DNA of 64,000 nt. Origin: Capsulimonadaceae bacterium. Its GTDB lineage: Bacteria > Armatimonadota > Armatimonadia > Armatimonadales > Capsulimonadaceae. Below are positions 1 through 64,000 of this stretch, piece after piece (within the stretch, counting starts at the first letter, position 1; each line of letters starts with the position of its first letter). The stretch covers positions 186,001-250,000 of the forward strand of contig JARLGU010000011.1 of NCBI GenBank assembly GCA_031292625.1, written 5' to 3'. The notes under the pieces were generated by a model that was not told where the DNA came from, did not search any database, and saw only the letters and a program-made list of their open reading frames with translations. Both the position numbers and the translations under genes were made by a program.

Positions 1-1
1 G

Positions 2-235
2 CCTGATTATCACGACTCGTACTGGGACCCGAACGCCGCCAAGTGGGTCAAGATCCTCTGCGACCAAATCGTCGACGCCGGACCACAGCTCACCTACTGG
101 TGGGAGTACTCGTCGAATCGTCCGGTAGACCAAAAGGCCCCGAGCTTCGACATCAAAAAGGGCCGCACCGATCCGGTGCTCGCCGAGATTATCGACGCCA
201 ACAAGCGGCTGAAGGCAAAGCTTGGAGCCCAATAG
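2..235 (+). CDS. C-terminal end of a putative glycoside hydrolase (partial)
   Basis: An open frame enters from the left edge and stops at TAG 233-235, giving 77 C-terminal residues. The fragment is rich in Trp and Tyr (PDYHDSYWDP near its start, TYWWEYSSNRP in the middle) and ends with a helical tail containing IIDANKRLKAKL. This resembles the end of cellulase or GH5-type (beta/alpha)8 barrels, where a Trp-containing loop precedes a last helix. The catalytic residues lie outside the window, so the family is a guess. The downstream URO-D gene starts about 160 bp later. Confidence 0.5.
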   Translation, partial: PDYHDSYWDPNAAKWVKILCDQIVDAGPQLTYWWEYSSNRPVDQKAPSFDIKKGRTDPVLAEIIDANKRLKAKLGAQ

Positions 236-397
236 TCGACCAGGGCTTTGTTAGGCGCACTGAACCTATCCAGAATTGATGCCGTCGATCACCTGTCTGC
301 CAAATTGAGCCATTGCACGCGCCCGGGATCACGTCTATAATTGATCTTAACTGCGCCACTTGATAGTTGCGGCGCCCACTTAAAGGATGGCTCATCA

Positions 398-1468
398 ATG
401 GCCGAAATGACATCGCACGAACGATTTAAGCGCATGTTCGAGCACCGGGACGCCGACCGGATACCGATTATCGACAACCCCTGGCGTGCAACGATCGAAC
501 GCTGGCAGCAGGAAGGCATGCCGGCGGAAGTCAATTATGTCGATTACTTTGGTCTGGACCGCGTAGCGACGATCGGGGTCGATACCAGTCCCCGGTATCC
601 TGTTCAATTGATTGAGGATACAGACGCCTATTCGATTACGACGTCGCCGTGGGGAGCGACATTCAAGAACTTTAAGCATGTCGAGTCCACTCCGGAGTTT
701 CTCGACTTCAAGATCGTTGACCGCGCGAGCTGGCAAGAGGCCAAAGATCGAATGACTCCGACGCCGGATCGCATCAACTGGGAACATCTCAAGAAGGCGT
801 ATCCACAGTGGAAGAAGGACGGCTACTGGATCCAGGGCGGCTTCTGGTTCGGCTTCGACATTACCCATGCCTGGAACGTCGGCACCGAGCGGCTTCTCGT
901 GGCGCTCGGCGACGATCCTGAGTGGTGCATGGACATGTTCAGTACGGAACTGGACATGTGCATCGCACTGATGGACCAGGTTTGGGACGCCGGATATACG
1001 TTTGACGCGATCCACTGGCCCGACGATATGGGCTACAAGCACAGCCAGTTCTTCTCGGTAGCCACGTATCGCAGGATCCTAAAGCCCTTCCATCAACGTG
1101 CGGTGGATTGGGCGCATGCCAAGGGCATTAAGGCCCACCTGCATTCCTGCGGCGACGTCAACCCGTTCGTGCCGGAGCTGATCGATATTGGCGTCGACGC
1201 TCTTAACCCTCTCGAGGTCAAGGCGGGTATGGACCCGCTTTATCTCAAGAAGACCTTCGGAGATAAGCTCGTTCTGCATGGCGGCATCAACGCCCTGCTC
1301 TACGACGATATAGACGCGCTCGAAGCGGAACTGCGCAAGATCGTGCCAACCGTCAAGCAGCACGGCGGCTACATCCTCTCCTCCGATCATTCCGTTCCGT
1401 CGAGCATGAGTCTGCACGACTTCAAGCGGTTCGTGGAACTTGGCAAGGAACTCGGCAGCTACGAGTAG
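398..1468 (+). CDS. Uroporphyrinogen decarboxylase (URO-D) family protein
   Basis: This 356-residue protein has the URO-D/MtaA/CmuA barrel pattern: an N-terminal ERFKRMFEHRDADRIPI segment, a central WPDDMGY, then HLHSCGDVNPFVPELIDIG followed by LNPLEVKAGMD, and LHGGINA near the C-terminus. The His and Cys of HSCGD match the metal-ligand region of the methyltransferase branch better than haem-forming HemE, which binds no metal. Bacteria of this type often carry many such paralogs near sugar catabolism genes, so a haem role is unlikely; the substrate is unknown. ATG 398 is chosen because AAAGGA (382-387) sits 10 nt upstream; an upstream in-frame start at 341 lacks this. Confidence 0.82.
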   Translation: MAEMTSHERFKRMFEHRDADRIPIIDNPWRATIERWQQEGMPAEVNYVDYFGLDRVATIGVDTSPRYPVQLIEDTDAYSITTSPWGATFKNFKHVESTPEFLDFKIVDRASWQEAKDRMTPTPDRINWEHLKKAYPQWKKDGYWIQGGFWFGFDITHAWNVGTERLLVALGDDPEWCMDMFSTELDMCIALMDQVWDAGYTFDAIHWPDDMGYKHSQFFSVATYRRILKPFHQRAVDWAHAKGIKAHLHSCGDVNPFVPELIDIGVDALNPLEVKAGMDPLYLKKTFGDKLVLHGGINALLYDDIDALEAELRKIVPTVKQHGGYILSSDHSVPSSMSLHDFKRFVELGKELGSYE

Positions 1469-1497
1469 AGGACATCCGCGTCACGACACAAAGACAT

Positions 1498-1530
1498 GCG
1501 GCCTTGAGACTTATGCCGTCTCAAGGCCGC
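1498..1530. terminator. Hairpin between convergent URO-D gene and typA
   Basis: A perfect 13-bp stem (GCGGCCTTGAGAC with its complement) closes a 7-nt loop. It lies between two converging genes, so it probably ends transcription from both sides. The T-tract is weak on both strands. Confidence 0.6.
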
Positions 1531-1576
1531 GTTCTCAATTGTATCGATCGTTTGTGGCTTCAGAAAAGACGCCCGG

Positions 1577-3388
1577 CTACGATCGGGTTTTCGCATTCTT
1601 GCGCCGCTGGCCCTGATCCAACTCCCGCTTGCGCATGCGGATATTCTTCGGCGTCACCTCGACAAGGTCGTCAGGGCCGATGTACTCGATGCACCGATCG
1701 AGCGACATAATCGTATGCGGCGTGAGCCGGACGCCCACATCGGAATTGGATGAGCGCATGTTGGTCAGGTGCTTCGCCTTGCAGATGTTGATTTCAAGGT
1801 CCGTATCACGAGCGTTCTTCCCGACGATCATGCCTTCGTACACTTCCGTGCCGCCAGGAATGAACAGGATGCCCCGTTCCTCGGCGTTCGCCAGACCGTA
1901 CGGCGTTGCTACACCGGATTCGGCCGCGATCAGGGAACCATTGCGCTCGAACGAAATCTCTCCCGAGTACGGTACGTACCCGGCGAACAGGGAGTTCAGA
2001 GTTCCGGTGCCGCGCGTTTCGGTGATGAACATGTTCCGGAATCCCAGCAGGCCGCGCGTCGGAACGCGCCAGTGCTGCGTCACGTGCGCCGTCCCCGAAG
2101 TCGTCATGTCGCGCATCTCGCCACGACGCCGGCTTAGCTGCTCGATCACAAACCCGCTGTACGGTTCCGCGACGTCGATCTCGACATCTTCGATCGGCTC
2201 GAGCGTTTTGCCATCTTCCTCGTGCAAAATGACTTCCGGTTGCGAAACCTGCAACTCGTAACCTTCGCGGCGCATCGTTTCGATCAGGACGGCCAGGTGA
2301 AGCTCTCCGCGTCCGCTCACCAGGAACTGGTCTGGGCTGTCGGTCTCTTCGACGCGCAGAGCGACGTTCGTCTGCAATTCCTTCATCAAGCGCTCGCGTA
2401 GCTTCCGCGACGTCGAATGCTGACCCTCGCGCCCGGCCAGCGGAGATGTATTCACGCCAAAGGTCATGCGCAGGGTCGGCTCATCGACATTCGTCACCGG
2501 CAACGGCACGGGATTGTCGCGGTCGCAGATCGTCTCGCCGATGTTGATGTCCGGAAGTCCGGTCACCGCGATAATCTCCCCCGCCGGAACAGCCTCCTGC
2601 TCAACGCGCGCAAGCCCTGCGTAAACGAAGACCTGTCCAAGCTTGGCTTGAACGTTCTGACGAGCCCGATTGACGATCGTAACCGTCTGCGCGGCTCTGA
2701 CGGTGCCTGAGTAGACGCGCCCAATCGCGACACGCCCCCGATATTCATCGTAGTCCAACGTCGCGGTCAAAATCTGCAGCGGGCCATCGGGATCGCCGCC
2801 CGGCGGATCGATATGGCTGACAATCGTATCGAACAGGGTATGCAGGTTATCGTCGAGCTTCTTGTCGTCGAGCGACGCCCGCCCAGTGATCGCGGAGGCG
2901 TAGACAACCGGGAAATCGAGCTGCGCTTCGGTCGCGCCCAAATCGACGAAAAGGTCAAATGTCTTGTTGATGACGTAATCAGGACGGGCATCCGCCCGAT
3001 CGATCTTGTTGACGACGACGACGGCTTTATGCCCTGCCTGAAGCGCCTTCGACAGCACGAACCGCGTCTGCGGCATTGGTCCCTCAACCGCGTCGACGAG
3101 CAGGAGAACGCCATCGACAAGACCCATCACACGCTCGACCTCGCCGCCGAAGTCCGCATGACCAGGCGTGTCTACGATGTTAATCTTGACATCGCCCCAC
3201 TTCACCGACGTGTGCTTTGAAACGATCGTGATCCCGCGCTCGCGTTCGAGATCCATCTTGTCCATGACTCGCTCGGCCACCTGCTGATTCTCTCGAAAGA
3301 CCCCACCCTGCTTGAGGAGGCCGTCGACGAGGGTTGTCTTCCCGTGGTCGACGTGAGCGATGATGGCAATGTTACGGATTTCTGTCAT
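1577..3388 (-). CDS. typA: Ribosome-associated GTPase TypA/BipA
   Basis: A translational GTPase of 603 residues, the normal length for TypA. The G motifs are in order near the N-terminus: AHVDHGKTT (residues 11-19), RERGITI (switch I), [19 protein letters not shown] and the SA motif. Domains II, III and V and the BipA-specific C-terminus follow (for example [15 protein letters not shown] and ending with basic residues). TypA binds the 70S ribosome and acts in 50S assembly and stress adaptation. The gene is monocistronic here, facing the URO-D gene. The start ATG is directly followed by the conserved [15 protein letters not shown]. Confidence 0.96.
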
Positions 3389-3690
3389 TAGAATTCTATC
3401 TGTTCTCTCTGGTCCTGAACGCCGATGCTGCGCGGCTTGGAAAAGGCCGCTTAATTATAGCACAGGCAACGCCGGTCTTAGGTTGACAATGCACCGTCAT
3501 CTGTCATCTCACCTGGTCGAAGGAATGAAGAGATCGTGCAATGGCCTTGAAATCGAAGAGATTTTCCGGCATTTTCTGGTCAATCACAGCTCCACCAAAG
3601 CGATCGCGCGCCGCGTTAATCACCCGCTTCAACGCGAATGCAAACATTCAAAGAGGGAATACGCTTCCCGCCCGTCGAACAATCAAGCAT
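3389..3690. other. Intergenic region between typA and glycerate kinase
   Basis: About 300 bp separating divergently transcribed genes, so both promoters should lie here. A TATAAT hexamer on the minus strand (3454-3459) is a candidate -10 for typA, but its -35 is weak. A frame open on the plus strand runs into the glycerate kinase gene, but its N-terminal 50 residues do not look conserved. No RNA gene was recognised. Confidence 0.4.
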
Positions 3691-4863
3691 ATGAAAATCA
3701 TCATTGCAATCGACTCATTCAAGGGCAGCCTCAGCGCCACCGAAGCCGCCGATGCCGTTGCGCGCGGCATTCAGCGCGTGGCGGCAAACACGATTATCCG
3801 AAAAAACCCGCTCGGCGACGGCGGCGAGGGAACAGTAGACGCCCTCGCCGCGGCAATTCCCGCCAGCCAAATTTTCCAGGCAAATGTCCACGGACCGCTT
3901 GGCAGCCCGGTGGATGCACGGTTCGCGGTTCTCGGACCCGACGGCCGCGTTGCCGCGATCGAAATGGCGGCCGCGAGCGGGATCACCCTGATTCGGCCGT
4001 CCGAGCGAAATCCCCTGCGAACGTCAACCTATGGGGTCGGCGAATTAATCCGCGCGGCGCTCAGCCGCCCTGGCGTCACGGAGCTTGTCGTTGGCCTCGG
4101 CGGCAGCGCGACCAATGACGGCGGCAGCGGCGCGCTCCAAGCTCTGGGAGTTGAATTCACGGACCGGAACGGCGAGAAAATCGGTCATCCCATTACAGGC
4201 GGCGATGTCCAAGAGATTGCCGGATTTGACAGCCCCGGAGGCGTCTTCGAGAACCTGGTCTCGTTGACGCTCGCGTGCGATGTCACCAATCCGCTTTGCG
4301 GCACGTTAGGCGCATCCGCTGTTTTCGGCCCGCAGAAGGGGGCTACGTCAGAACTAGTGACGCGACTTGACGGCGATCTTGCACGATTTGCTTCCATTCT
4401 GGACCGCCTCTGCAAGGCGCGAGGCGGCCGCCACGGCGGTCCGATTGCGGATATTCCCGGGGCTGGCGCCGCGGGCGGTCTCTCGGCTGGACTTCTGGCG
4501 TTTTTTCCAGGCGCGGTTCTTCGCCCGGGTATCGACATCGTGCTGGATACGGTCGGCTTCGACGGACTGCTGGACGACGCCGATCTCGTCATCACCGGCG
4601 AAGGCAAGTTGGACTCGCAGACGTTGGGCGGCAAAGCGATCGATGGCGTCCTGCGTCGGGCGGCGGCGCGATCAGTTCCTGCGATCGCATTCGCTGGCGC
4701 CGTGGAAGCGTCCTCCGCCGCCGCACTCGCTCCCCGCGGCCTGCGCGCGGCGTACGGTCTGATGGAGATTGCGAGTTCGGTGGAAGATGCCATGTCGCAC
4801 GCGGGAGAGCTACTGGAAGAGCTGGTCGCGCAACGGATCGGACCGTTCTTGAAAAGCGCGTAG
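3691..4863 (+). CDS. glxK: Glycerate 2-kinase (GarK/GlxK family)
   Basis: The 390-residue product begins MKIIIAIDSFKGSLSATEAA, the signature start of family-1 glycerate kinases, and contains GLGGSATNDGG (nucleotide-binding loop), GAGAAGGLS and VITGEGKLDSQTLGGKA, all diagnostic. It phosphorylates D-glycerate with ATP, feeding glyoxylate- or sugar-acid-derived carbon into glycolysis. ATG 3691 is taken as start because the conserved domain begins there; an upstream in-frame ATG at 3541 would add a non-conserved basic extension. No obvious ribosome site is visible, and no partner gene is adjacent. Confidence 0.93.
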   Translation: MKIIIAIDSFKGSLSATEAADAVARGIQRVAANTIIRKNPLGDGGEGTVDALAAAIPASQIFQANVHGPLGSPVDARFAVLGPDGRVAAIEMAAASGITLIRPSERNPLRTSTYGVGELIRAALSRPGVTELVVGLGGSATNDGGSGALQALGVEFTDRNGEKIGHPITGGDVQEIAGFDSPGGVFENLVSLTLACDVTNPLCGTLGASAVFGPQKGATSELVTRLDGDLARFASILDRLCKARGGRHGGPIADIPGAGAAGGLSAGLLAFFPGAVLRPGIDIVLDTVGFDGLLDDADLVITGEGKLDSQTLGGKAIDGVLRRAAARSVPAIAFAGAVEASSAAALAPRGLRAAYGLMEIASSVEDAMSHAGELLEELVAQRIGPFLKSA

Positions 4864-5038
4864 GCGGCGAGAGGGAAAAGGACGGACAGACGCCGGGGAG
4901 GCTCGGCTCCGCTAAGCGCCCAGCCCCCTTCTCGCTCCCGACTTCAGAGGGCCTCAAGACGCCGTCCGGCGAGGGAGCGGCCTCTTCCTTCTTCGTCGCA
5001 AAGGCCCGCGCGGCGCCCGCGCATTCAGGCTCAGCGGC

Positions 5039-5485
5039 TCATTCAGCTGGGCCGTTCGCGTCCGGCCTCTTTGCGCCGCGCGTGACGAGCGTTTTCAATG
5101 CTTGCAGATCTCGCGCAACCCATTTGGCATCGGCCGCGAACTTGGTATCGGACATCTCCGGCTGCCTGAACAACGTCAACATCACCTCAGCGCCATCGCC
5201 ATTGCGAATGACGCGCAAAGGAATATAGACTTCGCCGTCTTCGCCGCCTGTATCGACATAGTGATCCATCACTCCATACGCATTGTGGGCCGTAAAGCGT
5301 ATCCTGATCGACCCTTCCGGGCCTTGCGCCTTCCAAACATCGCCGTCCGGGGTCAGTCCTGAGCTACTCAGCCCGGACGCCCACAACGGAAAATCCTCTG
5401 GCCGCCAAATAGCCTCATAAACCTCATTCCAATCTCGATCGATTGAGATGCTGATCGTTCGCGAGACGTGCGCCAAATTGTCCAA
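5039..5485 (-). CDS. SRPBCC (START/Bet v1-like) family protein
   Basis: A 148-residue protein with the SRPBCC pattern: an N-terminal strand (RTISISIDRDWNEVYEAIW), then ED-FPLWASGL, alternating strands, and a long C-terminal helix (KFAADAKWVARDLQALKTLV). Proteins of this fold bind hydrophobic ligands in a central pocket; the ligand here cannot be read from sequence. The start is TTG, supported by GGAGGG about 5 nt upstream. It stands alone between glxK and a diguanylate cyclase gene. Confidence 0.72.
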   Translation of the reverse strand: MDNLAHVSRTISISIDRDWNEVYEAIWRPEDFPLWASGLSSSGLTPDGDVWKAQGPEGSIRIRFTAHNAYGVMDHYVDTGGEDGEVYIPLRVIRNGDGAEVMLTLFRQPEMSDTKFAADAKWVARDLQALKTLVTRGAKRPDANGPAE

Positions 5486-5629
5486 AACTGTCCCTCCAAA
5501 TGCGTTGTTAATGATAACAAGCTTTCAAAAGGATACCCAAGATACCGGCATCCGCGTCGAGGAGAGTCGAACATACGTCGAAGCGACGAGACGCATCCGG
5601 CACGAGAAACGCGCGCGCGCGCCGAAGCC

Positions 5630-6679
5630 TCAGGCAGCGAGGTCGAGACGCTGGAGGCTGAGCGCGCTAAAGTGGCGGACGAAGTTTCGACCGTGCTCCT
5701 TCGCATTATAGAGGGCGAGACCGGCCTCCACGATGAGATGGTCGGCGTCAGGCGTCGTCACGGTTGACGTTGTCACGCCAATGGAGACGGTCACTTGGCG
5801 ATGGGTCCATCCGTGGCCGTCAACACGGGCACGAATGCGCTCGACGGCATCGACTGCTTCCTTGCCGCTGGAGTCTGGCATGATAACAGCGAACTCCTCG
5901 CCGCTAAACCGTGCGATTGTGTCGCCAGGGCGCGCGCTGCGCCGAAGAATTTCGGCGACCGTTTTCAGGACAAGATCCCCGCACGCATAGCCATACTTGT
6001 CGTTATAGTCCTTGAAAAGGTCGATATTGATTCGCGCAACACTCAGAGGTCGTTTATTCGCATGGCCGTGCTCGAACTCCGCGCGGATGCTTTCCTGGAA
6101 GGCGCGGTGGTTGTTCAGGCCGGTCAAGCCGTCCGTACTCGCCAGCTTGACGAGGTTCTCGCTAACTAAGTGCAGCTGCCCTTCCTTGATCTTGAGATCC
6201 ATCAAGGTGACGACCTGCCGGCTAAGAGCTTCAAGCGCAACAAGCTCGCTGAGCCCGATGAAACGTGGTCGCGTATCAGCGACGGCCAAAGCTCCCAGGA
6301 CCCGGTGGTCCGCGGCAAGAAGCGGCGCACCAGCGTAGAAACGCAGATGAGGCTCATCCGCAACCAGCGGATGACGGGCGAATCGCGTGTCGAACGCCGC
6401 GTCCTCAACAACGAGGGAAACGGGCGGGCGCGCGATGATTTGGCTGCAGATCCAGTTTTCGCGCGGCGTATCCGTAACGTGTATGCCAAGGTGCGACTTG
6501 AACCACACTTTTTCCGGACCGATCAGGCTAATGATCCCAATCGGCGCGTCGCATATATGCGCCGCAAGCCGGGCGACTTCGTCATAAGTCTGCTCTGAGC
6601 CGACGCCAAGCACCAGATACCGCCCGAGCGTGTCCAGGCGGTCGCGTTCTTCTTCCGGCATATACGATTCTGTCACCAT
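5630..6679 (-). CDS. GAF-GGDEF diguanylate cyclase
   Basis: A GAF sensor domain (about residues 10-160, with APIGIISLIGPEKVWFKSHLG) precedes a GGDEF domain (about 180-340). The active-site signature is SGEEF, an accepted variant of GG[DE]EF, so cyclase activity that makes cyclic di-GMP from two GTP is expected. An RPGD motif lies exactly five residues before SGEEF, matching the RxxD inhibitory site for product feedback. No membrane segment is visible, so it is probably cytosolic. ATG 6679 is preferred; a GTG at 6709 would add 10 residues. Confidence 0.9.
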   Translation of the reverse strand: MVTESYMPEEERDRLDTLGRYLVLGVGSEQTYDEVARLAAHICDAPIGIISLIGPEKVWFKSHLGIHVTDTPRENWICSQIIARPPVSLVVEDAAFDTRFARHPLVADEPHLRFYAGAPLLAADHRVLGALAVADTRPRFIGLSELVALEALSRQVVTLMDLKIKEGQLHLVSENLVKLASTDGLTGLNNHRAFQESIRAEFEHGHANKRPLSVARINIDLFKDYNDKYGYACGDLVLKTVAEILRRSARPGDTIARFSGEEFAVIMPDSSGKEAVDAVERIRARVDGHGWTHRQVTVSIGVTTSTVTTPDADHLIVEAGLALYNAKEHGRNFVRHFSALSLQRLDLAA

Positions 6680-6892
6680 CTCGCACCCATTTCTTCGTCC
6701 ATGCCGCACAAGCGGCTTCGCGCGTTCTCAAGACACCATGCGCAGTGATATTATCGGCGGCTTGGAGCGCAGGTCTCAGGCATCATTTTCAGTGTGGTAG
6801 AATGGGGCAGATGTCGAGTGTGTAAGGACGTGGGCCGCGCAACCGCCGGAATTCAGCGGGAAGCGTCGTCCCAAGGATCGAAATGAACCGGT

Positions 6893-7870
6893 ATGGCACT
6901 CATTAAGGGCAAGAAGCGTTATTGGCTGGCAGGGGCAGCGGCCGCGGCCGCAATTCGATATGCCATCCGCAGACGTCGAATTTACGACCTTTACGGCAAG
7001 GTCGTATTAGTAACGGGAAGCTCGCATGGGCTGGGACTGCTGTTGGCGCGCGAGTTCGCTAATCGAGGCGCAAAAATCGTGCTTTGCGACAACCGGCCGG
7101 ACGATGTTGAGAGAGCGCGGATTGACATGGTCAAGCGCGGCGCAACCGTCCTGGCGCATGTCTGCGATGTGACGCGTCTTGAGGATGTCAAAAACCTAAT
7201 CAGCGTCGTGCGCAAGCATTTCGGCGATGTGGATGTTCTGGTTAATAATGCCGGGGCAGTTCAGTCCGGACCGATGCAGGACATGCGGATCGAGGACTAC
7301 GAGGACGCCATGCGCGTCCACTTCTGGGCCCCGCTCTACGCAACGCTCGAAGTCCTCCCGTCCATGCGAACTCGCAAGCAGGGACGGATCGTCAACATTT
7401 CGTCCCTTAGCGGCAAGGTGAGCGTTCCCTACTTGTTGCCCTACAGCGCAAGCAAGTTCGCGCTTGTTGGACTGTCAGAAGGGCTTCGCACCGAGCTTGT
7501 TGCCGACAATGTATTCGTGACGACCGTCTGTCCGGGGCTCATTCGCCCCGGAATGAGCGCAACGGGGGAAGACGAAAAGACCAGCGAGGAAGACGAATGG
7601 CTTGCGCTCAGCGAGTCGTTTCCATTAGCCGCCACCAGCGCGGACAGCGCCGCGCGCAAGATCGTCGAGGCGACGATCCACGGAGATGCGGAGATCGTGC
7701 TCTCAGTCCCTGCCCGGATTGCAACAATCGCCCGCGCACTCTTTCCCGAACCCGTCTCCGACACGATGGCGCTTGTCAACCAAGCCCTACCGACCACATC
7801 CTCAGCGTGTGAACAACCGGATGAAGAGCCTCTCGCCGATGCGTCTTCAGCACGCTCATTGCAGAGATGA
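6893..7870 (+). CDS. Short-chain dehydrogenase/reductase with N-terminal anchor
   Basis: This 325-residue SDR has a short hydrophobic N-terminus (WLAGAAAAAAIRYAI, residues 11-25) followed by a basic patch, then a classical Rossmann fold: VLVTGSSHGLG cofactor loop, NNAG, a catalytic Ser in NISSLSG, and YSASK carrying catalytic Tyr and Lys. CDVT after strand 3 is the usual adenine-pocket region. The substrate is unknown; anchored SDRs of this type often act on lipids or quinones. The last residues are low complexity. The stop codon overlaps a 28-bp perfect palindrome. Confidence 0.88.
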   Translation: MALIKGKKRYWLAGAAAAAAIRYAIRRRRIYDLYGKVVLVTGSSHGLGLLLAREFANRGAKIVLCDNRPDDVERARIDMVKRGATVLAHVCDVTRLEDVKNLISVVRKHFGDVDVLVNNAGAVQSGPMQDMRIEDYEDAMRVHFWAPLYATLEVLPSMRTRKQGRIVNISSLSGKVSVPYLLPYSASKFALVGLSEGLRTELVADNVFVTTVCPGLIRPGMSATGEDEKTSEEDEWLALSESFPLAATSADSAARKIVEATIHGDAEIVLSVPARIATIARALFPEPVSDTMALVNQALPTTSSACEQPDEEPLADASSARSLQR

Positions 7871-7896
7871 GTATTCACGATCGATCGTGAATACTC
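7869..7896. repeat. 28-bp perfect palindrome at the end of the SDR gene
   Basis: The left arm GAGTATTCACGATC is followed immediately by its exact reverse complement, with no spacer. In RNA this could fold as a 12-bp stem with a GATC loop. It overlaps the SDR stop codon (TGA 7868-7870). There is no T-tract after it, so it is either an unusual terminator or a protein-binding site. Confidence 0.7.
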
Positions 7897-8256
7897 GTGC
7901 CTTTGCCAGAATTAAACGATTGAGGAACGGGCAAGCATTCTAACGTTGTTATGCTGGTGGATGGTTCTCTAGCGGCGGTTTTCACCGCAACTCCAGGAGC
8001 ATTCCGGGCCGGCGACGCAATCAAGGATGAGAGCTCGCCGGCTATTCCATAGCTTCTTTTGCGCGCTCCGCGAAAACAGACATCTCGCCCGATGGCATAC
8101 GTGGCTTTCGTTGGCGCCGCGGGCCTGATCTATTGTTTATCACGGGTACAATGTGGCTAGGCGCTAGTTATCAGATGTAAGCGATTGAGCCCCGCTGCAA
8201 TGTATTTACGCAAGGCTCGGCAAGACAATATTCTGCTGACCTAAGGAGGCGTCGCC
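7897..8256. other. Intergenic region upstream of the HDOD gene
   Basis: About 360 bp without a gene. A TACAAT hexamer near 8146 is a possible -10, with no convincing -35. The end of the region carries the strong ribosome site AAGGAGG used by the HDOD gene. Confidence 0.4.
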
Positions 8257-9123
8257 ATGACGCCAGAGGCGGCCCCAGACCTGCAAGCACTCAATGAGCG
8301 GATCGACAACCTGGTGGAAAAAGCCGGCGATTTGCCGGCGCACGCTCGGATTGCATTGCGCGTGATCCAACTCGTCAACCAGGAGACCACCAGCGCAACC
8401 CACATCGCGATGGCGATCTCGGCGGACGAAATCCTTGCCGCGCGCGTGCTGCGCATGGCGAACAACTCCTACTATGGAGTGCCGCGAAAGATTTCCACGC
8501 TGACAGAAGCGACCGTCTTGCTCGGCATGGACACAATCCGCGACATCGCGATTGCCGCTTCCTGCCACGGCCTGCTTGACCGGTCCCTGCCCGGCTATGC
8601 TCTTTTGAAGGGCGAACTTTGGCGGCACTCAAACTGTTGCGGCTATGCGGCCCAACTGATCGCCCGCCGAACAGGTTACCGATTCACGGAAGAAGCGCTC
8701 GTGGCGGGCCTGCTGCACGACATTGGCAAAGTGGCCATCGGCCACTGTCTAGCGGACGATTTTGCAACCATCGTAAAGACCGTCAGCGATAAGCCCATAA
8801 CTTTCGCTAACGCCGAACGAGCCGTCCTCGGCTTCGATCATGCCCAGGTCGGCGCTCGCATGGCGGAGCGTTGGGACTTTCCGCCGCGGCTAATCAGCGC
8901 GATACGCTACCATCACGAGCCGGGTCAGGAAGTCGAGCCTGGCAGGCTCACGCAAATCGTCCACGCCGCTGACTACTGCTGTCTGACGCTCGGGATCGGC
9001 TTAGGACGAGATGGGTTGCAATACGAGTTCCAGGAAGACATCTTCGGATTTCTGGGGTTGGATGAAGCAGGCGCCGACACGATCCTCTCCGCGCTGACGG
9101 ACTACGCGACAGTCGACTGGTGA
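8257..9123 (+). CDS. HDOD domain signalling protein
   Basis: A 288-residue protein consisting almost wholly of an HDOD domain (LPAHARIALRVIQLVNQ, ILAARVLRMANNSYYG, LTEATVLLGMDTIRDIAI) that retains an HD-like LLHDIGKVAIG and ends with ISAIRYHHEP. HDOD proteins are usually regulatory modules linked to cyclic di-GMP signalling and motility rather than active phosphodiesterases. A strong AAGGAGG ribosome site supports ATG 8257. The 3' end overlaps the 3' end of the convergent recO by 22 bp. Confidence 0.9.
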   Translation: MTPEAAPDLQALNERIDNLVEKAGDLPAHARIALRVIQLVNQETTSATHIAMAISADEILAARVLRMANNSYYGVPRKISTLTEATVLLGMDTIRDIAIAASCHGLLDRSLPGYALLKGELWRHSNCCGYAAQLIARRTGYRFTEEALVAGLLHDIGKVAIGHCLADDFATIVKTVSDKPITFANAERAVLGFDHAQVGARMAERWDFPPRLISAIRYHHEPGQEVEPGRLTQIVHAADYCCLTLGIGLGRDGLQYEFQEDIFGFLGLDEAGADTILSALTDYATVDW

Positions 9124-9932
9124 GGCGACGTCTCATCCGGCGGGCGCCCCGGCGAGAGCAGGCTGTCCATGAACGGCGCGCTCCGCAAATCCCCGTCGAT
9201 CCTCCACCGAATTGTCCGCCGAAGCGCCATGCGCGCCAGTCCCGCGGTCGCCTCGGACGGCGATGGGATCTTTGCGACAGCGCGGATGTGCTCCAGGCCA
9301 TGCGCATTCAGATGCTGCAGGTAGTCGAGTGCATCAAACGTCAGCGCCGCGTGGTCTTCGTATCCGTTCGGGTTTGCGTGGTCCGTGCAGAGAGCCCCGC
9401 CGTTGGCAACGGAGAGCGCGTAGATATCGGTTTGACTCGCGTTATCGCGAGGTACGGTCTCGCCGCAGATCACGCATGAACACAAGTCGGGGCCGTAGCC
9501 GGCGAGTTCCAACAGGCGAAGCTCATACCACCTCACGGCCGTCTGCGGATCGTCGGCCCGCTCCATGAGCAATAATCCCGCCCGCAACAGCGTGAACAGG
9601 TCAGGATGCGCATCTTCCTCGACCACAAAGTGGTTGAGCGCCTCCGCCAGATACTGCGCCCCGGCCAGTCGACTGAGATCCTTGCGCAAACTGGGAAAGG
9701 CATCCTTGACCTCAGCCTGAGTCACGATATCCAGGGATTTCCCGCCGGCCAGATTGTAGCGGCCGCAGGTCAACGTCTCGCACGCCCCCGCCAAACGGCT
9801 GATCGGCTTGCGCGCGCCTTTGGCGATTGCGGAAACGCGTCCCCGCTCGCGCGTGTACAACGTTATGATGTTGTCGGTCTCGCCGTACGGAACGCGTCGC
9901 AACACGATTCCGGTGACGTTGTATTGGGCCAT
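9102..9932 (-). CDS. recO: DNA repair protein RecO
   Basis: A 276-residue protein starting with the RecO OB-fold (TGIVLRRVPYGETDNIITLYTRERGRVSAIAKGARKP) and continuing with the helical domain (AQYLAEALNHFV, LRLLELAGYGPDL). A Cys cluster CSCVICG with a later Cys forms the expected zinc-binding region. RecO anneals complementary strands and loads RecA with RecR in gap repair. It converges on the HDOD gene. Length and domain order are typical. Confidence 0.95.
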   Translation of the reverse strand: MAQYNVTGIVLRRVPYGETDNIITLYTRERGRVSAIAKGARKPISRLAGACETLTCGRYNLAGGKSLDIVTQAEVKDAFPSLRKDLSRLAGAQYLAEALNHFVVEEDAHPDLFTLLRAGLLLMERADDPQTAVRWYELRLLELAGYGPDLCSCVICGETVPRDNASQTDIYALSVANGGALCTDHANPNGYEDHAALTFDALDYLQHLNAHGLEHIRAVAKIPSPSEATAGLARMALRRTIRWRIDGDLRSAPFMDSLLSPGRPPDETSPHQSTVA

Positions 9933-9987
9933 CGGGTAAACTAATTTTCGTTACGGCACGGCAATAAACAATCGGTTTATCGCCCAG

Positions 9988-10242
9988 AGCGTGTGTAAAA
10001 AATCGAAAGGTCTTGTAAGACGGCTTCTGCGCCGCCGTGGCCGTTTTTGGAAAAGGGCCGTCACAGCGGTTTCACTATCTCACGATGTGCGCTGGGATCG
10101 GACGCTGGCGGCAAAAGGCCGTACGCGTGTTGACGAAGCATCGTCAAGCACCGCAGTGAACGAGGCACGCGCAAAAAGTGTCCCGGCGGCACGAGCCGTC
10201 CTGAATCTTTCTCGCAATAAGCCAGTCTATTACGCACACTCT
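9988..10242. repeat. Dispersed intergenic repeat, copy 1 (one 93-bp-type unit)
   Basis: Located between recO and trpC. The 5' part (AATCGAAAGGTCTTGTAAGA, then GCCGCCGTGGCCGTTTTTGG) recurs at about 34265 and 62574. The core GGCAAAAGGCCGTACGCGTG followed by TTGACGAAGCATCG recurs in all three copies. The 3' tail CCCGGCGGCACGAGCCGTCC recurs at about 34540 and at 29466. The outer ends are roughly inverted (AGCGTGTGTAA against AGAGTGTGCGTAA), as in a MITE-like element. This copy has one core unit; the other two have two. Confidence 0.85.
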
Positions 10243-10274
10243 AAGTCTAGTCCAAAGAATTGTACCCGGAGCCC

Positions 10275-11063
10275 ATGATCCTAGACGAAATACTTGTCCA
10301 TAAGCGAAGCGAAGTCGACGCCGCTCGTATCCATCGCCCGTTAAGCGGCCTCAAAGCGCTTTGCGCGGATGCTGCCCCGGCGCGCGATTTCGTAGGCGCG
10401 CTGAAGAATCCCAATGGACGCATTGGGCTCATATCGGAGATTAAGAAGGCCTCGCCTTCCGCCGGAATCATCTCGCCCAATTTCGATCCCGTTGCCATGG
10501 CCCGCCGATATGAACACGCCGGCGCGGATTGTCTCTCGGTGCTCACGGACGCGCGTTTTTTTCAAGGACGCATCGAGGACATGCAGGCGGCGCGCACTGC
10601 CGTGAAGCTGCCTGTTCTACGCAAAGATTTCGTAGTCGATTCGTACCAGCTTTACGAAGCGCGGGCGGCCGGCGCGGACTGCGTCTTGCTGATCGTTGCC
10701 GCGCTCTCTCCTGCCCAGGTCTCGGAGTTGCACGGACTCGCGCGCGAGCTTGGCCTTGCCGTGCTGGTCGAGGCGCACTCCGAGGAGGAGATGACGGTTG
10801 CGCTCGCGTCCGGCGCAACGCTCGTGGGCATTAACAGCCGCGACTTAAGAACCTTCGTTACCGACCTCGGCGTCGTTGAGCGCGTCGCCAAGTCGGCGCC
10901 GCCGCATGTCACCCTCGTTGCCGAATCCGGAGTGAAGACGCGCGCCGATGTCGACAGACTTCTGGCAGCCGGAGCGAGAGCCATTCTGGTCGGTGAAACG
11001 CTCATGCGCACCGGCGACGTGGGGGCGTGCGTGCGGGAACTAACGGACGCGACGATTGGGTAA
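10275..11063 (+). CDS. trpC: Indole-3-glycerol phosphate synthase
   Basis: A 262-residue enzyme with the IGPS pattern: ILDEILVHKRSEV at the N-terminus, LISEIKKASPSAG (catalytic Lys and phosphate contact), LSVLTDARFFQG, VLRKDFVVDSYQLYEARAAGAD, VEAHSEEEM, GINSRDLRTF and VAESGVKTRADV. It closes the indole ring from CdRP in tryptophan synthesis. ATG 10275 fits the usual start of the family; a TTG at 10260 is in frame upstream. It is followed after 151 bp by a TrpF-like gene. Confidence 0.96.
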   Translation: MILDEILVHKRSEVDAARIHRPLSGLKALCADAAPARDFVGALKNPNGRIGLISEIKKASPSAGIISPNFDPVAMARRYEHAGADCLSVLTDARFFQGRIEDMQAARTAVKLPVLRKDFVVDSYQLYEARAAGADCVLLIVAALSPAQVSELHGLARELGLAVLVEAHSEEEMTVALASGATLVGINSRDLRTFVTDLGVVERVAKSAPPHVTLVAESGVKTRADVDRLLAAGARAILVGETLMRTGDVGACVRELTDATIG

Positions 11064-11214
11064 ATGTGAGTCAGGCGCCAGGCATTATTTTGGGGCTGCG
11101 CCGGTCGACCGGTCATGGATTTTGTGCGCATCTCGCCGGACAGCAACACTGCGCTTCGTAGCGCTTACGTGACGCATCACGCGCGGGATTGAGTAAGGTA
11201 TCATCGAGGTAGCT

Positions 11215-11880
11215 GTGCCACTCATCAAGATTTGCGGAATCAGCAACCTGAAAGATGCGATAGCGTCGGCCGAAAACGGCGTCGACGCGTTAGGCTTCGT
11301 CTGCGACCCATACTCTCCACGCTACATCTCGCCCGAGACATTTCTCCAGGTACACCGAAGTATTCCGAAGCGCGTCAAACGTGTTGGCGTATTCAACCAG
11401 AACTCGTCGCCGGAATGGAGCCAGCATGGCAGGGCCGCCATCGCTTGCTTCGATCGGCTGCAGTACGGCGACGATTCCGTCTGGCCCCGAATTATTGGCG
11501 AAAGCTGGGACATCCGGCGCAAAATCCGTTCTTTTCCACTTGGCCGCACCGCAGACCTCCTCGCGATAGCCGGGTACAACGGCCTCGTCCACGCCTATCT
11601 GGTCAACGTCCACGTGCAAAGCCGGGCTCACGCGCGAGATGCCGATGAGTTTGGGTGGCAGCTCGCAAGGCAAGTCCACCAATTCGGCAAGCGCCTCTAT
11701 CTAGCGGGAGGCCTTAGTCCGGCCAATGTCACGAACGCGATTTCGCACGTCATGCCCTACGCCGTGGATGTGAACGTCGGCGTCGAGGCATATCCGGGTT
11801 ACAAGGACGCTTCAAAAATACGAGACTTTGTCCAAGCGGTCCGGTCTGGCGTAGACAAGACGAGGTCTCTCGGTGAGTGA
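11215..11880 (+). CDS. trpF: TrpF-like (phosphoribosylanthranilate isomerase family) protein, altered active site
   Basis: The 221-residue product starts MPLIKICGISNLKDA, with Cys7 in the position of the TrpF catalytic base, and retains LAGGLSPANV (164-171) and VDVNVGVEAYPGYKDASKI. Two regions are unusual. The usual LLD(S/T) general-acid segment reads YLVNVHV, putting Asn131 where Asp is expected, and the following GG(S/T)G loop is replaced by SRAHARDADEFGW. The usual QLHG reads RLQYG. Its place after trpC supports a tryptophan role, but activity is doubtful. The start is GTG with GAGG 5 nt upstream. It overlaps alr by 8 nt. Confidence 0.72.
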   Translation: MPLIKICGISNLKDAIASAENGVDALGFVCDPYSPRYISPETFLQVHRSIPKRVKRVGVFNQNSSPEWSQHGRAAIACFDRLQYGDDSVWPRIIGESWDIRRKIRSFPLGRTADLLAIAGYNGLVHAYLVNVHVQSRAHARDADEFGWQLARQVHQFGKRLYLAGGLSPANVTNAISHVMPYAVDVNVGVEAYPGYKDASKIRDFVQAVRSGVDKTRSLGE

Positions 11881-13024
11881 CGGCCTATTTGCTACGAGCG
11901 AACCCAACGCTTGGGTGGATGTCGATTGCGCGGCCCTGCAAGCAAATGCAACTCTGCTAAGACGGCAATTTAGCCGTCCAGAGATTATCGCGGTCGTCAA
12001 GGCGGATGGTTACGGACACGGCGCGGTTCAGTCCGCGTTGGCATTTCGGCGCGCGGGCGTCGGGCGCTTTGCCGTGACCAGTCTCGATGAGGCGTCCACG
12101 CTGACCGCTGGAGGCATCGCGGCGACCGAGACCCCAATCCTGGTGTTCGCCCCCGTCGTCACCTCCGCGCAAGCCGCTGAACTTTGCCGGATCGGGGCTC
12201 AAGCGACCGTTTGCGACGCCCACCATGTCCGCCTCCTGATCCAAGCGGCGGAAGGAGCCGGCACTAAGATTGGCGTGCACGTCAAAGTCGATACAGGCAT
12301 GAGTCGCCTCGGAGAGATGCCCAGCGACGCCTTGGGAATTGTCCGGCTCGTTGCGGCAAGCGACCGGCTGACAATCGCCGGCGTGTATACTCATTTTGCA
12401 CGAGCATCCGAAAAGGATCTCGCTCCGACCCGCGCCCAGTGCGCAAAGTTCAAGGCGTTTATCGAGCAACTCTCTGACCAAGGCATCAAGCCCGGTCTCT
12501 GCCATGCGGCCAATTCCGCGGCGGCGATGCGTCTTCCGGAGGCGCACTTTGATGCTGTCCGCCTCGGAACGATTCTCTACGGGCAGTATCCATCCGTCCA
12601 CGTCCCGCGTATCGATGGTTTGAACGGCCGGACGTGGTCGGCAAAAGCACGCGTCGTTTTCGTTCGCCGCTTGCAGGCTGGCGCTCTCGTCGGCTACGGC
12701 TCAGAGGCGAGGATCTCGCGCCCATCACGCGTCGCGGTGATTGCGGTCGGTTATGCGGATGGCTTTGGCATGTCTCCGGACAGCCTGCACAGAGGCAAGC
12801 GCGGCGTAGCTGCGCTTGCGCGGCAACTGGCCGGTCGCGAAAACCAGCACGTGCTCATCCACGGTCACCGCGCTCCGGTGCTCGGCCGAGTGGCGATGCA
12901 GATGATCGTCGTGGACGTCACCGGCATCCCCATCGCGGTCGAAGATGGCGACATCGCGGAGATCCCCATGCGCCGCCTTGCCGCCAGCCCCCGCCTGCCG
13001 CGAGTGTATCACGGCAAGCCGTAA
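11873..13024 (+). CDS. alr: Alanine racemase
   Basis: A fold-type III PLP enzyme of 383 residues. VVKADGYGHG carries the PLP Lys (residue 43); VKVDTGMSRLG, THFARA, HAANSAA and VGYADGF follow, and the catalytic Tyr is in LVGYGSEA. It makes D-alanine for peptidoglycan. One oddity is the late motif GRVAMQMIVVDVTG, where most family members have MDQ or MDM after Arg-Val; the Asp is replaced by Gln. Translation begins at GTG 11873 inside the end of the TrpF-like gene, suggesting coupling. Confidence 0.94.
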   Translation: MSDGLFATSEPNAWVDVDCAALQANATLLRRQFSRPEIIAVVKADGYGHGAVQSALAFRRAGVGRFAVTSLDEASTLTAGGIAATETPILVFAPVVTSAQAAELCRIGAQATVCDAHHVRLLIQAAEGAGTKIGVHVKVDTGMSRLGEMPSDALGIVRLVAASDRLTIAGVYTHFARASEKDLAPTRAQCAKFKAFIEQLSDQGIKPGLCHAANSAAAMRLPEAHFDAVRLGTILYGQYPSVHVPRIDGLNGRTWSAKARVVFVRRLQAGALVGYGSEARISRPSRVAVIAVGYADGFGMSPDSLHRGKRGVAALARQLAGRENQHVLIHGHRAPVLGRVAMQMIVVDVTGIPIAVEDGDIAEIPMRRLAASPRLPRVYHGKP

Positions 13025-13487
13025 GAGGGTTGCAGGCGGGCGGTGATCCTTGAAATGCCCTCTGGCAGCGTTTCGCCAACCGCGATCCCTCTCGCGCAAA
13101 GCCTCCGCTGAACGCTCAGCATGCTCGGCATCCTGGACGGGCGAAGGAGCAAGATCGCGTCACGCGTTACATTTCTCGGCGGCCGCGCACGAATCAGTCG
13201 CTCACGAGGTATACTGATCGGGTTGCCTGCGATGGGCCGGTTTCCCCGGTGCGTTGCGCGGCACAAAGTTTGATCGGCGTCAGGCTTAGCGGCGGACGTC
13301 GAAGGGTTTCGCCAAAGACAGCGGGTGCGCGCCCAGTGCGCGATAAAGGATCGTGGTCCTTCCCGCCGAGGTGAGCGGCAACAGGAAAGTTTACGCTTTT
13401 CGAAAGCCCCGCTTGCGCGCCTCGGCATGTCCGGCGAATTGCAATCGGGGCTTTTTGATCGTCGATTATTGGAGGAGGTGAGTTAGT
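13025..13487 (+). promoter_or_regulatory. Long leader region upstream of rplJ
   Basis: A 463-bp gap before the ribosomal genes. It holds a possible -10 (TATACT, about 13210) and, near its end, a hairpin with a T-tract (13404-13456) placed between the likely promoter and the rplJ ribosome site GGAGGAGGTGA. This is the position of the L10-leader autoregulatory element in many bacteria. I could not align the kink-turn that binds L10, so this is a candidate only. Confidence 0.5.
13404..13456 (+). terminator. Terminator or attenuator hairpin in the rplJ leader
   Basis: AAGCCCCG and CGGGGCTT form a stem around a roughly 34-nt loop, followed by TTTTT. It lies about 30 nt before the rplJ start. Either it ends readthrough from alr or it attenuates rplJL. 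Confidence 0.65.
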
Positions 13488-14015
13488 TTGCCTACAGCAG
13501 AGAAGGAACAGAAGGTTGCGGACCTGCGTGAGGTCATCAAAGCGAGCAATGCGGCGATCCTGACGGATTACCGCGGCCTCAGCGTCGCCGACCTGACGTC
13601 GCTTCGCAGAAAGCTGCGCGCAGTGGATGCCGAGTTCCACATCGTTAAGAATACGCTCTTCAAGCGTGCATCGGACGGCCTGATCGAGCAAGAGGGTTTC
13701 GTTCAGCACCTGGAAGGACCGACCGCAATCGGCTTCGCAAAGGGTGATGCGGTTGCGGCATCGAAGGCGATTCTCGACTACATCAAGGATCACAAGGGCA
13801 TGTCGGTTAAGGCGGGTGTCGTCGAAGGACGCATCGTCAACGCCGCGCAGATTGCCGCGATCTCCAAGCTGCCAGCCAAGGAGGTCATCATCGCTCAGAT
13901 CCTCGGATCCCTCAACGCGCCGGCGTCGAACCTCGTCGGAACGCTCAATGGGATCATTTCAGATTTCGTATTTACGATTCAGGCCGTGGCCGACAAGAAG
14001 GCCGCCGAAGCTTAA
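13488..14015 (+). CDS. rplJ: 50S ribosomal protein L10
   Basis: The 175-residue product matches L10: KVADLREVIKASNAAILTDYRGLSVADLTSLRRKLR, then VKNTLFKRA, GPTAIGF and a C-terminal helix that carries the L7/L12 dimers (SNLVGTLNGIISDFVFTIQA). The start is TTG 13488, preceded by a strong GGAGGAGGTGA ribosome site; no in-frame ATG fits the N-terminus. rplL follows after 96 bp. Confidence 0.96.
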   Translation: MPTAEKEQKVADLREVIKASNAAILTDYRGLSVADLTSLRRKLRAVDAEFHIVKNTLFKRASDGLIEQEGFVQHLEGPTAIGFAKGDAVAASKAILDYIKDHKGMSVKAGVVEGRIVNAAQIAAISKLPAKEVIIAQILGSLNAPASNLVGTLNGIISDFVFTIQAVADKKAAEA

Positions 14016-14033
14016 ACCCCGCAACGACCCCTT

Positions 14034-14049
14034 TCCCGCCAAAGCGGGA
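14034..14049 (+). terminator. Small hairpin between rplJ and rplL
   Basis: TCCCGC and GCGGGA close a CAAA loop; GGTTGGGTTTT follows shortly after. It could be a weak partial terminator or an mRNA stability element in the rplJ-rplL gap. Confidence 0.4.
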
Positions 14050-14111
14050 GGTTGGGTTTTGCACGGGTGTTGTTAGAAAATATAAACCATTTCAATTAGG
14101 GAGATACTACA

Positions 14112-14501
14112 ATGGCAGTTGTTAGCCGCGAAGATGTCATCGACACAATCAAGTCACTTACTGTTCTCGAGCTGAGCGAGCTCTCCAAGGAGCTTCAGGA
14201 GATCTTCGGCGTGTCCGCCGCGGTCCCCGTCGCCGCTGCCCCTGCAGCCGCCGCCGGCGAGGCCGCTCCGGTTGCCGAAGCGCCGACATCCTTTAACGTG
14301 ATCCTCACCGCCGTCGGCGATAAGAAGATCAACGTGATCAAGACCGTCCGCGAAGTCACCGCCCTCGGCCTCAAAGAGGCCAAGGATCTCGTCGAAGGCG
14401 CCCCTAAGGCGATCAAGGAAGGCGTTAGCCAGGACGACGCCAACGCCCTCAAGGCGAAGTTCGAGGCCGAAGGCGCTTCGATCGAAATCAAGCCTGCTTA
14501 G
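14112..14501 (+). CDS. rplL: 50S ribosomal protein L7/L12
   Basis: The 129-residue protein shows the three classic parts: an N-terminal dimerisation and L10-binding helix pair ([20 protein letters not shown]), an Ala/Pro-rich hinge (about 38-60), and the C-terminal factor-binding domain ([32 protein letters not shown]). It forms the ribosomal stalk that recruits translational GTPases. AGGGAG lies ahead of ATG 14112. Confidence 0.98.
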
Positions 14502-14527
14502 TTCGATCCGATCGAACGATCAAACCG

Positions 14528-14564
14528 AACGGTCCGCCGGACTCCCTGTCCAGCGGACCGTTTT
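14528..14564. terminator. Rho-independent terminator after rplL
   Basis: AACGGTCCGC pairs with GCGGACCGTT around a 15-nt loop and runs into TTTT. It lies 26 bp after the rplL stop and just past the end of the convergent glycosyltransferase gene, so it may serve both strands. Confidence 0.85.
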
Positions 14565-14598
14565 AGCGTCTGCATAAAGCTCCAACGCAAGCCTAACT

Positions 14599-16215
14599 TC
14601 ACCATCTTTGCCGCGGCGTGTTCGCGTTTGTGCGCCATCCATCGAAGACTTGCAGAGTTGGACACTCGTAAGAGCTGACGGGAAGCTTGCAGTCGACCCG
14701 CGCATAACCGACATTTTGCGCGTGAGACGCAAGAAACGCTCCCGTCTGACCAGTCCAGTACACTCCGTCGTTGCTTACGGGACCGACGACGATCACTCTT
14801 CCCCCCCGCTTCAACGCAGCGGCACAGTGCTCGAATACAGGTTCCATCGTGTCTTTCTTCCCCAAGAGGCGTTTAACCAGATCATACCGATGATACTTGT
14901 GGAACGGAATTGGCGGCATTGTATCCCAAGCCGCCGTGCCATGGTAATACCTTGAAAACGTTACCGCATGCCACACGTCCAGAAGAACGTAATCGCGCGG
15001 CGTCGCAGCCCTGCCGATCATGCTTGCAATGAGGTCAATGTTCGTCTGCCGCACCGTTATCGTGGACAGGACGGGGGCAACAAACACGGCAGCATAAAGC
15101 AACGCAAAGATAGGCGCAATGATCCGGTACTTCTTCCGGTTGAGCGCCGGCATGAGCAGACTGTCGACACTCAGAGCAAGCACCGTCATAAGATCGAGAT
15201 AGTACCAGGGCTGCGTCGTATATTTCAGCGCAAGCAAGAAGCCAAAATAGAAGGGAACGGCGAAGACTAGATTGACGAGCGAGAAGGCGGTAAAAGACAA
15301 ATCCGGTTGGAGCGCATGCTTGCGCCGCAACAGGAGCGACAAGACTCCCACGATCAAAACGATCGTCGCGAGACCTATCCAGACCGAAAAGACGATCGTC
15401 GATGGCGTCCCCACGGCATCGTGGAACTTCTGCAGAAGCCATCCCAGCGTCACGTCGCTCGTTACCATGTCGCTCCACTTATGGAGCCTCCTGAAGACGA
15501 CAACATAGGGAAGGAGCGAGAGAGCAGCAAGCGCGGCAGGTACGACAATATACACGAGCTTGCAAAGCGGACCACGCATCACGAGTACCGCGGCGCATCC
15601 GCCCGCAACAAGCGCGGCCGTAAGGAAGCTATTGTAATAGAGCGTCTGAACCGAGATAATCGCCGCTGCCGATGCCCACGCGCAGTTCCGCGCATTCGGA
15701 CAGCGCGCATTTCGCCAAAACGTCCAAAACATGACGGTGTAGGCAAGCATTCCCCAACCATAGGCGCGGCTCGAACCTCCCCAGTGAATTACGGACGGAT
15801 TCAGTCCGAGCAAAACCGTGGAAAATACAGGCCATCGGATTGGCGTATCGCGAGCGATCAGGGCGAGTACGATCACGGTCAAGGAGGTCGCGGCAAGCCC
15901 GAACAGACGATACGCAAAGTCGGAGTCGCCGCTCAAATTGTGGACACAGCGAATGGCAAGCATCCACAAAATCGGAAATGAGTCATATTCAAGATGATTC
16001 CAAACATCTCTAATCGACGGTAGGGTCGAAAGCGCCACGCTATTGGCTTCATCACGCCACAACGCGCCCGCGTTCGTCGCGAAAACCCACCGCAGCCACA
16101 ACGCGATGCACCCGGCGATCAGCCAGGCGATAAACGCCGGATCCTTCGCCGCCGGCATCTCGGGCGGTTCGCTCGACACCGGCGCATCCTCGTCATGGGA
16201 GACCGTAGGCATCAT
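14599..16215 (-). CDS. GT-C glycosyltransferase (PMT/ArnT-like membrane protein)
   Basis: A 538-residue polytopic membrane protein. After a short acidic cytosolic N-terminus comes the first membrane helix and the loop GALWRDEANSVAL; an Asp-Glu pair in the first periplasmic loop is the catalytic mark of GT-C enzymes that use polyprenyl-phosphate sugars. About 10 hydrophobic segments follow (for example LTVIVLALIA and TIVLIVGVLSLLL) and a soluble C-terminal part. It starts 35 bp after the GT2-methyltransferase gene on the same strand, and that enzyme would make its donor. The acceptor is unknown. Confidence 0.8.
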   Translation of the reverse strand: MMPTVSHDEDAPVSSEPPEMPAAKDPAFIAWLIAGCIALWLRWVFATNAGALWRDEANSVALSTLPSIRDVWNHLEYDSFPILWMLAIRCVHNLSGDSDFAYRLFGLAATSLTVIVLALIARDTPIRWPVFSTVLLGLNPSVIHWGGSSRAYGWGMLAYTVMFWTFWRNARCPNARNCAWASAAAIISVQTLYYNSFLTAALVAGGCAAVLVMRGPLCKLVYIVVPAALAALSLLPYVVVFRRLHKWSDMVTSDVTLGWLLQKFHDAVGTPSTIVFSVWIGLATIVLIVGVLSLLLRRKHALQPDLSFTAFSLVNLVFAVPFYFGFLLALKYTTQPWYYLDLMTVLALSVDSLLMPALNRKKYRIIAPIFALLYAAVFVAPVLSTITVRQTNIDLIASMIGRAATPRDYVLLDVWHAVTFSRYYHGTAAWDTMPPIPFHKYHRYDLVKRLLGKKDTMEPVFEHCAAALKRGGRVIVVGPVSNDGVYWTGQTGAFLASHAQNVGYARVDCKLPVSSYECPTLQVFDGWRTNANTPRQRW

Positions 16216-16250
16216 CGTGTAATATCCTCATTCGTCCGGCATCGAGCCAG

Positions 16251-17717
16251 CTAATCGATCACCTTTCCTACTACAACGGCTTGAACAAAAAGGTCCCGAA
16301 AATCAAACGTGTATGAGTCCATCTGGAAGCAAGCATTCGCAAGGATCGCCGCCGCTTCATTCCGGCCGCGCGTCAAGGAAATCTCATCGGGATGAAGTTG
16401 CGGCGCGCGCTCACCAAAGATGCGGTGCAAGATCCGGTGGACCAGGCCAAGGACCAGAACGCTAGAAGCTCGATAGTGCGGCCAGAATATCACGACCTTC
16501 CCCCCCGGCTTCAGAACCCGGCGCAACTCGAGCAGCATTCCGTGGATCTCTTCATGAGTAAAGTGCTCGACAACTCCAAGGTTGTACGCGCCATCAAATG
16601 CGCCGTCAGGAAACGGCAAATGGAAGACGTCCGCGTGCTCGACGGCGCTCGCGGCAGGGTTGAAATGAACGTAAAGGTCCAGGGCCGAAGTTGAAATATC
16701 GACAGCCGTCACTCGGTTTTCCAACGTTACGGTCATATCCGCTTGTCCGCTGCCGCACCCGGCATGAAGCAGGTTCGCCCCACGTTTAAACTCCCGCCTA
16801 ATCGCTCGCGTCAGTTGAGGCCTGATGATCGTATTCCGATAAATGGCTGCAATAAAGCCATAGACTCGTCTAGACGTATTCCCCTTCGTATCCCAATAAG
16901 CGTTCCAATTTTGGGGGTCTACAAGCCTATCGTCTTGCGGTCCGCGCCTAACGGCAAGACGATAAGCCTGTGGCCTTATGCGCGCCGCAACATAGAGCTT
17001 AAATAGAAATCGAACGCTTTTGGAGATCTCGCCCAAGTCCATCTTCGAGTGCCCGTATGTCCGGCTCGGCAGATCAATCGGGACCTCCGAAACAACAAAG
17101 GAATTGTTGACTATCGTGAACAGACTTTCGAAAAAGAATGCGTACCCGTTGGCTCGCACGAGGTCAAAGAGCTCGCTTGGAATCGTCTCCAGATTGTAGA
17201 CTCGAAATGCCCCGGTCGTATCCTGCGGAAGTTTAAGCAACGCCGTCGTGAGGAAATGCGCTGTCTTTGTGAGAAACCTGCGCACGATGTTCCACTCTCG
17301 CAAACTCTCACTTCGCAAGTAGCGCGACCCGACCACAAGATCGGCGCCGGGCAAGGCTTCAAACAACCTGGGTACATCCGATGGCTGGTGCGTAAAATCG
17401 CAATCCATCGTCACAAGCATCCCGTAGGCGTGCTCGTACGCGTAGCGAATGCCTGCAATGTGCGCCCGGCCAATGCCCTGCTTGCCAGGCCGGTGCATCA
17501 CGCGAACGGACGAATGTTTTGCGGAGAGCCTGTCGAGGATCTCTCCGGTCCCATCCGGGGAATTGTCATCAATGAACAGGATATCGGCATTGAGCGAGAG
17601 AGCCAGCAACTCGGCGCACATCGGCTCGACATTTTCAGCTTCGTTGTATGTCGGAATGACAATCAACGTCTTTGTCGATTGTTTTGGGGTTGCGTTAGTT
17701 ATGGAAGCTATCCTCAC
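16251..17717 (-). CDS. Polyprenol-phosphate sugar synthase (GT2) fused to a class I methyltransferase
   Basis: The 488-residue product has two domains. Residues 15-240 match dolichol/polyprenol-phosphate-mannose synthase: VIPTYNEAENV, DDNSPDGTGEIL, MDCDFTHQP and GSRYLR. There is no C-terminal membrane pair. Residues about 280-485 form a SAM methyltransferase: LLHAGCGSGQADM (about 317), AVDIS, GAYNLGVVEHF and LRRVLKPGGKVVIFWP. Fusion of these is unusual. The start is GTG 17717. The next gene encodes a GT-C enzyme expected to use the product, so the methyltransferase may modify the same glycan or lipid. Confidence 0.88.
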   Translation of the reverse strand: MRIASITNATPKQSTKTLIVIPTYNEAENVEPMCAELLALSLNADILFIDDNSPDGTGEILDRLSAKHSSVRVMHRPGKQGIGRAHIAGIRYAYEHAYGMLVTMDCDFTHQPSDVPRLFEALPGADLVVGSRYLRSESLREWNIVRRFLTKTAHFLTTALLKLPQDTTGAFRVYNLETIPSELFDLVRANGYAFFFESLFTIVNNSFVVSEVPIDLPSRTYGHSKMDLGEISKSVRFLFKLYVAARIRPQAYRLAVRRGPQDDRLVDPQNWNAYWDTKGNTSRRVYGFIAAIYRNTIIRPQLTRAIRREFKRGANLLHAGCGSGQADMTVTLENRVTAVDISTSALDLYVHFNPAASAVEHADVFHLPFPDGAFDGAYNLGVVEHFTHEEIHGMLLELRRVLKPGGKVVIFWPHYRASSVLVLGLVHRILHRIFGERAPQLHPDEISLTRGRNEAAAILANACFQMDSYTFDFRDLFVQAVVVGKVID

Positions 17718-18202
17718 GATATGATTTTACAGCCACGTTAACCGGCGCTTTGAACAGATTGCGAGGGCTCGGCCTGCGCGTTATCGGTTACAAAACTCTA
17801 GCGAAACCTAACAGGACGTTTGAACGCGATAGAACTCAAGCCCGTCTTACTCTCGTCCGCCCGCTCGATCAAACGAAAGCTCCGTTTAACGCATGCTTGC
17901 AAATCAGGATACCGCAGGAAGCATCTAATCAGTGCAAAGATCTATAATATTGGCCAATATGGCTCACATTGCCTCCAGTATCCGAGAATAGCTACTTTTC
18001 CGCATCAACGATCCCTTGTCTGTATGAGCGTCGAAAGGGCGCCGAGCCTCTGTCTATCCGCTGCGTGTCCCGGCCGTAACGCAAACTGCGAGCCCGCCTA
18101 CCATCGGTTGACGCTAGGCGGGCTCAGAAGCGCGATACGCCCCTTCCTTTCCCAAAACGTGGGAAGAAGACAGACAAGGAAATGGGCGGTTCGTTCCTCC
18201 TC
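17718..18202. other. Intergenic region with a hairpin, no gene seen
   Basis: About 485 bp upstream of the GT2-methyltransferase gene. AT-rich patches near 17940-17960 include AATATTGGCCAATATGG, a short near-palindrome. A separate hairpin is at 18092-18123. No conserved protein was recognised in any frame. Confidence 0.4.
18092..18123. terminator. Hairpin downstream of the DinB-like gene
   Basis: A perfect 9-bp stem (GCCCGCCTA with TAGGCGGGC) closes a 14-nt loop, 80 bp after the DinB-like stop. There is no T-tract on either strand, so termination would be factor-assisted. Confidence 0.45.
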
Positions 18203-18667
18203 TTAGTCGAGGCATCCAAGCATCGACGCGATAAAATTGATCTGACCTTCGTGATAAATCATGTTCCAGTAGGGATACGCAATAACCTGTTCCACGGTCA
18301 GCGCGCCCCACGGCATTTCGATCATGTTGCCGAGGTCGGCGTCGGGCACGTCCCCGACCGCGGCTAGCAAGATCGGCAGGTTCTTGTCGAACAGAGCCCG
18401 GCAGGCGACGGGATCAGCCGCCAATTCGAGTCGAGTCTTCTGGTACGCCTCCATACCGCCCGGCATCGTGAAGCTGCGTTCGCGAATTGTCTGCACCGAG
18501 TAGCCGTTCAGAATAGCGCATTCGGACAGTTGGTCATTGGCGCTGCGCGCCTTGTCCATTGCGCTCCAACCGCGCTTGTCCTCGGGAAGGCGTTCGTACG
18601 CCGCAATCAGGTCTTCGGCGGCCTTAGGGGTCGCTCTAACGAGAAAGTCTTGCAGAGAGTGTGGCAT
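18203..18667 (-). CDS. DinB-like four-helix protein
   Basis: A 154-residue protein with DinB/DfsB-like features: an N-terminal helix FLVRATPKAAEDLIAAYERLPEDKRGW, a central ECAILNGY, and near the C-terminus YPYWNMIYHEGQINFIASML, where His is the usual metal-ligand position of the fold. These proteins are often thiol-dependent transferases or of unknown function. ATG 18667 is preferred because AAGGAAA lies about 8 nt upstream; an upstream in-frame start at 18715 lacks support. Confidence 0.75.
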   Translation of the reverse strand: MPHSLQDFLVRATPKAAEDLIAAYERLPEDKRGWSAMDKARSANDQLSECAILNGYSVQTIRERSFTMPGGMEAYQKTRLELAADPVACRALFDKNLPILLAAVGDVPDADLGNMIEMPWGALTVEQVIAYPYWNMIYHEGQINFIASMLGCLD

Positions 18668-18823
18668 AGAGATGTTTTCCTTCGCGATTATGACGGGATG
18701 GTCTCGCCGCGCCAAAGCGGCATCAGCAAGAACCGTGATTTGACTGCGCGGAGCCGATTCTCCGCGATACTACCTCGCCTGGAGGTAGATCCTGTTGGCG
18801 GCGAGCAGGCACGATTACCGCGC

Positions 18824-19567
18824 CTAAGCTACGTCGCCCGTAAGCAGCCGTCCGCATGGCAGGAATCCTGCCTTCTGCAACGTCCGCCGCGACGGTTGAT
18901 TGTCCGGGTTGCATCTTGCGGCCGGCAACTTTCCAGCCTCGTAGCAGAGTCTCTTGACCTCCTGCACAAGGTAGCTGCCATAGCCCTGGCGGCGCGATTG
19001 CTCGCTCACCTCCATGTAGATATCCCCATAAGGCGGGTTATAGTGATACAGAGCCCCAGCGGTGGCGACGATATCGCCGTCAACATCGATGCACCAGTCG
19101 CCTACAGGCTCGCTTTGGTGGTCGAAGATCGATGCAGCATCGCGAGGGCCCGTCTTTCGCAAGCTTCCTCGCGGGCAAGCGAGATGGGTCGTGACCGCAT
19201 CGTTGAAAAGAATGGCGCTGTCGACAATGTTCTCCGCGCAATCGTAAAGCATCGTCAGCATCAACGGCATATTCGTTTGCGCCTGGATATGCGTTGCCTC
19301 GCTTACGGCGAGAAGTTCCTGGAACATTGGCAAGGCCGCATCACGCAGCTGGGGTACGGTGTAGAACTCGATCAAATGCCCTGGCGAGTATTTGTTTCGC
19401 ACGGCCCCATATCCGGCAAGACGAGCGTCCGCCAGGATGAGATAGGGATCCGCCAGTCCACGTTGCAACATTGAATCATGAACGATCTGGCAGCCTGCCT
19501 CCTGCCGGTAGAGTTCCCGGAGCGGTTCAACATCAGCGTATTCAACCTTATGCACCGTGATGTCCAT
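18824..19567 (-). CDS. GNAT family N-acetyltransferase
   Basis: A 247-residue protein whose C-terminal half carries the acetyl-CoA loop: YMEVSEQSRRQGYGSYLVQEVKRLCYEAG followed by CNPDNQPSRRTLQKAGF, the classic motif A/B pattern (RxxGxG). The N-terminal half (about 1-130) is a diverged GNAT-like half, giving a two-lobed protein. The substrate cannot be read. It lies 36 bp after a K+ channel gene on the same strand and may be cotranscribed. Confidence 0.84.
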   Translation of the reverse strand: MDITVHKVEYADVEPLRELYRQEAGCQIVHDSMLQRGLADPYLILADARLAGYGAVRNKYSPGHLIEFYTVPQLRDAALPMFQELLAVSEATHIQAQTNMPLMLTMLYDCAENIVDSAILFNDAVTTHLACPRGSLRKTGPRDAASIFDHQSEPVGDWCIDVDGDIVATAGALYHYNPPYGDIYMEVSEQSRRQGYGSYLVQEVKRLCYEAGKLPAARCNPDNQPSRRTLQKAGFLPCGRLLTGDVA

Positions 19568-19603
19568 AATTGTCGATCCTGCGATGCCGGCTGCGGATAA
19601 TGG

Positions 19604-20737
19604 CTACGACGAGTGAGGATGGAGCACCCAGTCATCGTCCGCTGCGCTGTTAGTCTCCCACGCGCTCGCCTCCCAGTTGTCGAGAACCGGCAGCGATATC
19701 TGCCACGGCGGAAGATCCACCATGAGGTAGTCAGCCAAGACGACTGCGTACGGCTCGTACAGAGCTCGCAGGCGAGTAAGCTCGTCGATACAGTCCGGCC
19801 TTTCGAACGTGACATCCTCTTGGATGAGCCCAGACGTCAGTTGGTCAAACCCGGCGGCATCCAATCGTGGGAAGCGCGGCGCGCACGGCGGCGTGTTCAA
19901 GATGAGCGAAAGGTCGATCAGCGCGTGCCGGCACATGGCGAACGTCAGCCGGGCCTGGCGGTCGGCGGAACCGCCAACGCCCGCAATCACGAGAGCCGAC
20001 GTGTCCAGTATGCAGGTAAGGGACGCCAACCAGGACTGCCGGTCGTGTTGCGAGCGGTAAAACGAGAGCGCAGGATAGGAGAGATGACTTTCGAGCAATT
20101 CGGCAGCCCACTTCTCCCAATCCGCGAGCAGCGCTTCCAGCGTGCAAGCCCGCGTGACCGGCAACGCATGTCGCTTGAGCAACTCGGATGCCGTCGGCGG
20201 AGATCCTGCGCGCGCATCAAGCAGCGAAATCGCCACCTCGCGCCGGGAAAAGCCCTGATAGAGCACGGGCAGGTAACCGATCACGATCGCCAGGAATCCG
20301 AAGCCGACCCCGGCCTCGGTAACGCTAATCGCGCGCGCGACCGGGCTCAGCGGCGAGACATCGCCATATCCAAGGGTGAAGAGCGTCGTTCCGCTCAGGT
20401 AGATGTCAGTCCAAAAACCCGGATTATCCTCGGGGGCGTGAAGGTGCGAACCAGCGCTCCATTGCAGAATTCCAAAACCAAACACCAACAGGATCGCCCA
20501 AACAGCCATCAATAGGATTAGCGAAAGCGGCCCAAACGCCCAAAGATGCGCCTCCCGCTGATTAGGTTTTCGCAGACGCCGCGCGATCCAGCGCCAACCG
20601 GACCATATGACGGTGTAGAAGAACGCGGTCAAACGAAGCGATGAATTGGCGCTGCGCGGAAGCACGAGCGTCTCGAAGGCATCGCGCAGCACGAACGCAA
20701 GCAACGCGAATCCGATTATCAGTGCAAATAAGTGCAT
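19604..20737 (-). CDS. Two-transmembrane-type potassium channel protein
   Basis: The 377-residue product has hydrophobic segments at about 3-20 and 70-95, then a pore helix and selectivity filter TTLFTLGYGDVSP (about 117-128), followed by a last inner helix (GFGFLAIVIGYLPVLYQGF). TLGYGD is a K+-selective filter. The C-terminal about 220 residues are soluble and helical, with no recognised RCK or cyclic-nucleotide motif, so gating is unknown. Confidence 0.85.
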   Translation of the reverse strand: MHLFALIIGFALLAFVLRDAFETLVLPRSANSSLRLTAFFYTVIWSGWRWIARRLRKPNQREAHLWAFGPLSLILLMAVWAILLVFGFGILQWSAGSHLHAPEDNPGFWTDIYLSGTTLFTLGYGDVSPLSPVARAISVTEAGVGFGFLAIVIGYLPVLYQGFSRREVAISLLDARAGSPPTASELLKRHALPVTRACTLEALLADWEKWAAELLESHLSYPALSFYRSQHDRQSWLASLTCILDTSALVIAGVGGSADRQARLTFAMCRHALIDLSLILNTPPCAPRFPRLDAAGFDQLTSGLIQEDVTFERPDCIDELTRLRALYEPYAVVLADYLMVDLPPWQISLPVLDNWEASAWETNSAADDDWVLHPHSS

Positions 20738-20888
20738 TATATTGGTTCCGTGTTCCCCGGCGCGCCGGGCGAGAAAGGAAAGAAGATGCCCTATGGCCGG
20801 GGCGGGCAGTGCGCATATGATCCGGACGCAGCGAGCGGCAAGTGATCTTCAAGTCTCTTTGCCGTAAAATCACATGCAACCCTTCGCT

Positions 20889-22331
20889 TCAATCGTAAAC
20901 CGCACAAAGCCTCCAGTTCGTTCCCCGGTGATGCAGTTCATACAGGCCATCGGGCTCGGTGAGCACGCGATAGCACATCATTTCAGAGAGCTCGCCCCGT
21001 AACCAATCGGCTTCACGCCAGGAATTCTGGATCCATCGGACCTCATAGCAAACAGGCGTCACAGACGGCCTTCCGCCGATTGCCGCGCGATAGATGCGCA
21101 CCGGGGCGCCGGATGGATCGGTCACCACTTCGACGGGTTCGTTTTTCACCTGGCCGAGCCGGTAAGTCCACAGATGGATTCGCTGCGCGCGACGGAGCAA
21201 CCTCCCAGGAGTGACCGCCGCAATGCCAAACTTTCCCTTCAAGTGCGCTAACGTCGCAGTGAGCTTCTCGCGCTGCTCATATGTCAGCCCGTTCTCATCC
21301 TCGGAGAGCAACGCAAGCTGCGCGCTCGCACCGGATGTCAGGCGCGATGCCTTTAGCGTGATACCCAGAACCGGCCGATCGACCATCAAACGGCCCAGCA
21401 GGCGGCGCGATGCACGCTCCAGCACGATCGAATCGCGAGCGGGAGATGCTAGCGGCTCCTGCCCGGCGATGCTCTCACCGCCTTCCAAACACACGGTGAG
21501 GGCCAACGTCCGGCAGTAGGTCCGCTCAAGGCTCAGCCTTGCGGCGATCTTGTGCGCGCAAATCTCCAGCGCCTGATGCAAGAGATGCTCGTCCCCCACC
21601 TCGTCGTCGAACGCAATTGCCTGCTCGATGCCTTTCGGCGGCCAGATCGCCTTAACCGGGTCCCCGTCGTCTCCGGCCGCTAGCCGGCGCAACAGCGCTC
21701 CGCATTCCTTGAACTGGCGATCAATCTCCGCGGGCGGCAGGCCCATGACATCGCCCAACGTCCCCACCCCGATCCGCAATGCCCGCGCACGCACTTTGGC
21801 AGGCAGAACGGCAAGCGCGGCCAGGGCAACCGGAGCGATCAACGCCTCCTCCCGCGCCCCGGCTCCGGCCACGACGACTCCTTCCGCCGCCCACCGGCTG
21901 CGCGCGGCCTGCCGGGCAACCAACTTGCTCCGCCCCAACCCCGCACGCACCTCTGTTTTCGATCTATCCGCCAGCGACAGGGCAAGCGTCTGAAGCCGTT
22001 GGGGAATATCCGTCCCGGTCATCCAGGCATAAACCAGCTCCGGCGAGAGCGGTTCAACCACTCCGCTCTCCGATGCCACCCCATCCCAAACCGCCTCCGC
22101 CGAATCGGTATAAGCCGCGAGGTCATAAGGCAGCACGATCAATCCCTGGCAGAGGCTCTTCGCGAAAACAATCGCCTGCCCCGGGCGAACGCCATACGCG
22201 CGCGCCTCGGACGACACCGCCCGTAGCAAATCGTCCTCCCCCGCCAAGGCAATCGGCTGCTCCGCGAGGTGCGGCAGACGAGACCGCTCGCAGGCGATGC
22301 CAATTCCATCGAGCCAAAAGCACGCGACCAC
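20889..22331 (-). CDS. ImuB-like, catalytically degenerate Y-family polymerase relative
   Basis: The 480-residue protein has the Y-family frame (YGVRPGQAIVFAKSLCQ, then VRAGLGRSKLVARQAARS as little-finger approach, thumb LPAKVRARALRIGVGTLGD) but lacks the metal-binding acids: where active enzymes have SIDE, this has VVEPLSPELVYAW. The C-terminal domain (RWIQNSWREADWLRGEL to LCAVYD) resembles the tail of mycobacterial ImuB. ImuB bridges ImuC (DnaE2) to the beta clamp in SOS mutagenesis. No imuA or dnaE2 is in this window. Start GTG 22331 is chosen because GGAGG (22337-22341) is 5 nt upstream; TTG 22346 is the alternative. A LexA-type box lies just upstream. Confidence 0.75.
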   Translation of the reverse strand: MVACFWLDGIGIACERSRLPHLAEQPIALAGEDDLLRAVSSEARAYGVRPGQAIVFAKSLCQGLIVLPYDLAAYTDSAEAVWDGVASESGVVEPLSPELVYAWMTGTDIPQRLQTLALSLADRSKTEVRAGLGRSKLVARQAARSRWAAEGVVVAGAGAREEALIAPVALAALAVLPAKVRARALRIGVGTLGDVMGLPPAEIDRQFKECGALLRRLAAGDDGDPVKAIWPPKGIEQAIAFDDEVGDEHLLHQALEICAHKIAARLSLERTYCRTLALTVCLEGGESIAGQEPLASPARDSIVLERASRRLLGRLMVDRPVLGITLKASRLTSGASAQLALLSEDENGLTYEQREKLTATLAHLKGKFGIAAVTPGRLLRRAQRIHLWTYRLGQVKNEPVEVVTDPSGAPVRIYRAAIGGRPSVTPVCYEVRWIQNSWREADWLRGELSEMMCYRVLTEPDGLYELHHRGTNWRLCAVYD

Positions 22332-22336
22332 CACGC

Positions 22337-22341
22337 CCTCC
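22337..22341 (-). promoter_or_regulatory. Ribosome binding site deciding the ImuB-like start
   Basis: GGAGG on the minus strand, 5 nt before GTG 22331. It falls inside the coding frame if TTG 22346 were used, which argues for the shorter protein. Confidence 0.6.
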
Positions 22342-22346
22342 AACAA

Positions 22347-22360
22347 GGAACATTTGTTCG
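22347..22360 (-). promoter_or_regulatory. LexA (SOS) box upstream of the ImuB-like gene
   Basis: On the minus strand the 14-mer CGAACAAATGTTCC matches the Gram-positive-type LexA consensus CGAACRNRYGTTYG at 13 of 14 positions. It sits 16 bp before the preferred start codon, a place where a repressor would block transcription or initiation. Confidence 0.75.
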
Positions 22361-22655
22361 TAATTGTACCACGATTCCCAGCATCACAATCAAATCTGTT
22401 AGGACTTCGCTTCGTAAGAGAGGATGAGGATTCAGGATCTCTCTGGCCGGGCTGGCCATTTTTCTTTAGCCGCTTAACGCACGGTAAGCAAAAATCCTAT
22501 CTGCAGCAGTTCCGCCCCCTGTGACCGCGAAGCCGCCATTGGCGGGCGACGTCACGTTGGCGCGCCTGCAGAAAGCGCCCCTGCGGCGAGTGATTATTGT
22601 CTTTTGCAGCCGAACCTTTCGCCCCGGCAATCCCGTCCTTCACGCGAGGAGCCCC

Positions 22656-24317
22656 ATGAACCGATACAACCAATCCGCCATGATCCCGTGCCTCGCATTG
22701 CTCCTGTTGCCAAGCATCGCGTTTTCTCAGTTACGAAACCCGGAATTTACAGACGGCCTAACCGGCCAAGCGCCGGCGGAATGGCATATCCCGCCAATAT
22801 TCCGCGCCAATTTTCGTGCGGTTAACGCAATCGCCTCTAACCTCAAGCGCAAGAGATGCGTTCTGCTCACGAATACGTCATCCCAAAGCGGCGGCGTATT
22901 GAGGCAAGCGGTTGACGCGTCTCGTTACCGAGGCAAGCGGGTTCGTTTTCGCGCGGCTGTCAGCCTTGACACACCCCTCCCCGGCGCGAAAGCTCAGCTC
23001 TGGATGCGCGTGGATCGTCCGGACGGACGAGTGGGCTTCTTCGACAACATGTATTACCGGCCGATCATCAGCTGCCATTGGCGAAGCTACGAAATCATCG
23101 GCGACGTCGCCCCCGACGCAACACGCATCCTTTGCGGGATCATCGTCAACGGCCAATACGCCGCGCGCATGACGAGCGCATCACTAACCATTCTTAAGAC
23201 GCCAAGCGACGCCCTGCCGCGACCCACGAACCTCGACTCTTTCAGCGGTCCCGGGATCCTTGACGTCCACGATGTCGCCGCCGTCGCATTTGCCAATTCC
23301 AACGCATGCAGGGGCCAGGTCACGTTTCCAATTCCATCGGCGTACAGAACTCAAACCCCGCTCACGTTCCGAGTCAGCACTCTTCCGTCGACCGCCCTGC
23401 AATCCTATCGCTGGGTGCGCCGTCCTGACGGCGTCAACACGATTCTTCAAGTGACAGTCGCCCGGCCGCCGAAAAGCACAGTCGTCATCGAGTGGGAGAT
23501 GCTGGTGCTCGTTACCGGGGAACATGAGGCGATTCTCCGAAAGACGCCCCTACCGGTCACGCGGGACCAAAACCTGCCCACCGAATGGCTCAAATCGACG
23601 AGATGCGTGCAAAGCGACGATCCGCAAATCCAGGCAAAGGCCGCTGAGTTGGCGACAGGCGCAGGAGATATCGAAACCTATGTCCGCCGGGTGATCCAAT
23701 TCACGTCAGCGAACCAGGGCAAACCGGGCGCGCCGTTTACGACGCTCGACGCCAGAGCGGCTCTCGATTGCGGCGGAAGCTGCACGAGCCGCGCAAACCT
23801 CGCGGCAGCCCTGCTGCGGGCCAAAGGCATCCCCGCGCGCACAGTCGCGCACCTGCCGGCGTGGGGCGGGCAGCTCTACGAACACTGGCTGGTCGAGTAC
23901 TGGCATCCGGGCAGCGGCTGGGTATCCGTCGAGTCGACGCTCGGAAAATGGCGGCCGTCACCGGAGACGATGGCCGTGCTGGCGATCGCAAATCCCAACG
24001 ACGAAGACCGCTCGTTCGCTCCCGAAAACCTGCGGTATGTCGTAGCCGGCGCGCCGTATCTGAATGTTCCCGAGTTGTCGGAGCAGCTAAAGAATGCCGA
24101 TCTCGCTCCCTACGATTGCGCCAACTACGCTGCTCCCGCCGCAAGGATACACGGCAGCCACACGCAATTGGAGCGGCTTATTCGCACGGCGGGACGCGCT
24201 TACAAGCGCATGACCAAACTCGGCGAGCAGGGAAAGGTCCCTAATCGAACGCGGCGCATCTTGGCCGCCGCGGCAACAGGAAGGCCGGACAGACTATCCA
24301 GGTCACTACAGCAGTAA
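22656..24317 (+). CDS. Secreted transglutaminase-like domain protein
   Basis: The 553-residue protein begins MNRYNQSAMIPCLALLLLPS with a signal peptide ending near AFS-Q. A beta-rich region (about 30-190, jelly-roll-like, carbohydrate-binding type by look) precedes a transglutaminase-like core: DCGGSCTSRANLAAALLRAKGIPARTV (Cys near 376), then LYEHWLVEYWHPGSGWVSVES (His near 409). The fold is used by cysteine proteases and cross-linking enzymes. GAGGAG lies ahead of ATG 22656; an upstream start at 22521 would place the signal peptide inside the protein. Confidence 0.82.
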   Translation: MNRYNQSAMIPCLALLLLPSIAFSQLRNPEFTDGLTGQAPAEWHIPPIFRANFRAVNAIASNLKRKRCVLLTNTSSQSGGVLRQAVDASRYRGKRVRFRAAVSLDTPLPGAKAQLWMRVDRPDGRVGFFDNMYYRPIISCHWRSYEIIGDVAPDATRILCGIIVNGQYAARMTSASLTILKTPSDALPRPTNLDSFSGPGILDVHDVAAVAFANSNACRGQVTFPIPSAYRTQTPLTFRVSTLPSTALQSYRWVRRPDGVNTILQVTVARPPKSTVVIEWEMLVLVTGEHEAILRKTPLPVTRDQNLPTEWLKSTRCVQSDDPQIQAKAAELATGAGDIETYVRRVIQFTSANQGKPGAPFTTLDARAALDCGGSCTSRANLAAALLRAKGIPARTVAHLPAWGGQLYEHWLVEYWHPGSGWVSVESTLGKWRPSPETMAVLAIANPNDEDRSFAPENLRYVVAGAPYLNVPELSEQLKNADLAPYDCANYAAPAARIHGSHTQLERLIRTAGRAYKRMTKLGEQGKVPNRTRRILAAAATGRPDRLSRSLQQ

Positions 24318-24325
24318 CGAGCACG

Positions 24326-25507
24326 CTATGCAACCCAGACGAAGTTGATATGCCGGATGAGCATGAGCACCTGGAGCATAAGGAGACCGCCGACGAGTAT
24401 GGCAAAAGCTGGCGTCTTACGCCCCTTCGTAAAGGCAATCGCCGTCACCAACATCACGGGAAAATCGAGCGCGCTGAACCGCAAATACGACATGAAGTGA
24501 CCGGCAACAGCCGGCAGGATCCCCATGGAGATCGCGTAGGAAAACAGCATTCTATCCAATTTGTAGATAAACGGCAGCGCGGCCAAACACCATAAAAACG
24601 CCAGGCGGTCGAACGGCGAATCCGTAAAGGAGAAGAACGGGTGAACATTTCCAAACGATTCGACGAATCCGCGTAAGTCGACGAAGTTTCTGAGCGAGTG
24701 TGTCCCCGTAAACATGTTTGCAACAGCCAACTGAACAAACGGATTGCCGGTCATTACCCACATGGTCGCGAGATATATCCCAAACCCGGCCACCGTCGCA
24801 AGAAGCAGTCCCGCCTCCAATTTACGCCGATTGCGTGCGAACTCCAGAAGGAAAAAAGGAATCCAAAACAGCCCAGTCGGACGAGTCAGTACGGAGAGAA
24901 GGGAGGCCGCGCCAGCGGCGGCGCCTCTGCGCTCCCGCACGGAGAACAGGATTGCGGCGCTCAGGAGAAGGAAGAGAGACTCGCTGTACGGCACATTAAA
25001 AAATAGCGCCCCCGGAACGGCAAGCACCAGCGCCAAAGTCTTCTCGGCAGCCGCTCTGCCGAACTCCTTCTGCAAATAGCAGAACAGCAGAGCTAGACCG
25101 AGTACCGAGAACACGTTCGTCAGAACGAGCGCGCTGACAAGGTGATTTCCCCCGGTCAGCGGGCTGAGCGCTCGAATAAAGAGCGGCCAGAGCGGATAGA
25201 ATGCATCCACCTGCGAACGCTGCCTGTAGCCGCTCTCGCTAATCGCCAGATAAGGCTGAGCGTCCCACGTTTCAAAATATCGCGCCAATGGAGGAGAAGG
25301 AACAGCTGTCCGGTGGAAATTCCCGTAAAAGCCGCCGGCATTGTAAATATCGGGCAGCAAAAGGATCAAGAGAACAATAAGCAGAGCGTAGACGATCTTC
25401 CAGACGGTTAGCCAGAGCGCAGCGTTCGCGAAGCTCCGCAGGTAGTCTCTCTCCCCCTCGCCAGCATGAGCTATCGAGCCGGCGACGTCATCGTTTGGAA
25501 TAGACAT
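24326..25507 (-). CDS. PIG-V-like membrane mannosyltransferase
   Basis: A 393-residue polytopic protein with about 9 hydrophobic segments. The first large loop has ARYFETWDAQPYLAISESGY and then AFYPLWPLFIRALSP, the pattern of PIG-V/GPI-mannosyltransferase-2-like GT-C proteins, in which Asp of the WD motif is important. VPYSESLFLLLSAA and LTRPTGLFWIPFF follow. Such enzymes take mannose from polyprenyl-phosphate mannose. The start ATG 25507 is chosen because the upstream frame back to 25642 is Arg-rich and unlike the family. It ends 8 bp from the convergent transglutaminase gene. Confidence 0.82.
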   Translation of the reverse strand: MSIPNDDVAGSIAHAGEGERDYLRSFANAALWLTVWKIVYALLIVLLILLLPDIYNAGGFYGNFHRTAVPSPPLARYFETWDAQPYLAISESGYRQRSQVDAFYPLWPLFIRALSPLTGGNHLVSALVLTNVFSVLGLALLFCYLQKEFGRAAAEKTLALVLAVPGALFFNVPYSESLFLLLSAAILFSVRERRGAAAGAASLLSVLTRPTGLFWIPFFLLEFARNRRKLEAGLLLATVAGFGIYLATMWVMTGNPFVQLAVANMFTGTHSLRNFVDLRGFVESFGNVHPFFSFTDSPFDRLAFLWCLAALPFIYKLDRMLFSYAISMGILPAVAGHFMSYLRFSALDFPVMLVTAIAFTKGRKTPAFAILVGGLLMLQVLMLIRHINFVWVA

Positions 25508-25833
25508 AGAGTGCCAACAGGAACGTCTGGCGAACCAAGCCGCGGCTGCGGATCGAACATTCTCACCATTGCGCGCCCCAGTCCGGATCGACGTTCCCAA
25601 GCCGAATTGCGCCGGCTTTCCCCTTCGCTGAATAAAACGCAATAACGAATTCGCCGTATTTCCGGCCTATTCCTCTCGCATTTGCAGCGAGACGCCAAAC
25701 TCGTCGGCACTGGTGATTGACAGGAAATCACGTGAGAAGCAATCGCCGACGACGGAACTGCGCATACGGCCGATCTTACGCACGATGCGAAGCAGTCCGT
25801 AGATCTTAGCAAGGGAAATTAGGGAAGGAGGTT

Positions 25834-25893
25834 TAAGTGGCGATGTGGACTAAATTGGGGATCTATCTCCCGCATCCGCCGAGACGCCACTTA
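25834..25893 (+). other. Inverted repeat around a possible 19-codon reading frame
   Basis: TAAGTGGCG (25834-25842) and CGCCACTTA (25885-25893) are perfect 9-bp inverted repeats 42 bp apart. AAGGAGG lies directly upstream, followed by GTG 25837 and a short frame ending TAG at 25896. The ribosome site is strong but the frame is tiny and no gene follows on this strand before the tRNA. It could be a leader peptide remnant or a structured RNA. Nothing is proved. Confidence 0.3.
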
Positions 25894-25916
25894 TAGCCGA
25901 TCGAAGGCGACCCTCT

Positions 25917-25947
25917 AACAAAACGATCCTGTGAAATCACAGGATCG
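25917..25947 (-). terminator. Rho-independent terminator of tRNA-Asp
   Basis: On the minus strand CGATCCTGTG and CACAGGATCG form a 10-bp stem with a short loop, then TTTTGTT. It lies just past the 3' end of the tRNA gene. Confidence 0.85.
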
Positions 25948-25957
25948 AGGATCTAAA

Positions 25958-26034
25958 TGGCGGGGATGACGAGACTTGAACTCGCGGCCTCTGCCTTGAC
26001 AGGGCAGCGCTCTAACCAATTGAGCTACACCCCC
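25958..26034 (-). tRNA. tRNA-Asp (GTC)
   Basis: A 77-nt cloverleaf on the minus strand with acceptor GGGGGTG paired to CATCCCC, D-arm GCTC..GAGC, anticodon stem CTGCC/GGCAG with loop CTGTCAA, and T-arm with GTTCAAGTC. CCA is encoded. A terminator follows directly. Confidence 0.96.
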
Positions 26035-26235
26035 ACGCTAGAGCTGCATGGATCGCCATCCGCATTCCGCGCGGACGAACGAGACACAATATACCTGTAC
26101 AAGCCCTTCCGTGTCAAGCGGCTTGCGCCTCTGTTTTTCACGACAAGTTTATACGCTCAGTCGACCCGACGCCAACCGCCGCCTCACCGACCCTAGATCC
26201 CCTCGCGGCCGAGCGCGGAAGACGATCCCGCAATA

Positions 26236-26265
26236 TTGACCCTCCGCGTAGGCAACGGGTATAGT
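26236..26265 (+). promoter_or_regulatory. Sigma-70-type promoter upstream of mqnC
   Basis: TTGACC and TATAGT are separated by 18 bp, 66 bp before the mqnC start codon. Confidence 0.6.
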
Positions 26266-26331
26266 CTGGAACCATACGGCGCGCGCAGCCATTCTCTAAT
26301 GATAGTATCCGCGCCAACGTGAGGAAGATTT

Positions 26332-27444
26332 ATGCTCGTGTCACAATCGCAAACGTCCCCGCTGCCCAATCCTGCTCTTACCTCTGGTATCGACGATATT
26401 GCCGAGAGAGTCTATTGCGGCGAACGAATAACCGAAAGCGACGCGGCGCGCCTCTTTAGCCACCAAAACATCGTCGAAGTTGGAGCGTTGGCCGACTATG
26501 TCCGATGGAAAAAGCACCCGGAGCCGATCGTCACATATGTTATCTCTCGCAACGTAAACTATACCAACGTCTGCTGGGTGCGCTGCGGTTTCTGCAACTT
26601 CTACCGCGTTCCGGGCGACGAAGGAGGATACGTCCTCCCGAAAGAGACGATTTTTCAGAAGCTCCAGGAACTCTCCGATGCAGGCGGCGTCGAAGTGCTC
26701 ATGCAGGGCGGGCTCAACCCCAAGCTTAAGCTGGAGTGGTACGAAGATCTCCTTCGCGACATGCGCGAGCGATTCCCGCATATCATCCGGCATGCATTCT
26801 CGCCCGCCGAGCTAATCTATATCAAAAAGATTTCGCGCCTCTCGATGGAAGAAACGTTGCAGCGGCTGAAGGCAGCGGGTTTGCAATCCATCCCCGGAGG
26901 CGGCGCGGAAATCCTCGACGACCGCGTTCGCTCATTTATTTCGCCGCACAAGGATACCGCCGACGAGTGGATTGATTGTATGCGCGTCGCGCATAAGGTC
27001 GGACTGCCGTCTACCGCGACCATGATGTACGGCAGCATCGACACCATCGACGATCGTGTCGAGCATTTCCGCCGCCTACGCGAACTGCAAGACGAGACAG
27101 GCGGCTTCACCGCGTTCGCCGCCTGGAACTACCAACCCGACGGCACCCAGCTCGGCGGCAGCCGGGCTCCGGCAATCGACTACCTCCGCACCATCGCGAT
27201 TGCCCGCATCTACCTCGACAACTTCGACAACGTCCAGGCATCGTGGGTCACGCAGGGCCCGCGCATCGGTCAAGTCTCGCTGCGCTACGGCGTCAACGAC
27301 TTCGGCCAGACGATGATGGAGGAGAATGTCGTCTCAGCCGCCGGGTGCGTTTTTGCCGTCCCAATCGAGGAGATGGAACGCCTGATCGTCGACGCCGGCT
27401 TCACCCCTCGCCGCCGCAACACTCGCTACGAGCTCGTCTCGTAA
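26332..27444 (+). CDS. mqnC: Cyclic dehypoxanthine futalosine synthase MqnC (radical SAM)
   Basis: A 370-residue radical SAM enzyme. NYTNVCWVRCGFCNFYR holds the CxxxCxxC cluster ligands (Cys81, 85, 88). VLMQGGLNP, HAFSPAELIYI, IPGGGAEILDDRVR and TATMMYGSIDT are features of MqnC rather than MqnE. It makes the spiro intermediate in the futalosine route to menaquinone, which implies a menaquinone-based respiratory chain. No other mqn gene is in the window. ATG 26332 follows GAGGAAG. A group II intron sits about 30 bp after the stop codon. Confidence 0.94.
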   Translation: MLVSQSQTSPLPNPALTSGIDDIAERVYCGERITESDAARLFSHQNIVEVGALADYVRWKKHPEPIVTYVISRNVNYTNVCWVRCGFCNFYRVPGDEGGYVLPKETIFQKLQELSDAGGVEVLMQGGLNPKLKLEWYEDLLRDMRERFPHIIRHAFSPAELIYIKKISRLSMEETLQRLKAAGLQSIPGGGAEILDDRVRSFISPHKDTADEWIDCMRVAHKVGLPSTATMMYGSIDTIDDRVEHFRRLRELQDETGGFTAFAAWNYQPDGTQLGGSRAPAIDYLRTIAIARIYLDNFDNVQASWVTQGPRIGQVSLRYGVNDFGQTMMEENVVSAAGCVFAVPIEEMERLIVDAGFTPRRRNTRYELVS

Positions 27445-28129
27445 CGGTTGTTTGGTCCTCCCGATCCCGCCTTGTGACGCGCGATCAAGTCCACGAACAT
27501 CCTTTAAGAAAAAATGCCCCGGCGCCGATGAAAACCGGTGCGCTTCCTGGGGTGTAAGTCCCCTCAGTGTAAGGACTAGCAATCCGCACTGCTTCGAGTC
27601 ATGGCGTTGTATCCGTAAGGATACCGCGCAAGCGTTGACAGAAGAACTGATGAGCAGAGTATTGAGCCGCGTAAGTTCAGTTCGGAGGGTCCAACCTGTG
27701 CATTTAGGCGAAGACAACATGTTGGGGCGCGTCAACCGCGAGCGTTCCGACGCCTCCGCGTGGTCGGAGACCTCTCGCACGTCAGGAAGGAGCGCACGCG
27801 GGAATCGGGAGGTCCCGAAGCCATCCATAACAGCTTGCTGCACCGGATCGCATGAGGAATCCATTGGAGTAATCTCATGATGAACGGCTTCGGGAAGTCA
27901 GACCGACCCATAGTACCGAAGAAGGAGGGGAACAAGATGACGTCAGGCGAGCCCCAGGCGATAAATGCCACAACATCCTCTGCCGGCATCGCGGACTCTC
28001 CGGAGGGAAGGGGAAGGACCAAGGGAAATGCGCTTAAGAACGACGGATGCCGGGTTCAGGACCGGGAAAGTCCGCAACAGGTTCTGGAGCGCATACGCAT
28101 GATCCCAAATCAGGATCGCAACACAGTTT

Positions 28130-29392
28130 ATGTCGATCTGGCACATGGTCTACGATGAGGCGCGCCTGCATAGGGCGTACTGTCTGACCAAGGAAGCTAG
28201 TGCTGGGATGGACGGCGAAACCAAAGAGCACTACGGGGAGAACCTCGTGGAGAACCTTGCCGATCTTTCGGCACGGCTCAAGAGAGGCGCCTACCACGCG
28301 CGTCCGGTCAGGCGGGTCTATATCCCCAAGCCGGACGGTCGCCAACGGCCCCTCGGCATTCCGACGCTGGAGGACAAGCTCGTTCAGCGCGCAACATGCG
28401 AGGTGCTGGAAGCGATTTACGAGGTAGACTTCCACGAGTTCTCTTTTGGGTTCCGGCCCGGACGCAATCAACACCAGGCATTGGACACCCTTGCCCTGGC
28501 TATTGAGCGACGTCCTATGAACTGGGTGCTTGACGCCGATATTCGCGGCTTCTTCGACAACATTGACCATGAATGGCTGATGCGGTTTGTGGAAGTGCGG
28601 ATTAAGGACAAGCGCGTGTTGCGCCATATTCGCAAATGGTTGCTGGCCGGAGTGCTTGAAGATGGCGTGGTTCACGCGGCGGACTATGGGACGCCCCAGG
28701 GCGGAAGCATCAGTCCCCTTCTGGCCAACATCTATCTGCACTACGCGTTCGACAACTGGGCTATTCTCTGGCAACGCCGGAAAGCCCGTGGGCACATGCA
28801 GATTGTTCGCTATGCGGACGATATTGTCGTGTGCTTTCAGCACCGCGAAGACGCCGAGAGGTTTCTCGCGGAAATGCAAGAACGTCTTGGCCGGTTCCAT
28901 TTGGAGCTGAATATGGAAAAGACGCGGCTGATCGAGTTCGGGCGTCGAGCTCGACAAAATCGCCGTGATCGAGGTGACAGGCCACCGGAAACGTTTGACT
29001 TTTTGGGTCTCACGCATTGCTGCGGAACGCTCAAGAAAGGACGGTTTGCGGTGGTACGGCGAACAGCGCGCAAGAAACTGCGCGCGAAGCTGGCAGAGAT
29101 CGGGAAGGAACTGCGTAAGCGGATGCACGACCCGATCCCTCTGGTCGGCAAATGGCTCAGTCAGGTTCTAAAAGGGCACTACCAGTACTACGGCGTCCCT
29201 CTTAACTTGACCAGGTTACATACCTTCCGTTATCAGATCACCCGTCGCTGGAAAAGCGCGTTGGCGCGTCGAAGCGATAAGGCGAAAGATAATTGGGAAC
29301 GAATGAGCTACTTGGCAAAACGGTACCTGCCGATGCCGCGCCTTTGTCACTCCTATCCGAGCCCGCGACCAGGCGTCATCTACCCGAGGTAG
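28130..29392 (+). CDS. ltrA: Group II intron reverse transcriptase/maturase
   Basis: A 420-residue intron-encoded protein. RT blocks are in order: VYIPKPDGRQRPLGIPTLEDKLVQ, FSFGFRPGRNQHQAL, VLDADIRGFFDNIDHEWLM, TPQGGSISPLLANIYLH, VRYADDIVV (catalytic Asp pair) and FDFLGLTH. The maturase X domain follows (PLVGKWLSQVLKGHYQYYGVP). No HNH endonuclease is present, so mobility would rely on reverse splicing at single-stranded or replication-fork DNA. The frame is intact, so the element may still be active. Confidence 0.93.
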   Translation: MSIWHMVYDEARLHRAYCLTKEASAGMDGETKEHYGENLVENLADLSARLKRGAYHARPVRRVYIPKPDGRQRPLGIPTLEDKLVQRATCEVLEAIYEVDFHEFSFGFRPGRNQHQALDTLALAIERRPMNWVLDADIRGFFDNIDHEWLMRFVEVRIKDKRVLRHIRKWLLAGVLEDGVVHAADYGTPQGGSISPLLANIYLHYAFDNWAILWQRRKARGHMQIVRYADDIVVCFQHREDAERFLAEMQERLGRFHLELNMEKTRLIEFGRRARQNRRDRGDRPPETFDFLGLTHCCGTLKKGRFAVVRRTARKKLRAKLAEIGKELRKRMHDPIPLVGKWLSQVLKGHYQYYGVPLNLTRLHTFRYQITRRWKSALARRSDKAKDNWERMSYLAKRYLPMPRLCHSYPSPRPGVIYPR

Positions 29393-29465
29393 GAACCCGG
29401 TGCGGTAGTTCCGCCCGCCGGGATCTGTGCGGGGGGCAGAGGGTAACTTCTGTCCCTACCGCGAT
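29393..29465 (+). ncRNA. Intron domains V and VI
   Basis: Domain V: AACCCGG...CCGGGAT pairs as a hairpin with inner stem TGCGG/CCGCC and a TAGT-type loop (29393-29425). Domain VI: GCGGGGGGCAGA pairs with TCTGTCCCTACCGC, leaving an unpaired A in CCTACCG as the likely branch point, and the intron ends GAT. This placement right behind the maturase stop is standard. Confidence 0.75.
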
Positions 29466-29526
29466 CCCGGCGGCACGAGCCGTCCTGAATCTTTCTCGCA
29501 ATACGCTAGGTAATTACACACACTTT
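29466..29526. repeat. Dispersed repeat, 3' tail only (next to the intron)
   Basis: CCCGGCGGCACGAGCCGTCC followed by TGAATCTTTCTCGCAAT matches the 3' tails of the repeat copies near 10193 and 34538. Here it forms the 3' exon of the group II intron; the 5' part of the repeat is absent. GGCGGC and GCCGTC form a small hairpin followed by a T-rich stretch. Its end touches the stop codon of the AraC-type gene. Confidence 0.8.
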
Positions 29527-30419
29527 TAGACGCCTGCTTCGTTCTTGATCAGGCTCATATACTCCCGAGGCGACACGCCAGTCTCTTGCTTGAACACCCT
29601 GCTAAAATAGAGGACGTCGGTAAACCCGCACAGCTCCGCAACCGCGCCAACCCGAATTGTCTCGTTGCGCAGCAGAGACTGCGCGTGACGGATAATGGCG
29701 GCGCGCTGGACGCGGATTGGCGACATTCCGAGCACCAGGCGGAACATGTGCCGCATATGGTCGCAGCTCCACCCGACGCTGTCCGCCACATCGGACAGCG
29801 ACGGCCGATTGGAGCCAATCTCTTGAAGCATGCCGTGCGCCTTCTCGACCCGCCGCAAAGCATCCGCGCCAACATCGGTAAACCTCGCCGTGGACTCAAG
29901 GAACCTCGCCTTGCGGTCCATCTCCACGAGCGCCGCCAGGAAAGTCGCGCACGCCTCTATCCTGGAAAGGACGTCGCGGCGGTTAAAACTTGCCACAACG
30001 CTCTCGAGCAGCCGGCGGATTTGCGGACGGTCGCCCAACTCAAGGGACGAAGTTCGGCCCAGCGGCCAGTGAGGCAGAGGACGAGGTGTTCTAAAGGGGA
30101 CCTGAGGATCGTCAACCGTGCGAAAAAACAATGTTGTGTCTGAATCCGCCTGGCGCTCCCAATCGAAATGGACGGCCAAGAAGAGCAGTTCATCGTCCTT
30201 CCCGGCCCGCATGCGGTACCACATCCCAGGCAATATGAAATAGGCGCGATCTGGCGTGAGCGGCTGAATGGAGCTATCTATCTCCACGCTCCCGTTCCCC
30301 TTTAGAACGTAGAGGATCATGTGATCGCAAAGTTGATGCAAACCGTGATCCATTCGCGGACCAAGCCGCACAATCTGGGTCCATCGCAGGTACGGCAGTT
30401 GATACCCGAGTTCGTCCAT
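29526..30419 (-). CDS. AraC family transcriptional regulator
   Basis: A 297-residue regulator. The N-terminal half is a cupin-like sugar-binding domain (YVLKGNGSVEIDSSIQPLTPDRAYFILPGMW). The C-terminal third has two helix-turn-helix units (LSDVADSVGWSCDHMRHMFRL and VGAVAELCGFTDVLYFSRVFKQETGVSPREY). ATG 30419 is chosen because GAGGTGGG lies 4-5 nt upstream; starts at 30476 and 30530 have no such site. It is divergent from a prepilin-like gene and an FAD oxidoreductase, which it may control. Confidence 0.9.
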   Translation of the reverse strand: MDELGYQLPYLRWTQIVRLGPRMDHGLHQLCDHMILYVLKGNGSVEIDSSIQPLTPDRAYFILPGMWYRMRAGKDDELLFLAVHFDWERQADSDTTLFFRTVDDPQVPFRTPRPLPHWPLGRTSSLELGDRPQIRRLLESVVASFNRRDVLSRIEACATFLAALVEMDRKARFLESTARFTDVGADALRRVEKAHGMLQEIGSNRPSLSDVADSVGWSCDHMRHMFRLVLGMSPIRVQRAAIIRHAQSLLRNETIRVGAVAELCGFTDVLYFSRVFKQETGVSPREYMSLIKNEAGV

Positions 30420-30592
30420 AATCCCACCTCGATCGGTCCAGCGCAATTCCGCCAGCAAGGGTGCGGACAAGCGCATATTTTCAGCGCGGGACACCTGAAA
30501 ATTGATAATTAAAGATATATTGTGACGCATAGGCGCACCCGATTAATCCATATTAGCACGAATTGTCTATATCTCTCGATCAGTGCTGGTGA

Positions 30593-30598
30593 TATAAT
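30593..30598 (+). promoter_or_regulatory. Candidate -10 box of the first prepilin-like gene
   Basis: Exact TATAAT, 130 bp before the start codon, with only a weak -35. The 308-bp gap between the AraC-type gene and the prepilin-like gene holds no other gene. Confidence 0.45.
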
Positions 30599-30727
30599 CA
30601 GAAGCAGAGATCGCCACAGGCTCTCATACAAAACCGTTTCCGCGGCAATCGGCGCGGACACGGGGGAGAGTCTCGATTGGCGACGAGCCGTCCTCGCCGA
30701 TGCCAATTATCAAGAGGAGAGTTACAC

Positions 30728-31603
30728 ATGAACAGATCGAAACCGTCAGGCAACACCCGTGGATTTACGTTAATTGAATTATTAGTCGTCATTGCAATAA
30801 TTGCGATACTTGCGGCGATATTATTTCCGGTCTTTGCGCAGGCGAGAGAGAAGGCGCGAGCGACTGCGTGCCTCAACAACGAGAAGCAGCTCGGCCTCGC
30901 GTTCACCCAATACTGTCAAGACTACGACGAAATGCTGCCGTGCGGCAACCAGGGTCCCCTCACACTCGGCGAAGGGTGGTCGGCTCAACTGTACCCCTAC
31001 GTCAAGAGCCTGGCTGCCTATGTCTGCCCTGACGACACATCGCAAACGAATAGCGGATCGATCATATCGTACGCGGGGAATCTCGCGATCATCGGCTTCA
31101 ATACCAATACCAGCGCGAATTTAGGGGTCAACAAGCCAGCGTCTCTCTCTCAATTCAATGCAGCGGGCTCAACAGTGCTGCTCTTTGAGGTTTCGGGATG
31201 CCAGGATGCTCCGCAGGTTCCGACGGACCAGTATTCTCCCGTCGGTCGAGCCGCCGTCGCCGGCGCCCCTCCAAACGGCGCGAATGCCGTCGGCGCGGTC
31301 TGCCGGTATGCGGAAGGATACGATTCCAGCGGACGCGGCATGGGCATGCGTACGAGCATCTTTGGCTCAGGAAATTCGACTCCATCTCCGTATCATCAAA
31401 CTGGAAATAACTATGTCGCATGCGACGGGCATGTAAAGTTCTTGATGCCAAACAAGGTATCGTCCGGTTATAACACATCGTCCGGATGCCATCAAGACTC
31501 GACAGCAGCGGGTTGTCCAGGGAGCGGCTACGCGGCCGCCACGAACGCCATGTACCTTACGGATGGCGTATCCCCCGTGACATTAACATTCAGCGGCACA
31601 TAA
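30728..31603 (+). CDS. Type IV prepilin-like protein with H-X9-DG C-terminal motif (copy 1)
   Basis: The 291-residue product has a short basic leader ending in Gly12, then [18 protein letters not shown] with Glu at mature position 5, the class III signal cut by prepilin peptidase. [30 protein letters not shown] follows as the N-terminal pilin helix. Near the C-terminus, [17 protein letters not shown] fits His-X9-Asp-Gly, the DUF1559-type motif. It probably forms a pseudopilus or is surface-associated. AAGAGGAGAG precedes ATG 30728. Three paralogs lie at 35682, 46233 and 47552. Confidence 0.9.
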
Positions 31604-31633
31604 TTACATGCCGTTTCCGGAGCAATAACCATT

Positions 31634-32995
31634 ATGAAAACTTACGACCTTCCCAGTCGATCGATCTCGCTCGACGATTCGTATGATGTCATTGTCGTCG
31701 GCGGTGGCCCCGCTGGCGCTACGGCAGCCGCGGCCAGCGCCCGCGACGGCGCGCGCACTCTCCTCATCGAGAGCACGGGCTGTCTTGGCGGCATGGGCAC
31801 GTCCGCTCTCGTACCCGCCTGGTGTCCTTTCTCGGACAAGGAAAAGGTTATCTACAAAGGCCTCGCGGAGTGGGTCTTCACCCAGCTTAAGGCGAAGATG
31901 CCGCATGTCCCGTCACGTCAACTCGACTGGGTGCCGATCGACGCCGAAAAGCTGAAGGTGGTCTACGACGATCTCGTCACCCAATACGGCGCGAAGGTCC
32001 TCTTCAACACGCTGCTGGCATCCGTCGAAACCGACGGCCACGGCAAAGTCGAGACGCTGATCGTCGCCAATAAGAGCGGCCTGCGAGCGTTCAAAGCTCC
32101 GGTGATCGTCGACTGCACCGGCGACGCCGACGTGGCCGCGTGGGCAGGCGCGAAGTTCCACCTGGGCGACGACACTCCCGAGGCTAACCTGATGCCCGCA
32201 ACGCACTGCTTCGTACTGGGCAATGTCGATGAGTACGCCTACAACACGGGACCGAACCTGCATGCCGCCAACCCGAACAGCCCGATATTCAAGATCATCG
32301 CCTCGGGAAAATACCCGCGCATCCCGGACGCCCACTTGTGCAGCAACATCGTCGCGCCCCGCACGGTCGGGTTCAATGCCGGACACCTCTGGAACGTCGA
32401 CAACACGAAACCGGAGACCATCTCGCAAGCGCTCATCGACGGACGCAAGATGGCCGAGGAGTATCGCGATGCGCTGGCGGAGTTTTATCCGAGCGCGTTC
32501 GCGAACGCATTCGTCGCCCAAACCGGCGCGCTGATGGGCATCCGCGAAACGCGCCGGATCGTCGGCGATTACACGATCACCATGGAGGACTATGCGGCGC
32601 GCCGCGCCTTCGACGACGAGATCTGTCGCAATTCGTATTTCATCGATGTTCATCCTGGCGTGAAGAAGGCCTTCAAGGACATGAGCGAGTTCAAAAGCTG
32701 GGAGGGGACGACCATCCATTATGGTCCCGGCGAATCGCACGGCATCCCTTATCGCACTCTCGCTCCGCAAGGGCTGAGCAACGTCCTCGTCGCGGGTCGC
32801 TCGATCTCGTGCGAACAGATCGTCCAGGGCAGCGTCCGCGTAATGCCGGTTTGCCTGTCGATGGGTGAAGCAGCCGGCGCGGCGGCGGCGCAAGCGGTCG
32901 CAGCGGCCAAGGCCGGGGCGACGATCGACGTCCACGCCCTCGATGTCGCCAAACTGCGCACCCGCCTCCGCGCGGCGGACGTCTATTTGCCGTAA
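31634..32995 (+). CDS. FAD-dependent oxidoreductase
   Basis: A 453-residue protein with an N-terminal Rossmann loop VIVVGGGPAGATAAAASARDG (residues 20-40) and an acidic strand end (LIES), then GCLGGMGTSALVPAW. A second FAD contact VDCTGDADVAAWAG is typical of the FAD_oxidored (PF12831-like) group seen in sugar- and oligosaccharide-linked clusters of these bacteria. C-terminal RSISCEQIVQGSVRVMPVCLSMGEAAGAAAA completes the FAD site. It starts 30 bp after a prepilin-like gene and may share its transcript. Confidence 0.88.
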   Translation: MKTYDLPSRSISLDDSYDVIVVGGGPAGATAAAASARDGARTLLIESTGCLGGMGTSALVPAWCPFSDKEKVIYKGLAEWVFTQLKAKMPHVPSRQLDWVPIDAEKLKVVYDDLVTQYGAKVLFNTLLASVETDGHGKVETLIVANKSGLRAFKAPVIVDCTGDADVAAWAGAKFHLGDDTPEANLMPATHCFVLGNVDEYAYNTGPNLHAANPNSPIFKIIASGKYPRIPDAHLCSNIVAPRTVGFNAGHLWNVDNTKPETISQALIDGRKMAEEYRDALAEFYPSAFANAFVAQTGALMGIRETRRIVGDYTITMEDYAARRAFDDEICRNSYFIDVHPGVKKAFKDMSEFKSWEGTTIHYGPGESHGIPYRTLAPQGLSNVLVAGRSISCEQIVQGSVRVMPVCLSMGEAAGAAAAQAVAAAKAGATIDVHALDVAKLRTRLRAADVYLP

Positions 32996-33134
32996 ACCTC
33001 GCTCGTGAGGACCGGCCGCGATATAATCTTCGCGCACTGGTTCTCATTGCCCCTTGACCATCGCAACAAGAGTTGGGTACCATCGGAAAGAGACGCGGAG
33101 ATAGACACCGCGATCTTTCCGATGCCCCTAACGT

Positions 33135-33211
33135 GCGCCATTAGCTCAGCGGATTAGAGCGTCTGCCTCCGGAGCAGAAGGCCGCTGGTTCGAGTCCAGC
33201 ATGGCGCACCA
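33135..33211 (+). tRNA. tRNA-Arg (CCG)
   Basis: A 77-nt cloverleaf: acceptor GCGCCAT with ATGGCGC, D-arm with AGCTCAGCGGATTAGAGC, anticodon stem TCTGC/GCAGA with loop CTCCGGA (anticodon CCG), T-loop GGTTCGAGTCC, discriminator A and an encoded CCA. Confidence 0.97.
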
Positions 33212-33224
33212 CTGCTAAATCACC

Positions 33225-34172
33225 ATGAAACACGTAAAGCCAATTGACGCGCCTGTTATCGTCGGATCGATGGCGCTCGACAATGTCAAAACTCCCGCCG
33301 GCGAAGTCACTGACTCGCTTGGCGGCGCCGCCAACTACTCGGCCGTCGCGGCATCGTTCTTCACGCCGGTCAACCTTGTCGGCGTAATCGGCGACGATTT
33401 TCCGCAAACCCATCTGGACTACCTCGAGTCGCGCAATATCGATCTCGCCGGGGTGGATCGTATCGACGGCGGCAAGACGTTCAGTTGGTCGGGCTACTAC
33501 GACTTCGATCTCAACATAGCGCACACGACCGATACGCAGCTGAATGTCTTCGCGGACTTCAAGCCCACGTTGCCGGACGCCTACCGCAAAGCCTCGTATG
33601 TGTTCCTCGCGAACATCGATCCGGTTCTTCAGCTCGACGTGCTCAATCAGGTCGAAAAGCCGCGCCTGACGCTATGCGATACCATGAACTTCTGGATAAC
33701 GAGCAAACGTGACGCGCTTATCGAGGTGCTGTCCCGCGTCGATGTCGCGTTCATGAACGACGCAGAAGCGCGGCAACTCACGGGGTGCATGTCGACGATT
33801 AAGGCGGCCAAGGCAATCCAAAAATTAGGGCCGAAAACAGTAATCGTCAAGAAAGGCGAACACGGGGCGCTATTGTTCCATGAGGACGAACATTTCTCAG
33901 CGCCATCGTATCCCCTGGAAGACATCGTAGATCCGACCGGCGCGGGCGACTCGTTCGCGGGCGGCTTCATCGGCTATATCGCGTCGGAGGGCGACATCAC
34001 GCCAAAGACCATGCGGCGAGCGGTCGTTTATGGCAGCGTCATGGCGTCGTTCAACGTCGAAGATTTCTCGCTTAACCGGATGCGCCGCTTAACGCCTCAC
34101 CACATCGCGGAACGGTACCGCAAGTTCAAAGAAATCGCCTATTTCGAGGCGATGGAAGAAGCAGTTCTATAG
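33225..34172 (+). CDS. PfkB family sugar kinase
   Basis: A 315-residue ribokinase-type kinase: VGSMALDNVKTPAG and SLGGAANYSAVAASFFTPVNLVGVIGDD at the N-terminus, FMNDAEARQLTG, TVIVKKGEHGALL, then DPTGAGDSFAGGFIGY (about 235-250) with the catalytic Asp and anion hole. The substrate (sugar or nucleoside) is not evident. It begins 13 bp after tRNA-Arg, so it may be read from the tRNA promoter. Confidence 0.92.
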   Translation: MKHVKPIDAPVIVGSMALDNVKTPAGEVTDSLGGAANYSAVAASFFTPVNLVGVIGDDFPQTHLDYLESRNIDLAGVDRIDGGKTFSWSGYYDFDLNIAHTTDTQLNVFADFKPTLPDAYRKASYVFLANIDPVLQLDVLNQVEKPRLTLCDTMNFWITSKRDALIEVLSRVDVAFMNDAEARQLTGCMSTIKAAKAIQKLGPKTVIVKKGEHGALLFHEDEHFSAPSYPLEDIVDPTGAGDSFAGGFIGYIASEGDITPKTMRRAVVYGSVMASFNVEDFSLNRMRRLTPHHIAERYRKFKEIAYFEAMEEAVL

Positions 34173-34264
34173 AGTCTCTAACGATACCAATTCTGAACCC
34201 TCTTTCCCGAAACAGAAGGAGTTCGGAAAAGATTAGTCGTAGCCGACTGCGTATTTTAAGTAGG

Positions 34265-34596
34265 CCGAAAGGCTATGTAAGACGGCTCCTCGGCCGCCGT
34301 GGCCGTTTTTGACAAAGGGGCGGCGCAGCGCTTTCACCGGTTCGCGACGCGTGTTGCGATCGGACGTTCGAGGCAAAAGGCCGTACGCGTGTTGACGAAG
34401 CATCGTAAATCACCGCAGTGAACGAGGCGCGAGAAAGACCGGTCGGTGACCGGCGGACGATGGCGGCAAAAGGCCGTACGCGTGTTGACGAGGCATCGTA
34501 AATCACCGCCGTGAACGAGGCGCGGGCAAAAAATTGTCCCGGCGGCACGAGCCGTCCTGAATTTTTCTCGCAATGCGCCAGTTTATGACACAGCCT
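34265..34596. repeat. Dispersed intergenic repeat, copy 2 (two 93-bp units)
   Basis: Between the PfkB kinase and comF. The core GGCAAAAGGCCGTACGCGTG starts at 34372 and again at 34465, exactly 93 bp apart. The stretch joining the units contains GACCGGTCGGTGACCGGCGG. The 3' tail CCCGGCGGCACGAGCCGTCC begins near 34538. Minus-strand frames stay open across the 31-codon unit, but no start, composition or conservation marks a gene. Confidence 0.9.
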
Positions 34597-34714
34597 ATAA
34601 AAATCGTTCGTTGGGCGCATGCCCAAATGTCATGCGCTTGGCTGTTTCTACGCCGTTGCAATTTCCGGCGCTGAGAACGCCGTCCAGAACCGCGAAGCCG
34701 GAGTGCGTAATCTC

Positions 34715-35443
34715 GTGAACACGTACATCGCTCCTATCCAGGCCGCCGCCGATGCGTTTCTCTGGCTCGTTTACCCGGACGGCTGCATGATTTGCAAAGA
34801 GGCGTCAGGGCCCTTTCTCTGCGATCGCTGCGCCGACGACCTGCTTGTTCCGTTTCCTGCCCTGGTCTGCTCCACTTGCGGCCACCCACGGCAAGTTCTG
34901 CCATGCCGGCGCTGCCAGATGTCACCTCCGGCCTATGTCGCGACCCGCGCGGCGTCCCCGCTAGCCGGTGAGCTCGCCCAGGTCATCCACCACTTCAAAT
35001 ACCACGACCGCCCTCAACTTGCACTTCCGCTCGGACGCCTCCTCGCGCGACACGCGCTGGGGATTCGCCATTCGCTCGGCGATCTGTCGTTCGACCGGGT
35101 CACCTGCGTCCCCATGCTCCGCTCTCGCGAGCGAGCGCGCGGTTACAATCAAGCGGATCGCCTCGCCCGCGTCACGGCCGCCGAGCTTCGCCTATCGTAC
35201 GCACCGGACCTGCTCAAGCGCGCCAAGCGGACGCGGCCCCAGGTCGGCCTTCACCGCGAACAGCGCCAATCGAACATCGAAGGCGCCTTCGTCGCCACCG
35301 GCAAGCCGTCGGTAACCGGCCTGCGCATCCTTGTAATCGACGATGTCTCGACGACCGGTGCGACGCTGGATGCTTGCGCCGTGGCTTTGCGAGAAGCAGG
35401 CGCCGCAGCTGTGTACGGCCTCGCGCTGGCGGCAGGAGGGTGA
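34715..35443 (+). CDS. comF: ComF family phosphoribosyltransferase-like protein
   Basis: ComF proteins join a zinc finger to a phosphoribosyltransferase fold. Here CMICKEASGPFLCDRC and CSTCGHPRQVLPCRRC give eight Cys in four pairs. Then come YVATRAASPLAGELAQVIHHFKYHDRP, the catalytic-core RERGYNQADRLAR-type motif, and the PRPP loop LVIDDVSTTGATLDA. ComF supports DNA uptake in competent bacteria. GTG 34715 gives 242 residues, near family length, with GGAG 11 nt upstream; ATG 34619 and GTG 34703 are in-frame alternatives. Confidence 0.88.
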   Translation: MNTYIAPIQAAADAFLWLVYPDGCMICKEASGPFLCDRCADDLLVPFPALVCSTCGHPRQVLPCRRCQMSPPAYVATRAASPLAGELAQVIHHFKYHDRPQLALPLGRLLARHALGIRHSLGDLSFDRVTCVPMLRSRERARGYNQADRLARVTAAELRLSYAPDLLKRAKRTRPQVGLHREQRQSNIEGAFVATGKPSVTGLRILVIDDVSTTGATLDACAVALREAGAAAVYGLALAAGG

Positions 35444-35589
35444 AGAGCGACCGATGCGGCGATACGCAACCGGCCAACGCGAAGAGCAGGCGCTCACGGA
35501 CCGGTCTGCAACAGACACAGCCGGTGAGAAAAGGATACAATTAATAATCGTCAATTCACAATGATAACGTCATTCATTATATGCGCCGG

Positions 35590-35595
35590 TATAAT
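35590..35595 (+). promoter_or_regulatory. Candidate -10 box of the second prepilin-like gene
   Basis: Exact TATAAT, 86 bp before the start codon; no clear -35 at 16-18 bp. Confidence 0.45.
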
Positions 35596-35681
35596 AAGGC
35601 TATCTGGCAAGTGACCGACGAGATTTCCGCCTCGCACACGACCTTCGCGTTACCCGCAAAGCCGACGGGGGAAGAAGCGAT

Positions 35682-36596
35682 ATGATCAAATCTACCGTGC
35701 GCCAACCCGGCTTCACTCTCATTGAACTCCTCGTCGTCATCGCCATCATCTCGATTATCGCAGCAATCCTCTTTCCCGTATTTTCCACGGCGCGAGAAAA
35801 GGCACGGCAGAACACTTGCTCCAGCAACCTCAAGCAGCTTGGTATTGCGTTTCAACAGTATGCCTCGGATTATGATGAAAGCTTTCCGACGGGGCTCGGA
35901 TATGGCGGCATAAGCATCGGGTGGGCGGGGCAGCTTTCGTCGTATGTTAAGAACACAGGCGTATTCGATTGCCCGGACGATCAAACGGCGCCACAGACGC
36001 GGACCGTCAACGGCACGGCGTCTACCCTTACACCCGTCTCGTACGCCTACAACGACAATCTGGGAACGCCCATTAGCGGCCAAACGGTCTGGACGCTCTC
36101 GCAGCTGACCGCTCCCTCAAGCACGATTTTGCTCTATGAAGTCACGGGACGACGGTTCTCGACGCCAAGCGATCCGTGCTCATATAACGTTGCGGATCTC
36201 ACAACCACAAACGAGGCTGGAGGCGCTTATAACGGAGTCGACTCTTGCTACTCCCCTGCCGGCATCGGCACTCAGGCGCTAAACAGCGCCGCAAGCTATA
36301 TTCAGCAGGCAACGGGCTACTCCGGAGGTTCTCAGCAGAGCGCGCTCTTTACTCCCTTTTATTTCACGGGCCCGAATGGACGTCATACGAACGGATCCAA
36401 TTGGCTGGCATCCGACGGCCACGTCAAGTGGCTCTTGGGAAGCTCGGTCTCAACCGGAAATTACTACGGTCCCAAATACCTTGCGACGGCGAGCACCCCA
36501 ACCGTAACGGAAAACCAATACTACGGCGCAGGCCTTTACGGTCAGGCCGCGGGCACCGCGGTCCCAGGTTGGGCCATGACGTTCAGTCCGGTATAG
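35682..36596 (+). CDS. Type IV prepilin-like protein with H-X9-DG motif (copy 2)
   Basis: 304 residues: leader [10 protein letters not shown], then [18 protein letters not shown] with Glu5, and [36 protein letters not shown]. The C-terminal [17 protein letters not shown] satisfies His-X9-Asp-Gly. The middle is Ser, Thr, Gly and Tyr rich, as in secreted pilins. It is the most divergent of the four paralogs in the leader and the middle. A GGGGGAAGAAG site precedes ATG 35682. Confidence 0.9.
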
Positions 36597-36621
36597 TCTC
36601 CCTCCGCTTGCCAACGCGACG

Positions 36622-37425
36622 TCACGCCCGGTCCAACAATTGCACCTGTGAGTGAACCGCGCCATCGCTTGTCACGCTAAGCAATGTCCAGCCCTCGGGC
36701 TGCTTGCCGATCGGCAGACCGAACGAGACGGGGAGCGACGTGATCAACGGGATCCCGTTCCAAACGTTGTTCAGAGGACGATGAATGTGCCCCGAAAGGA
36801 CGGCGCATATGCCGCCCCGTTGCAGCAGAGCCAGCAATCTGGCGCGCGGCGCCGGCTCCAGATTCCAGTAGTCGTCGCCAGGTTCGTCAGCGTCGAAAAG
36901 GTACGGCGGATAGTGCATCAGGAGCAATGTTGGCGCCGGAACCGGCTCGCAAAGCTGCTTTTCGAGAAATGACCACTGGGCCTGTTCAATCGGTAGCCCG
37001 CTGCCCAGCAGCGACGAATTGATCCCGATCACCCTCAAGGCGGCCGCGCGAACAACCCAGTACGACGGCCCCATAATCGCCTCGTACGCCTCAACAAACC
37101 GGTCGGCGACGGTATCCGTCTTCCCCGGTCCGTGTTTGCCGCCGACATCATGGTTTCCTGGCACCCAGTATGCAGGCGCGCTAAACTCCGCCGCCATCGC
37201 CTTGAAGCTCGCGAATTGGTCCGCGGCGCCGCTGTCGGACATATCGCCGGCCAAAAGAACCAGATCGACATTGGCGGCATTCACCGCGTCGATCGCTCGG
37301 GAAAAGCGCTCCCTAAAAATCGTCGCGTCGCCTTCCGAACCGGTCATCACGTGCGTATCGGTCACGAGCGCGACACGAACAGCGGACTTGCCGCCGCCTG
37401 TGTTCGAGAAAAAGACTGAAGTCAT
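36622..37425 (-). CDS. Calcineurin-like metallophosphoesterase
   Basis: 267 residues with the full metal set: VALVTDTHVM (DxH), LLAGDMSDSG (GDxxD), YWVPGNHDVGG (GNHD), LLMHYPPYL, and LSGHIHRPL (GHxH). It hydrolyses phosphodiesters or phosphomonoesters with a dimetal centre; the substrate is unknown. No signal peptide is obvious. It is not an SbcD: it is short, lacks the SbcD cap, and is on the opposite strand to sbcC. Confidence 0.9.
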   Translation of the reverse strand: MTSVFFSNTGGGKSAVRVALVTDTHVMTGSEGDATIFRERFSRAIDAVNAANVDLVLLAGDMSDSGAADQFASFKAMAAEFSAPAYWVPGNHDVGGKHGPGKTDTVADRFVEAYEAIMGPSYWVVRAAALRVIGINSSLLGSGLPIEQAQWSFLEKQLCEPVPAPTLLLMHYPPYLFDADEPGDDYWNLEPAPRARLLALLQRGGICAVLSGHIHRPLNNVWNGIPLITSLPVSFGLPIGKQPEGWTLLSVTSDGAVHSQVQLLDRA

Positions 37426-37732
37426 TTCTTTTAGCTAACCGCTCCTCGAAGTTCCCTGATGCCCAGCCGCCCTCAAACCAAGCCCTTGCTTCCTTGGCGA
37501 AGATAAGAGACCGCTCTATTATGAATACCACGTCTGTCGCGATTAGCAATCAGTCTTTATAAATACTGTTATTCTGACTTGCAACGGCGTGCTGGCTTCC
37601 CGGCCCTTCCGCAGCGCTTGGCTGCTTGTCGGACATCCCTTGACACAGCGGTACGGGACCGGTATGATTCAACATCAGAACGCGGTCCACGCCGCTCAGC
37701 CCTATTCAGCAGCCTACGAAAGCAGTATTTCC

Positions 37733-40700
37733 ATGCCCATTCCGATCAGCCCCGAAGCACGACGCTCACCGCATTTTCGCCGAATCGACAGCACATTCGC
37801 CAGACTGCCTGCGCAAGTCTACTCAAAGATCGGCGACCTTGAGATTGAAGCCTGGGTAACCGACGAACCCGTCCCGTATGCGCAGCGGCAGACTGGACGA
37901 CACAGTAAATTATCGGTTGGCGATCGATGGGGCGACATCTGGAAATGCGCCTGGTTTCATTTTACGGCTGCCGCGACGGAAGCGGCCGCCGGCAAGAATC
38001 TCGTTGCCCTGATCGATATCGGCGGCGAGGGACTTGTCGTGGACGCAAACGGAAATCCCTCGATCGGGATAACGACGATTTCGTCGGGATACGATTTCTC
38101 ACTTGGCAAACCCGGCAAGCGCGTCGTCCCAATCGTCTCCAACGCGAGCGGCAGCGAAGTCGTCGACTTTTGGATGGACGGCGCCTGCAACGATCTTTTT
38201 GGCCGTCTGCCAAACGGCGGCAAGATCGATGAAGCCAGGCTCGCGACCCGCTGGGACGAACTGCAAGCCCTCTGCTTCGATTTTGAGGTACTGCGCGAGC
38301 TGATTGACCACATCCCGGCCCACAGCGCGCGATGGGCGCAAACCGTCCAGGCGCTCTACGACGCCGCTGTCATCCTCGAAGGCGACCTTACCGAAGACAA
38401 AGTCGAGAAGGCGCGGGCCATACTCGCGGTCCCGCTGTCTAAGCAGGGCGGCGACGCCGCTCTTCAGATCAGCGCAATCGGCCACGCACACGTGGACCTT
38501 GCCTGGTTGTGGCCCATCCGCGAAACCATCAGAAAAGGCGCGCGAACCTTCGCTACCGCCTTGCAGCTCATGGACCGCTACCCTGATTATGTTTTTGGCG
38601 CAAGCCAACCGCAGCTCTTTTTGTGGATGAAGGAATACTACCCGCACCTTTACTCCCGCATCCAGAAGCGCGTCGCGGAAGGCCGGTTGGAATGTCAGGG
38701 AGGCATGTGGGTCGAGCCTGACGCTAATATTCCATCCGGCGAGTCGCTCGTCCGCCAGATCTTGTACGGCAAGCGCTTCTTCCGCGAGGAGTTCGGCAAG
38801 GAGATCGACAACCTCTGGCTCCCCGATGTTTTCGGCTACTCGGGAAGCATCCCGCAGATCCTGCGCAAATCCGGCATCAAATATTTCATGACGCAGAAGC
38901 TGTCCTGGTCAGAGGTCAATACGCATCCCCATCATACGTTCCACTGGGAGGGGATCGATGGATCCAGCGTGCTCGTGCACATGCCGCCGGAAGACACGTA
39001 TAACAGTCCGGCCGCGCCGCGCTCGATCGCGAAATCCGAAAACCAATACTTTGAGAAGGCCGTTTCAGATCGTTGCCTGATCGTATTCGGAATTGGCGAC
39101 GGAGGAGGCGGTCCCGGCGAGGAGCATTTGGAGCGCCTCGACCGCGAGAAGAACCTGCTGGGGCTCGCGCCCGTTACGCAGGAACCGGCCTCGGTCTTTT
39201 TCGCGAAGCTAGATCAACCAGACAACCGCTATCCGACATGGGCTGGCGAACTCTATCTCGAAAAGCACCAGGGGACGCTGACCAGCCAGGCGAGAAATAA
39301 GCGCTACAACCGCAAAATGGAGATCGCGCTGCACAACCTCGAATATGCGGCTGCTCAGGCCGCCCGCGTCACCGGCAAACCGTATCCCGCCGGAGAAATC
39401 GACGAAATATGGCGCGAGGTGCTGCTCTACCAGTTCCACGATATACTGCCCGGCTCATCGATCACCCGCGTTTATGACGAATCGCGCGCCCGCTACGAAG
39501 AGCTCCTCGGTCAGGTCGAGCACATGACGGCCGACGCTGAGCGCGAGTGGCTTGGCGTACCGGCCGGCGAGAACGTCCTTGCCGCAGTCAATACGCTCGC
39601 ATGGGAACGCACTGCGTGGGTAAGCGCCGCCGGGAAGTGGGTCCTCGCGACCGTTCCTCCGCTGGCGGCGTCCGCAATCGTGGTCGAACCTGACGCCCTG
39701 GTCAGTCCATCAGCAACGTCTCGGCGGATCGAGAACGAACTCTTGCGACTCGAATTCACCGAGGCCGGCAACTTGTTCTCGATCTACGACAAGGAAAACC
39801 GCCGCGAGATCCTGCGTGCGAACGAGTTCGGAAATGCGTTCACCGTCTACCACGATCACGGCGATGCCTGGGACTTCGCGGCCGACTACGAATCCGTGGT
39901 TGCGGGAACTTTCATCTGCCAGTCCAGCGAGGCATTCGTCGACGGCCCGAGAGCGGGCGTCGTGCACGTCCGCCGCTTCGGCGACTCGACGATGACCCAG
40001 ACCATCCGCCTGACCAGCGGCAGCCGCAGGGTGGATTTCGAGACGCATGTCGATTGGCGCGAGGCAGACAAGATGCTGCGCGTGCGGTTCCCGGTGGCGG
40101 TCGCCGCGAACGAGGCCCTCTGCGAGATCCAATTCGGACACATTGCACGCCCCACCCACCCTAACACTTCATGGGACGAGGCAAAGTTTGAGGTTTGCGG
40201 GCAGAAGTGGGTTGATCTTTCGGAGCAGGATTACGGCGTCGCCCTGCTCAACGACTGCAAATACGGCCACCGCACGCTCGGCGGCAATCTCGACCTGAAT
40301 CTCCTGCGCGCAACGGGAGCCCCGGATCCGATCGCGGATCGCGCCGAGCACGCTTTCACGTACTCAATCCTGCCGCACAGCGGCAACCTGGCGAATGGCG
40401 GGGTCATCCGCGAGGCGTACCAGCTCAACAACCCGTTGCGCATCGTCCCGGCGGCCGCCGGCTCGCGCGAACTCGGCGTGTCACTCGCCTCGGTCGACGC
40501 GGACAATATCATCATAGAGACCGTCAAGCGCTCCGAGGATGGCGACGCCATCGTGCTTCGCCTCTACGAAGCGCACGGCGCATCGGCGCGGACGACGCTT
40601 TCGCTCGGCTTCGACGTCCACAAGGCCGCTATCGTCGACCTGATGGAGCTGAACGACCAACCTCTCGCAGTAACCGATAACTCGGTTGCGCTCAGCCTGC

Positions 40701-40741
40701 ACCCGTTCGAGATCGTCACGGTGAAAGTCTGGGCGCGCTAA
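37733..40741 (+). CDS. Alpha-mannosidase (GH38)
   Basis: A 1002-residue enzyme with GH38 hallmarks: SAIGHAHVDLAWLWPIRET (zinc His and Asp), ASQPQLFLWMKEYYP, GGMWVEPDANIPSGESLVRQ, and LWLPDVFGYSGSIPQIL where the Asp is the nucleophile. A C-terminal beta-sandwich follows (RIENELLRLEFTEAGNLFSIYDK). It removes alpha-linked mannose from glycans. No signal peptide is seen, suggesting cytosolic use of imported sugars. ATG 37733 is preferred as the conserved region begins there; ATG 37664 or GTG 37589 would add 23 or 48 residues. Confidence 0.92.
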   Translation: MPIPISPEARRSPHFRRIDSTFARLPAQVYSKIGDLEIEAWVTDEPVPYAQRQTGRHSKLSVGDRWGDIWKCAWFHFTAAATEAAAGKNLVALIDIGGEGLVVDANGNPSIGITTISSGYDFSLGKPGKRVVPIVSNASGSEVVDFWMDGACNDLFGRLPNGGKIDEARLATRWDELQALCFDFEVLRELIDHIPAHSARWAQTVQALYDAAVILEGDLTEDKVEKARAILAVPLSKQGGDAALQISAIGHAHVDLAWLWPIRETIRKGARTFATALQLMDRYPDYVFGASQPQLFLWMKEYYPHLYSRIQKRVAEGRLECQGGMWVEPDANIPSGESLVRQILYGKRFFREEFGKEIDNLWLPDVFGYSGSIPQILRKSGIKYFMTQKLSWSEVNTHPHHTFHWEGIDGSSVLVHMPPEDTYNSPAAPRSIAKSENQYFEKAVSDRCLIVFGIGDGGGGPGEEHLERLDREKNLLGLAPVTQEPASVFFAKLDQPDNRYPTWAGELYLEKHQGTLTSQARNKRYNRKMEIALHNLEYAAAQAARVTGKPYPAGEIDEIWREVLLYQFHDILPGSSITRVYDESRARYEELLGQVEHMTADAEREWLGVPAGENVLAAVNTLAWERTAWVSAAGKWVLATVPPLAASAIVVEPDALVSPSATSRRIENELLRLEFTEAGNLFSIYDKENRREILRANEFGNAFTVYHDHGDAWDFAADYESVVAGTFICQSSEAFVDGPRAGVVHVRRFGDSTMTQTIRLTSGSRRVDFETHVDWREADKMLRVRFPVAVAANEALCEIQFGHIARPTHPNTSWDEAKFEVCGQKWVDLSEQDYGVALLNDCKYGHRTLGGNLDLNLLRATGAPDPIADRAEHAFTYSILPHSGNLANGGVIREAYQLNNPLRIVPAAAGSRELGVSLASVDADNIIIETVKRSEDGDAIVLRLYEAHGASARTTLSLGFDVHKAAIVDLMELNDQPLAVTDNSVALSLHPFEIVTVKVWAR

Positions 40742-40747
40742 GAAACT

Positions 40748-40779
40748 GGCAGAGGGAGCCTTTCCCGGCTCCCTCTGCC
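40748..40779. terminator. Strong hairpin after the alpha-mannosidase gene
   Basis: A perfect 13-bp stem (GGCAGAGGGAGCC with its complement) closes the loop TTTCCC 6 bp after the stop codon. No T-tract follows. Confidence 0.6.
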
Positions 40780-40925
40780 GGTAACGCTCGTCACGATCGT
40801 CCTGTCGAGTTCCGCATCGAACCCGCTCGGAAGCTGGTCGCCACTCAAGGGACGCGCCCGGACAGAGCGGTCTTCTCCTCTCCGCCCCCCGCCCCTCGCC
40901 CACCCAGGTATAATGAACGCACAAA

Positions 40926-43511
40926 ATGATTCCCCTCACCCTCCAACTCAAGAATTTCATGTCGTACGGCGAGGAGCCGGTCGAGATCGATTTCACGGGG
41001 ATGCACACGGTCTGCCTGTCCGGCGAGAACGGGCACGGCAAGAGCGCGGTGCTCGATGCGATCACCTGGGCTCTCTGGGGCGAGACGCGGCTTGGCAAGC
41101 AGAACCATGAGCAGCTTATCCGGCTGGGCGCGGATGAGATGTCGGTCGATTTTACGTTCGAGGTTGGCGGCGAACCGTATCGGGTCCGTCGCCAACGCAG
41201 CAAGCGCACGAACGGCCAAAATTGGGAACTCATGCAACGGGACGGCGGCGGAAATTGGCGATCGCGAACGGGAACTTCCTCCACCGAAACCGCGCGGGCG
41301 ATCCAAAACCTGCTGCGCATGTCCTACGATACATTTCTCAACTCCGCCTACCTTCGCCAGGGCCGCGCCGACGAGTTCGTCCGCCAACCCGCCGGCAAAC
41401 GCAAGGAGATCCTCTGCGAGATTCTGGACCTCTCGCGCTACGACGAATTGGAAGCCGCCGCCCGCCTCAAGACGCGAGCAGCAGGAGACGCCGCGCTGGA
41501 CGCCGAACGCCGTGTCAACCTTGCAACCGCAACGCTGGCGGAGGAACCCGCGCTCAAGGAGCACCTCAGCATTTGCGTCACCGCAATCGCGGACGCAACG
41601 GCTGCGTCGGAACAGCTGAACACGCAATGGGAGACGGCGCGAGAGAAGCATCATGAAATTCGGTCGCGCCAGCAACGCGGCAAGCAGATCGATGCCGAGA
41701 TCTCGCGCATCGACGCCGATGAAAAACAGATGCGTTCCGAAGAGGCATCCGAACGCGCACGGGAAAAGGCGCTCGTCGACTTGCTCGCGCAACGCGACGC
41801 CATCCTTGCCGAATACGCGGCTTTGCGTCAGGCCCGCTCCCGTCTCGAAGCGTTAACCGCCGACGCGTCCAAGCTCAGCGCCCTGGAACGTGACCGTTTG
41901 AGCGGCCAGCATGAGATCGACACAGAGCGCCAGTCGCTCACAAGCATGGTCGATCAGGCGCGCCGCGAGGGAGCCGATGTCGCATCGCGGATCGACCGGC
42001 TAGCAAAAACAAACGCCGAACTCGCAAAGATGCTCCCGCGTCTGGAGGTCCTTGCCGCGGCGGAAACGCGACGGAAGGCGTTGCTGGAAAAGGATATCCC
42101 AGAGGCGCGCGACACATTCTCCGAGATCAAGCACAAGCGCGCCGTCATCGACGGCAAGATCTCCGAAGCCGTCCAGCGACGCGAAAACCTGGAGCGCCAG
42201 CAGGAGGTCTGCTCAGTCTGCGGCAGTCCGCTTCCGCCGGAAAAGATTGCGGGGCTGTCCGCCGAATGCGCCGAAACCATCAGCGCGTTAGAGATCGAAA
42301 GGAACTCTGAAACCAAGCGGCTTCAAGAGTGCAAGAGCCGCCTCGACCACCTCAAAGCGGATCTCGATGCGCTCGACAAAGGCAGCGCGGAATACGACCG
42401 CCTTGGCAAGGATGCCGCGGCCGCCGAACGCGCAGTCGCGGAGCTCCCCGCCCTTCAGGCCCGAGCGATGGAGATCGAAGAGCGGCGGAAGAAAGTCGCC
42501 GCGCGGCTCGACGCCCAGCAGTTCGCATCCGCAGCGCGCGCGAAACTGGCGGAGATCGCTCCGCAAATCGCCGCGCTTGGAGATGTCGCCGCAAAGCTCG
42601 ACGCCTGCCGCGCGGAAGTCCGGCGGCTTGAGCCCGCGGAGAAGCGGCGCAACGATATCGAGCACGCGCAGACGACGATCGTCGAGGTCCGAGAGCGAAT
42701 TGCCGCACATCATGCCCGCCTCGCCGAAATCGATGCCCGCCGGACGACGCTGGCGGCGGAACGGACAACGCTGGGAAGCGTCGACGCCGAGATCGAGGCA
42801 ATCGAAAAGCTGGCGGATGAGCTAAAGACCCGGCGGCAGAGCGTAACGGCTGAAATTCAGTCGCGGCTGCAAGAACGCGGGCGCCTCGAAGAAGGATTGC
42901 AGCGCTGCGATCGGGCGCGAGTCGAGAAGGCGGCATTCGAGAAAGAACGCACTGAGGCGCGCCGGCTAGAGGAGATGTACAAGCAGCTCGCCGGAGCGTT
43001 CGGCAAGCAAGGCGTCCAGGCGCTGATCATCGAAAACGCGGTTCCCGAGCTGGAAGACGACGCCAACGCAATCCTCGAACGGCTCACAGACGGCGACATG
43101 CGGATTAAGATCGAGACGCGCAAGGAAGCAAAATCGAAGGGGGGCGGCGATATCGAAACCCTTGAGATCCTGATCAGCGACAATCTCGGAACCCGCCCGC
43201 TCGAACTCTATTCCGGGGGCGAAGCGTTCCGCGTCTCTTTCGCACTGCGTATCGCGCTCTCGAACCTGCTCGCACGGCGGGCTGGCGCGCGCTTGCAGAC
43301 ACTCATTATCGACGAAGGCTTCGGCACACAGGATGCCAAAGGACGGGAAAAGCTGGTCGATGCGATCCATGTAATCAAGGACGATTTCGAGCGGATCATC
43401 GTCATCACTCATATCGACGAGCTTAAAGAAGCGTTTCCATCCCGTATCGACGTTTTCAAGACGCCGCTCGGGTCACAAATTGCCGTCACGCATGGCGGTA
43501 TGATCGGGTAA
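40926..43511 (+). CDS. sbcC: SMC-family nuclease subunit SbcC
   Basis: An 861-residue Rad50/SbcC protein: Walker A GENGHGKSAVLDA (33-45), a Q-loop region SAYLRQGRADEF, long coiled coils on both sides of the zinc hook CSVCGSPLPPEK (near 430), the signature LYSGGEAFRVSFALRIALS (near 760) and Walker B TLIIDEGFGTQD (near 790). With SbcD it forms a nuclease that opens hairpins and processes protein-blocked ends. No sbcD is present in the window. It starts at ATG 40926 and ends 9 bp before obgE. Confidence 0.94.
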   Translation: MIPLTLQLKNFMSYGEEPVEIDFTGMHTVCLSGENGHGKSAVLDAITWALWGETRLGKQNHEQLIRLGADEMSVDFTFEVGGEPYRVRRQRSKRTNGQNWELMQRDGGGNWRSRTGTSSTETARAIQNLLRMSYDTFLNSAYLRQGRADEFVRQPAGKRKEILCEILDLSRYDELEAAARLKTRAAGDAALDAERRVNLATATLAEEPALKEHLSICVTAIADATAASEQLNTQWETAREKHHEIRSRQQRGKQIDAEISRIDADEKQMRSEEASERAREKALVDLLAQRDAILAEYAALRQARSRLEALTADASKLSALERDRLSGQHEIDTERQSLTSMVDQARREGADVASRIDRLAKTNAELAKMLPRLEVLAAAETRRKALLEKDIPEARDTFSEIKHKRAVIDGKISEAVQRRENLERQQEVCSVCGSPLPPEKIAGLSAECAETISALEIERNSETKRLQECKSRLDHLKADLDALDKGSAEYDRLGKDAAAAERAVAELPALQARAMEIEERRKKVAARLDAQQFASAARAKLAEIAPQIAALGDVAAKLDACRAEVRRLEPAEKRRNDIEHAQTTIVEVRERIAAHHARLAEIDARRTTLAAERTTLGSVDAEIEAIEKLADELKTRRQSVTAEIQSRLQERGRLEEGLQRCDRARVEKAAFEKERTEARRLEEMYKQLAGAFGKQGVQALIIENAVPELEDDANAILERLTDGDMRIKIETRKEAKSKGGGDIETLEILISDNLGTRPLELYSGGEAFRVSFALRIALSNLLARRAGARLQTLIIDEGFGTQDAKGREKLVDAIHVIKDDFERIIVITHIDELKEAFPSRIDVFKTPLGSQIAVTHGGMIG

Positions 43512-43520
43512 ACAAACAAC

Positions 43521-44855
43521 ATGATTTTCGTAGATGAAGTAACCGTAGACGTCAAAGCCGGAGACGGCGGCAACGGCGCGGTCTCATTCCGCAAGGAAAA
43601 GTTCGTGCCCCGCGGCGGACCATCGGGCGGCGACGGCGGCCGGGGCGGCGACGTCATCCTTGAAGGCGACTCGAACCTATCCACCCTTCTCGATTTCAAA
43701 TACCAGCGCAAGTATGGGGCGAAACGAGGCGGCGACGGCGCAACCAAGGACATGATCGGACGCGATGCGCTCGATCTGGTACTAAAGGTCCCGATCGGCA
43801 CGATCGCGACCGATGTCGAAACGGGCCGCGTCCTGGCCGACATCACGAAGCACGCTCAGCGCATCGTCATCGCGCACGGCGGACGCGGCGGGCGCGGCAA
43901 TGCCCACTTCGCCACGTCAACGCATCAGGCGCCAAAATACGCCGAAAACGGTGAACCCAGCCTGGAGATCCGCGTCAAGCTCGAGCTCAAGCTGCTGGCC
44001 GATGTCGGCCTGATCGGCTTCCCGAATGTCGGGAAGTCCAGTCTGATCGCCTCGGTTTCCGCCGCCCGGCCAAAGATCGCCGACTACCCGTTCACGACGC
44101 TTATTCCGAACCTCGGCGTCGTTCGCGTCGACAACGATCCCGAGAATACGTTCGTCATGGCCGACATCCCCGGGATCATCGAGGGCGCGAGCGAAGGGGC
44201 GGGCCTGGGTCACCAGTTCCTGCGCCATGTCGAGCGCACCCGCGTTCTCGTCCATATCCTGGATGTCAGCGAGGCAAACCCGCGCAACTGGCGAGAGGAC
44301 TACGAGATCCTCATTCGGGAACTCGCTGCGTACTCGAAGCTGCTCGCGGCCCTTCCGCAGGTCGTCGCGCTCAACAAAATCGACATCGCGGACGAAGATA
44401 TCGTCGCCGAAGCCAAAGAGCACCTTGAATCGCTCGGCTTAACGGTGTTCCCGATATCCGCGGCGACCGGCGGCGGAACACACCCGCTGCTCTATCACCT
44501 GGTAAACATGCTCCGGCAGATCCCGCGCGCGCCGCTTGAGCAGGATGATGACGACGATGTGATGCGGATTACCGTGGAAACGCATGGAACCATCCGGAGA
44601 GACCGCAGCCTGCGCCGTCAGTTCACCGTCGAGCGCGACGAGGAAACTGGCGACTTTATCGTGCGCGGCCCTGGCATCGAGCGTCTGGTATCGATGACAC
44701 AACTGGACAACGAGCACGCCCTCACGCGCCTGCAGCGGATAATGGAGAAATCCGGGATTATCCGAAAACTCAGGGAAACTGGCGCGGTAGAAGGATCGAC
44801 GGTCCGAATTGGCGTATTTGAGTTCGACTTCATTGACGAAGACGCGGACGAATGA
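43521..44855 (+). CDS. obgE: Ribosome-assembly GTPase ObgE/CgtA
   Basis: 444 residues with all three Obg domains: the glycine-rich N-terminal domain (KAGDGGNGAVSFRKEKFVPRGG and GGRGGRGNAHF), the GTPase core (GFPNVGKSSLIA at about 166, DIPGIIEGAS, NKIDIAD, ISAATGGG) and the C-terminal OCT domain (to EFDFIDEDADE). It acts late in 50S assembly and in the stringent response. It directly follows sbcC and precedes proB, the latter a common neighbour in bacteria. Confidence 0.97.
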   Translation: MIFVDEVTVDVKAGDGGNGAVSFRKEKFVPRGGPSGGDGGRGGDVILEGDSNLSTLLDFKYQRKYGAKRGGDGATKDMIGRDALDLVLKVPIGTIATDVETGRVLADITKHAQRIVIAHGGRGGRGNAHFATSTHQAPKYAENGEPSLEIRVKLELKLLADVGLIGFPNVGKSSLIASVSAARPKIADYPFTTLIPNLGVVRVDNDPENTFVMADIPGIIEGASEGAGLGHQFLRHVERTRVLVHILDVSEANPRNWREDYEILIRELAAYSKLLAALPQVVALNKIDIADEDIVAEAKEHLESLGLTVFPISAATGGGTHPLLYHLVNMLRQIPRAPLEQDDDDDVMRITVETHGTIRRDRSLRRQFTVERDEETGDFIVRGPGIERLVSMTQLDNEHALTRLQRIMEKSGIIRKLRETGAVEGSTVRIGVFEFDFIDEDADE

Positions 44856-44901
44856 TCGGCGTCCCTCGAGCGAGGGAGCACTACAGCATGGCGACACTAT
44901 C

Positions 44902-46011
44902 GTGAAACGTATCGTAATTAAAATCGGTTCCAGCACAATCACGCGCGGGAGCGGACCGCCCGATTCGTCCTACATCGCGGAACTTGGCGCGCAAGTCGCG
45001 GCACAGGTTCGCCTGGGACGGGCGGTCGTAATCGTGACATCCGGCGCGATCGCGGCGGGCATGGACAAGCTGGGGCTCGCCGGCCGGCCGCGGACGATTC
45101 CGCAAAAGCAGGCGGCGGCGGCCGTGGGACAAGGGCTCCTCATGCACGAATACGCCCACGCATTCGGGGCGCATGGTCTTGCAGTGGCCCAGGTCCTGTT
45201 AACCCGCGAGGACCTGCAGGACCGGGGACGATATGTAAATGCGTCCAACACCCTGAACGCCTTGCTGCGCCTCGGCGCCATCCCGATTATTAACGAAAAC
45301 GATACCATCGCGGTGGAGGAAATCAAGTTCGGCGACAACGATACGCTCGCAGCGCTCGTCGGGACGCTCGCCGACGCCGATGCCGTGCTGCTGCTGTCCG
45401 ACGTCGATGGCCTCTACACGGCAAACCCCGCGCAGGATCCCGACGCCCGCCTGATCCCGGTAGTCGACCGCATCGACCGCGGCATTGAACGGCTGGCGGG
45501 AGGTGCGGGCTCTTCCGTGGGTACAGGCGGCATGCGGACGAAGCTGCAAGCCGCCAAGATCTGCGCAAGTTCGGGGATCGCGCTGATTATTGCAAACGGC
45601 TCCCGGCCGAATGTCGTAACCGACGCTCTCGCGGGCAAGTGCGGCACGTGGTTCACGGCGGCGGTCGACCATCCGCTGCGCTCGCGCAAACGCTGGATCG
45701 CGTTCGGCGGCGCGCCCAAAGGCCACCTTGTGGTCAACGAAGGGGCTCGCGCGCAACTTGTTCGCGGGGGGAAGAGCCTGCTCGCGGCCGGCATCGTCGC
45801 CGTGGAAGGCGAGTTTGCCTGCGGAGACCTGGTCGATGTCGCGAGCGTCGATGGCGCGGCGTTCGCCCAGGGTCTGGTCAGCTACGACAGCGCCTCGATC
45901 GCTCGTATCCAGGGCCGCCGTTCCAGCGAGATCGCGCGCATACTCGGCGAGAAAACGGCCGACGAAGTGGTCCACCGCGACAATCTCGTCCTCTTGCGCC
46001 CGGCCGGATAA
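44902..46011 (+). CDS. proB: Glutamate 5-kinase
   Basis: 369 residues: an amino-acid kinase domain (KRIVIKIGSSTITRG, VTSGAIAAGMDKLG, ASNTLNALLRLGAIPIINEND, FGDNDTLAALVGTLADADAVLLLSDVDGLY, GTGGMRTKLQAAKIC) and a C-terminal PUA domain (GARAQLVRGGKSLLAAGIVAVEG). First step of proline synthesis from glutamate, feedback-inhibited by proline in the family. GTG 44902 gives the normal length; the upstream in-frame start at 44809 would overlap obgE. No proA follows. Confidence 0.95.
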   Translation: MKRIVIKIGSSTITRGSGPPDSSYIAELGAQVAAQVRLGRAVVIVTSGAIAAGMDKLGLAGRPRTIPQKQAAAAVGQGLLMHEYAHAFGAHGLAVAQVLLTREDLQDRGRYVNASNTLNALLRLGAIPIINENDTIAVEEIKFGDNDTLAALVGTLADADAVLLLSDVDGLYTANPAQDPDARLIPVVDRIDRGIERLAGGAGSSVGTGGMRTKLQAAKICASSGIALIIANGSRPNVVTDALAGKCGTWFTAAVDHPLRSRKRWIAFGGAPKGHLVVNEGARAQLVRGGKSLLAAGIVAVEGEFACGDLVDVASVDGAAFAQGLVSYDSASIARIQGRRSSEIARILGEKTADEVVHRDNLVLLRPAG

Positions 46012-46176
46012 ACGAACCCCTTTTAGCATATTCACCGCCACGCGAATTGGCAAATTCCGGCCAAGGAAGCGGTGCAATGCGCAAACGTTTTCATACGAAA
46101 CATCGCTCCTCAATCCCCTGATTTCTTATGTATTTATAAGCTAAAACCAAAAAAATCGACACTATATATTTATCAG

Positions 46177-46205
46177 TTGACAGCGCTTATATCCATTGTT
46201 ATAAT
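46177..46205 (+). promoter_or_regulatory. Consensus sigma-70 promoter of the third prepilin-like gene
   Basis: TTGACA and TATAAT, both perfect, with a 17-bp spacer. It lies 27 bp before the start codon, so the leader is short. The surrounding 60 bp are AT-rich. Confidence 0.9.
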
Positions 46206-46232
46206 GGTTTCAAACAGGGGGAGGACGACGAT

Positions 46233-47114
46233 ATGAAATCGAGGACATTTGGTTTTACTCTTATCGAATTGCTCGTTGTTATAGCGATTATTGCAATACT
46301 AGCCGCCATTCTGTTCCCGGTATTCGCGACCGCCCGCGAAAAGGCGCGCCAATCGGCCTGCTCCAGCAATTTCAAGCAGATGGGACTTGCGATGGTGCAA
46401 TATACGCAAGACTACGACGAATGTCCGCCGAACGGCGTCACCAACACCAATTGCGCCGGAGGCTGGGCTGGACAGATCTACCCGTACCTCAAGTCCAGGG
46501 CCGTCTACGTCTGCCCTGACGACCAGACTCCCGGGGCGAGTTGTTCCTACGCCTACAACCGCAATATTCAGAACTACAACGCGACGGGCCACACTTACGG
46601 CATGAACAGCTGGCCGTCGTACACCCTCGCAAAATACGCCAACGTATCGAAGACCGTCCTCCTGGCTGAAATAACCGGCAGCGCCGGATACGATGTTTCG
46701 GTGGACACCGCGTGCACCGGCGCTCTCCCCGCGCAATGCAGCTTTTCGCCCGACGGAATGGGCGGCGCAGGGTCCGACTTCGATCCCTATGTCGCCAACA
46801 ACAACCTCGCGACCAACAAGGCGTGCAGCCAGCAGAGCATCGGATGCGCGGCAAACTTCACGCTTAAATATGTCACGGGGTATCCATCCGTTGTCAGCGG
46901 AAATTACGCGCAGCTCTTCACGGGACCGACCGGCATCCACTCGGGCGGAGCAAACTACCTGATGGCGGACGGCCACGTCAAGTGGTTCAACGCCGGATCA
47001 GTTTCGGCGGGCAGCAATAACACGGGAGCGTCGAGTTCGTGCGGCAGCGGGACAACCGCGGCGGCAACCGGATGCACGCAAGCCGGCGCGGCGGCGACGT
47101 GGAGCTTATTTTAG
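46233..47114 (+). CDS. Type IV prepilin-like protein with H-X9-DG motif (copy 3)
   Basis: 293 residues: a very short leader MKSRTFG, then [18 protein letters not shown], and [41 protein letters not shown]. The C-terminal [17 protein letters not shown] matches His-X9-Asp-Gly. It is closest to copy 4, which follows after 437 bp; both share the [18 protein letters not shown] and SAGSNNTG segments. It has its own near-perfect promoter. Probably a strongly expressed surface filament or pseudopilus protein. Confidence 0.92.
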
Positions 47115-47360
47115 TTTGCCGGTGTTATATCAGGGGATGGCGGTGCGCGATGGGCTCGAAGTGCGACGGCCGAAGACGCGATGCGAGCAATAATCCGGGC
47201 ACAGGAGGATCGCATCTATTCAAATCAACGATTGTCACCGATATTGGCGCGGTTTCCGGCCGTGAACGACCGTCCTGAGATGTCAAGCCCCATTTATGAC
47301 ACAAGATTAGCATCAATGGGGGTTGCCGGATCACGAAGATGCTGGCCGTCTACCGATTAG

Positions 47361-47379
47361 GCCCGTTCACGGGCTTTCT
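47361..47379 (+). terminator. Short hairpin with T-rich tail between prepilin-like copies 3 and 4
   Basis: GCCCG and CGGGC close a TTCA loop, followed by TTTCT. It lies 250 bp after copy 3 in a 437-bp gap that holds no other gene. Confidence 0.4.
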
Positions 47380-47463
47380 CAACACAGGCCGGCCCTTTCA
47401 GGACCGGACTCGCGCAGCTGTTAACAGTTATAAATGCGATTGCCTGTCCGGGCAAGGAGAGCG

Positions 47464-47492
47464 TTGCCGAGAAGTCGATAGCGTGATATAAT
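47464..47492 (+). promoter_or_regulatory. Sigma-70-type promoter of the fourth prepilin-like gene
   Basis: TTGCCG and a perfect TATAAT with a 17-bp spacer, 59 bp before the start codon. Confidence 0.75.
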
Positions 47493-47551
47493 CTAATAGA
47501 CTAAGCGTTGAGGCTTCCATTCATTTGGCGATCGACGCTGAAGGAGCCAAT

Positions 47552-48463
47552 ATGAAAAACAAGGATGACGGCTTTACTCTTATCGAATTGCTCGTTGTTA
47601 TAGCGATTATTGCAATACTTGCTGCTATTCTGTTTCCAGTATTCGCAACTGCCCGCGAAAAGGCGCGCCAGACAACGTGCTCCAGCAACCTTAAACAACT
47701 TGGTCTCGCGATCGTCCAGTACACCCAGGACTACGACGAATGCCCGCCGAACGGCACTTCGAGAACATGGTCGGCGAACGGCTGGGCAGGACAGATCTAT
47801 CCTTACGTCAAGTCCAAGGCCGCCTTTATCTGTCCCGACGATTTAACGGCGGGACCGTCAAGCTCCTACGTTTACAATCGCAACACTCAGAACGAAAACG
47901 GCGCGTCGATCACCTTCGGCGTAACGGGCTGGCCCAGCTACCCTGTCTCGAAGTATGGAAGCGTCGCCAAGACCATAATCCTCGCGGAGATCGTCGGAAG
48001 CGGCGGCTACGATATATCGGATAGCAACCCGGCGGATTCCCAAAGCGACTTCTATCCCACGACGGGCCAGGGCGGACACTCTCCGGACGGACAAGGCGGA
48101 ATCGGCATTGCGTACGAGCCTTATGCGGCATCGACGACCCCGACGGACATTCCCTGCGGACAGTCCACGAATGCGGTAACGCCCACGTGCACGGCCAATT
48201 TCACCATTATGTATGCCACCGGCTATCCGTCGAACTTCCCGTCCACCTACTCGACCGCGATTCTCTTCACGGGGCCATCCGGGCGTCACTCCGGCGGCGC
48301 GAACTACTTAATGGCGGACGGACACGTCAAGTGGTTCATGGGGACGCAAGTCTCGGCCGGCAGCAACAATACGGGAACATCGACCTCATGCGGCGCCAAC
48401 CAGACGGCGGCCGCAACGGGCTGCACGCAGCCGGGGTCGGCTGTGACGTGGAGCGTATTCTAA
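47552..48463 (+). CDS. Type IV prepilin-like protein with H-X9-DG motif (copy 4)
   Basis: 303 residues: leader [66 protein letters not shown], and C-terminal [17 protein letters not shown]. The DNA of the signal region is nearly identical to copy 3 over about 100 bp, pointing to recent tandem duplication or gene conversion, while the middle ([19 protein letters not shown]) has diverged. AAGGAG lies 6 nt before ATG 47552, which fixes the start. Confidence 0.92.
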
Positions 48464-48596
48464 TAGGCTGCGTGATTGATGCGCGTACCGAGGAGAAGCT
48501 TCAGGCCGGCTCGTGCCGGTCACGGACCGGTGAAAACGGTGCGGAGTTGTCTTACGTATCGTTTCGATTTGATACATACGCCCTAATACAAAAGGA

Positions 48597-48639
48597 AGCC
48601 TTCGAGTTATCGGATATTCGGTAGCTCGAAGGCTTTTTG
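48597..48639 (+). terminator. Rho-independent terminator after prepilin-like copy 4
   Basis: AGCCTTCGAG pairs with CTCGAAGGCT and runs into TTTTT, 134 bp after the stop codon. Confidence 0.88.
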
Positions 48640-48723
48640 CGCCGAGACTCGCCAACTGACCATAGACGGTCAGCCGGCGCTGCACATTTCCCGGGAGGGA
48701 TGCCCCACCCTCATTGGCGGCGT

Positions 48724-50544
48724 CTACGCCTCCTCGATCGCCGCGATGCGCTTCTGTATGGCGCTCAGACGCGCGGAGTCGAACTTGGCCGTCCGGTCGA
48801 AGCAATAGATGCCGTTCTCCTCCAGATCGATATCCGTGAGCTGCGTGTAGCAGTAACCGAACATATACGGATTGTCCAACAGCACTTTGCAGACCGCTTC
48901 AAACCGGCGGTAGAAGTCCTCAAGAGACGTTGGATTGGAGCCGTATCCCCAGCTCCTGCTCCGGTCGGCGGCGGCGGCTTCGGGTTCTAGCGCCGCGTCG
49001 ACGACCCACTTGAACCCGCCAAACTCGCTGACGAAGTACGGCTGGCCGCGATACGGCACGGACATATTGCGGTCGCCGTTAATAAACGGCTTGTCGTCGG
49101 CCATATGAGCATGCCCCAGAGCGAATCGCTCGATCCCCTTTTCGAAATCCGACTCTCCAATATAGTCGTGGCTATCATAGACATCAGCTTCCGGAACGCG
49201 ATGAGCGTAGCCCGACGTATCCAAAACGGGACGCGTAGTATCCATTGCCTTTGCGGCAAGAAAAAGCGCCCGCGTCGCGTCATCTAGATTCGTGATGCGA
49301 TCGTGCAACGGCTGATGGGTTTCGTTGAGGGCGCACCAGCCTACGATGGACGGATGCGAATAATCGCGCTCAAGCTCTTCGAGCCACTGAGCGGCGTATG
49401 TGATGGCGTGCTGCTGGTGATCGTTTCCAGAACCGTGTCCGCCTGCGCCCCAGTCCGCGAACTCCCCCCAGACGATATAGCCCAGGCGATCGGCGTGGTA
49501 TAGAAAGCGCTCCTCGAACACCTTCTGATGCAGCCGCGCGCCGTTAAACCCAGCCTCCATCGACAGCTTGATGTCGGAGATAAGCGCCGCGTCGCTCGGC
49601 GCGGTCATGATGCCGTCGGGATAGTAGCCCTGGTCGAGCACAAGCCGCTGAAAGACGCTCTGGCCGTTGATCTTGATCTTCTTCCCGTGGATCGACACGC
49701 CGCGCAGGCCGGCATAGCTGGTTGCCCGGTCGATGACCTTGCCGTCGGCTCCGGTGAGGGTCAACTCCAGGTCGTACAGATGCGGATCGGCGATCGACCA
49801 CGGGCGACGGCGGTCCTCCGGGATAAAGAGATCGAGGCGAGGCGACAGATCGAGGTCCGCCCGTACGGAACTGTCCGCGACGACGCCTTTCGCGTCCTTC
49901 AGGACGACTCGAACAAAGGCCCCGTCAACGTTCCCGGTGAGCGGAAGTTCAAGGCGAAACGCTCCCGCGGCCAGGTCAGGCGTAATGCGTGGCCGCTTCA
50001 GCGCGACAACGCCCGTCGCTTCGAGCCAAACGGTCTGCCAGATGCCGGTCGTTCGCGTATAGTGGCAGCCATGGGAACCGTACTGTTGGGACTGCTTGCC
50101 AAAGGGCTTAGGCCCTTCCTTCGTATCCCGGGCGCGGACGACGATGACGACCGGTTTCCCGGGAGTCCAGAACGATGAGACATCGACCGAGATCGGCGTG
50201 AATCCGCCGCGATGCCTCGCGGCCTCGACGCCGTCGATCCAGATCGTTGCGTCATAATCGACGGCCTGAAAATGAAGCAATACGCGCTTTCCGGCCCATC
50301 CGGCGGGGATGTCCACCACGCGGCGGTACCACACAGCGTTCATGAAGTCCTTATTGCCGATCCCCGACAGGGGCGACTCCGGACAGAACGGAACTTGTAT
50401 CCGGTTGGCCAGCTCTCGAGCCACAAGCCCTCGCTCCAGTCCGGAGTCGCCGGGATCGATTTCAAACTGCCATTCGCCATTCAGGCAGAGCCACTCGTCT
50501 CGTACAAACTGCGGCCTGGGATATTCGGGTCTTGGAATTGCCAT
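48724..50544 (-). CDS. Glycoside hydrolase family 2 (beta-galactosidase/glucuronidase-like)
   Basis: 606 residues in the GH2 order: a sugar-binding jelly roll (LCLNGEWQFEIDPGD to AVWYRRVVDIP, VDYDATIWIDG), an immunoglobulin-like domain, and a TIM barrel. IVGWCALNETHQ carries the acid/base Glu (about 406) and PYFVSEFGGFKW the nucleophile Glu (about 502). No signal peptide, so probably intracellular. ATG 50544 is favoured because GAGG is 7 nt upstream; ATG 50556 has GAGG only 2 nt away. A divergent AraC regulator starts 83 bp away. Confidence 0.92.
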   Translation of the reverse strand: MAIPRPEYPRPQFVRDEWLCLNGEWQFEIDPGDSGLERGLVARELANRIQVPFCPESPLSGIGNKDFMNAVWYRRVVDIPAGWAGKRVLLHFQAVDYDATIWIDGVEAARHRGGFTPISVDVSSFWTPGKPVVIVVRARDTKEGPKPFGKQSQQYGSHGCHYTRTTGIWQTVWLEATGVVALKRPRITPDLAAGAFRLELPLTGNVDGAFVRVVLKDAKGVVADSSVRADLDLSPRLDLFIPEDRRRPWSIADPHLYDLELTLTGADGKVIDRATSYAGLRGVSIHGKKIKINGQSVFQRLVLDQGYYPDGIMTAPSDAALISDIKLSMEAGFNGARLHQKVFEERFLYHADRLGYIVWGEFADWGAGGHGSGNDHQQHAITYAAQWLEELERDYSHPSIVGWCALNETHQPLHDRITNLDDATRALFLAAKAMDTTRPVLDTSGYAHRVPEADVYDSHDYIGESDFEKGIERFALGHAHMADDKPFINGDRNMSVPYRGQPYFVSEFGGFKWVVDAALEPEAAAADRSRSWGYGSNPTSLEDFYRRFEAVCKVLLDNPYMFGYCYTQLTDIDLEENGIYCFDRTAKFDSARLSAIQKRIAAIEEA

Positions 50545-50627
50545 TTCATGCCTCATAGATAATGATTTTTCAGCGCGATATTCGATCGCTTGCCCAATTA
50601 TGCTACCATGAGGCGGGAAGACGGTCC

Positions 50628-51476
50628 ATGAGCGATTCCAACATTATCATTCGCGATAACCACATTGTAGGGCGCGGGACACGAGAGTGGATTGTTCATG
50701 CATCTCACTGCAGTGCCCTGTCCCACTACGACATCGGTCTTATCGGCATTTCGGATGCGGCCGCCGAATTTCAGTTCACGCGCGCAAACCCCGCGATCGT
50801 CCAGTTGCTTGCGTGCACGGGAGGGGCTGGCGAAGTGATGATCGACGGAGAGTGGCGGCGCTGCGGAGCCGGCGAGGCCTATGTCACGCCCGCCGGCGCC
50901 CCGCACGCCTACCGGGCCTTGCCCGACATCCGCTGGCGTCTCTGCTGGGTCATGTACAGCGCGCCGCGCTGGTCGACTCCAGTTCCGGCAATCGAAAAGC
51001 CGACGCTCGTTTCAGGCAGCTTTCAGGCGCTCAGCACATCGATCGAGGCCCTGTATCACGAAAGCAGAGGCGCTTCCGATCCTGGCATTTCGTTTAATCT
51101 CGCGTCTCTTATCCACGCTTATGCGCAGCGATCCCTGGTTCCCCGCACGCGCCTAGCAGTTTTGTGGGATACGGTCCGCGACGATCTTTCACGCAAGTGG
51201 AGCGTGGTCGAGATGGCCGATTTCGTGCACGTCAGCCCTGAACACCTCCGGCGGCTGAGCGAACAAGAGGTCGGCGAAAGTCCGATGCGCTACTTGACGC
51301 GGATACGCATGCGCGAAGCGGCGGCGCTGCTCTTTTCGGATTCCTACAAAATGCAGGAAGTCGCCGAGCGGATCGGATACGACAATGTGTTCGCGTTCAG
51401 CACGGCCTTTAAGCGCTGCTTCGGCCAGGCGCCGTCCGACTACCGCGCACGTCTTGGCACGACGAAAGGAAGATAA
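50628..51476 (+). CDS. AraC family transcriptional regulator
   Basis: 282 residues: a cupin-like ligand domain (FTRANPAIVQLLACTGGAGEVMIDGEWRRCGAGEAYVTPAGAPHAY) and a C-terminal double helix-turn-helix (WSVVEMADFVHVSPEHLRRLSEQEVGESPMRYL and MQEVAERIGYDNVFAFSTAFKRCFGQAPSDYR). ATG 50628 has GGGAAG 8 nt upstream. Divergent with the GH2 gene across about 80 bp, so it most likely controls that gene in response to a sugar. Confidence 0.9.
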   Translation: MSDSNIIIRDNHIVGRGTREWIVHASHCSALSHYDIGLIGISDAAAEFQFTRANPAIVQLLACTGGAGEVMIDGEWRRCGAGEAYVTPAGAPHAYRALPDIRWRLCWVMYSAPRWSTPVPAIEKPTLVSGSFQALSTSIEALYHESRGASDPGISFNLASLIHAYAQRSLVPRTRLAVLWDTVRDDLSRKWSVVEMADFVHVSPEHLRRLSEQEVGESPMRYLTRIRMREAAALLFSDSYKMQEVAERIGYDNVFAFSTAFKRCFGQAPSDYRARLGTTKGR

Positions 51477-51737
51477 GCGTGGCCGCGGAAGATCGACCGA
51501 AATAGAAAAGAGCCGCGCCTATTTCCAGACGCGGCCGCAACATACGCAAATGCACTAAGGAGGTATAAGCAGGTGTCGTGACTGATCCGCTTACGAGAAG
51601 ATTATCGGGCGGGACCCGGTAATTATGCAGGGTGCGTCGCGAAAAAATTCAGGTGCCTAAAATTGCACTCGGATGGATCGCTCGTGCAAGGACGTCACAT
51701 CCCTTGGACTATCTCATGGCTAAGATGCGGCCGGCAC

Positions 51738-53705
51738 CTATTGGCTCCCTTGAACATACATCGTCGTGCCCGAATATGCGTACACCCAGTAGGCGTTGAG
51801 CGGTCTAAGGCTTGTCGCTACTGCGTATTTATTCGTCGACTGCATATATCCCCAGAATGTCGCATTGACCAATGGGTTCGATCCGCTAGTGGCCACGCTG
51901 AACGACTCGCCGTTGTCGCCGAACGTCAGGCTCGACAACGGAATCGATCTGGTAAACGGATCGCCGATCATGTTCCAACCGGCTGTGAGCGCGATTGCGA
52001 ACGGCGAGGATGCAGCCGTGCCAATGCTCGTGAACGTCACTTCCTGCGGAAAGCGCGCCCAATAGCCGACGCCAAGCCTGATCGCATCCGCAACGCCGTT
52101 TGGGGTTACGTCGTACGAGTAACTGGCAGGCTCGAATACGGCGAACTTAACGCCGGTGTAGCCCAATAGGGTGTCTAGGGACACGCCTGGGTAATCGTAC
52201 GGTGACGAGAAAAAGCTCAGCCCCGCCGAGAACGATGGGGCAGGCGGCGCACTATTCACCGTCTGCGTCCATTTGTTCGACGTGCTGGATACATGCATCG
52301 AATCACCTGTGTAAACAGCCGTGATTGTATGCAGCCCTTGTGTCAGGGCCGATATCGTAAGCGATGCCAGCGACGACGCCGTTGTTCCTGTACCAATAGG
52401 CGAGCTGCCGTCGTAAAACGTCACCGTCTCGCCATCGGCAACGCTCGGGCTTACCGTGGCCCTTAATGTGACGGACTCGCCGACTGTTGAAGGATTCGGA
52501 AGCGCCTGGAGGGTTGTGGCGCTGGACGCGAGCGCGATTCTGAAAATCGTGCCATAGGCGCCGCTGCCACCTAGCCAGGTAATCCCATACAGGTTACCGT
52601 CGCCTCCTAAAGTGGCTGCGGCGCCGTATGTCCGATACGCATCCCCCGTAAACGAATGTAAAATGGTAACGGCTCCAGAGCTCGAAATCTCGTCCACGGT
52701 TCCACCACCATAGACACCGCCAGTAAGGGTTGAGACGAAATAACTGCCATCGCCGGCAGAAACTAGGCCGGTCCATGGCACGCCACCGTCAAGTCCGCCA
52801 GTAAATGAACAAACGACTGTCAACGTGCCTTGCGGAGTTATCCTGAAGACGTTTCCTTGATTTGATGCTCCACCCCAGGGTGCAGTCCCGTAAAAATTGC
52901 CGTCACTACCCAGGATCAGTCCCTGCTGTGGGCTGGCCCCGTCCATTCCGCCCGTAAATGAGTAAATGGCGCTAAAGCTGCCGTCAGCGGTCACCTTAAA
53001 TATGGTCCCGTAGCCCAATGTGTTGATAGCCGTAATGTCTCCGCCTTGGAGCGTGGTTCCATAGAAGCAGCCATCGTTGCCCTCAACTAAGCTAGACCAG
53101 GGATAAGAGCCGTCGGATCCTCCAGTAAAAGCATAGAGCGTCGTCAACGATCCCGTCGGCGACATCTTGAACACGGTACCAAGACCGTGACCACTATTCA
53201 CGTTCGTGTCTCCGCCTGTTATCGTTACGCCGTAGAAGTTTCCGTCACTGCCCTCTATCAGGTTCCCGGACGGAGGGGCTCCACCCGCCCCACCTGCAAA
53301 CGAGTGCAAGGTAGCGAGGCTCCCAGAAGCGGATATTCTGAAGATCGTCCCAGACGCGTATGTGCCGCCCCCTGCTGTTGACCCATAAAAGTTGCCATCA
53401 CTAGCCTGAACAAGACCAGCGCCGGGACCTTGACCATCCGTTCCACCGGTAAACGAGTACATCGTCTTTATCGCGCCCGTCGAAGTGATCTTGAAGACCG
53501 TCCCCGCGCCGTAAGCGCCGCCGGTTTGCGTCGTCCCGTAGAAACTGCCGTCGCTTCCCAGAATTAGTCCGCAATTAGGAGTACCGCCGTCAGCGCTACC
53601 AGTAAATGAGTATAGCGTCGTGAACGTGGGCGGAGACGCAGCTAGAGGATCTGCGCCAGAAAACAAAGCCATGGCGACAGATATCATTGCGAGCGCGTGT
53701 TTCAT
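51738..53705 (-). CDS. Secreted protein with seven GTVFK-type (TIGR03803) repeats
   Basis: A 655-residue secreted protein. A signal peptide (MKHALAMISVAMALFSGADPLA) is followed by seven repeats of about 50-57 residues of the type YSFTGG.DG..P..GL..GSDGNFYGTT..GG....GTVFK, the TIGR03803 (Gloeo_Verruco) repeat, predicted to form a seven-bladed propeller. Then an immunoglobulin-like domain (about 405-485, VTLRATVSPSV, YDGSSPIGTG), and a C-terminal domain of about 150 residues (AGWNMIGDPF, FWGYMQSTNKY, NAYWVYAYSG). The function is unknown; repeats 6 and 7 deviate from the others. ATG 53705 places the signal peptide at the N-terminus. Confidence 0.88.
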   Translation of the reverse strand: MKHALAMISVAMALFSGADPLAASPPTFTTLYSFTGSADGGTPNCGLILGSDGSFYGTTQTGGAYGAGTVFKITSTGAIKTMYSFTGGTDGQGPGAGLVQASDGNFYGSTAGGGTYASGTIFRISASGSLATLHSFAGGAGGAPPSGNLIEGSDGNFYGVTITGGDTNVNSGHGLGTVFKMSPTGSLTTLYAFTGGSDGSYPWSSLVEGNDGCFYGTTLQGGDITAINTLGYGTIFKVTADGSFSAIYSFTGGMDGASPQQGLILGSDGNFYGTAPWGGASNQGNVFRITPQGTLTVVCSFTGGLDGGVPWTGLVSAGDGSYFVSTLTGGVYGGGTVDEISSSGAVTILHSFTGDAYRTYGAAATLGGDGNLYGITWLGGSGAYGTIFRIALASSATTLQALPNPSTVGESVTLRATVSPSVADGETVTFYDGSSPIGTGTTASSLASLTISALTQGLHTITAVYTGDSMHVSSTSNKWTQTVNSAPPAPSFSAGLSFFSSPYDYPGVSLDTLLGYTGVKFAVFEPASYSYDVTPNGVADAIRLGVGYWARFPQEVTFTSIGTAASSPFAIALTAGWNMIGDPFTRSIPLSSLTFGDNGESFSVATSGSNPLVNATFWGYMQSTNKYAVATSLRPLNAYWVYAYSGTTMYVQGSQ

Positions 53706-54292
53706 AGAATGTCCAATTTTTGCCCGGTCGGTACTAACCGCCCGCAACGTGGTCAATCAAACGCGAAAATGGCTCACGCGCCTACTGAAACAATCGAGCC
53801 AATCTGCGGAGCACCCTGCGGTCCGCGCATTGTGCCGTAACTATACCAAACATAATTGCGCTCTGTCAACGAAAATTGCTAATTTGCGAATCGTTATGGT
53901 GTGTGGCATTCCGTAGGCCGAACCTGAGCCATCCGCCTATGAATGCCGACCTGGGGCTCACATTCCGCCGATCCTAGCTACCGGCGGTGCTCTCAACGTG
54001 CAGCCAGCGCTGAACAAGCGACCCGGCACGCAGTCTCATCCAAGCCAAGCACCGGTGTCGAGTGAAATCCTTTACGATCCTCTTACTTTCTCTAATGTCA
54101 GCGGATTTATCGAGCGGATCCGGGTTATAATAATTGCTGCAGGTAGACTATTTCGGATTTATCACTTAGCCGTTAAAACAGTCACTTCGACCGGCTATCG
54201 CCCTGCACAAATTGCTCCGACGATGAATCTATTAGTGCCCTCCGGTAAATGTCGTTGGGGTTTCGTCGTTAATTGAAATCATACGAATACTT
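53706..54292. other. Long intergenic region between divergent genes, no gene seen
   Basis: About 590 bp separating the propeller gene and the propeller-TPR gene, so it should hold both promoters. A TATAAT (about 54125) lies 165 bp before the right-hand gene but has no clear -35. No RNA gene or conserved frame was recognised. Confidence 0.4.
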
Positions 54293-56194
54293 ATGAGTAG
54301 AGTACAGGCTGTTGATTTAGTTTGGCACAAGAAAGAACGCGGGCTGATGGCCTTAGGTCGGCACGCAGTCGACGACGACGGCAAAGTAGCCGCCGCATTT
54401 TGTGTCAACCCCGCATCGCGCACTTATTGTCTGGTTGCGTTCAAGCCCGCCGGATTTGGCGATCCGGAACTCGTCGAGCGCTCTACGTTTACGATGGACG
54501 CCGTCAGGCGCATTGAGACGCTGCCGGACGACGAGTTCACGCTTGCGATGAACGACGGCGACCTGTCGTTTATCGACGCGTCGTCCGTCGTCATCGATCG
54601 AACCACCTACCAACCCGGACGCGGAATGCTTTTCGTCGACATCGCTCTCGCCGGAACCGACCCCCGGCGAACGATGGTCATCCTCTCGATGACCCGATCT
54701 GGAGATAGTTACACGCTCTCCGCGGCGGAAGGCGGAGACACCCTCGTGTCTCTCTGGACAAAGACCTGGGCCACGGCAATCACAGCGATCGCGATTTCGT
54801 CCGATGGCAACCGGATTGCCGTCGGACTGGTAAACGGCGTCGTCGCCCTGCTGGACCGGGCGCGAGAGATCATGTGGGAATGCCTTCCTGACCAGCAGGA
54901 AGCTCCTGTTCCGATCGCCTCGCTCTGCGTCGATGGCGCCGGGACCGTCGTATCCGTAGACGATCGCGGAAGCATCCGCCGGCACGCCGGATCGAATGGA
55001 CGCGTCCAGTGGCGATACAGCCTGCTATATCCCTCCGATGGCGTCCAAACCGCCCTGTTCAAGATTGCGGCGGACATGGAAACCCGAGTTGTCGCGGCCA
55101 CCTCGCTTTACTACGGGGCTCCTACAACGCAGTCGCAGCTTGTGGAAACCCACTACACGCTGATCGATGGCGAAAGCGGCGCGACAGCCTGGTACGACGA
55201 CCTCGATTCTCCTGCCACCGGCGTCGCCGTGTCCCCCAACGGTCAATCGATCTGCCTCAGTTGTCGCGACGGCGAGATCCTGGGGCTTGCAATCAGCATT
55301 CTCAATGAGAACGGACGGATGTCATCGGGGCACGAGCAGGCGGTCGCACAGACGCTTTACGACGAAGCCCGCTACGCCGCCGAACACGGTGAGCTCGCCC
55401 AGGCAGCGCCGTTGTTGCTGGAATCGCTGCGTCTCAACCCGACCAACGCTCATGCGACGACCCTGTTCGACGAAGTCGTCTGGCATCTTCGCGAAGAAGT
55501 GATGACCACGACGACCCAGGTATCCGAAGAATCGCTCGCAAAAGTGGACGAGGCGCTGAAAGTTGCGCCGCACGACGAGAAGCTGACCATTCGGCGCAAC
55601 GCCCTCGCACGCCTGCTTGCGGAACGCTACCTCTCGGATGCATCCAAGCTCGGGGCGGAGGGTAAGGACGACGATGCTCTCGCAAAGCTGAAGGCCGCGG
55701 TATCGTTGGACAGACACAATGTCGAAATGCGCATGGCGCTTAAGCATTACCAGGAAAAATATATCGGGCGGCTCTTCCAGGAATGTCAAACGCTGCTCGC
55801 GCGCCAGCTCCACGAAGAGGCAATTAAGGTCTTGGAGAAGGTGCAAGCCCTCCGACCCGACGAACCAGGCGTCATTCAGCGCCTCAGCTATTGCCGGGCG
55901 GCTCTGGCCTTCAAGGCAGGCATGCAGCACTATAACCTCAAGCACTACCCACAAGCCATCTTTCAGTTCAAGAAGACGCTGCAGTTCCAGCCCGCTCACC
56001 CGGAAGCGCGGACGTATCTTGAGCTATGCACGCCGGTCGCGGCGGAGCCTGCCACGGTAGCTCCAACGCCATCGCCTCAACGCCCAGCAACGGCGACGCC
56101 AGGCTTGCGCGGCGGCGTCGCGGCCGTTCAGCCGCAAGGCGCCCCGAGACGCGTTGTTCCCGCGGCGGCGCAACGTCCCGGCAACCGTCGATAG
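54293..56194 (+). CDS. Cytoplasmic WD40-like propeller plus TPR protein
   Basis: 633 residues without a signal peptide. The N-terminal about 340 residues look like a WD40/PQQ-type propeller (AITAIAISSDGNRIAVGLVNGVVALLDR, SLCVDGAGTVVSVDDRGSIRRH, ATGVAVSPNGQSICLSCRDGEILGL). Residues 350-600 hold TPR-like pairs (EHGELAQAAPLLLESLRLNPTNAHA, YNLKHYPQAIFQFKKTLQFQPAHPEA). The tail is Pro/Ala rich. Such proteins act as scaffolds. It precedes the ABC operon, which has its own promoter. Confidence 0.75.
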   Translation: MSRVQAVDLVWHKKERGLMALGRHAVDDDGKVAAAFCVNPASRTYCLVAFKPAGFGDPELVERSTFTMDAVRRIETLPDDEFTLAMNDGDLSFIDASSVVIDRTTYQPGRGMLFVDIALAGTDPRRTMVILSMTRSGDSYTLSAAEGGDTLVSLWTKTWATAITAIAISSDGNRIAVGLVNGVVALLDRAREIMWECLPDQQEAPVPIASLCVDGAGTVVSVDDRGSIRRHAGSNGRVQWRYSLLYPSDGVQTALFKIAADMETRVVAATSLYYGAPTTQSQLVETHYTLIDGESGATAWYDDLDSPATGVAVSPNGQSICLSCRDGEILGLAISILNENGRMSSGHEQAVAQTLYDEARYAAEHGELAQAAPLLLESLRLNPTNAHATTLFDEVVWHLREEVMTTTTQVSEESLAKVDEALKVAPHDEKLTIRRNALARLLAERYLSDASKLGAEGKDDDALAKLKAAVSLDRHNVEMRMALKHYQEKYIGRLFQECQTLLARQLHEEAIKVLEKVQALRPDEPGVIQRLSYCRAALAFKAGMQHYNLKHYPQAIFQFKKTLQFQPAHPEARTYLELCTPVAAEPATVAPTPSPQRPATATPGLRGGVAAVQPQGAPRRVVPAAAQRPGNRR

Positions 56195-56491
56195 CGGCGC
56201 GCCGGATCGTCAATTCAGGACGGCGATCAGCCCTCGCGCGACATTATGGCGGCTCACGGGGGCCGGAAGGCGCTCCCGGCGACCACAACCTGTTCAAAGA
56301 GCGACACGTAGAATTGCCGTTTTTTTTCGCTCCAATTTACGACAATTATCGCCGGTTCCCGAAATTGGGCGGCCGTTGTTGCCACGGACTATCGCGTCAT
56401 CTTGATCCAATTCTCCACGGCTTAACGCCTACATAACAACTCCTCACAAAATCGTCGAGTTTCGCGCAATTGCATTCGAGGAACGCTTGCC
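56195..56491. other. Intergenic region before the ABC operon promoter
   Basis: About 300 bp with no recognised gene; a T-run of nine (near 56330) occurs without a convincing stem in front of it. Confidence 0.35.
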
Positions 56492-56521
56492 TTGACAGGC
56501 GTTTGGCTCAGACACTATAAT
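56492..56521 (+). promoter_or_regulatory. Sigma-70 promoter of the ABC operon
   Basis: Perfect TTGACA and TATAAT with an 18-bp spacer, 111 bp before the ATPase start. It argues that the operon begins at 56633, not within the upstream open frame that starts at 56492. Confidence 0.85.
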
Positions 56522-56632
56522 AATATTCGCGCAGTGATACAATATTACAGATTCGGGAACTGGCAACCAGGCTGTTTCCCGTATGGAATAAGGACATTCA
56601 TCATCCCCATCTCCACAAGGACAGTACACACT

Positions 56633-57709
56633 ATGGCAAATAACGCAACGCAGCAACCGGATCAAGGTGACGCGGGCGCGGCAGCCGGAATGACCGGCGC
56701 GATTTCGTCGGGAACCAACGACTCGTTTTCCGGCGAGTACGCAATCGAGATCGTCAATCTCGTAAAGCGCTTCCGCAACCTGATTACCCGCGAGTGGGTA
56801 ACGGCGGTCAATGATATCAGCCTCGAGGTCAAGCAGGGTGAGATTTTTGGTTTTCTTGGCCCCAATGGCGCCGGAAAGACGACCACGATCAAGGCGTTGC
56901 TTGGCTTGATCTTCCCGGACGCCGGAACCGTCAAGGTTCTCGGGCGCGCTCCTGGAGATAACGACGTCAAGTACCAGATTTCGTATCTTCCTGAGTCGCC
57001 GTACTTCTACGAGCATATGTCAGCCAAGGAAGTGATCAGCTTTTATGCGTCGCTCTTTGGCATGACGGGCGCGGATCGCGAGAAGCGGGTCGATTACCTG
57101 ATTGACCTTGTCGGCCTCAAGAGCGCCGGCAACAAGCCGCTCCGGGCGTTTTCCAAGGGTATGCTTCAGCGAGTCGGCATCGCGCAGAGCCTGGTCAACG
57201 ATCCCAAGGTCCTGTTCTTTGACGAACCGACCTCGGGGCTGGACCCGATTGCTCACCGCGACATCCGTGACTTGATTTTGCACCTCAAGAACGAGGGGCG
57301 CACCCTCTTCCTCTCATCGCACCAACTTTCGGATGTCGAAGAGGTCTGCGACCGCGTCTCCATTCTCTATCGAGGCAAGATACGCAAGATCGGCCGTGTC
57401 GATGACCTGATCGCCGGAGGCAAGGTTGAGATCATCGCCGACAATCTTAAGCTCGACGAGAAAACGACCGCCGCTTTCAAGGCGAAGGCCGACGAAGTCG
57501 AACAAATCGGCTCGCGTGTGCATATTACGGGCGGCGCGGACAATGCCAGCAAGCAGGCGATTCTCGATATTATACGCGCGGCCAAGGCAGACATCGTCAG
57601 CGTGACGCCGACTCGCCGGACCCTTGAGGACATCTTCATCGAAACCGTACGCGGCGGCGAAGAGGAAGCTGGAGAAGCGCTGCATTTGGATGCCGCGGCC
57701 GGCTCATAG
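56633..57709 (+). CDS. ABC transporter ATP-binding protein (ABC-2 exporter type)
   Basis: 358 residues. After a low-complexity N-terminus (about 1-35) comes EIVNLVKRFRNLITREWVTAVNDISLEVKQGEIFGFLGPNGAGKTTT (Walker A about 76-83), the Q-loop region ISYLPESPYFYEHMSAKE, the signature AFSKGMLQRVGIAQ, Walker B VLFFDEPTSGLDP and H-loop SSHQLSDVEEV. The C-terminal about 80 residues are a DUF4162-like domain. It would energise the permease of the next gene. ATG 56633 has AAGGA 11 nt upstream. Confidence 0.93.
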   Translation: MANNATQQPDQGDAGAAAGMTGAISSGTNDSFSGEYAIEIVNLVKRFRNLITREWVTAVNDISLEVKQGEIFGFLGPNGAGKTTTIKALLGLIFPDAGTVKVLGRAPGDNDVKYQISYLPESPYFYEHMSAKEVISFYASLFGMTGADREKRVDYLIDLVGLKSAGNKPLRAFSKGMLQRVGIAQSLVNDPKVLFFDEPTSGLDPIAHRDIRDLILHLKNEGRTLFLSSHQLSDVEEVCDRVSILYRGKIRKIGRVDDLIAGGKVEIIADNLKLDEKTTAAFKAKADEVEQIGSRVHITGGADNASKQAILDIIRAAKADIVSVTPTRRTLEDIFIETVRGGEEEAGEALHLDAAAGS

Positions 57710-57859
57710 CCGTCCCAGCCGGATCCTGCAACTGTTGCTGGACGCTTTCGCGCGGCGAACGCATCCAGCGGAAATGTATCGAGCGCTCATGAAGCGCAGG
57801 CGACAGTCCGTTAGCTCGACGCAGGGTTATGGATATCGCCGGGGAGGTTCAGTAATTCC

Positions 57860-58654
57860 ATGTCTACTATTTGGACGCTGGCATCGGGAACGTTCGGCGA
57901 AGCGATGCGGCGCAAGATCCTAAATGTCTTTTTGTTCGTCGCGATCGCGATGATCGTTCTGTTCTTCGCATTTGCATCGTTCAGCCCTACATCGGACATG
58001 ATCATCACGATGGCCACCGGATTGGGCATCATCAGTATGGCTGGCGTGTTCATCAGCGTGATATTGGGCATCAACCTGATCCCCAATGAGATCGACAAGC
58101 GAACGATCTACACCATTCTGTCGAAACCGGTTAAGCGGCACGAGTTCCTTATCGGCAAGTTTCTCGGCGGTCTGGCGACGGTATTCGTCAACATTCTGCT
58201 GATGGGCGTCCTCTTCGTGATCGGTGTCGCCCTCTTTAAGGATCCGCACCATCACATCCGCCTGGACATTCTCGAAGGCGTGCTGATGATCTTCTTCCAG
58301 CTGATGTTGGTCAACGCGCTCGCGGTGATGTTCTCCGTGTTTACATCGCCGTTCGTCAACTTCTTCTTGACGTTCGCGGTCTACATCATGGGCAGCATGT
58401 CGTCGATCACGGAAGCGCTCGGCGGCGAAAGCGCCAACGGCAAGCGCAGCGCGGTGATCCAGGGCATCTTCAAAGCGATCCACTTTCTCGTGCCCAACTT
58501 TGGCAACTTCAATGTTCAGAACCCGATTATCCACCCGGATGTCGTCATTCAGAATATGGCGAAGTACATCGCGACCAATATACTGTACGCGATCATCTAC
58601 TCCCTCATTATGCTTCTGATCGCGATCCTGGTCTTTGATCGCCGCGAGGTATAG
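57860..58654 (+). CDS. ABC-2 type transporter permease
   Basis: 264 residues with about six hydrophobic segments: residues 18-45 (LNVFLFVAIAMIVLFFAFAS), 50-75, 100-130, 140-175, 210-225 and 240-260. The motif NEIDKRTIYTILSKPVKRHEFLIGKFLGG is characteristic of ABC-2 permeases of exporter or NosY type. It starts 150 bp after the ATPase gene and 6 bp before the TPR gene, so the three are one unit. The cargo is unknown. Confidence 0.9.
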   Translation: MSTIWTLASGTFGEAMRRKILNVFLFVAIAMIVLFFAFASFSPTSDMIITMATGLGIISMAGVFISVILGINLIPNEIDKRTIYTILSKPVKRHEFLIGKFLGGLATVFVNILLMGVLFVIGVALFKDPHHHIRLDILEGVLMIFFQLMLVNALAVMFSVFTSPFVNFFLTFAVYIMGSMSSITEALGGESANGKRSAVIQGIFKAIHFLVPNFGNFNVQNPIIHPDVVIQNMAKYIATNILYAIIYSLIMLLIAILVFDRREV

Positions 58655-58660
58655 CACACA

Positions 58661-60082
58661 ATGAAGCCTAACGCTCGTTTAATCGCTATATTCGTGGTGA
58701 TCCTGCTCTACGTGCCGATCGTGCTTATGCAAGCATGGATCGACCCGCGCCGCCACGAGTTCGAACCGAAGAACGACCAGATCGGCACGATCGGCAAGGC
58801 CCTCCCGATTGAGTTCACCCTCGTCGCGGCGGCTGGCTTCCGCGAAGCCATCGCTGGCCTTCTCTGGGTGCGAACGGACAAGTTCTTCCACGAAGGCAAC
58901 TACGACGCCATCGTACCGATGGTTCGCATTATCACCTGGCTCGATCCGCACAATGTGGACGTCTACCAGACAGGCGCTTGGCACCTTGACTACAACTTCA
59001 CCGACAATGAGCAGCGCTCCGATAGGCGCTATCTGCCGCTTTCGGTGGCCCTATTGGAAGAAGGAATACAAGCAAATCCTACGATCACCAAGCTATACGC
59101 CGATCTCGCGTTCACGCACTACTTCCGCAAGATGTGCAACTATGAGCGCGCAATCTACTGGTACCGCAAGGCTCAGGATGTGAAGGAAACCGATTCCAAG
59201 CAGCCTTATTCGACGGACCCGGATACCGGCAAGAGAGATCAATACGTGATCGACCCCATTCTTGGCAAGCCGCGCCCTCTGGCCGACCCGACAATCGTCG
59301 GACACGGTCTGGCGCACGCCTTGCAAGCCAACGGGGATATCGATGGCGCCATCGTACAGTGGCAACACTGCATCGATGAACATAAACGGCTGATCATCGA
59401 ATCGCCTGAAACCAAGTATCAGGATGAAAGCGGCCTTCGCGTCGCCGAACGGAATCTTTTCGAGACAATCGAGCGCAAGAAATTCCGGACGGTGGACACT
59501 CAGCCGCCGATCAATCTCGACTTCGATGCGTGGGTCGTCCGAACAGCGCCCAGGCAATTCCGGTTCGAGGGACGCGCCAACTTTATTGGCGCGACCGCCT
59601 TCAAGCTCGAAGGACATCAGGTCACATGGGGGCCGGTCGACGGCGCGCGCATTGCGTATCGCTTAGAGGACGACGGTTACCAGCAACCGAAGGAGCTTCC
59701 TTTCGAGCTGAACGTGGCATTGCCAAAGAACGTGACGATCATGCAGGACTCTGCATCGGTCACGCACGGCAAATTCTCCCGGCGCGCCAACTTGGATCAG
59801 GACAGCCACGGAGACAATCCAATGTATCCGTTCAAGGCTGAGCGCTATAAGCTGACCTTCTGGTTCGATCCGCGGGACCCGGCATCGAGCCCGCCAAATC
59901 TGGGCGACCGCATTGGCTGGCTTGGAGAAGGCCTCACCGACTCCAAGTATCTGGATCTGAGCGGCAAGGTTCCCGGCTCGCTGCAGGGTCCCGACGAAAA
60001 AGCCAATGTTCGTCTCATCAAGAAGGTCATTTATCTCACCCGAGATGATATAATGGGAACAGGTGAAAAGAAGTTCGAGTAG
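58661..60082 (+). CDS. Membrane-anchored TPR protein linked to the ABC exporter
   Basis: 473 residues with one N-terminal membrane helix (LIAIFVVILLYVPIVLMQAW, residues 7-26), then FTLVAAAGFREAIAGLLWVRTDKFFHEGNYDAIVPMVRIITWLDPHNVDVYQTGAWHLDYNF, which has the form of TPR helices, and further TPR-like pairs to about 270. A beta-rich C-terminus follows (residues 290-460). It starts 6 bp after the permease gene and so belongs to that operon. A partner role in export is an inference; the family is not one I can name. Confidence 0.75.
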   Translation: MKPNARLIAIFVVILLYVPIVLMQAWIDPRRHEFEPKNDQIGTIGKALPIEFTLVAAAGFREAIAGLLWVRTDKFFHEGNYDAIVPMVRIITWLDPHNVDVYQTGAWHLDYNFTDNEQRSDRRYLPLSVALLEEGIQANPTITKLYADLAFTHYFRKMCNYERAIYWYRKAQDVKETDSKQPYSTDPDTGKRDQYVIDPILGKPRPLADPTIVGHGLAHALQANGDIDGAIVQWQHCIDEHKRLIIESPETKYQDESGLRVAERNLFETIERKKFRTVDTQPPINLDFDAWVVRTAPRQFRFEGRANFIGATAFKLEGHQVTWGPVDGARIAYRLEDDGYQQPKELPFELNVALPKNVTIMQDSASVTHGKFSRRANLDQDSHGDNPMYPFKAERYKLTFWFDPRDPASSPPNLGDRIGWLGEGLTDSKYLDLSGKVPGSLQGPDEKANVRLIKKVIYLTRDDIMGTGEKKFE

Positions 60083-60116
60083 CCTTCCAAGGTTATCTCG
60101 CTTCGGTCTTTGAACT

Positions 60117-60147
60117 CATGAGCCGGCCGGTTTCGGACCGGCTCATG
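60117..60147 (+). terminator. Hairpin after the ABC-TPR operon
   Basis: CATGAGCCGG and CCGGCTCATG form a 10-bp stem with an 11-nt loop, 34 bp after the stop codon. The T-tract is poor (ATCTGTTT). Confidence 0.6.
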
Positions 60148-60167
60148 ATCTGTTTCGCGTAGGTTAG

Positions 60168-60290
60168 TCGCCTCTTTCTTCGGCCCGGCCGGTGCAACGG
60201 TTGACGTCCGAACCACGTCAGGACAGGAATGTAGCAGCGTTAAGGTTGCTCAGGCGTGTGCTGCCGTAACCGGGTCGAATAAAGAGGCGA
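60168..60290 (+). ncRNA. ffs: Signal recognition particle RNA (small, 4.5S type)
   Basis: The conserved domain IV core is present: GTCAGGACAGGAATGTAGCAGC followed by TCAGGCGTGTGCTG, matching the Ffh-binding asymmetric and symmetric loops with a small apical loop. Flanking stems close it: CGGCCCGG with CCGGGTCG, and further out TCGCCTCTTT with AAAGAGGCGA. A terminator follows 19 bp later. With Ffh it targets membrane proteins. Confidence 0.9.
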
Positions 60291-60308
60291 TCGGCCGCAC
60301 TCTCTTGC

Positions 60309-60336
60309 AATCGCCGATCTAATCGGCGATTATTTC
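60309..60336 (+). terminator. Rho-independent terminator of the SRP RNA
   Basis: AATCGCCGAT pairs with ATCGGCGATT around a 3-nt loop, followed by ATTTC. Confidence 0.8.
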
Positions 60337-60687
60337 ATTTCGATCCCCTCCATCGGTCCAGGTCCGGTCACCCCATTGGCGTGTTTATCAGAGGCGGCGC
60401 AAGTCTTCGGCGCTGACCAATTCCCCTTGGGGCATGTGAGATAATTCACACGCCTTCGTCGATTCGCCGCATGCCTATTTTCGCGCGATTATGTCATACT
60501 TACTAAAGCGCTGTAACATGCGTTATATGGCCGCAATGAGCTTAGAATCTCGAAAGTGATCCGCGGTGACCGGCCAAGCCCACAGATAACGCAGGTCTTG
60601 TGAACATCACGGTTGCAGCATCGTCCGTTAATGTACGGTCTTCTTTAAAATTCCTACGAATACGCACTTAATATTGAGCTTAGGCCC
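60337..60687. other. Intergenic region upstream of the LuxR-like gene
   Basis: About 350 bp with no recognised gene. It becomes AT-richer toward the right and may hold the promoter of the next gene; no clear -35/-10 pair was seen. Confidence 0.35.
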
Positions 60688-61692
60688 ATGCACTTCGTAA
60701 TCCGCCCAATACTGCTCTCGGAGTTGCCGGAATGCAAGCACTGCATTCGGGATCGCTTCTTATACGATGACGATCTCGTCGCCCGCCTCCTTAAGATGTG
60801 GACCTATCTGCTGGATCGACGCATGGCGATTGCGAGCTGTTTGGACGATCTCACCGAATCGGCTGGGACGCGCATTGTGATGTTTGGCATGATTGTCTTT
60901 CTCGATCCGGATTTTGCCGCGCGCGTTCGGGCCGGCCGGTATCCGTACGTCGCGAAGCACCTGCTGACATGCTGGGAAGACGGGGATCTCCCGCTTTTGA
61001 CCGCCAAGCAGATCGCCCAGGCAAATGCATCAAACGGCCTGCACCTTCTCAACCTCCATTACGGCCTCGCTCCAAGTTTGTGGAGCGACACCGCTAAGCG
61101 TCACGAGCCGCTCCCCATGGGCCGCGAGGTGCTGCGGCATTGCGAAGAGTTCTTCTATCACAATGCTTCAGGATTCAGGCTCAACGAAGTGCTCAAAGAG
61201 GTTTACGGGCCCTGGGACCTAGCGTACTCGCGCGGCATGCACCTGGTCGACCGTGCGTCGCTCGGGCCGGCGCTGGACCGGGCCGGCATTCGACCATCGA
61301 CCGATCACTTTCCCCACTTAACGGGCTTAGACTCCGCCGAAGCGAGCAAGATGGCCGGATCTCTTCTGGGATCCCTGTTCTTGTTTGAGCCTCCCACATG
61401 CGGGTTCAGCCCCGGCGAGCAGGAACTTCTGCTTTTCGCGTTAGGCGGAAGTACGGATCAGGAAATCGCCGAAGCGCTTTCCGTGAGTTTTGCCGCAATC
61501 CGCAAAAGGTGGGAATCGATCTTTGAAAAAGTCGACTCCCTTCCCGTACAGCCGACGCGGTCCCATGGTTGCAACGCGCCGGTCAGCCATTCCATCACCA
61601 AGCGCCGCAGCCTCGTACAATACCTACAGTACCATCGCGAAGAGCTGCGACCTTGGCCATCGAATGCATCGGTCTGCGCCGGTACGCACTAG
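60688..61692 (+). CDS. LuxR-like helix-turn-helix protein with unknown N-terminal domain
   Basis: 334 residues. Residues about 245-290 read FSPGEQELLLFALGGSTDQEIAEALSVSFAAIRKRWESIFEKV, a GerE/LuxR-type DNA-binding helix-turn-helix in which the normally conserved VKxH is replaced by IRKRW. The N-terminal about 230 residues are helical (LLKMWTYLLDRRMAIASCLDD, AGRYPYVAKHLLTCWEDG) and match no sensor domain I know; no receiver, PAS or GAF pattern is visible. The target and signal are unknown. Ferritin lies 220 bp downstream. Confidence 0.65.
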   Translation: MHFVIRPILLSELPECKHCIRDRFLYDDDLVARLLKMWTYLLDRRMAIASCLDDLTESAGTRIVMFGMIVFLDPDFAARVRAGRYPYVAKHLLTCWEDGDLPLLTAKQIAQANASNGLHLLNLHYGLAPSLWSDTAKRHEPLPMGREVLRHCEEFFYHNASGFRLNEVLKEVYGPWDLAYSRGMHLVDRASLGPALDRAGIRPSTDHFPHLTGLDSAEASKMAGSLLGSLFLFEPPTCGFSPGEQELLLFALGGSTDQEIAEALSVSFAAIRKRWESIFEKVDSLPVQPTRSHGCNAPVSHSITKRRSLVQYLQYHREELRPWPSNASVCAGTH

Positions 61693-61915
61693 ACGGCTTC
61701 TCAGCGCACTCCACCGAACGGACCGCCGTTCTCCCGGCGCCCACAAGCAATCAAAAGAGCGAGGCGTGCGGTACAATGACGGCAGTTCGACGCTTCGCCC
61801 TTGTGGTCTCTCGCCGAGAGATCCCGCTGGCTGGCAGTCGCCCCCACGTTCGCCTACAGGGCGCTTTTCGTGCCACGCAGGCATTCTTGATTACCGATTA
61901 ACGAAAGGATCCGTT

Positions 61916-62413
61916 ATGATTAACCCTACCGTTATTGCCGAACTAAACAAGCAAATTCAGCACGAGCAGAGCAATGCGCACATTTATGAAGGTGTTGCCC
62001 TCTATTTCGAGGGGCTCAACCTGCGAGGTTTGGCTGCCTGGTTTTACAAGCAAGCCGGCGAGGAGCGAGGGCACGGCGCCAAGCTGATCCACCACATGGT
62101 CGAGCGAAACACCCCCGTCACGCTCGGGTCGCTTCCCGCTCCGCGCGTAACCTTCGAGAATCCGCTCGCGGCCGTCCAAAGCGTCCTCGACCTTGAAGAA
62201 GGAACGACAAAGCTAATTAACAAGCTCTATGAGCTGGCGCGCACGGAGAAGGACTATCCGCTGGAAATCCTTTTGCAGTGGTACATCAACGAGCAGGTTG
62301 AGGAAGAGGCGTGGGCCACGGAGCTGCGAGATGAAACGGCAACTCTTCAAGGCAATCCCGCGCATCTTTACCAGCTCGACCACAAGTGGGCAAAGCGCGT
62401 CAACGCCGGGTAA
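61916..62413 (+). CDS. ftnA: Ferritin (non-haem)
   Basis: 165 residues with the ferritin four-helix pattern: LNKQIQHEQSNAHIYEGVALYFE, FYKQAGEERGHGAKLIHHMVERN (ferroxidase EExxH), then QSVLDLEEGTTKLINKLYELARTEKDYP and LQWYINEQVEEEAWATEL. It stores iron as ferric oxide. It lacks haem-binding Met typical of bacterioferritin. ATG 61916 has GAAAGG 6-7 nt upstream; a longer open frame upstream overlaps the LuxR-like gene and is not real. Confidence 0.94.
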   Translation: MINPTVIAELNKQIQHEQSNAHIYEGVALYFEGLNLRGLAAWFYKQAGEERGHGAKLIHHMVERNTPVTLGSLPAPRVTFENPLAAVQSVLDLEEGTTKLINKLYELARTEKDYPLEILLQWYINEQVEEEAWATELRDETATLQGNPAHLYQLDHKWAKRVNAG

Positions 62414-62434
62414 GCGACACACTAACGACGGATA

Positions 62435-62476
62435 AACGACGCCCATCGCGTGCGACGGCATGCGGTGGGCGTCGTT
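62435..62476 (+). terminator. Terminator-like hairpin after ferritin
   Basis: AACGACGCCCATCGC pairs with GCGGTGGGCGTCGTT, 15 bp with one G-T pair, 21 bp after the stop codon, followed by a modest T-rich stretch. Confidence 0.8.
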
Positions 62477-62573
62477 ATCGTTGTGTGAGCGCGAAAGGTT
62501 GAATGGAACGCGAGGTCGTAGACCATCAGAGAAGCGCCTCAACGTTCATAACGCAGCGCATTAATTCTCAGGG

Positions 62574-62860
62574 AGCGCGTGCAAAAAATCGAAAGGCTTT
62601 TTAAGACGGCTCCCCGGCCGCCGTGGCCGTTTTTGGGAAAGGACCGGCACAGCGCTTTCACTGCTTTACGATGTGCGCTGGGGTCGGACGATGGCGGCAA
62701 AAGGCCGTGCGCGTGTTGGCGAGGCATCGTAAACCACCGCCGTGAACGAGGCGCGGGCAAGACCGGTCCGTGACCGGCGGACGATGGCGGCAAAAGGCCG
62801 TACGCGTGTTGACGATTGCTCGTATGCCGCCGCCATCAACGAGGCGCGGGCAAAAAATTG
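62574..62860. repeat. Dispersed intergenic repeat, copy 3 (two 93-bp units)
   Basis: Between ferritin and the ArsR gene. It begins AGCGCGTGCAAAAAATCG and has the core GGCAAAAGGCCGTGCGCGTG at 62696 and the same core with TACGCGTG at 62789, again 93 bp apart. It shares GCCGCCGTGGCCGTTTTTGG with copy 1. The match ends at about 62860 (CAAAAAATTG); the CCCGGCGG tail seen in copies 1 and 2 is missing. Confidence 0.88.
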
Positions 62861-63037
62861 CCAGGCCGGCAATGGAGGCCATCCTAATCTTCGCGTCCAA
62901 CGCGTGCGCCGCCAATGGCATTGAAGATCCAGGAACGCTCCCTGGCCGCTTGGCCATTCTTCTCATGTGGAATTCGAGAGGCTAGGCGCACGTTGCGATA
63001 CTTCTAATTAATTCCACCCACCAAATTCGATTCCCTC

Positions 63038-63066
63038 TTGACAATCATTCTCCGCAATGATATACT
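63038..63066 (+). promoter_or_regulatory. Sigma-70 promoter of the ArsR gene, giving a leaderless start
   Basis: TTGACA and TATACT with a 17-bp spacer. The -10 ends only 7 bp before the ATG at 63074, so transcription would start at about the A of the start codon. Confidence 0.85.
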
Positions 63067-63081
63067 TAACCAAATGGTTAA
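63066..63081 (+). promoter_or_regulatory. Inverted-repeat operator overlapping the ArsR start codon
   Basis: TTAACC and GGTTAA are perfect inverted repeats separated by AAAT; the start codon ATG lies inside. A dimeric ArsR-family protein bound here would block its own promoter. Confidence 0.7.
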
Positions 63082-63418
63082 TAATTCGCAATCTCTCGAT
63101 GCCGTCTTCGGGGCCCTCGCGGACCCGACGCGACGAGCGATTTTGATGCAGCTGGCGGACCGGCCCATGTGGGTAACCGAGTTGGCGGAGCCGTTCGACA
63201 TCTCACTGCCGGCTGCGTCCAAGCACATTCGGGTTCTCGCCCGCGCCGGCCTCCTCCGCCAAACGAAGGTTGGCCGGAACCGTAAGTGCGAGATCGTCGC
63301 CGACGCCCTCGGCGACGCCCAAGCCTGGATCAATCAGGTCGAAATCTTTTGGAGCGAGCGTCTAAACGCTCTCGACAAATTCTTGAATGACGACACCCAG
63401 AAAGGAAACCAACCATGA
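63074..63418 (+). CDS. ArsR family transcriptional regulator
   Basis: 114 residues with a winged helix: LDAVFGALADPTRRAILMQLADRPMWVTELAEPFDISLPAASKHIRVLARAGLLRQTKVGRNRKCEIV. No metal-binding Cys pair (ELCVCD-type) is present, so this is the non-metal, SdpR-like branch that pairs with AHSA1 proteins. ATG 63074 is chosen from the promoter and operator geometry; a start at 63038 would lie in the -35 box. It overlaps the AHSA1 gene by 4 nt. Confidence 0.93.
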   Translation: MVNNSQSLDAVFGALADPTRRAILMQLADRPMWVTELAEPFDISLPAASKHIRVLARAGLLRQTKVGRNRKCEIVADALGDAQAWINQVEIFWSERLNALDKFLNDDTQKGNQP

Positions 63419-63876
63419 CAGAGACCGAAATCATCGACGAGAACAAGCTTGTAATGCGACGGCGCTACGCTGCCTCGCCAGAGCGTCTGTTCGAGGCGTG
63501 GACAAAGCCTTCGTTGTTGCAACATTGGTTCATGCCAAACGAGCGTTGGGCATGGACCAAAGCCGATATCGATCTGCGGGTCGGCGGCCGCTATCGAATC
63601 GTCATGCGCCATTCGGATGGCGACGAGTTTATCGTGGGCGGAGCCTATAGAGTGGTCGACGCGCCTTCCAAGCTGTCTTTCACGTTTTCTTGGGAAAAAA
63701 ATCCGATGGACAATCAGCGGCACGACACAATTGTTACGCTCGATTTTGCCACGGTCGATGGCGGGACCGAACTAACTCTCACTCACGAGCGGTTTGCCGC
63801 CAAGCAAGACGCCGAACAGCACTCCCAGGGCTGGGGCGGCATGCTTGACATGCTGCAGAAGTACGTTGACGCCTGA
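63415..63876 (+). CDS. AHSA1/SRPBCC family protein
   Basis: 153 residues of the AHSA1-like SRPBCC group: VMRRRYAASPERLFEAWTKPSLLQHWFMPNERWAWTKADIDLRVGGRYRIVM, then GAYRVVDAPSKLSFTFSWE, GGTELTLTHERF, and a C-terminal helix (HSQGWGGMLDMLQKYV). Start ATG 63415 overlaps the ArsR stop (ATGA). Such pairs usually respond to a hydrophobic or oxidised small molecule, but the ligand here is unknown. Confidence 0.93.
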   Translation: MTETEIIDENKLVMRRRYAASPERLFEAWTKPSLLQHWFMPNERWAWTKADIDLRVGGRYRIVMRHSDGDEFIVGGAYRVVDAPSKLSFTFSWEKNPMDNQRHDTIVTLDFATVDGGTELTLTHERFAAKQDAEQHSQGWGGMLDMLQKYVDA

Positions 63877-63918
63877 CCGCACATTACGAAAAGAAATACA
63901 CAGGAGAAGGAAAACACC

Positions 63919-64000
63919 ATGGAAACTCCGTCATCCGAGGCGAAAAAGGTCGCCAACAATGGATATCAGAGACTGTTGAAGACGTTCGCCGCGGTCTCCG
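63919..64000 (+). CDS. Partial gene after the AHSA1 gene
   Basis: A frame with a strong AGGAGAAGG site runs off the right edge. The 27 visible residues (METPSSEAKKVANNGYQRLL then KTFAAVS) do not identify a family. It probably belongs to the ArsR operon since only 42 bp separate it from the AHSA1 gene. Confidence 0.6.
   Translation, partial: METPSSEAKKVANNGYQRLLKTFAAVS

What the first reader, a model, noticed from the sequence alone, without database searches (positions are those of the whole stretch)
14599..17717. GT2-methyltransferase fusion paired with a GT-C enzyme
A polyprenol-phosphate sugar synthase is fused to a SAM methyltransferase and lies 35 bp ahead of a GT-C glycosyltransferase of the class that uses such donors. 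A PIG-V-like GT-C gene is 7 kb away. Together they suggest a pathway for adding a (possibly methylated) sugar to a protein or lipid. I know of no characterised enzyme with this exact fusion.
Basis: partly seen in the sequence, partly recalled or inferred. Interest (0 to 1): 0.5.

Follow-up and report, generated by a model that had tools for sequence, protein, structure and literature searches.

The report
Fused enzyme for methylated lipid-linked sugar
A bacterium carries one protein that probably both loads a sugar onto a membrane lipid and methylates it, beside a membrane enzyme that probably passes that sugar on across the membrane; related gene sets are scattered over several distant phyla and appear tied to an unusual branched sugar.

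Summary
One 488-aa ORF (16251-17717, -) joins a DPM1-like GT2 polyprenyl-phosphate sugar synthase to a class I methyltransferase (MT); a GT-C transferase starts 35 bp later (14599-16215, -). It is no frameshift: the fusion recurs in 16 other loci from six named phyla, and as two adjacent genes in 4 more. It is rare; of 101 genomes of the host phylum only this one showed it.

New here: the GT2-MT genes lie with a sugar 3-C-methyltransferase in 16 of 20 loci and a GDP-mannose-dehydratase-like SDR in 15 of 20, against 0 of 63 other GT2 loci. In two loci SDR, GT2 and MT are one ORF. This genome keeps C-methyltransferase, SDR and a true GDP-mannose 4,6-dehydratase 51 kb away on the same contig. The GT-C has a clear GT-C fold but no Pfam family; it follows the fusion here and in 6 of the 20.

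Best reading: a GDP-3-C-methyl-6-deoxyhexose is loaded on polyprenyl phosphate by the GT2, O-methylated by the fused MT and passed outward by the GT-C. Substrate, methylated position and acceptor are inferred. The PIG-V-like gene shows no link. New variant of a known kind.

The parts
16251..17717 (-). GT2-methyltransferase fusion ORF, 488 aa, GTG start
   Evidence: fused homologues in 16 other loci
16938..17717 (-). GT2 half (residues 1-260): DPM1-like polyprenyl-phosphate sugar synthase; DCD motif at residues 105-107, R-T-Y-G-x-S-K-M at 219-226
   Evidence: PF00535; best PDB match dolichyl-phosphate mannose synthase 5mlz by sequence (9.7e-26) and by fold (1.9e-15); motifs conserved
16254..16928 (-). 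Methyltransferase half (residues 264-488): class I SAM methyltransferase, LHAGCGSG at 317-324, invariant E384-H385
   Evidence: PF08241; invariant columns; fold matches include sugar O-methyltransferases AtmM and RebM among many other methyltransferases
14599..16215 (-). GT-C glycosyltransferase, 538 aa, W-R-D-E in first outer loop (residues 53-56), soluble C-terminal part
   Evidence: no Pfam GT family
16216..16250 (-). 35-bp gap between fusion stop and GT-C start, consistent with one transcript
   Evidence: no promoter-like or terminator-like site found in this gap (consensus scan only)

Best explanation
The pair makes and uses a methylated, lipid-linked sugar. (1) Inferred: GDP-mannose is converted to GDP-4-keto-6-deoxymannose by the true GMD, C-methylated at C3 by the mycarose-3-C-methyltransferase-like enzyme, and reduced at C4 by the GMD-like SDR, giving a GDP-3-C-methyl-6-deoxyhexose (evalose- or virenose-like). 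In this genome these three genes sit 51 kb from the fusion on the same contig. (2) Well supported by family: the GT2 half moves the sugar from its nucleotide to polyprenyl phosphate on the inner face of the membrane. (3) Inferred: the fused methyltransferase puts an O-methyl group on that same sugar, while it is lipid-linked or just before transfer. (4) Well supported by fold, acceptor unknown: after flipping, the GT-C takes the sugar from polyprenyl phosphate and adds it to a glycan, lipid or protein outside the cytoplasm.
For: GT2 is nearest to dolichyl-phosphate mannose synthase by sequence and fold. MT motif I is invariant in 15 sequences. GT-C fold (best Z 24.9), WRDE invariant in 9. Neighbours: C-methyltransferase in 10 of 14 GT2-MT loci of the first scan, SDR in 11 of 14, against 0 of 64 other GT2 loci at 1e-10 (one of the 64, L063, proved to be a divergent GT2-MT, leaving 63; flanks up to 6 kb, some shorter). 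Independent set found with the MT alone, 6 strong loci: GT2 adjacent in 6 of 6, C-methyltransferase in 6 of 6, SDR in 4 of 6. SDR-GT2-MT in one ORF of 796-797 aa in L032 and L035. Own genome has one PF08484 protein, beside the SDR and a GMD over the TIGR01472 cut-off (586 vs 415 bits). The C-methyltransferase matches D-mycarose 3-C-methyltransferase (2e-62). The SDR keeps YxxxK but lacks the GMD glutamate in 12 of 12. A polytopic protein follows the GT2-MT in 14 of 21 loci, own one included. L063 joins a GT2 to an MT that matched neither of my two MT query sequences at 1e-10, and a PMT-like GT-C follows at once.
Against: No substrate, product or acceptor was observed. In this genome the sugar genes are not next to the fusion but 51 kb away, beside a GT4 that may use the sugar instead. 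L039 and L040 (Rhodospirillales) show the fusion without C-methyltransferase or SDR on the DNA held, and L063 has neither. L042 has C-methyltransferase, SDR and GT2 but no MT, so O-methylation is not needed for every user of the sugar. The reductase role of the SDR is not shown. The MT superfamily also methylates many things other than sugars. The window's GT-C family follows the fusion in only 7 of 21 loci, own one included, and in 6 of 21 the next ORF is not polytopic (one more locus ends there).
Confidence: 0.55

Rival explanations
1. The fusion acts on plain mannose (GDP-mannose), giving polyprenyl-phosphate O-methylmannose; the link with the C-methyl sugar genes in other phyla does not hold here.
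For: Best solved GT2 relatives are mannose synthases; in this genome the sugar genes are 51 kb away and adjoin a GT4; L039, L040 and L063 show GT2-MT without C-methyltransferase or SDR.
Against: Of 101 genomes only this one shows the fusion. Of 61 of them 8 have any PF08484 protein, and the three others that I compared are distant from this type (29-31% against 56% identity to the L033 enzyme). Its GT2 falls inside the clade whose members mostly sit with these genes.
Confidence: 0.25
2. The methyltransferase works on another target, for example the growing glycan end as a chain stopper, and the fusion merely keeps two neighbouring genes together.
For: GT2 and MT are separate adjacent genes in L043, L045, L046 and L140, so fusion is not essential; WbdD (title and start of abstract seen in a listing) is a methyltransferase that sets glycan chain length.
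Against: GT2 lies directly at the MT in all 6 loci that were found with the MT alone; of the 20 loci 16 are fused; the SDR joins the same chain in two; a divergent GT2-MT fusion is followed by a PMT-like GT-C.
Confidence: 0.15
3. Assembly or frameshift artefact joining two genes, or a decayed transplant without function.
For: GC of the ORF is low (0.541, third lowest of 49), so the pair may be foreign.
Against: Sixteen other fused loci from many assemblies; catalytic motifs intact; two GT-C copies without stops in the genome.
Confidence: 0.03

Closest known systems
Dolichyl-/polyprenyl-phosphate sugar synthases (P. furiosus-type DPMS 5mlz; GtrB; ArnC)
   Same: GT2 fold, acidic DxD-type motif, donor to lipid phosphate chemistry expected
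   Different: No transmembrane segment by a simple hydropathy scan at the usual threshold, and a methyltransferase domain at the C terminus
GT-C transferases using polyprenyl-linked donors (PMT, ArnT, AftB, ALG9/12)
   Same: Fold, polytopic N-terminal part, acidic motif in first outer loop
   Different: No Pfam GT family matches any of 9 members
AglP and the methylated dolichol-linked glycans of haloarchaea (passages of PMC4335974 read)
   Same: [quoted passage not shown] in Halobacterium salinarum failure to methylate blocked protein glycosylation
   Different: Separate enzyme that acts on an oligosaccharide (uronic acid or terminal glucose); no fusion to a DPM-like GT2 mentioned in the passages seen
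Virenose pathway proposed for Coxiella burnetii (passages of PMC3539893 and PMC3204966 read) and D-evalose (passages of PMC12961483)
   Same: GMD plus TylCIII-like C-methyltransferase plus a GDP-sugar SDR
   Different: There the SDR is a fucose-synthase type; here a GMD-like one without the catalytic glutamate; no GT2-MT was mentioned in the passages seen
Sugar O-methyltransferases RebM and AtmM (their function partly recalled; AtmM is called D-glucose O-methyltransferase in the PDB)
   Same: Among the methyltransferase matches by fold and sequence (RebM)
   Different: Act on finished glycosides (recalled); about 20% identical in the fold alignment

Membership tests
DPM1-like polyprenyl-phosphate sugar synthase (GT2) | Glycos_transf_2 domain and nearest solved relative a polyprenyl-phosphate sugar synthase | tested here: met
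DPM1-like polyprenyl-phosphate sugar synthase (GT2) | DxD-type metal motif conserved | tested here: met
   D105-C106-D107 at least 90% conserved in 12 rows
DPM1-like polyprenyl-phosphate sugar synthase (GT2) | Uses polyprenyl phosphate as acceptor | not testable with these tools
   needs an enzyme assay
Class I SAM-dependent methyltransferase (Methyltransf_11) | Pfam match over cut-off and SAM-binding motif I | tested here: met
   63.7 bits against 21.2; LHAGCGSG invariant in 15 rows
Class I SAM-dependent methyltransferase (Methyltransf_11) | Methyl acceptor is a sugar hydroxyl | not testable with these tools
   inferred from gene order and the fusion
GT-C glycosyltransferase | GT-C membrane fold | tested here: met
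   AlphaFold pTM 0.84; Z 24.9 Pmt4, 22.2 ArnT; Foldseek rows 1-39 read as GT-C enzymes or complexes holding one
GT-C glycosyltransferase | Acidic residue(s) in the first extracytoplasmic loop | tested here: met
   W53-R54-D55-E56 invariant in 9 of 9; topology by hydropathy only
Named Pfam GT-C families (PMT, PMT_2, STT3 and others) | Match to the family profile | tested here: not met
   no family for P0002 and no GT family for any of 9 members at E<=1
PIG-V (for 24326-25642) | Match to the PIG-V profile | tested here: not met
   no Pfam family at E<=1
GDP-3-C-methyl-6-deoxyhexose pathway (virenose/evalose type) | GDP-mannose 4,6-dehydratase | tested here: met
   L117:11280-12362, TIGR01472 586 bits against cut-off 415
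GDP-3-C-methyl-6-deoxyhexose pathway (virenose/evalose type) | Sugar 3-C-methyltransferase | tested here: met
   L117:9758-11086, PF08421 and PF08484; D-mycarose 3-C-methyltransferase 2e-62; activity not tested
GDP-3-C-methyl-6-deoxyhexose pathway (virenose/evalose type) | 4-ketoreductase | tested here: inconclusive
   GMD-like SDR keeps YxxxK, lacks the GMD glutamate in 12 of 12; best solved match is a GMD (1rpn, 7e-52), weaker match to GDP-6-deoxy-D-lyxo-4-hexulose reductase 2pk3 (5.6e-21)
GDP-3-C-methyl-6-deoxyhexose pathway (virenose/evalose type) | Same gene cluster as the fusion in this genome | tested here: not met
   51 kb apart on contig C34

The most novel reading that the evidence does not exclude
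An undescribed route to an O-methylated, 3-C-methylated 6-deoxy sugar carried on polyprenyl monophosphate: C-methyltransferase, SDR, GT2, O-methyltransferase and an unclassified GT-C form one production line, in places welded into a three-domain SDR-GT2-MT protein, and the line has moved between distant phyla. The fused methyltransferase acts as a licence: only the methylated lipid-linked sugar is accepted for flipping or by the GT-C.
Probability: 0.3. Interest if true: 0.65.

Novelty: new variant of a known kind. Interest (0 to 1): 0.45.

Why it matters
The precedents for sugar methylation on the lipid carrier that I saw are haloarchaeal and use separate enzymes; in Halobacterium that methylation appears to be needed for delivery of the glycan. 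A protein that charges the carrier and methylates the same sugar would give a compact, testable system for asking whether methylation controls flipping or GT-C recognition. It also names candidate genes for 3-C-methyl envelope sugars in phyla whose surface glycans are little known, and a GT-C family without a Pfam entry.

Tried and rejected
Frameshift artefact: rejected by 16 other fused loci. PIG-V-like gene as part of the system: no Pfam match, absent in 60 of 61 genomes at 1e-15, no hit at 1e-8 in 57 loci. Viral carriage: one scan of viral contigs with the MT alignment gave 11 pattern matches, none confirmed; of the matching records 0 of 216 plasmids and 0 of 28 phages cover 80% of the query in one place. 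The Fusobacterium paper that held two of the searched phrases (PMC9239216) lists two separate genes in a table (one passage). A Bacteroidota order sample found nothing (0 of 314), but its centre genome G112 itself has no MT of this type, so it says little. One single fusion event: the trees need about 3-4 changes between fused and split states and most inner branches are not strongly supported, so the number of fusions is open. Base composition as proof of transfer: only mildly low. L143, a weak MT hit (144.9 bits), has a separate distant GT2 beside it and no C-methyltransferase or SDR; I left it out of the count of 20 loci. L044 has a GT2 of this type without MT or C-methyltransferase and only weak SDR hits, and L042 has C-methyltransferase, SDR and GT2 without MT; both are in neither the 14 nor the 64. 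L063 was among the 64 controls and later proved a divergent GT2-MT fusion; I therefore quote 63. In the GT2 trees 7 of the 64 control loci and 15 of the 29 host-phylum loci were used, and L041 and L142 were left out as cut. An earlier count gave 11 of 14 for both C-methyltransferase and SDR; the correct numbers, 10 and 11 of 14, are.
Full report
OBSERVATION. The ORF at 16251-17717 (-) encodes 488 aa without a stop. Pfam finds Glycos_transf_2 at residues 18-156 and Methyltransf_11 at 316-409. The ORF at 14599-16215 (-) encodes 538 aa and starts 35 bp after the stop of the first. The next gene downstream, on the other strand, reads as ribosomal protein L7/L12 (by eye); none of the three upstream neighbours scanned (18203-20737) matched a glycan family.

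WHAT THE PARTS ARE. The GT2 half is nearest to the dolichyl-phosphate mannose synthase of known structure, by sequence (9.7e-26) and by fold (1.9e-15; model pLDDT 85.7, pTM 0.81). The methyltransferase half has an intact SAM motif, and its fold and sequence matches include the sugar O-methyltransferases AtmM and RebM among many others. The third protein has no match in Pfam or NCBIfam at E<=1, and none of nine family members matches a GT family. Its model is nevertheless a clear GT-C: the structural comparison is led by Pmt4, oligosaccharyltransferases and ArnT (Z 24.9, up to 23.8, 22.2), and W-R-D-E in the first outer loop is invariant in nine of nine.

DISTRIBUTION. Among this genome and 100 relatives, 57 of 101 match the query at 1e-20, but every listed match other than the window's own ends by residue 261: the GT2 without the fusion. 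The GT-C family at full score is found in this genome alone of the 101 (two copies, 50% identical); two other genomes give weak matches (47 and 43 bits). A scan of genome contigs gave 191 relatives, of which the best 80 were kept; 14 of the 80 have this methyltransferase: 11 fused (L031-L041; L041 is cut by its contig end) and 3 with two adjacent genes (L043, L045, L046). Searches with the methyltransferase alignment A2 at 1e-30 matched in 1 of 288 genomes (phylum of L031), 8 of 213 (order of L035), 2 of 278 (order of L037, one of them weak), 2 of 265 (phylum of L036) and 0 of 314 (order of L042); seven of these thirteen rows (L031 twice, L032, L033, L035, L036, L037) were known already. They added six strong loci in five genomes, L137-L142: five fused, one split (L140). 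So, outside the window, 20 loci: 16 fused, 4 split. The named fused ones are Verrucomicrobiota, Planctomycetota, Omnitrophota, Acidobacteriota, Nitrospinota and Rhodospirillales (Pseudomonadota).

NEIGHBOURS. In the 14 loci of the first scan the C-methyltransferase is present in 10 and the SDR in 11; the misses are L039 and L040 (3.5 and 1.8 kb of upstream DNA), L041 (contig starts inside the fusion) and, for the C-methyltransferase, L036 (contig starts inside the SDR). In L037 they lie 2-5 kb downstream on the other strand. None of the 64 other GT2 loci L047-L110 has either, nor this methyltransferase, at 1e-10; one of them, L063, is a divergent GT2-MT fusion, leaving 63 controls. The 29 host-phylum GT2 loci L002-L030, with about 1.5 kb of flank, have none either. 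In the six loci found with the methyltransferase alone, the C-methyltransferase is present in 6 and the SDR in 4, twice on the opposite strand. Totals: C-methyltransferase 16 of 20, SDR 15 of 20. L042 has C-methyltransferase, SDR, GT2 and GMD without the methyltransferase; L044 has the GT2 without it and only weak SDR hits. In L032 and L035 the SDR, GT2 and MT are one ORF of 796 and 797 aa. The window's GT-C family follows the fusion in L031-L035 and L041 (L031 holds a second copy 3 kb on) and was found in no other of the 16 genomes examined. Other polytopic proteins follow in L037, L039, L040, L043 (cut by its contig end), L045, L139 and L140; the next ORF is not polytopic in L036, L038, L046, L138, L141 and L142, and L137 ends there (hydropathy scan). 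I scanned two of these other polytopic proteins, of L040 and L140; neither matches a Pfam family at 0.1.

THIS GENOME. The window is contig C34:186001-250000. The only PF08484 protein of the genome lies on the same contig, next to the SDR and a GMD: SDR at C34:254799-255767, C-methyltransferase 255757-257085, GMD 257279-258361, with a GT4 at 253642-254802. The SDR is 51 kb from the fusion. The GMD is over the curated cut-off, the SDR far below it (182 of 415 bits). In 12 of 12 SDRs the glutamate of the GMD motif is replaced by H (9), L (2) or M (1), while YxxxK is kept; a reductase role fits but is not shown. The role of that glutamate is from PMC3539893 (passages).

ORIGIN. The GT2 halves of the GT2-MT loci, with L042, form one clade against 7 other GT2s (100/99.9) and against 15 host-phylum plus 7 others (SH-aLRT 100, quick tree). 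With the absence from 100 relatives this suggests horizontal arrival; the low GC of the fusion ORF (0.541, third lowest of 49) agrees mildly. Fused and split forms interchange about 3-4 times on the trees, with many weak branches.

MECHANISM. Shown here by sequence and fold: a carrier-charging GT2, a SAM enzyme in the same chain, a GT-C. Inferred: that both domains act on one sugar, that this sugar is a 3-C-methyl-6-deoxyhexose from GDP-mannose, and that the GT-C uses the product. L063 (an Elusimicrobium MAG) supports the general logic: its GT2-MT protein aligns with the window protein over residues 15-413 at only 29%, its methyltransferase part matched neither of my two MT query sequences at 1e-10, and a PMT-like GT-C follows at once (weak Pfam match, 0.0011, below cut-off), without the C-methyl sugar genes. 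Methylation of glycans at the lipid-linked stage is known in haloarchaea; in Halobacterium salinarum its failure blocked protein glycosylation (passages of PMC4335974).

LITERATURE. Nine searches of the open library were made. Five of them (21, 22, 69, 73, 85) aimed at a GT2-MT fusion and their listings, 2, 1, 0, 1 and 0 papers, showed none on it by title and abstract start; I opened one. Subscription papers and preprints are not held, so this is not proof of absence.

Noticed in passing
window 27555-27773 (+) and 28130-29392 (+): Group II intron RNA match (RF02005, 164 bits) followed by a reverse transcriptase ORF of 420 aa (RVT_1, 1e-40).
   Followed up: partly
window 24326-25642 (-): Polytopic protein that resembles PIG-V by eye (recalled W-D-x-x-x-Y loop) but matches no Pfam family; among 61 genomes only this one has it at 1e-15.
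   Followed up: partly
L118:5161-6879 (-), genome contig C15: Second copy of the GT-C, 50% identical, near a GT2 and a B12-binding radical SAM protein, without the methyltransferase fusion.
   Followed up: partly
L032:825-3215 and L035:5056-7449: SDR-GT2-methyltransferase in one ORF of 796-797 aa, a three-enzyme fusion in two Verrucomicrobiota MAGs.
   Followed up: partly
L063:5992-8705 (Elusimicrobium minutum MAG): Divergent GT2-methyltransferase fusion that neither MT query matched at 1e-10, followed by a PMT-like GT-C overlapping it by 16 bp.
   Followed up: partly
window 20889-22346 (-): Y-family DNA polymerase-like protein (IMS and IMS_C).
   Followed up: no
window 19604-20737 (-): Ion_trans_2 channel protein with a long C-terminal part.
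   Followed up: no
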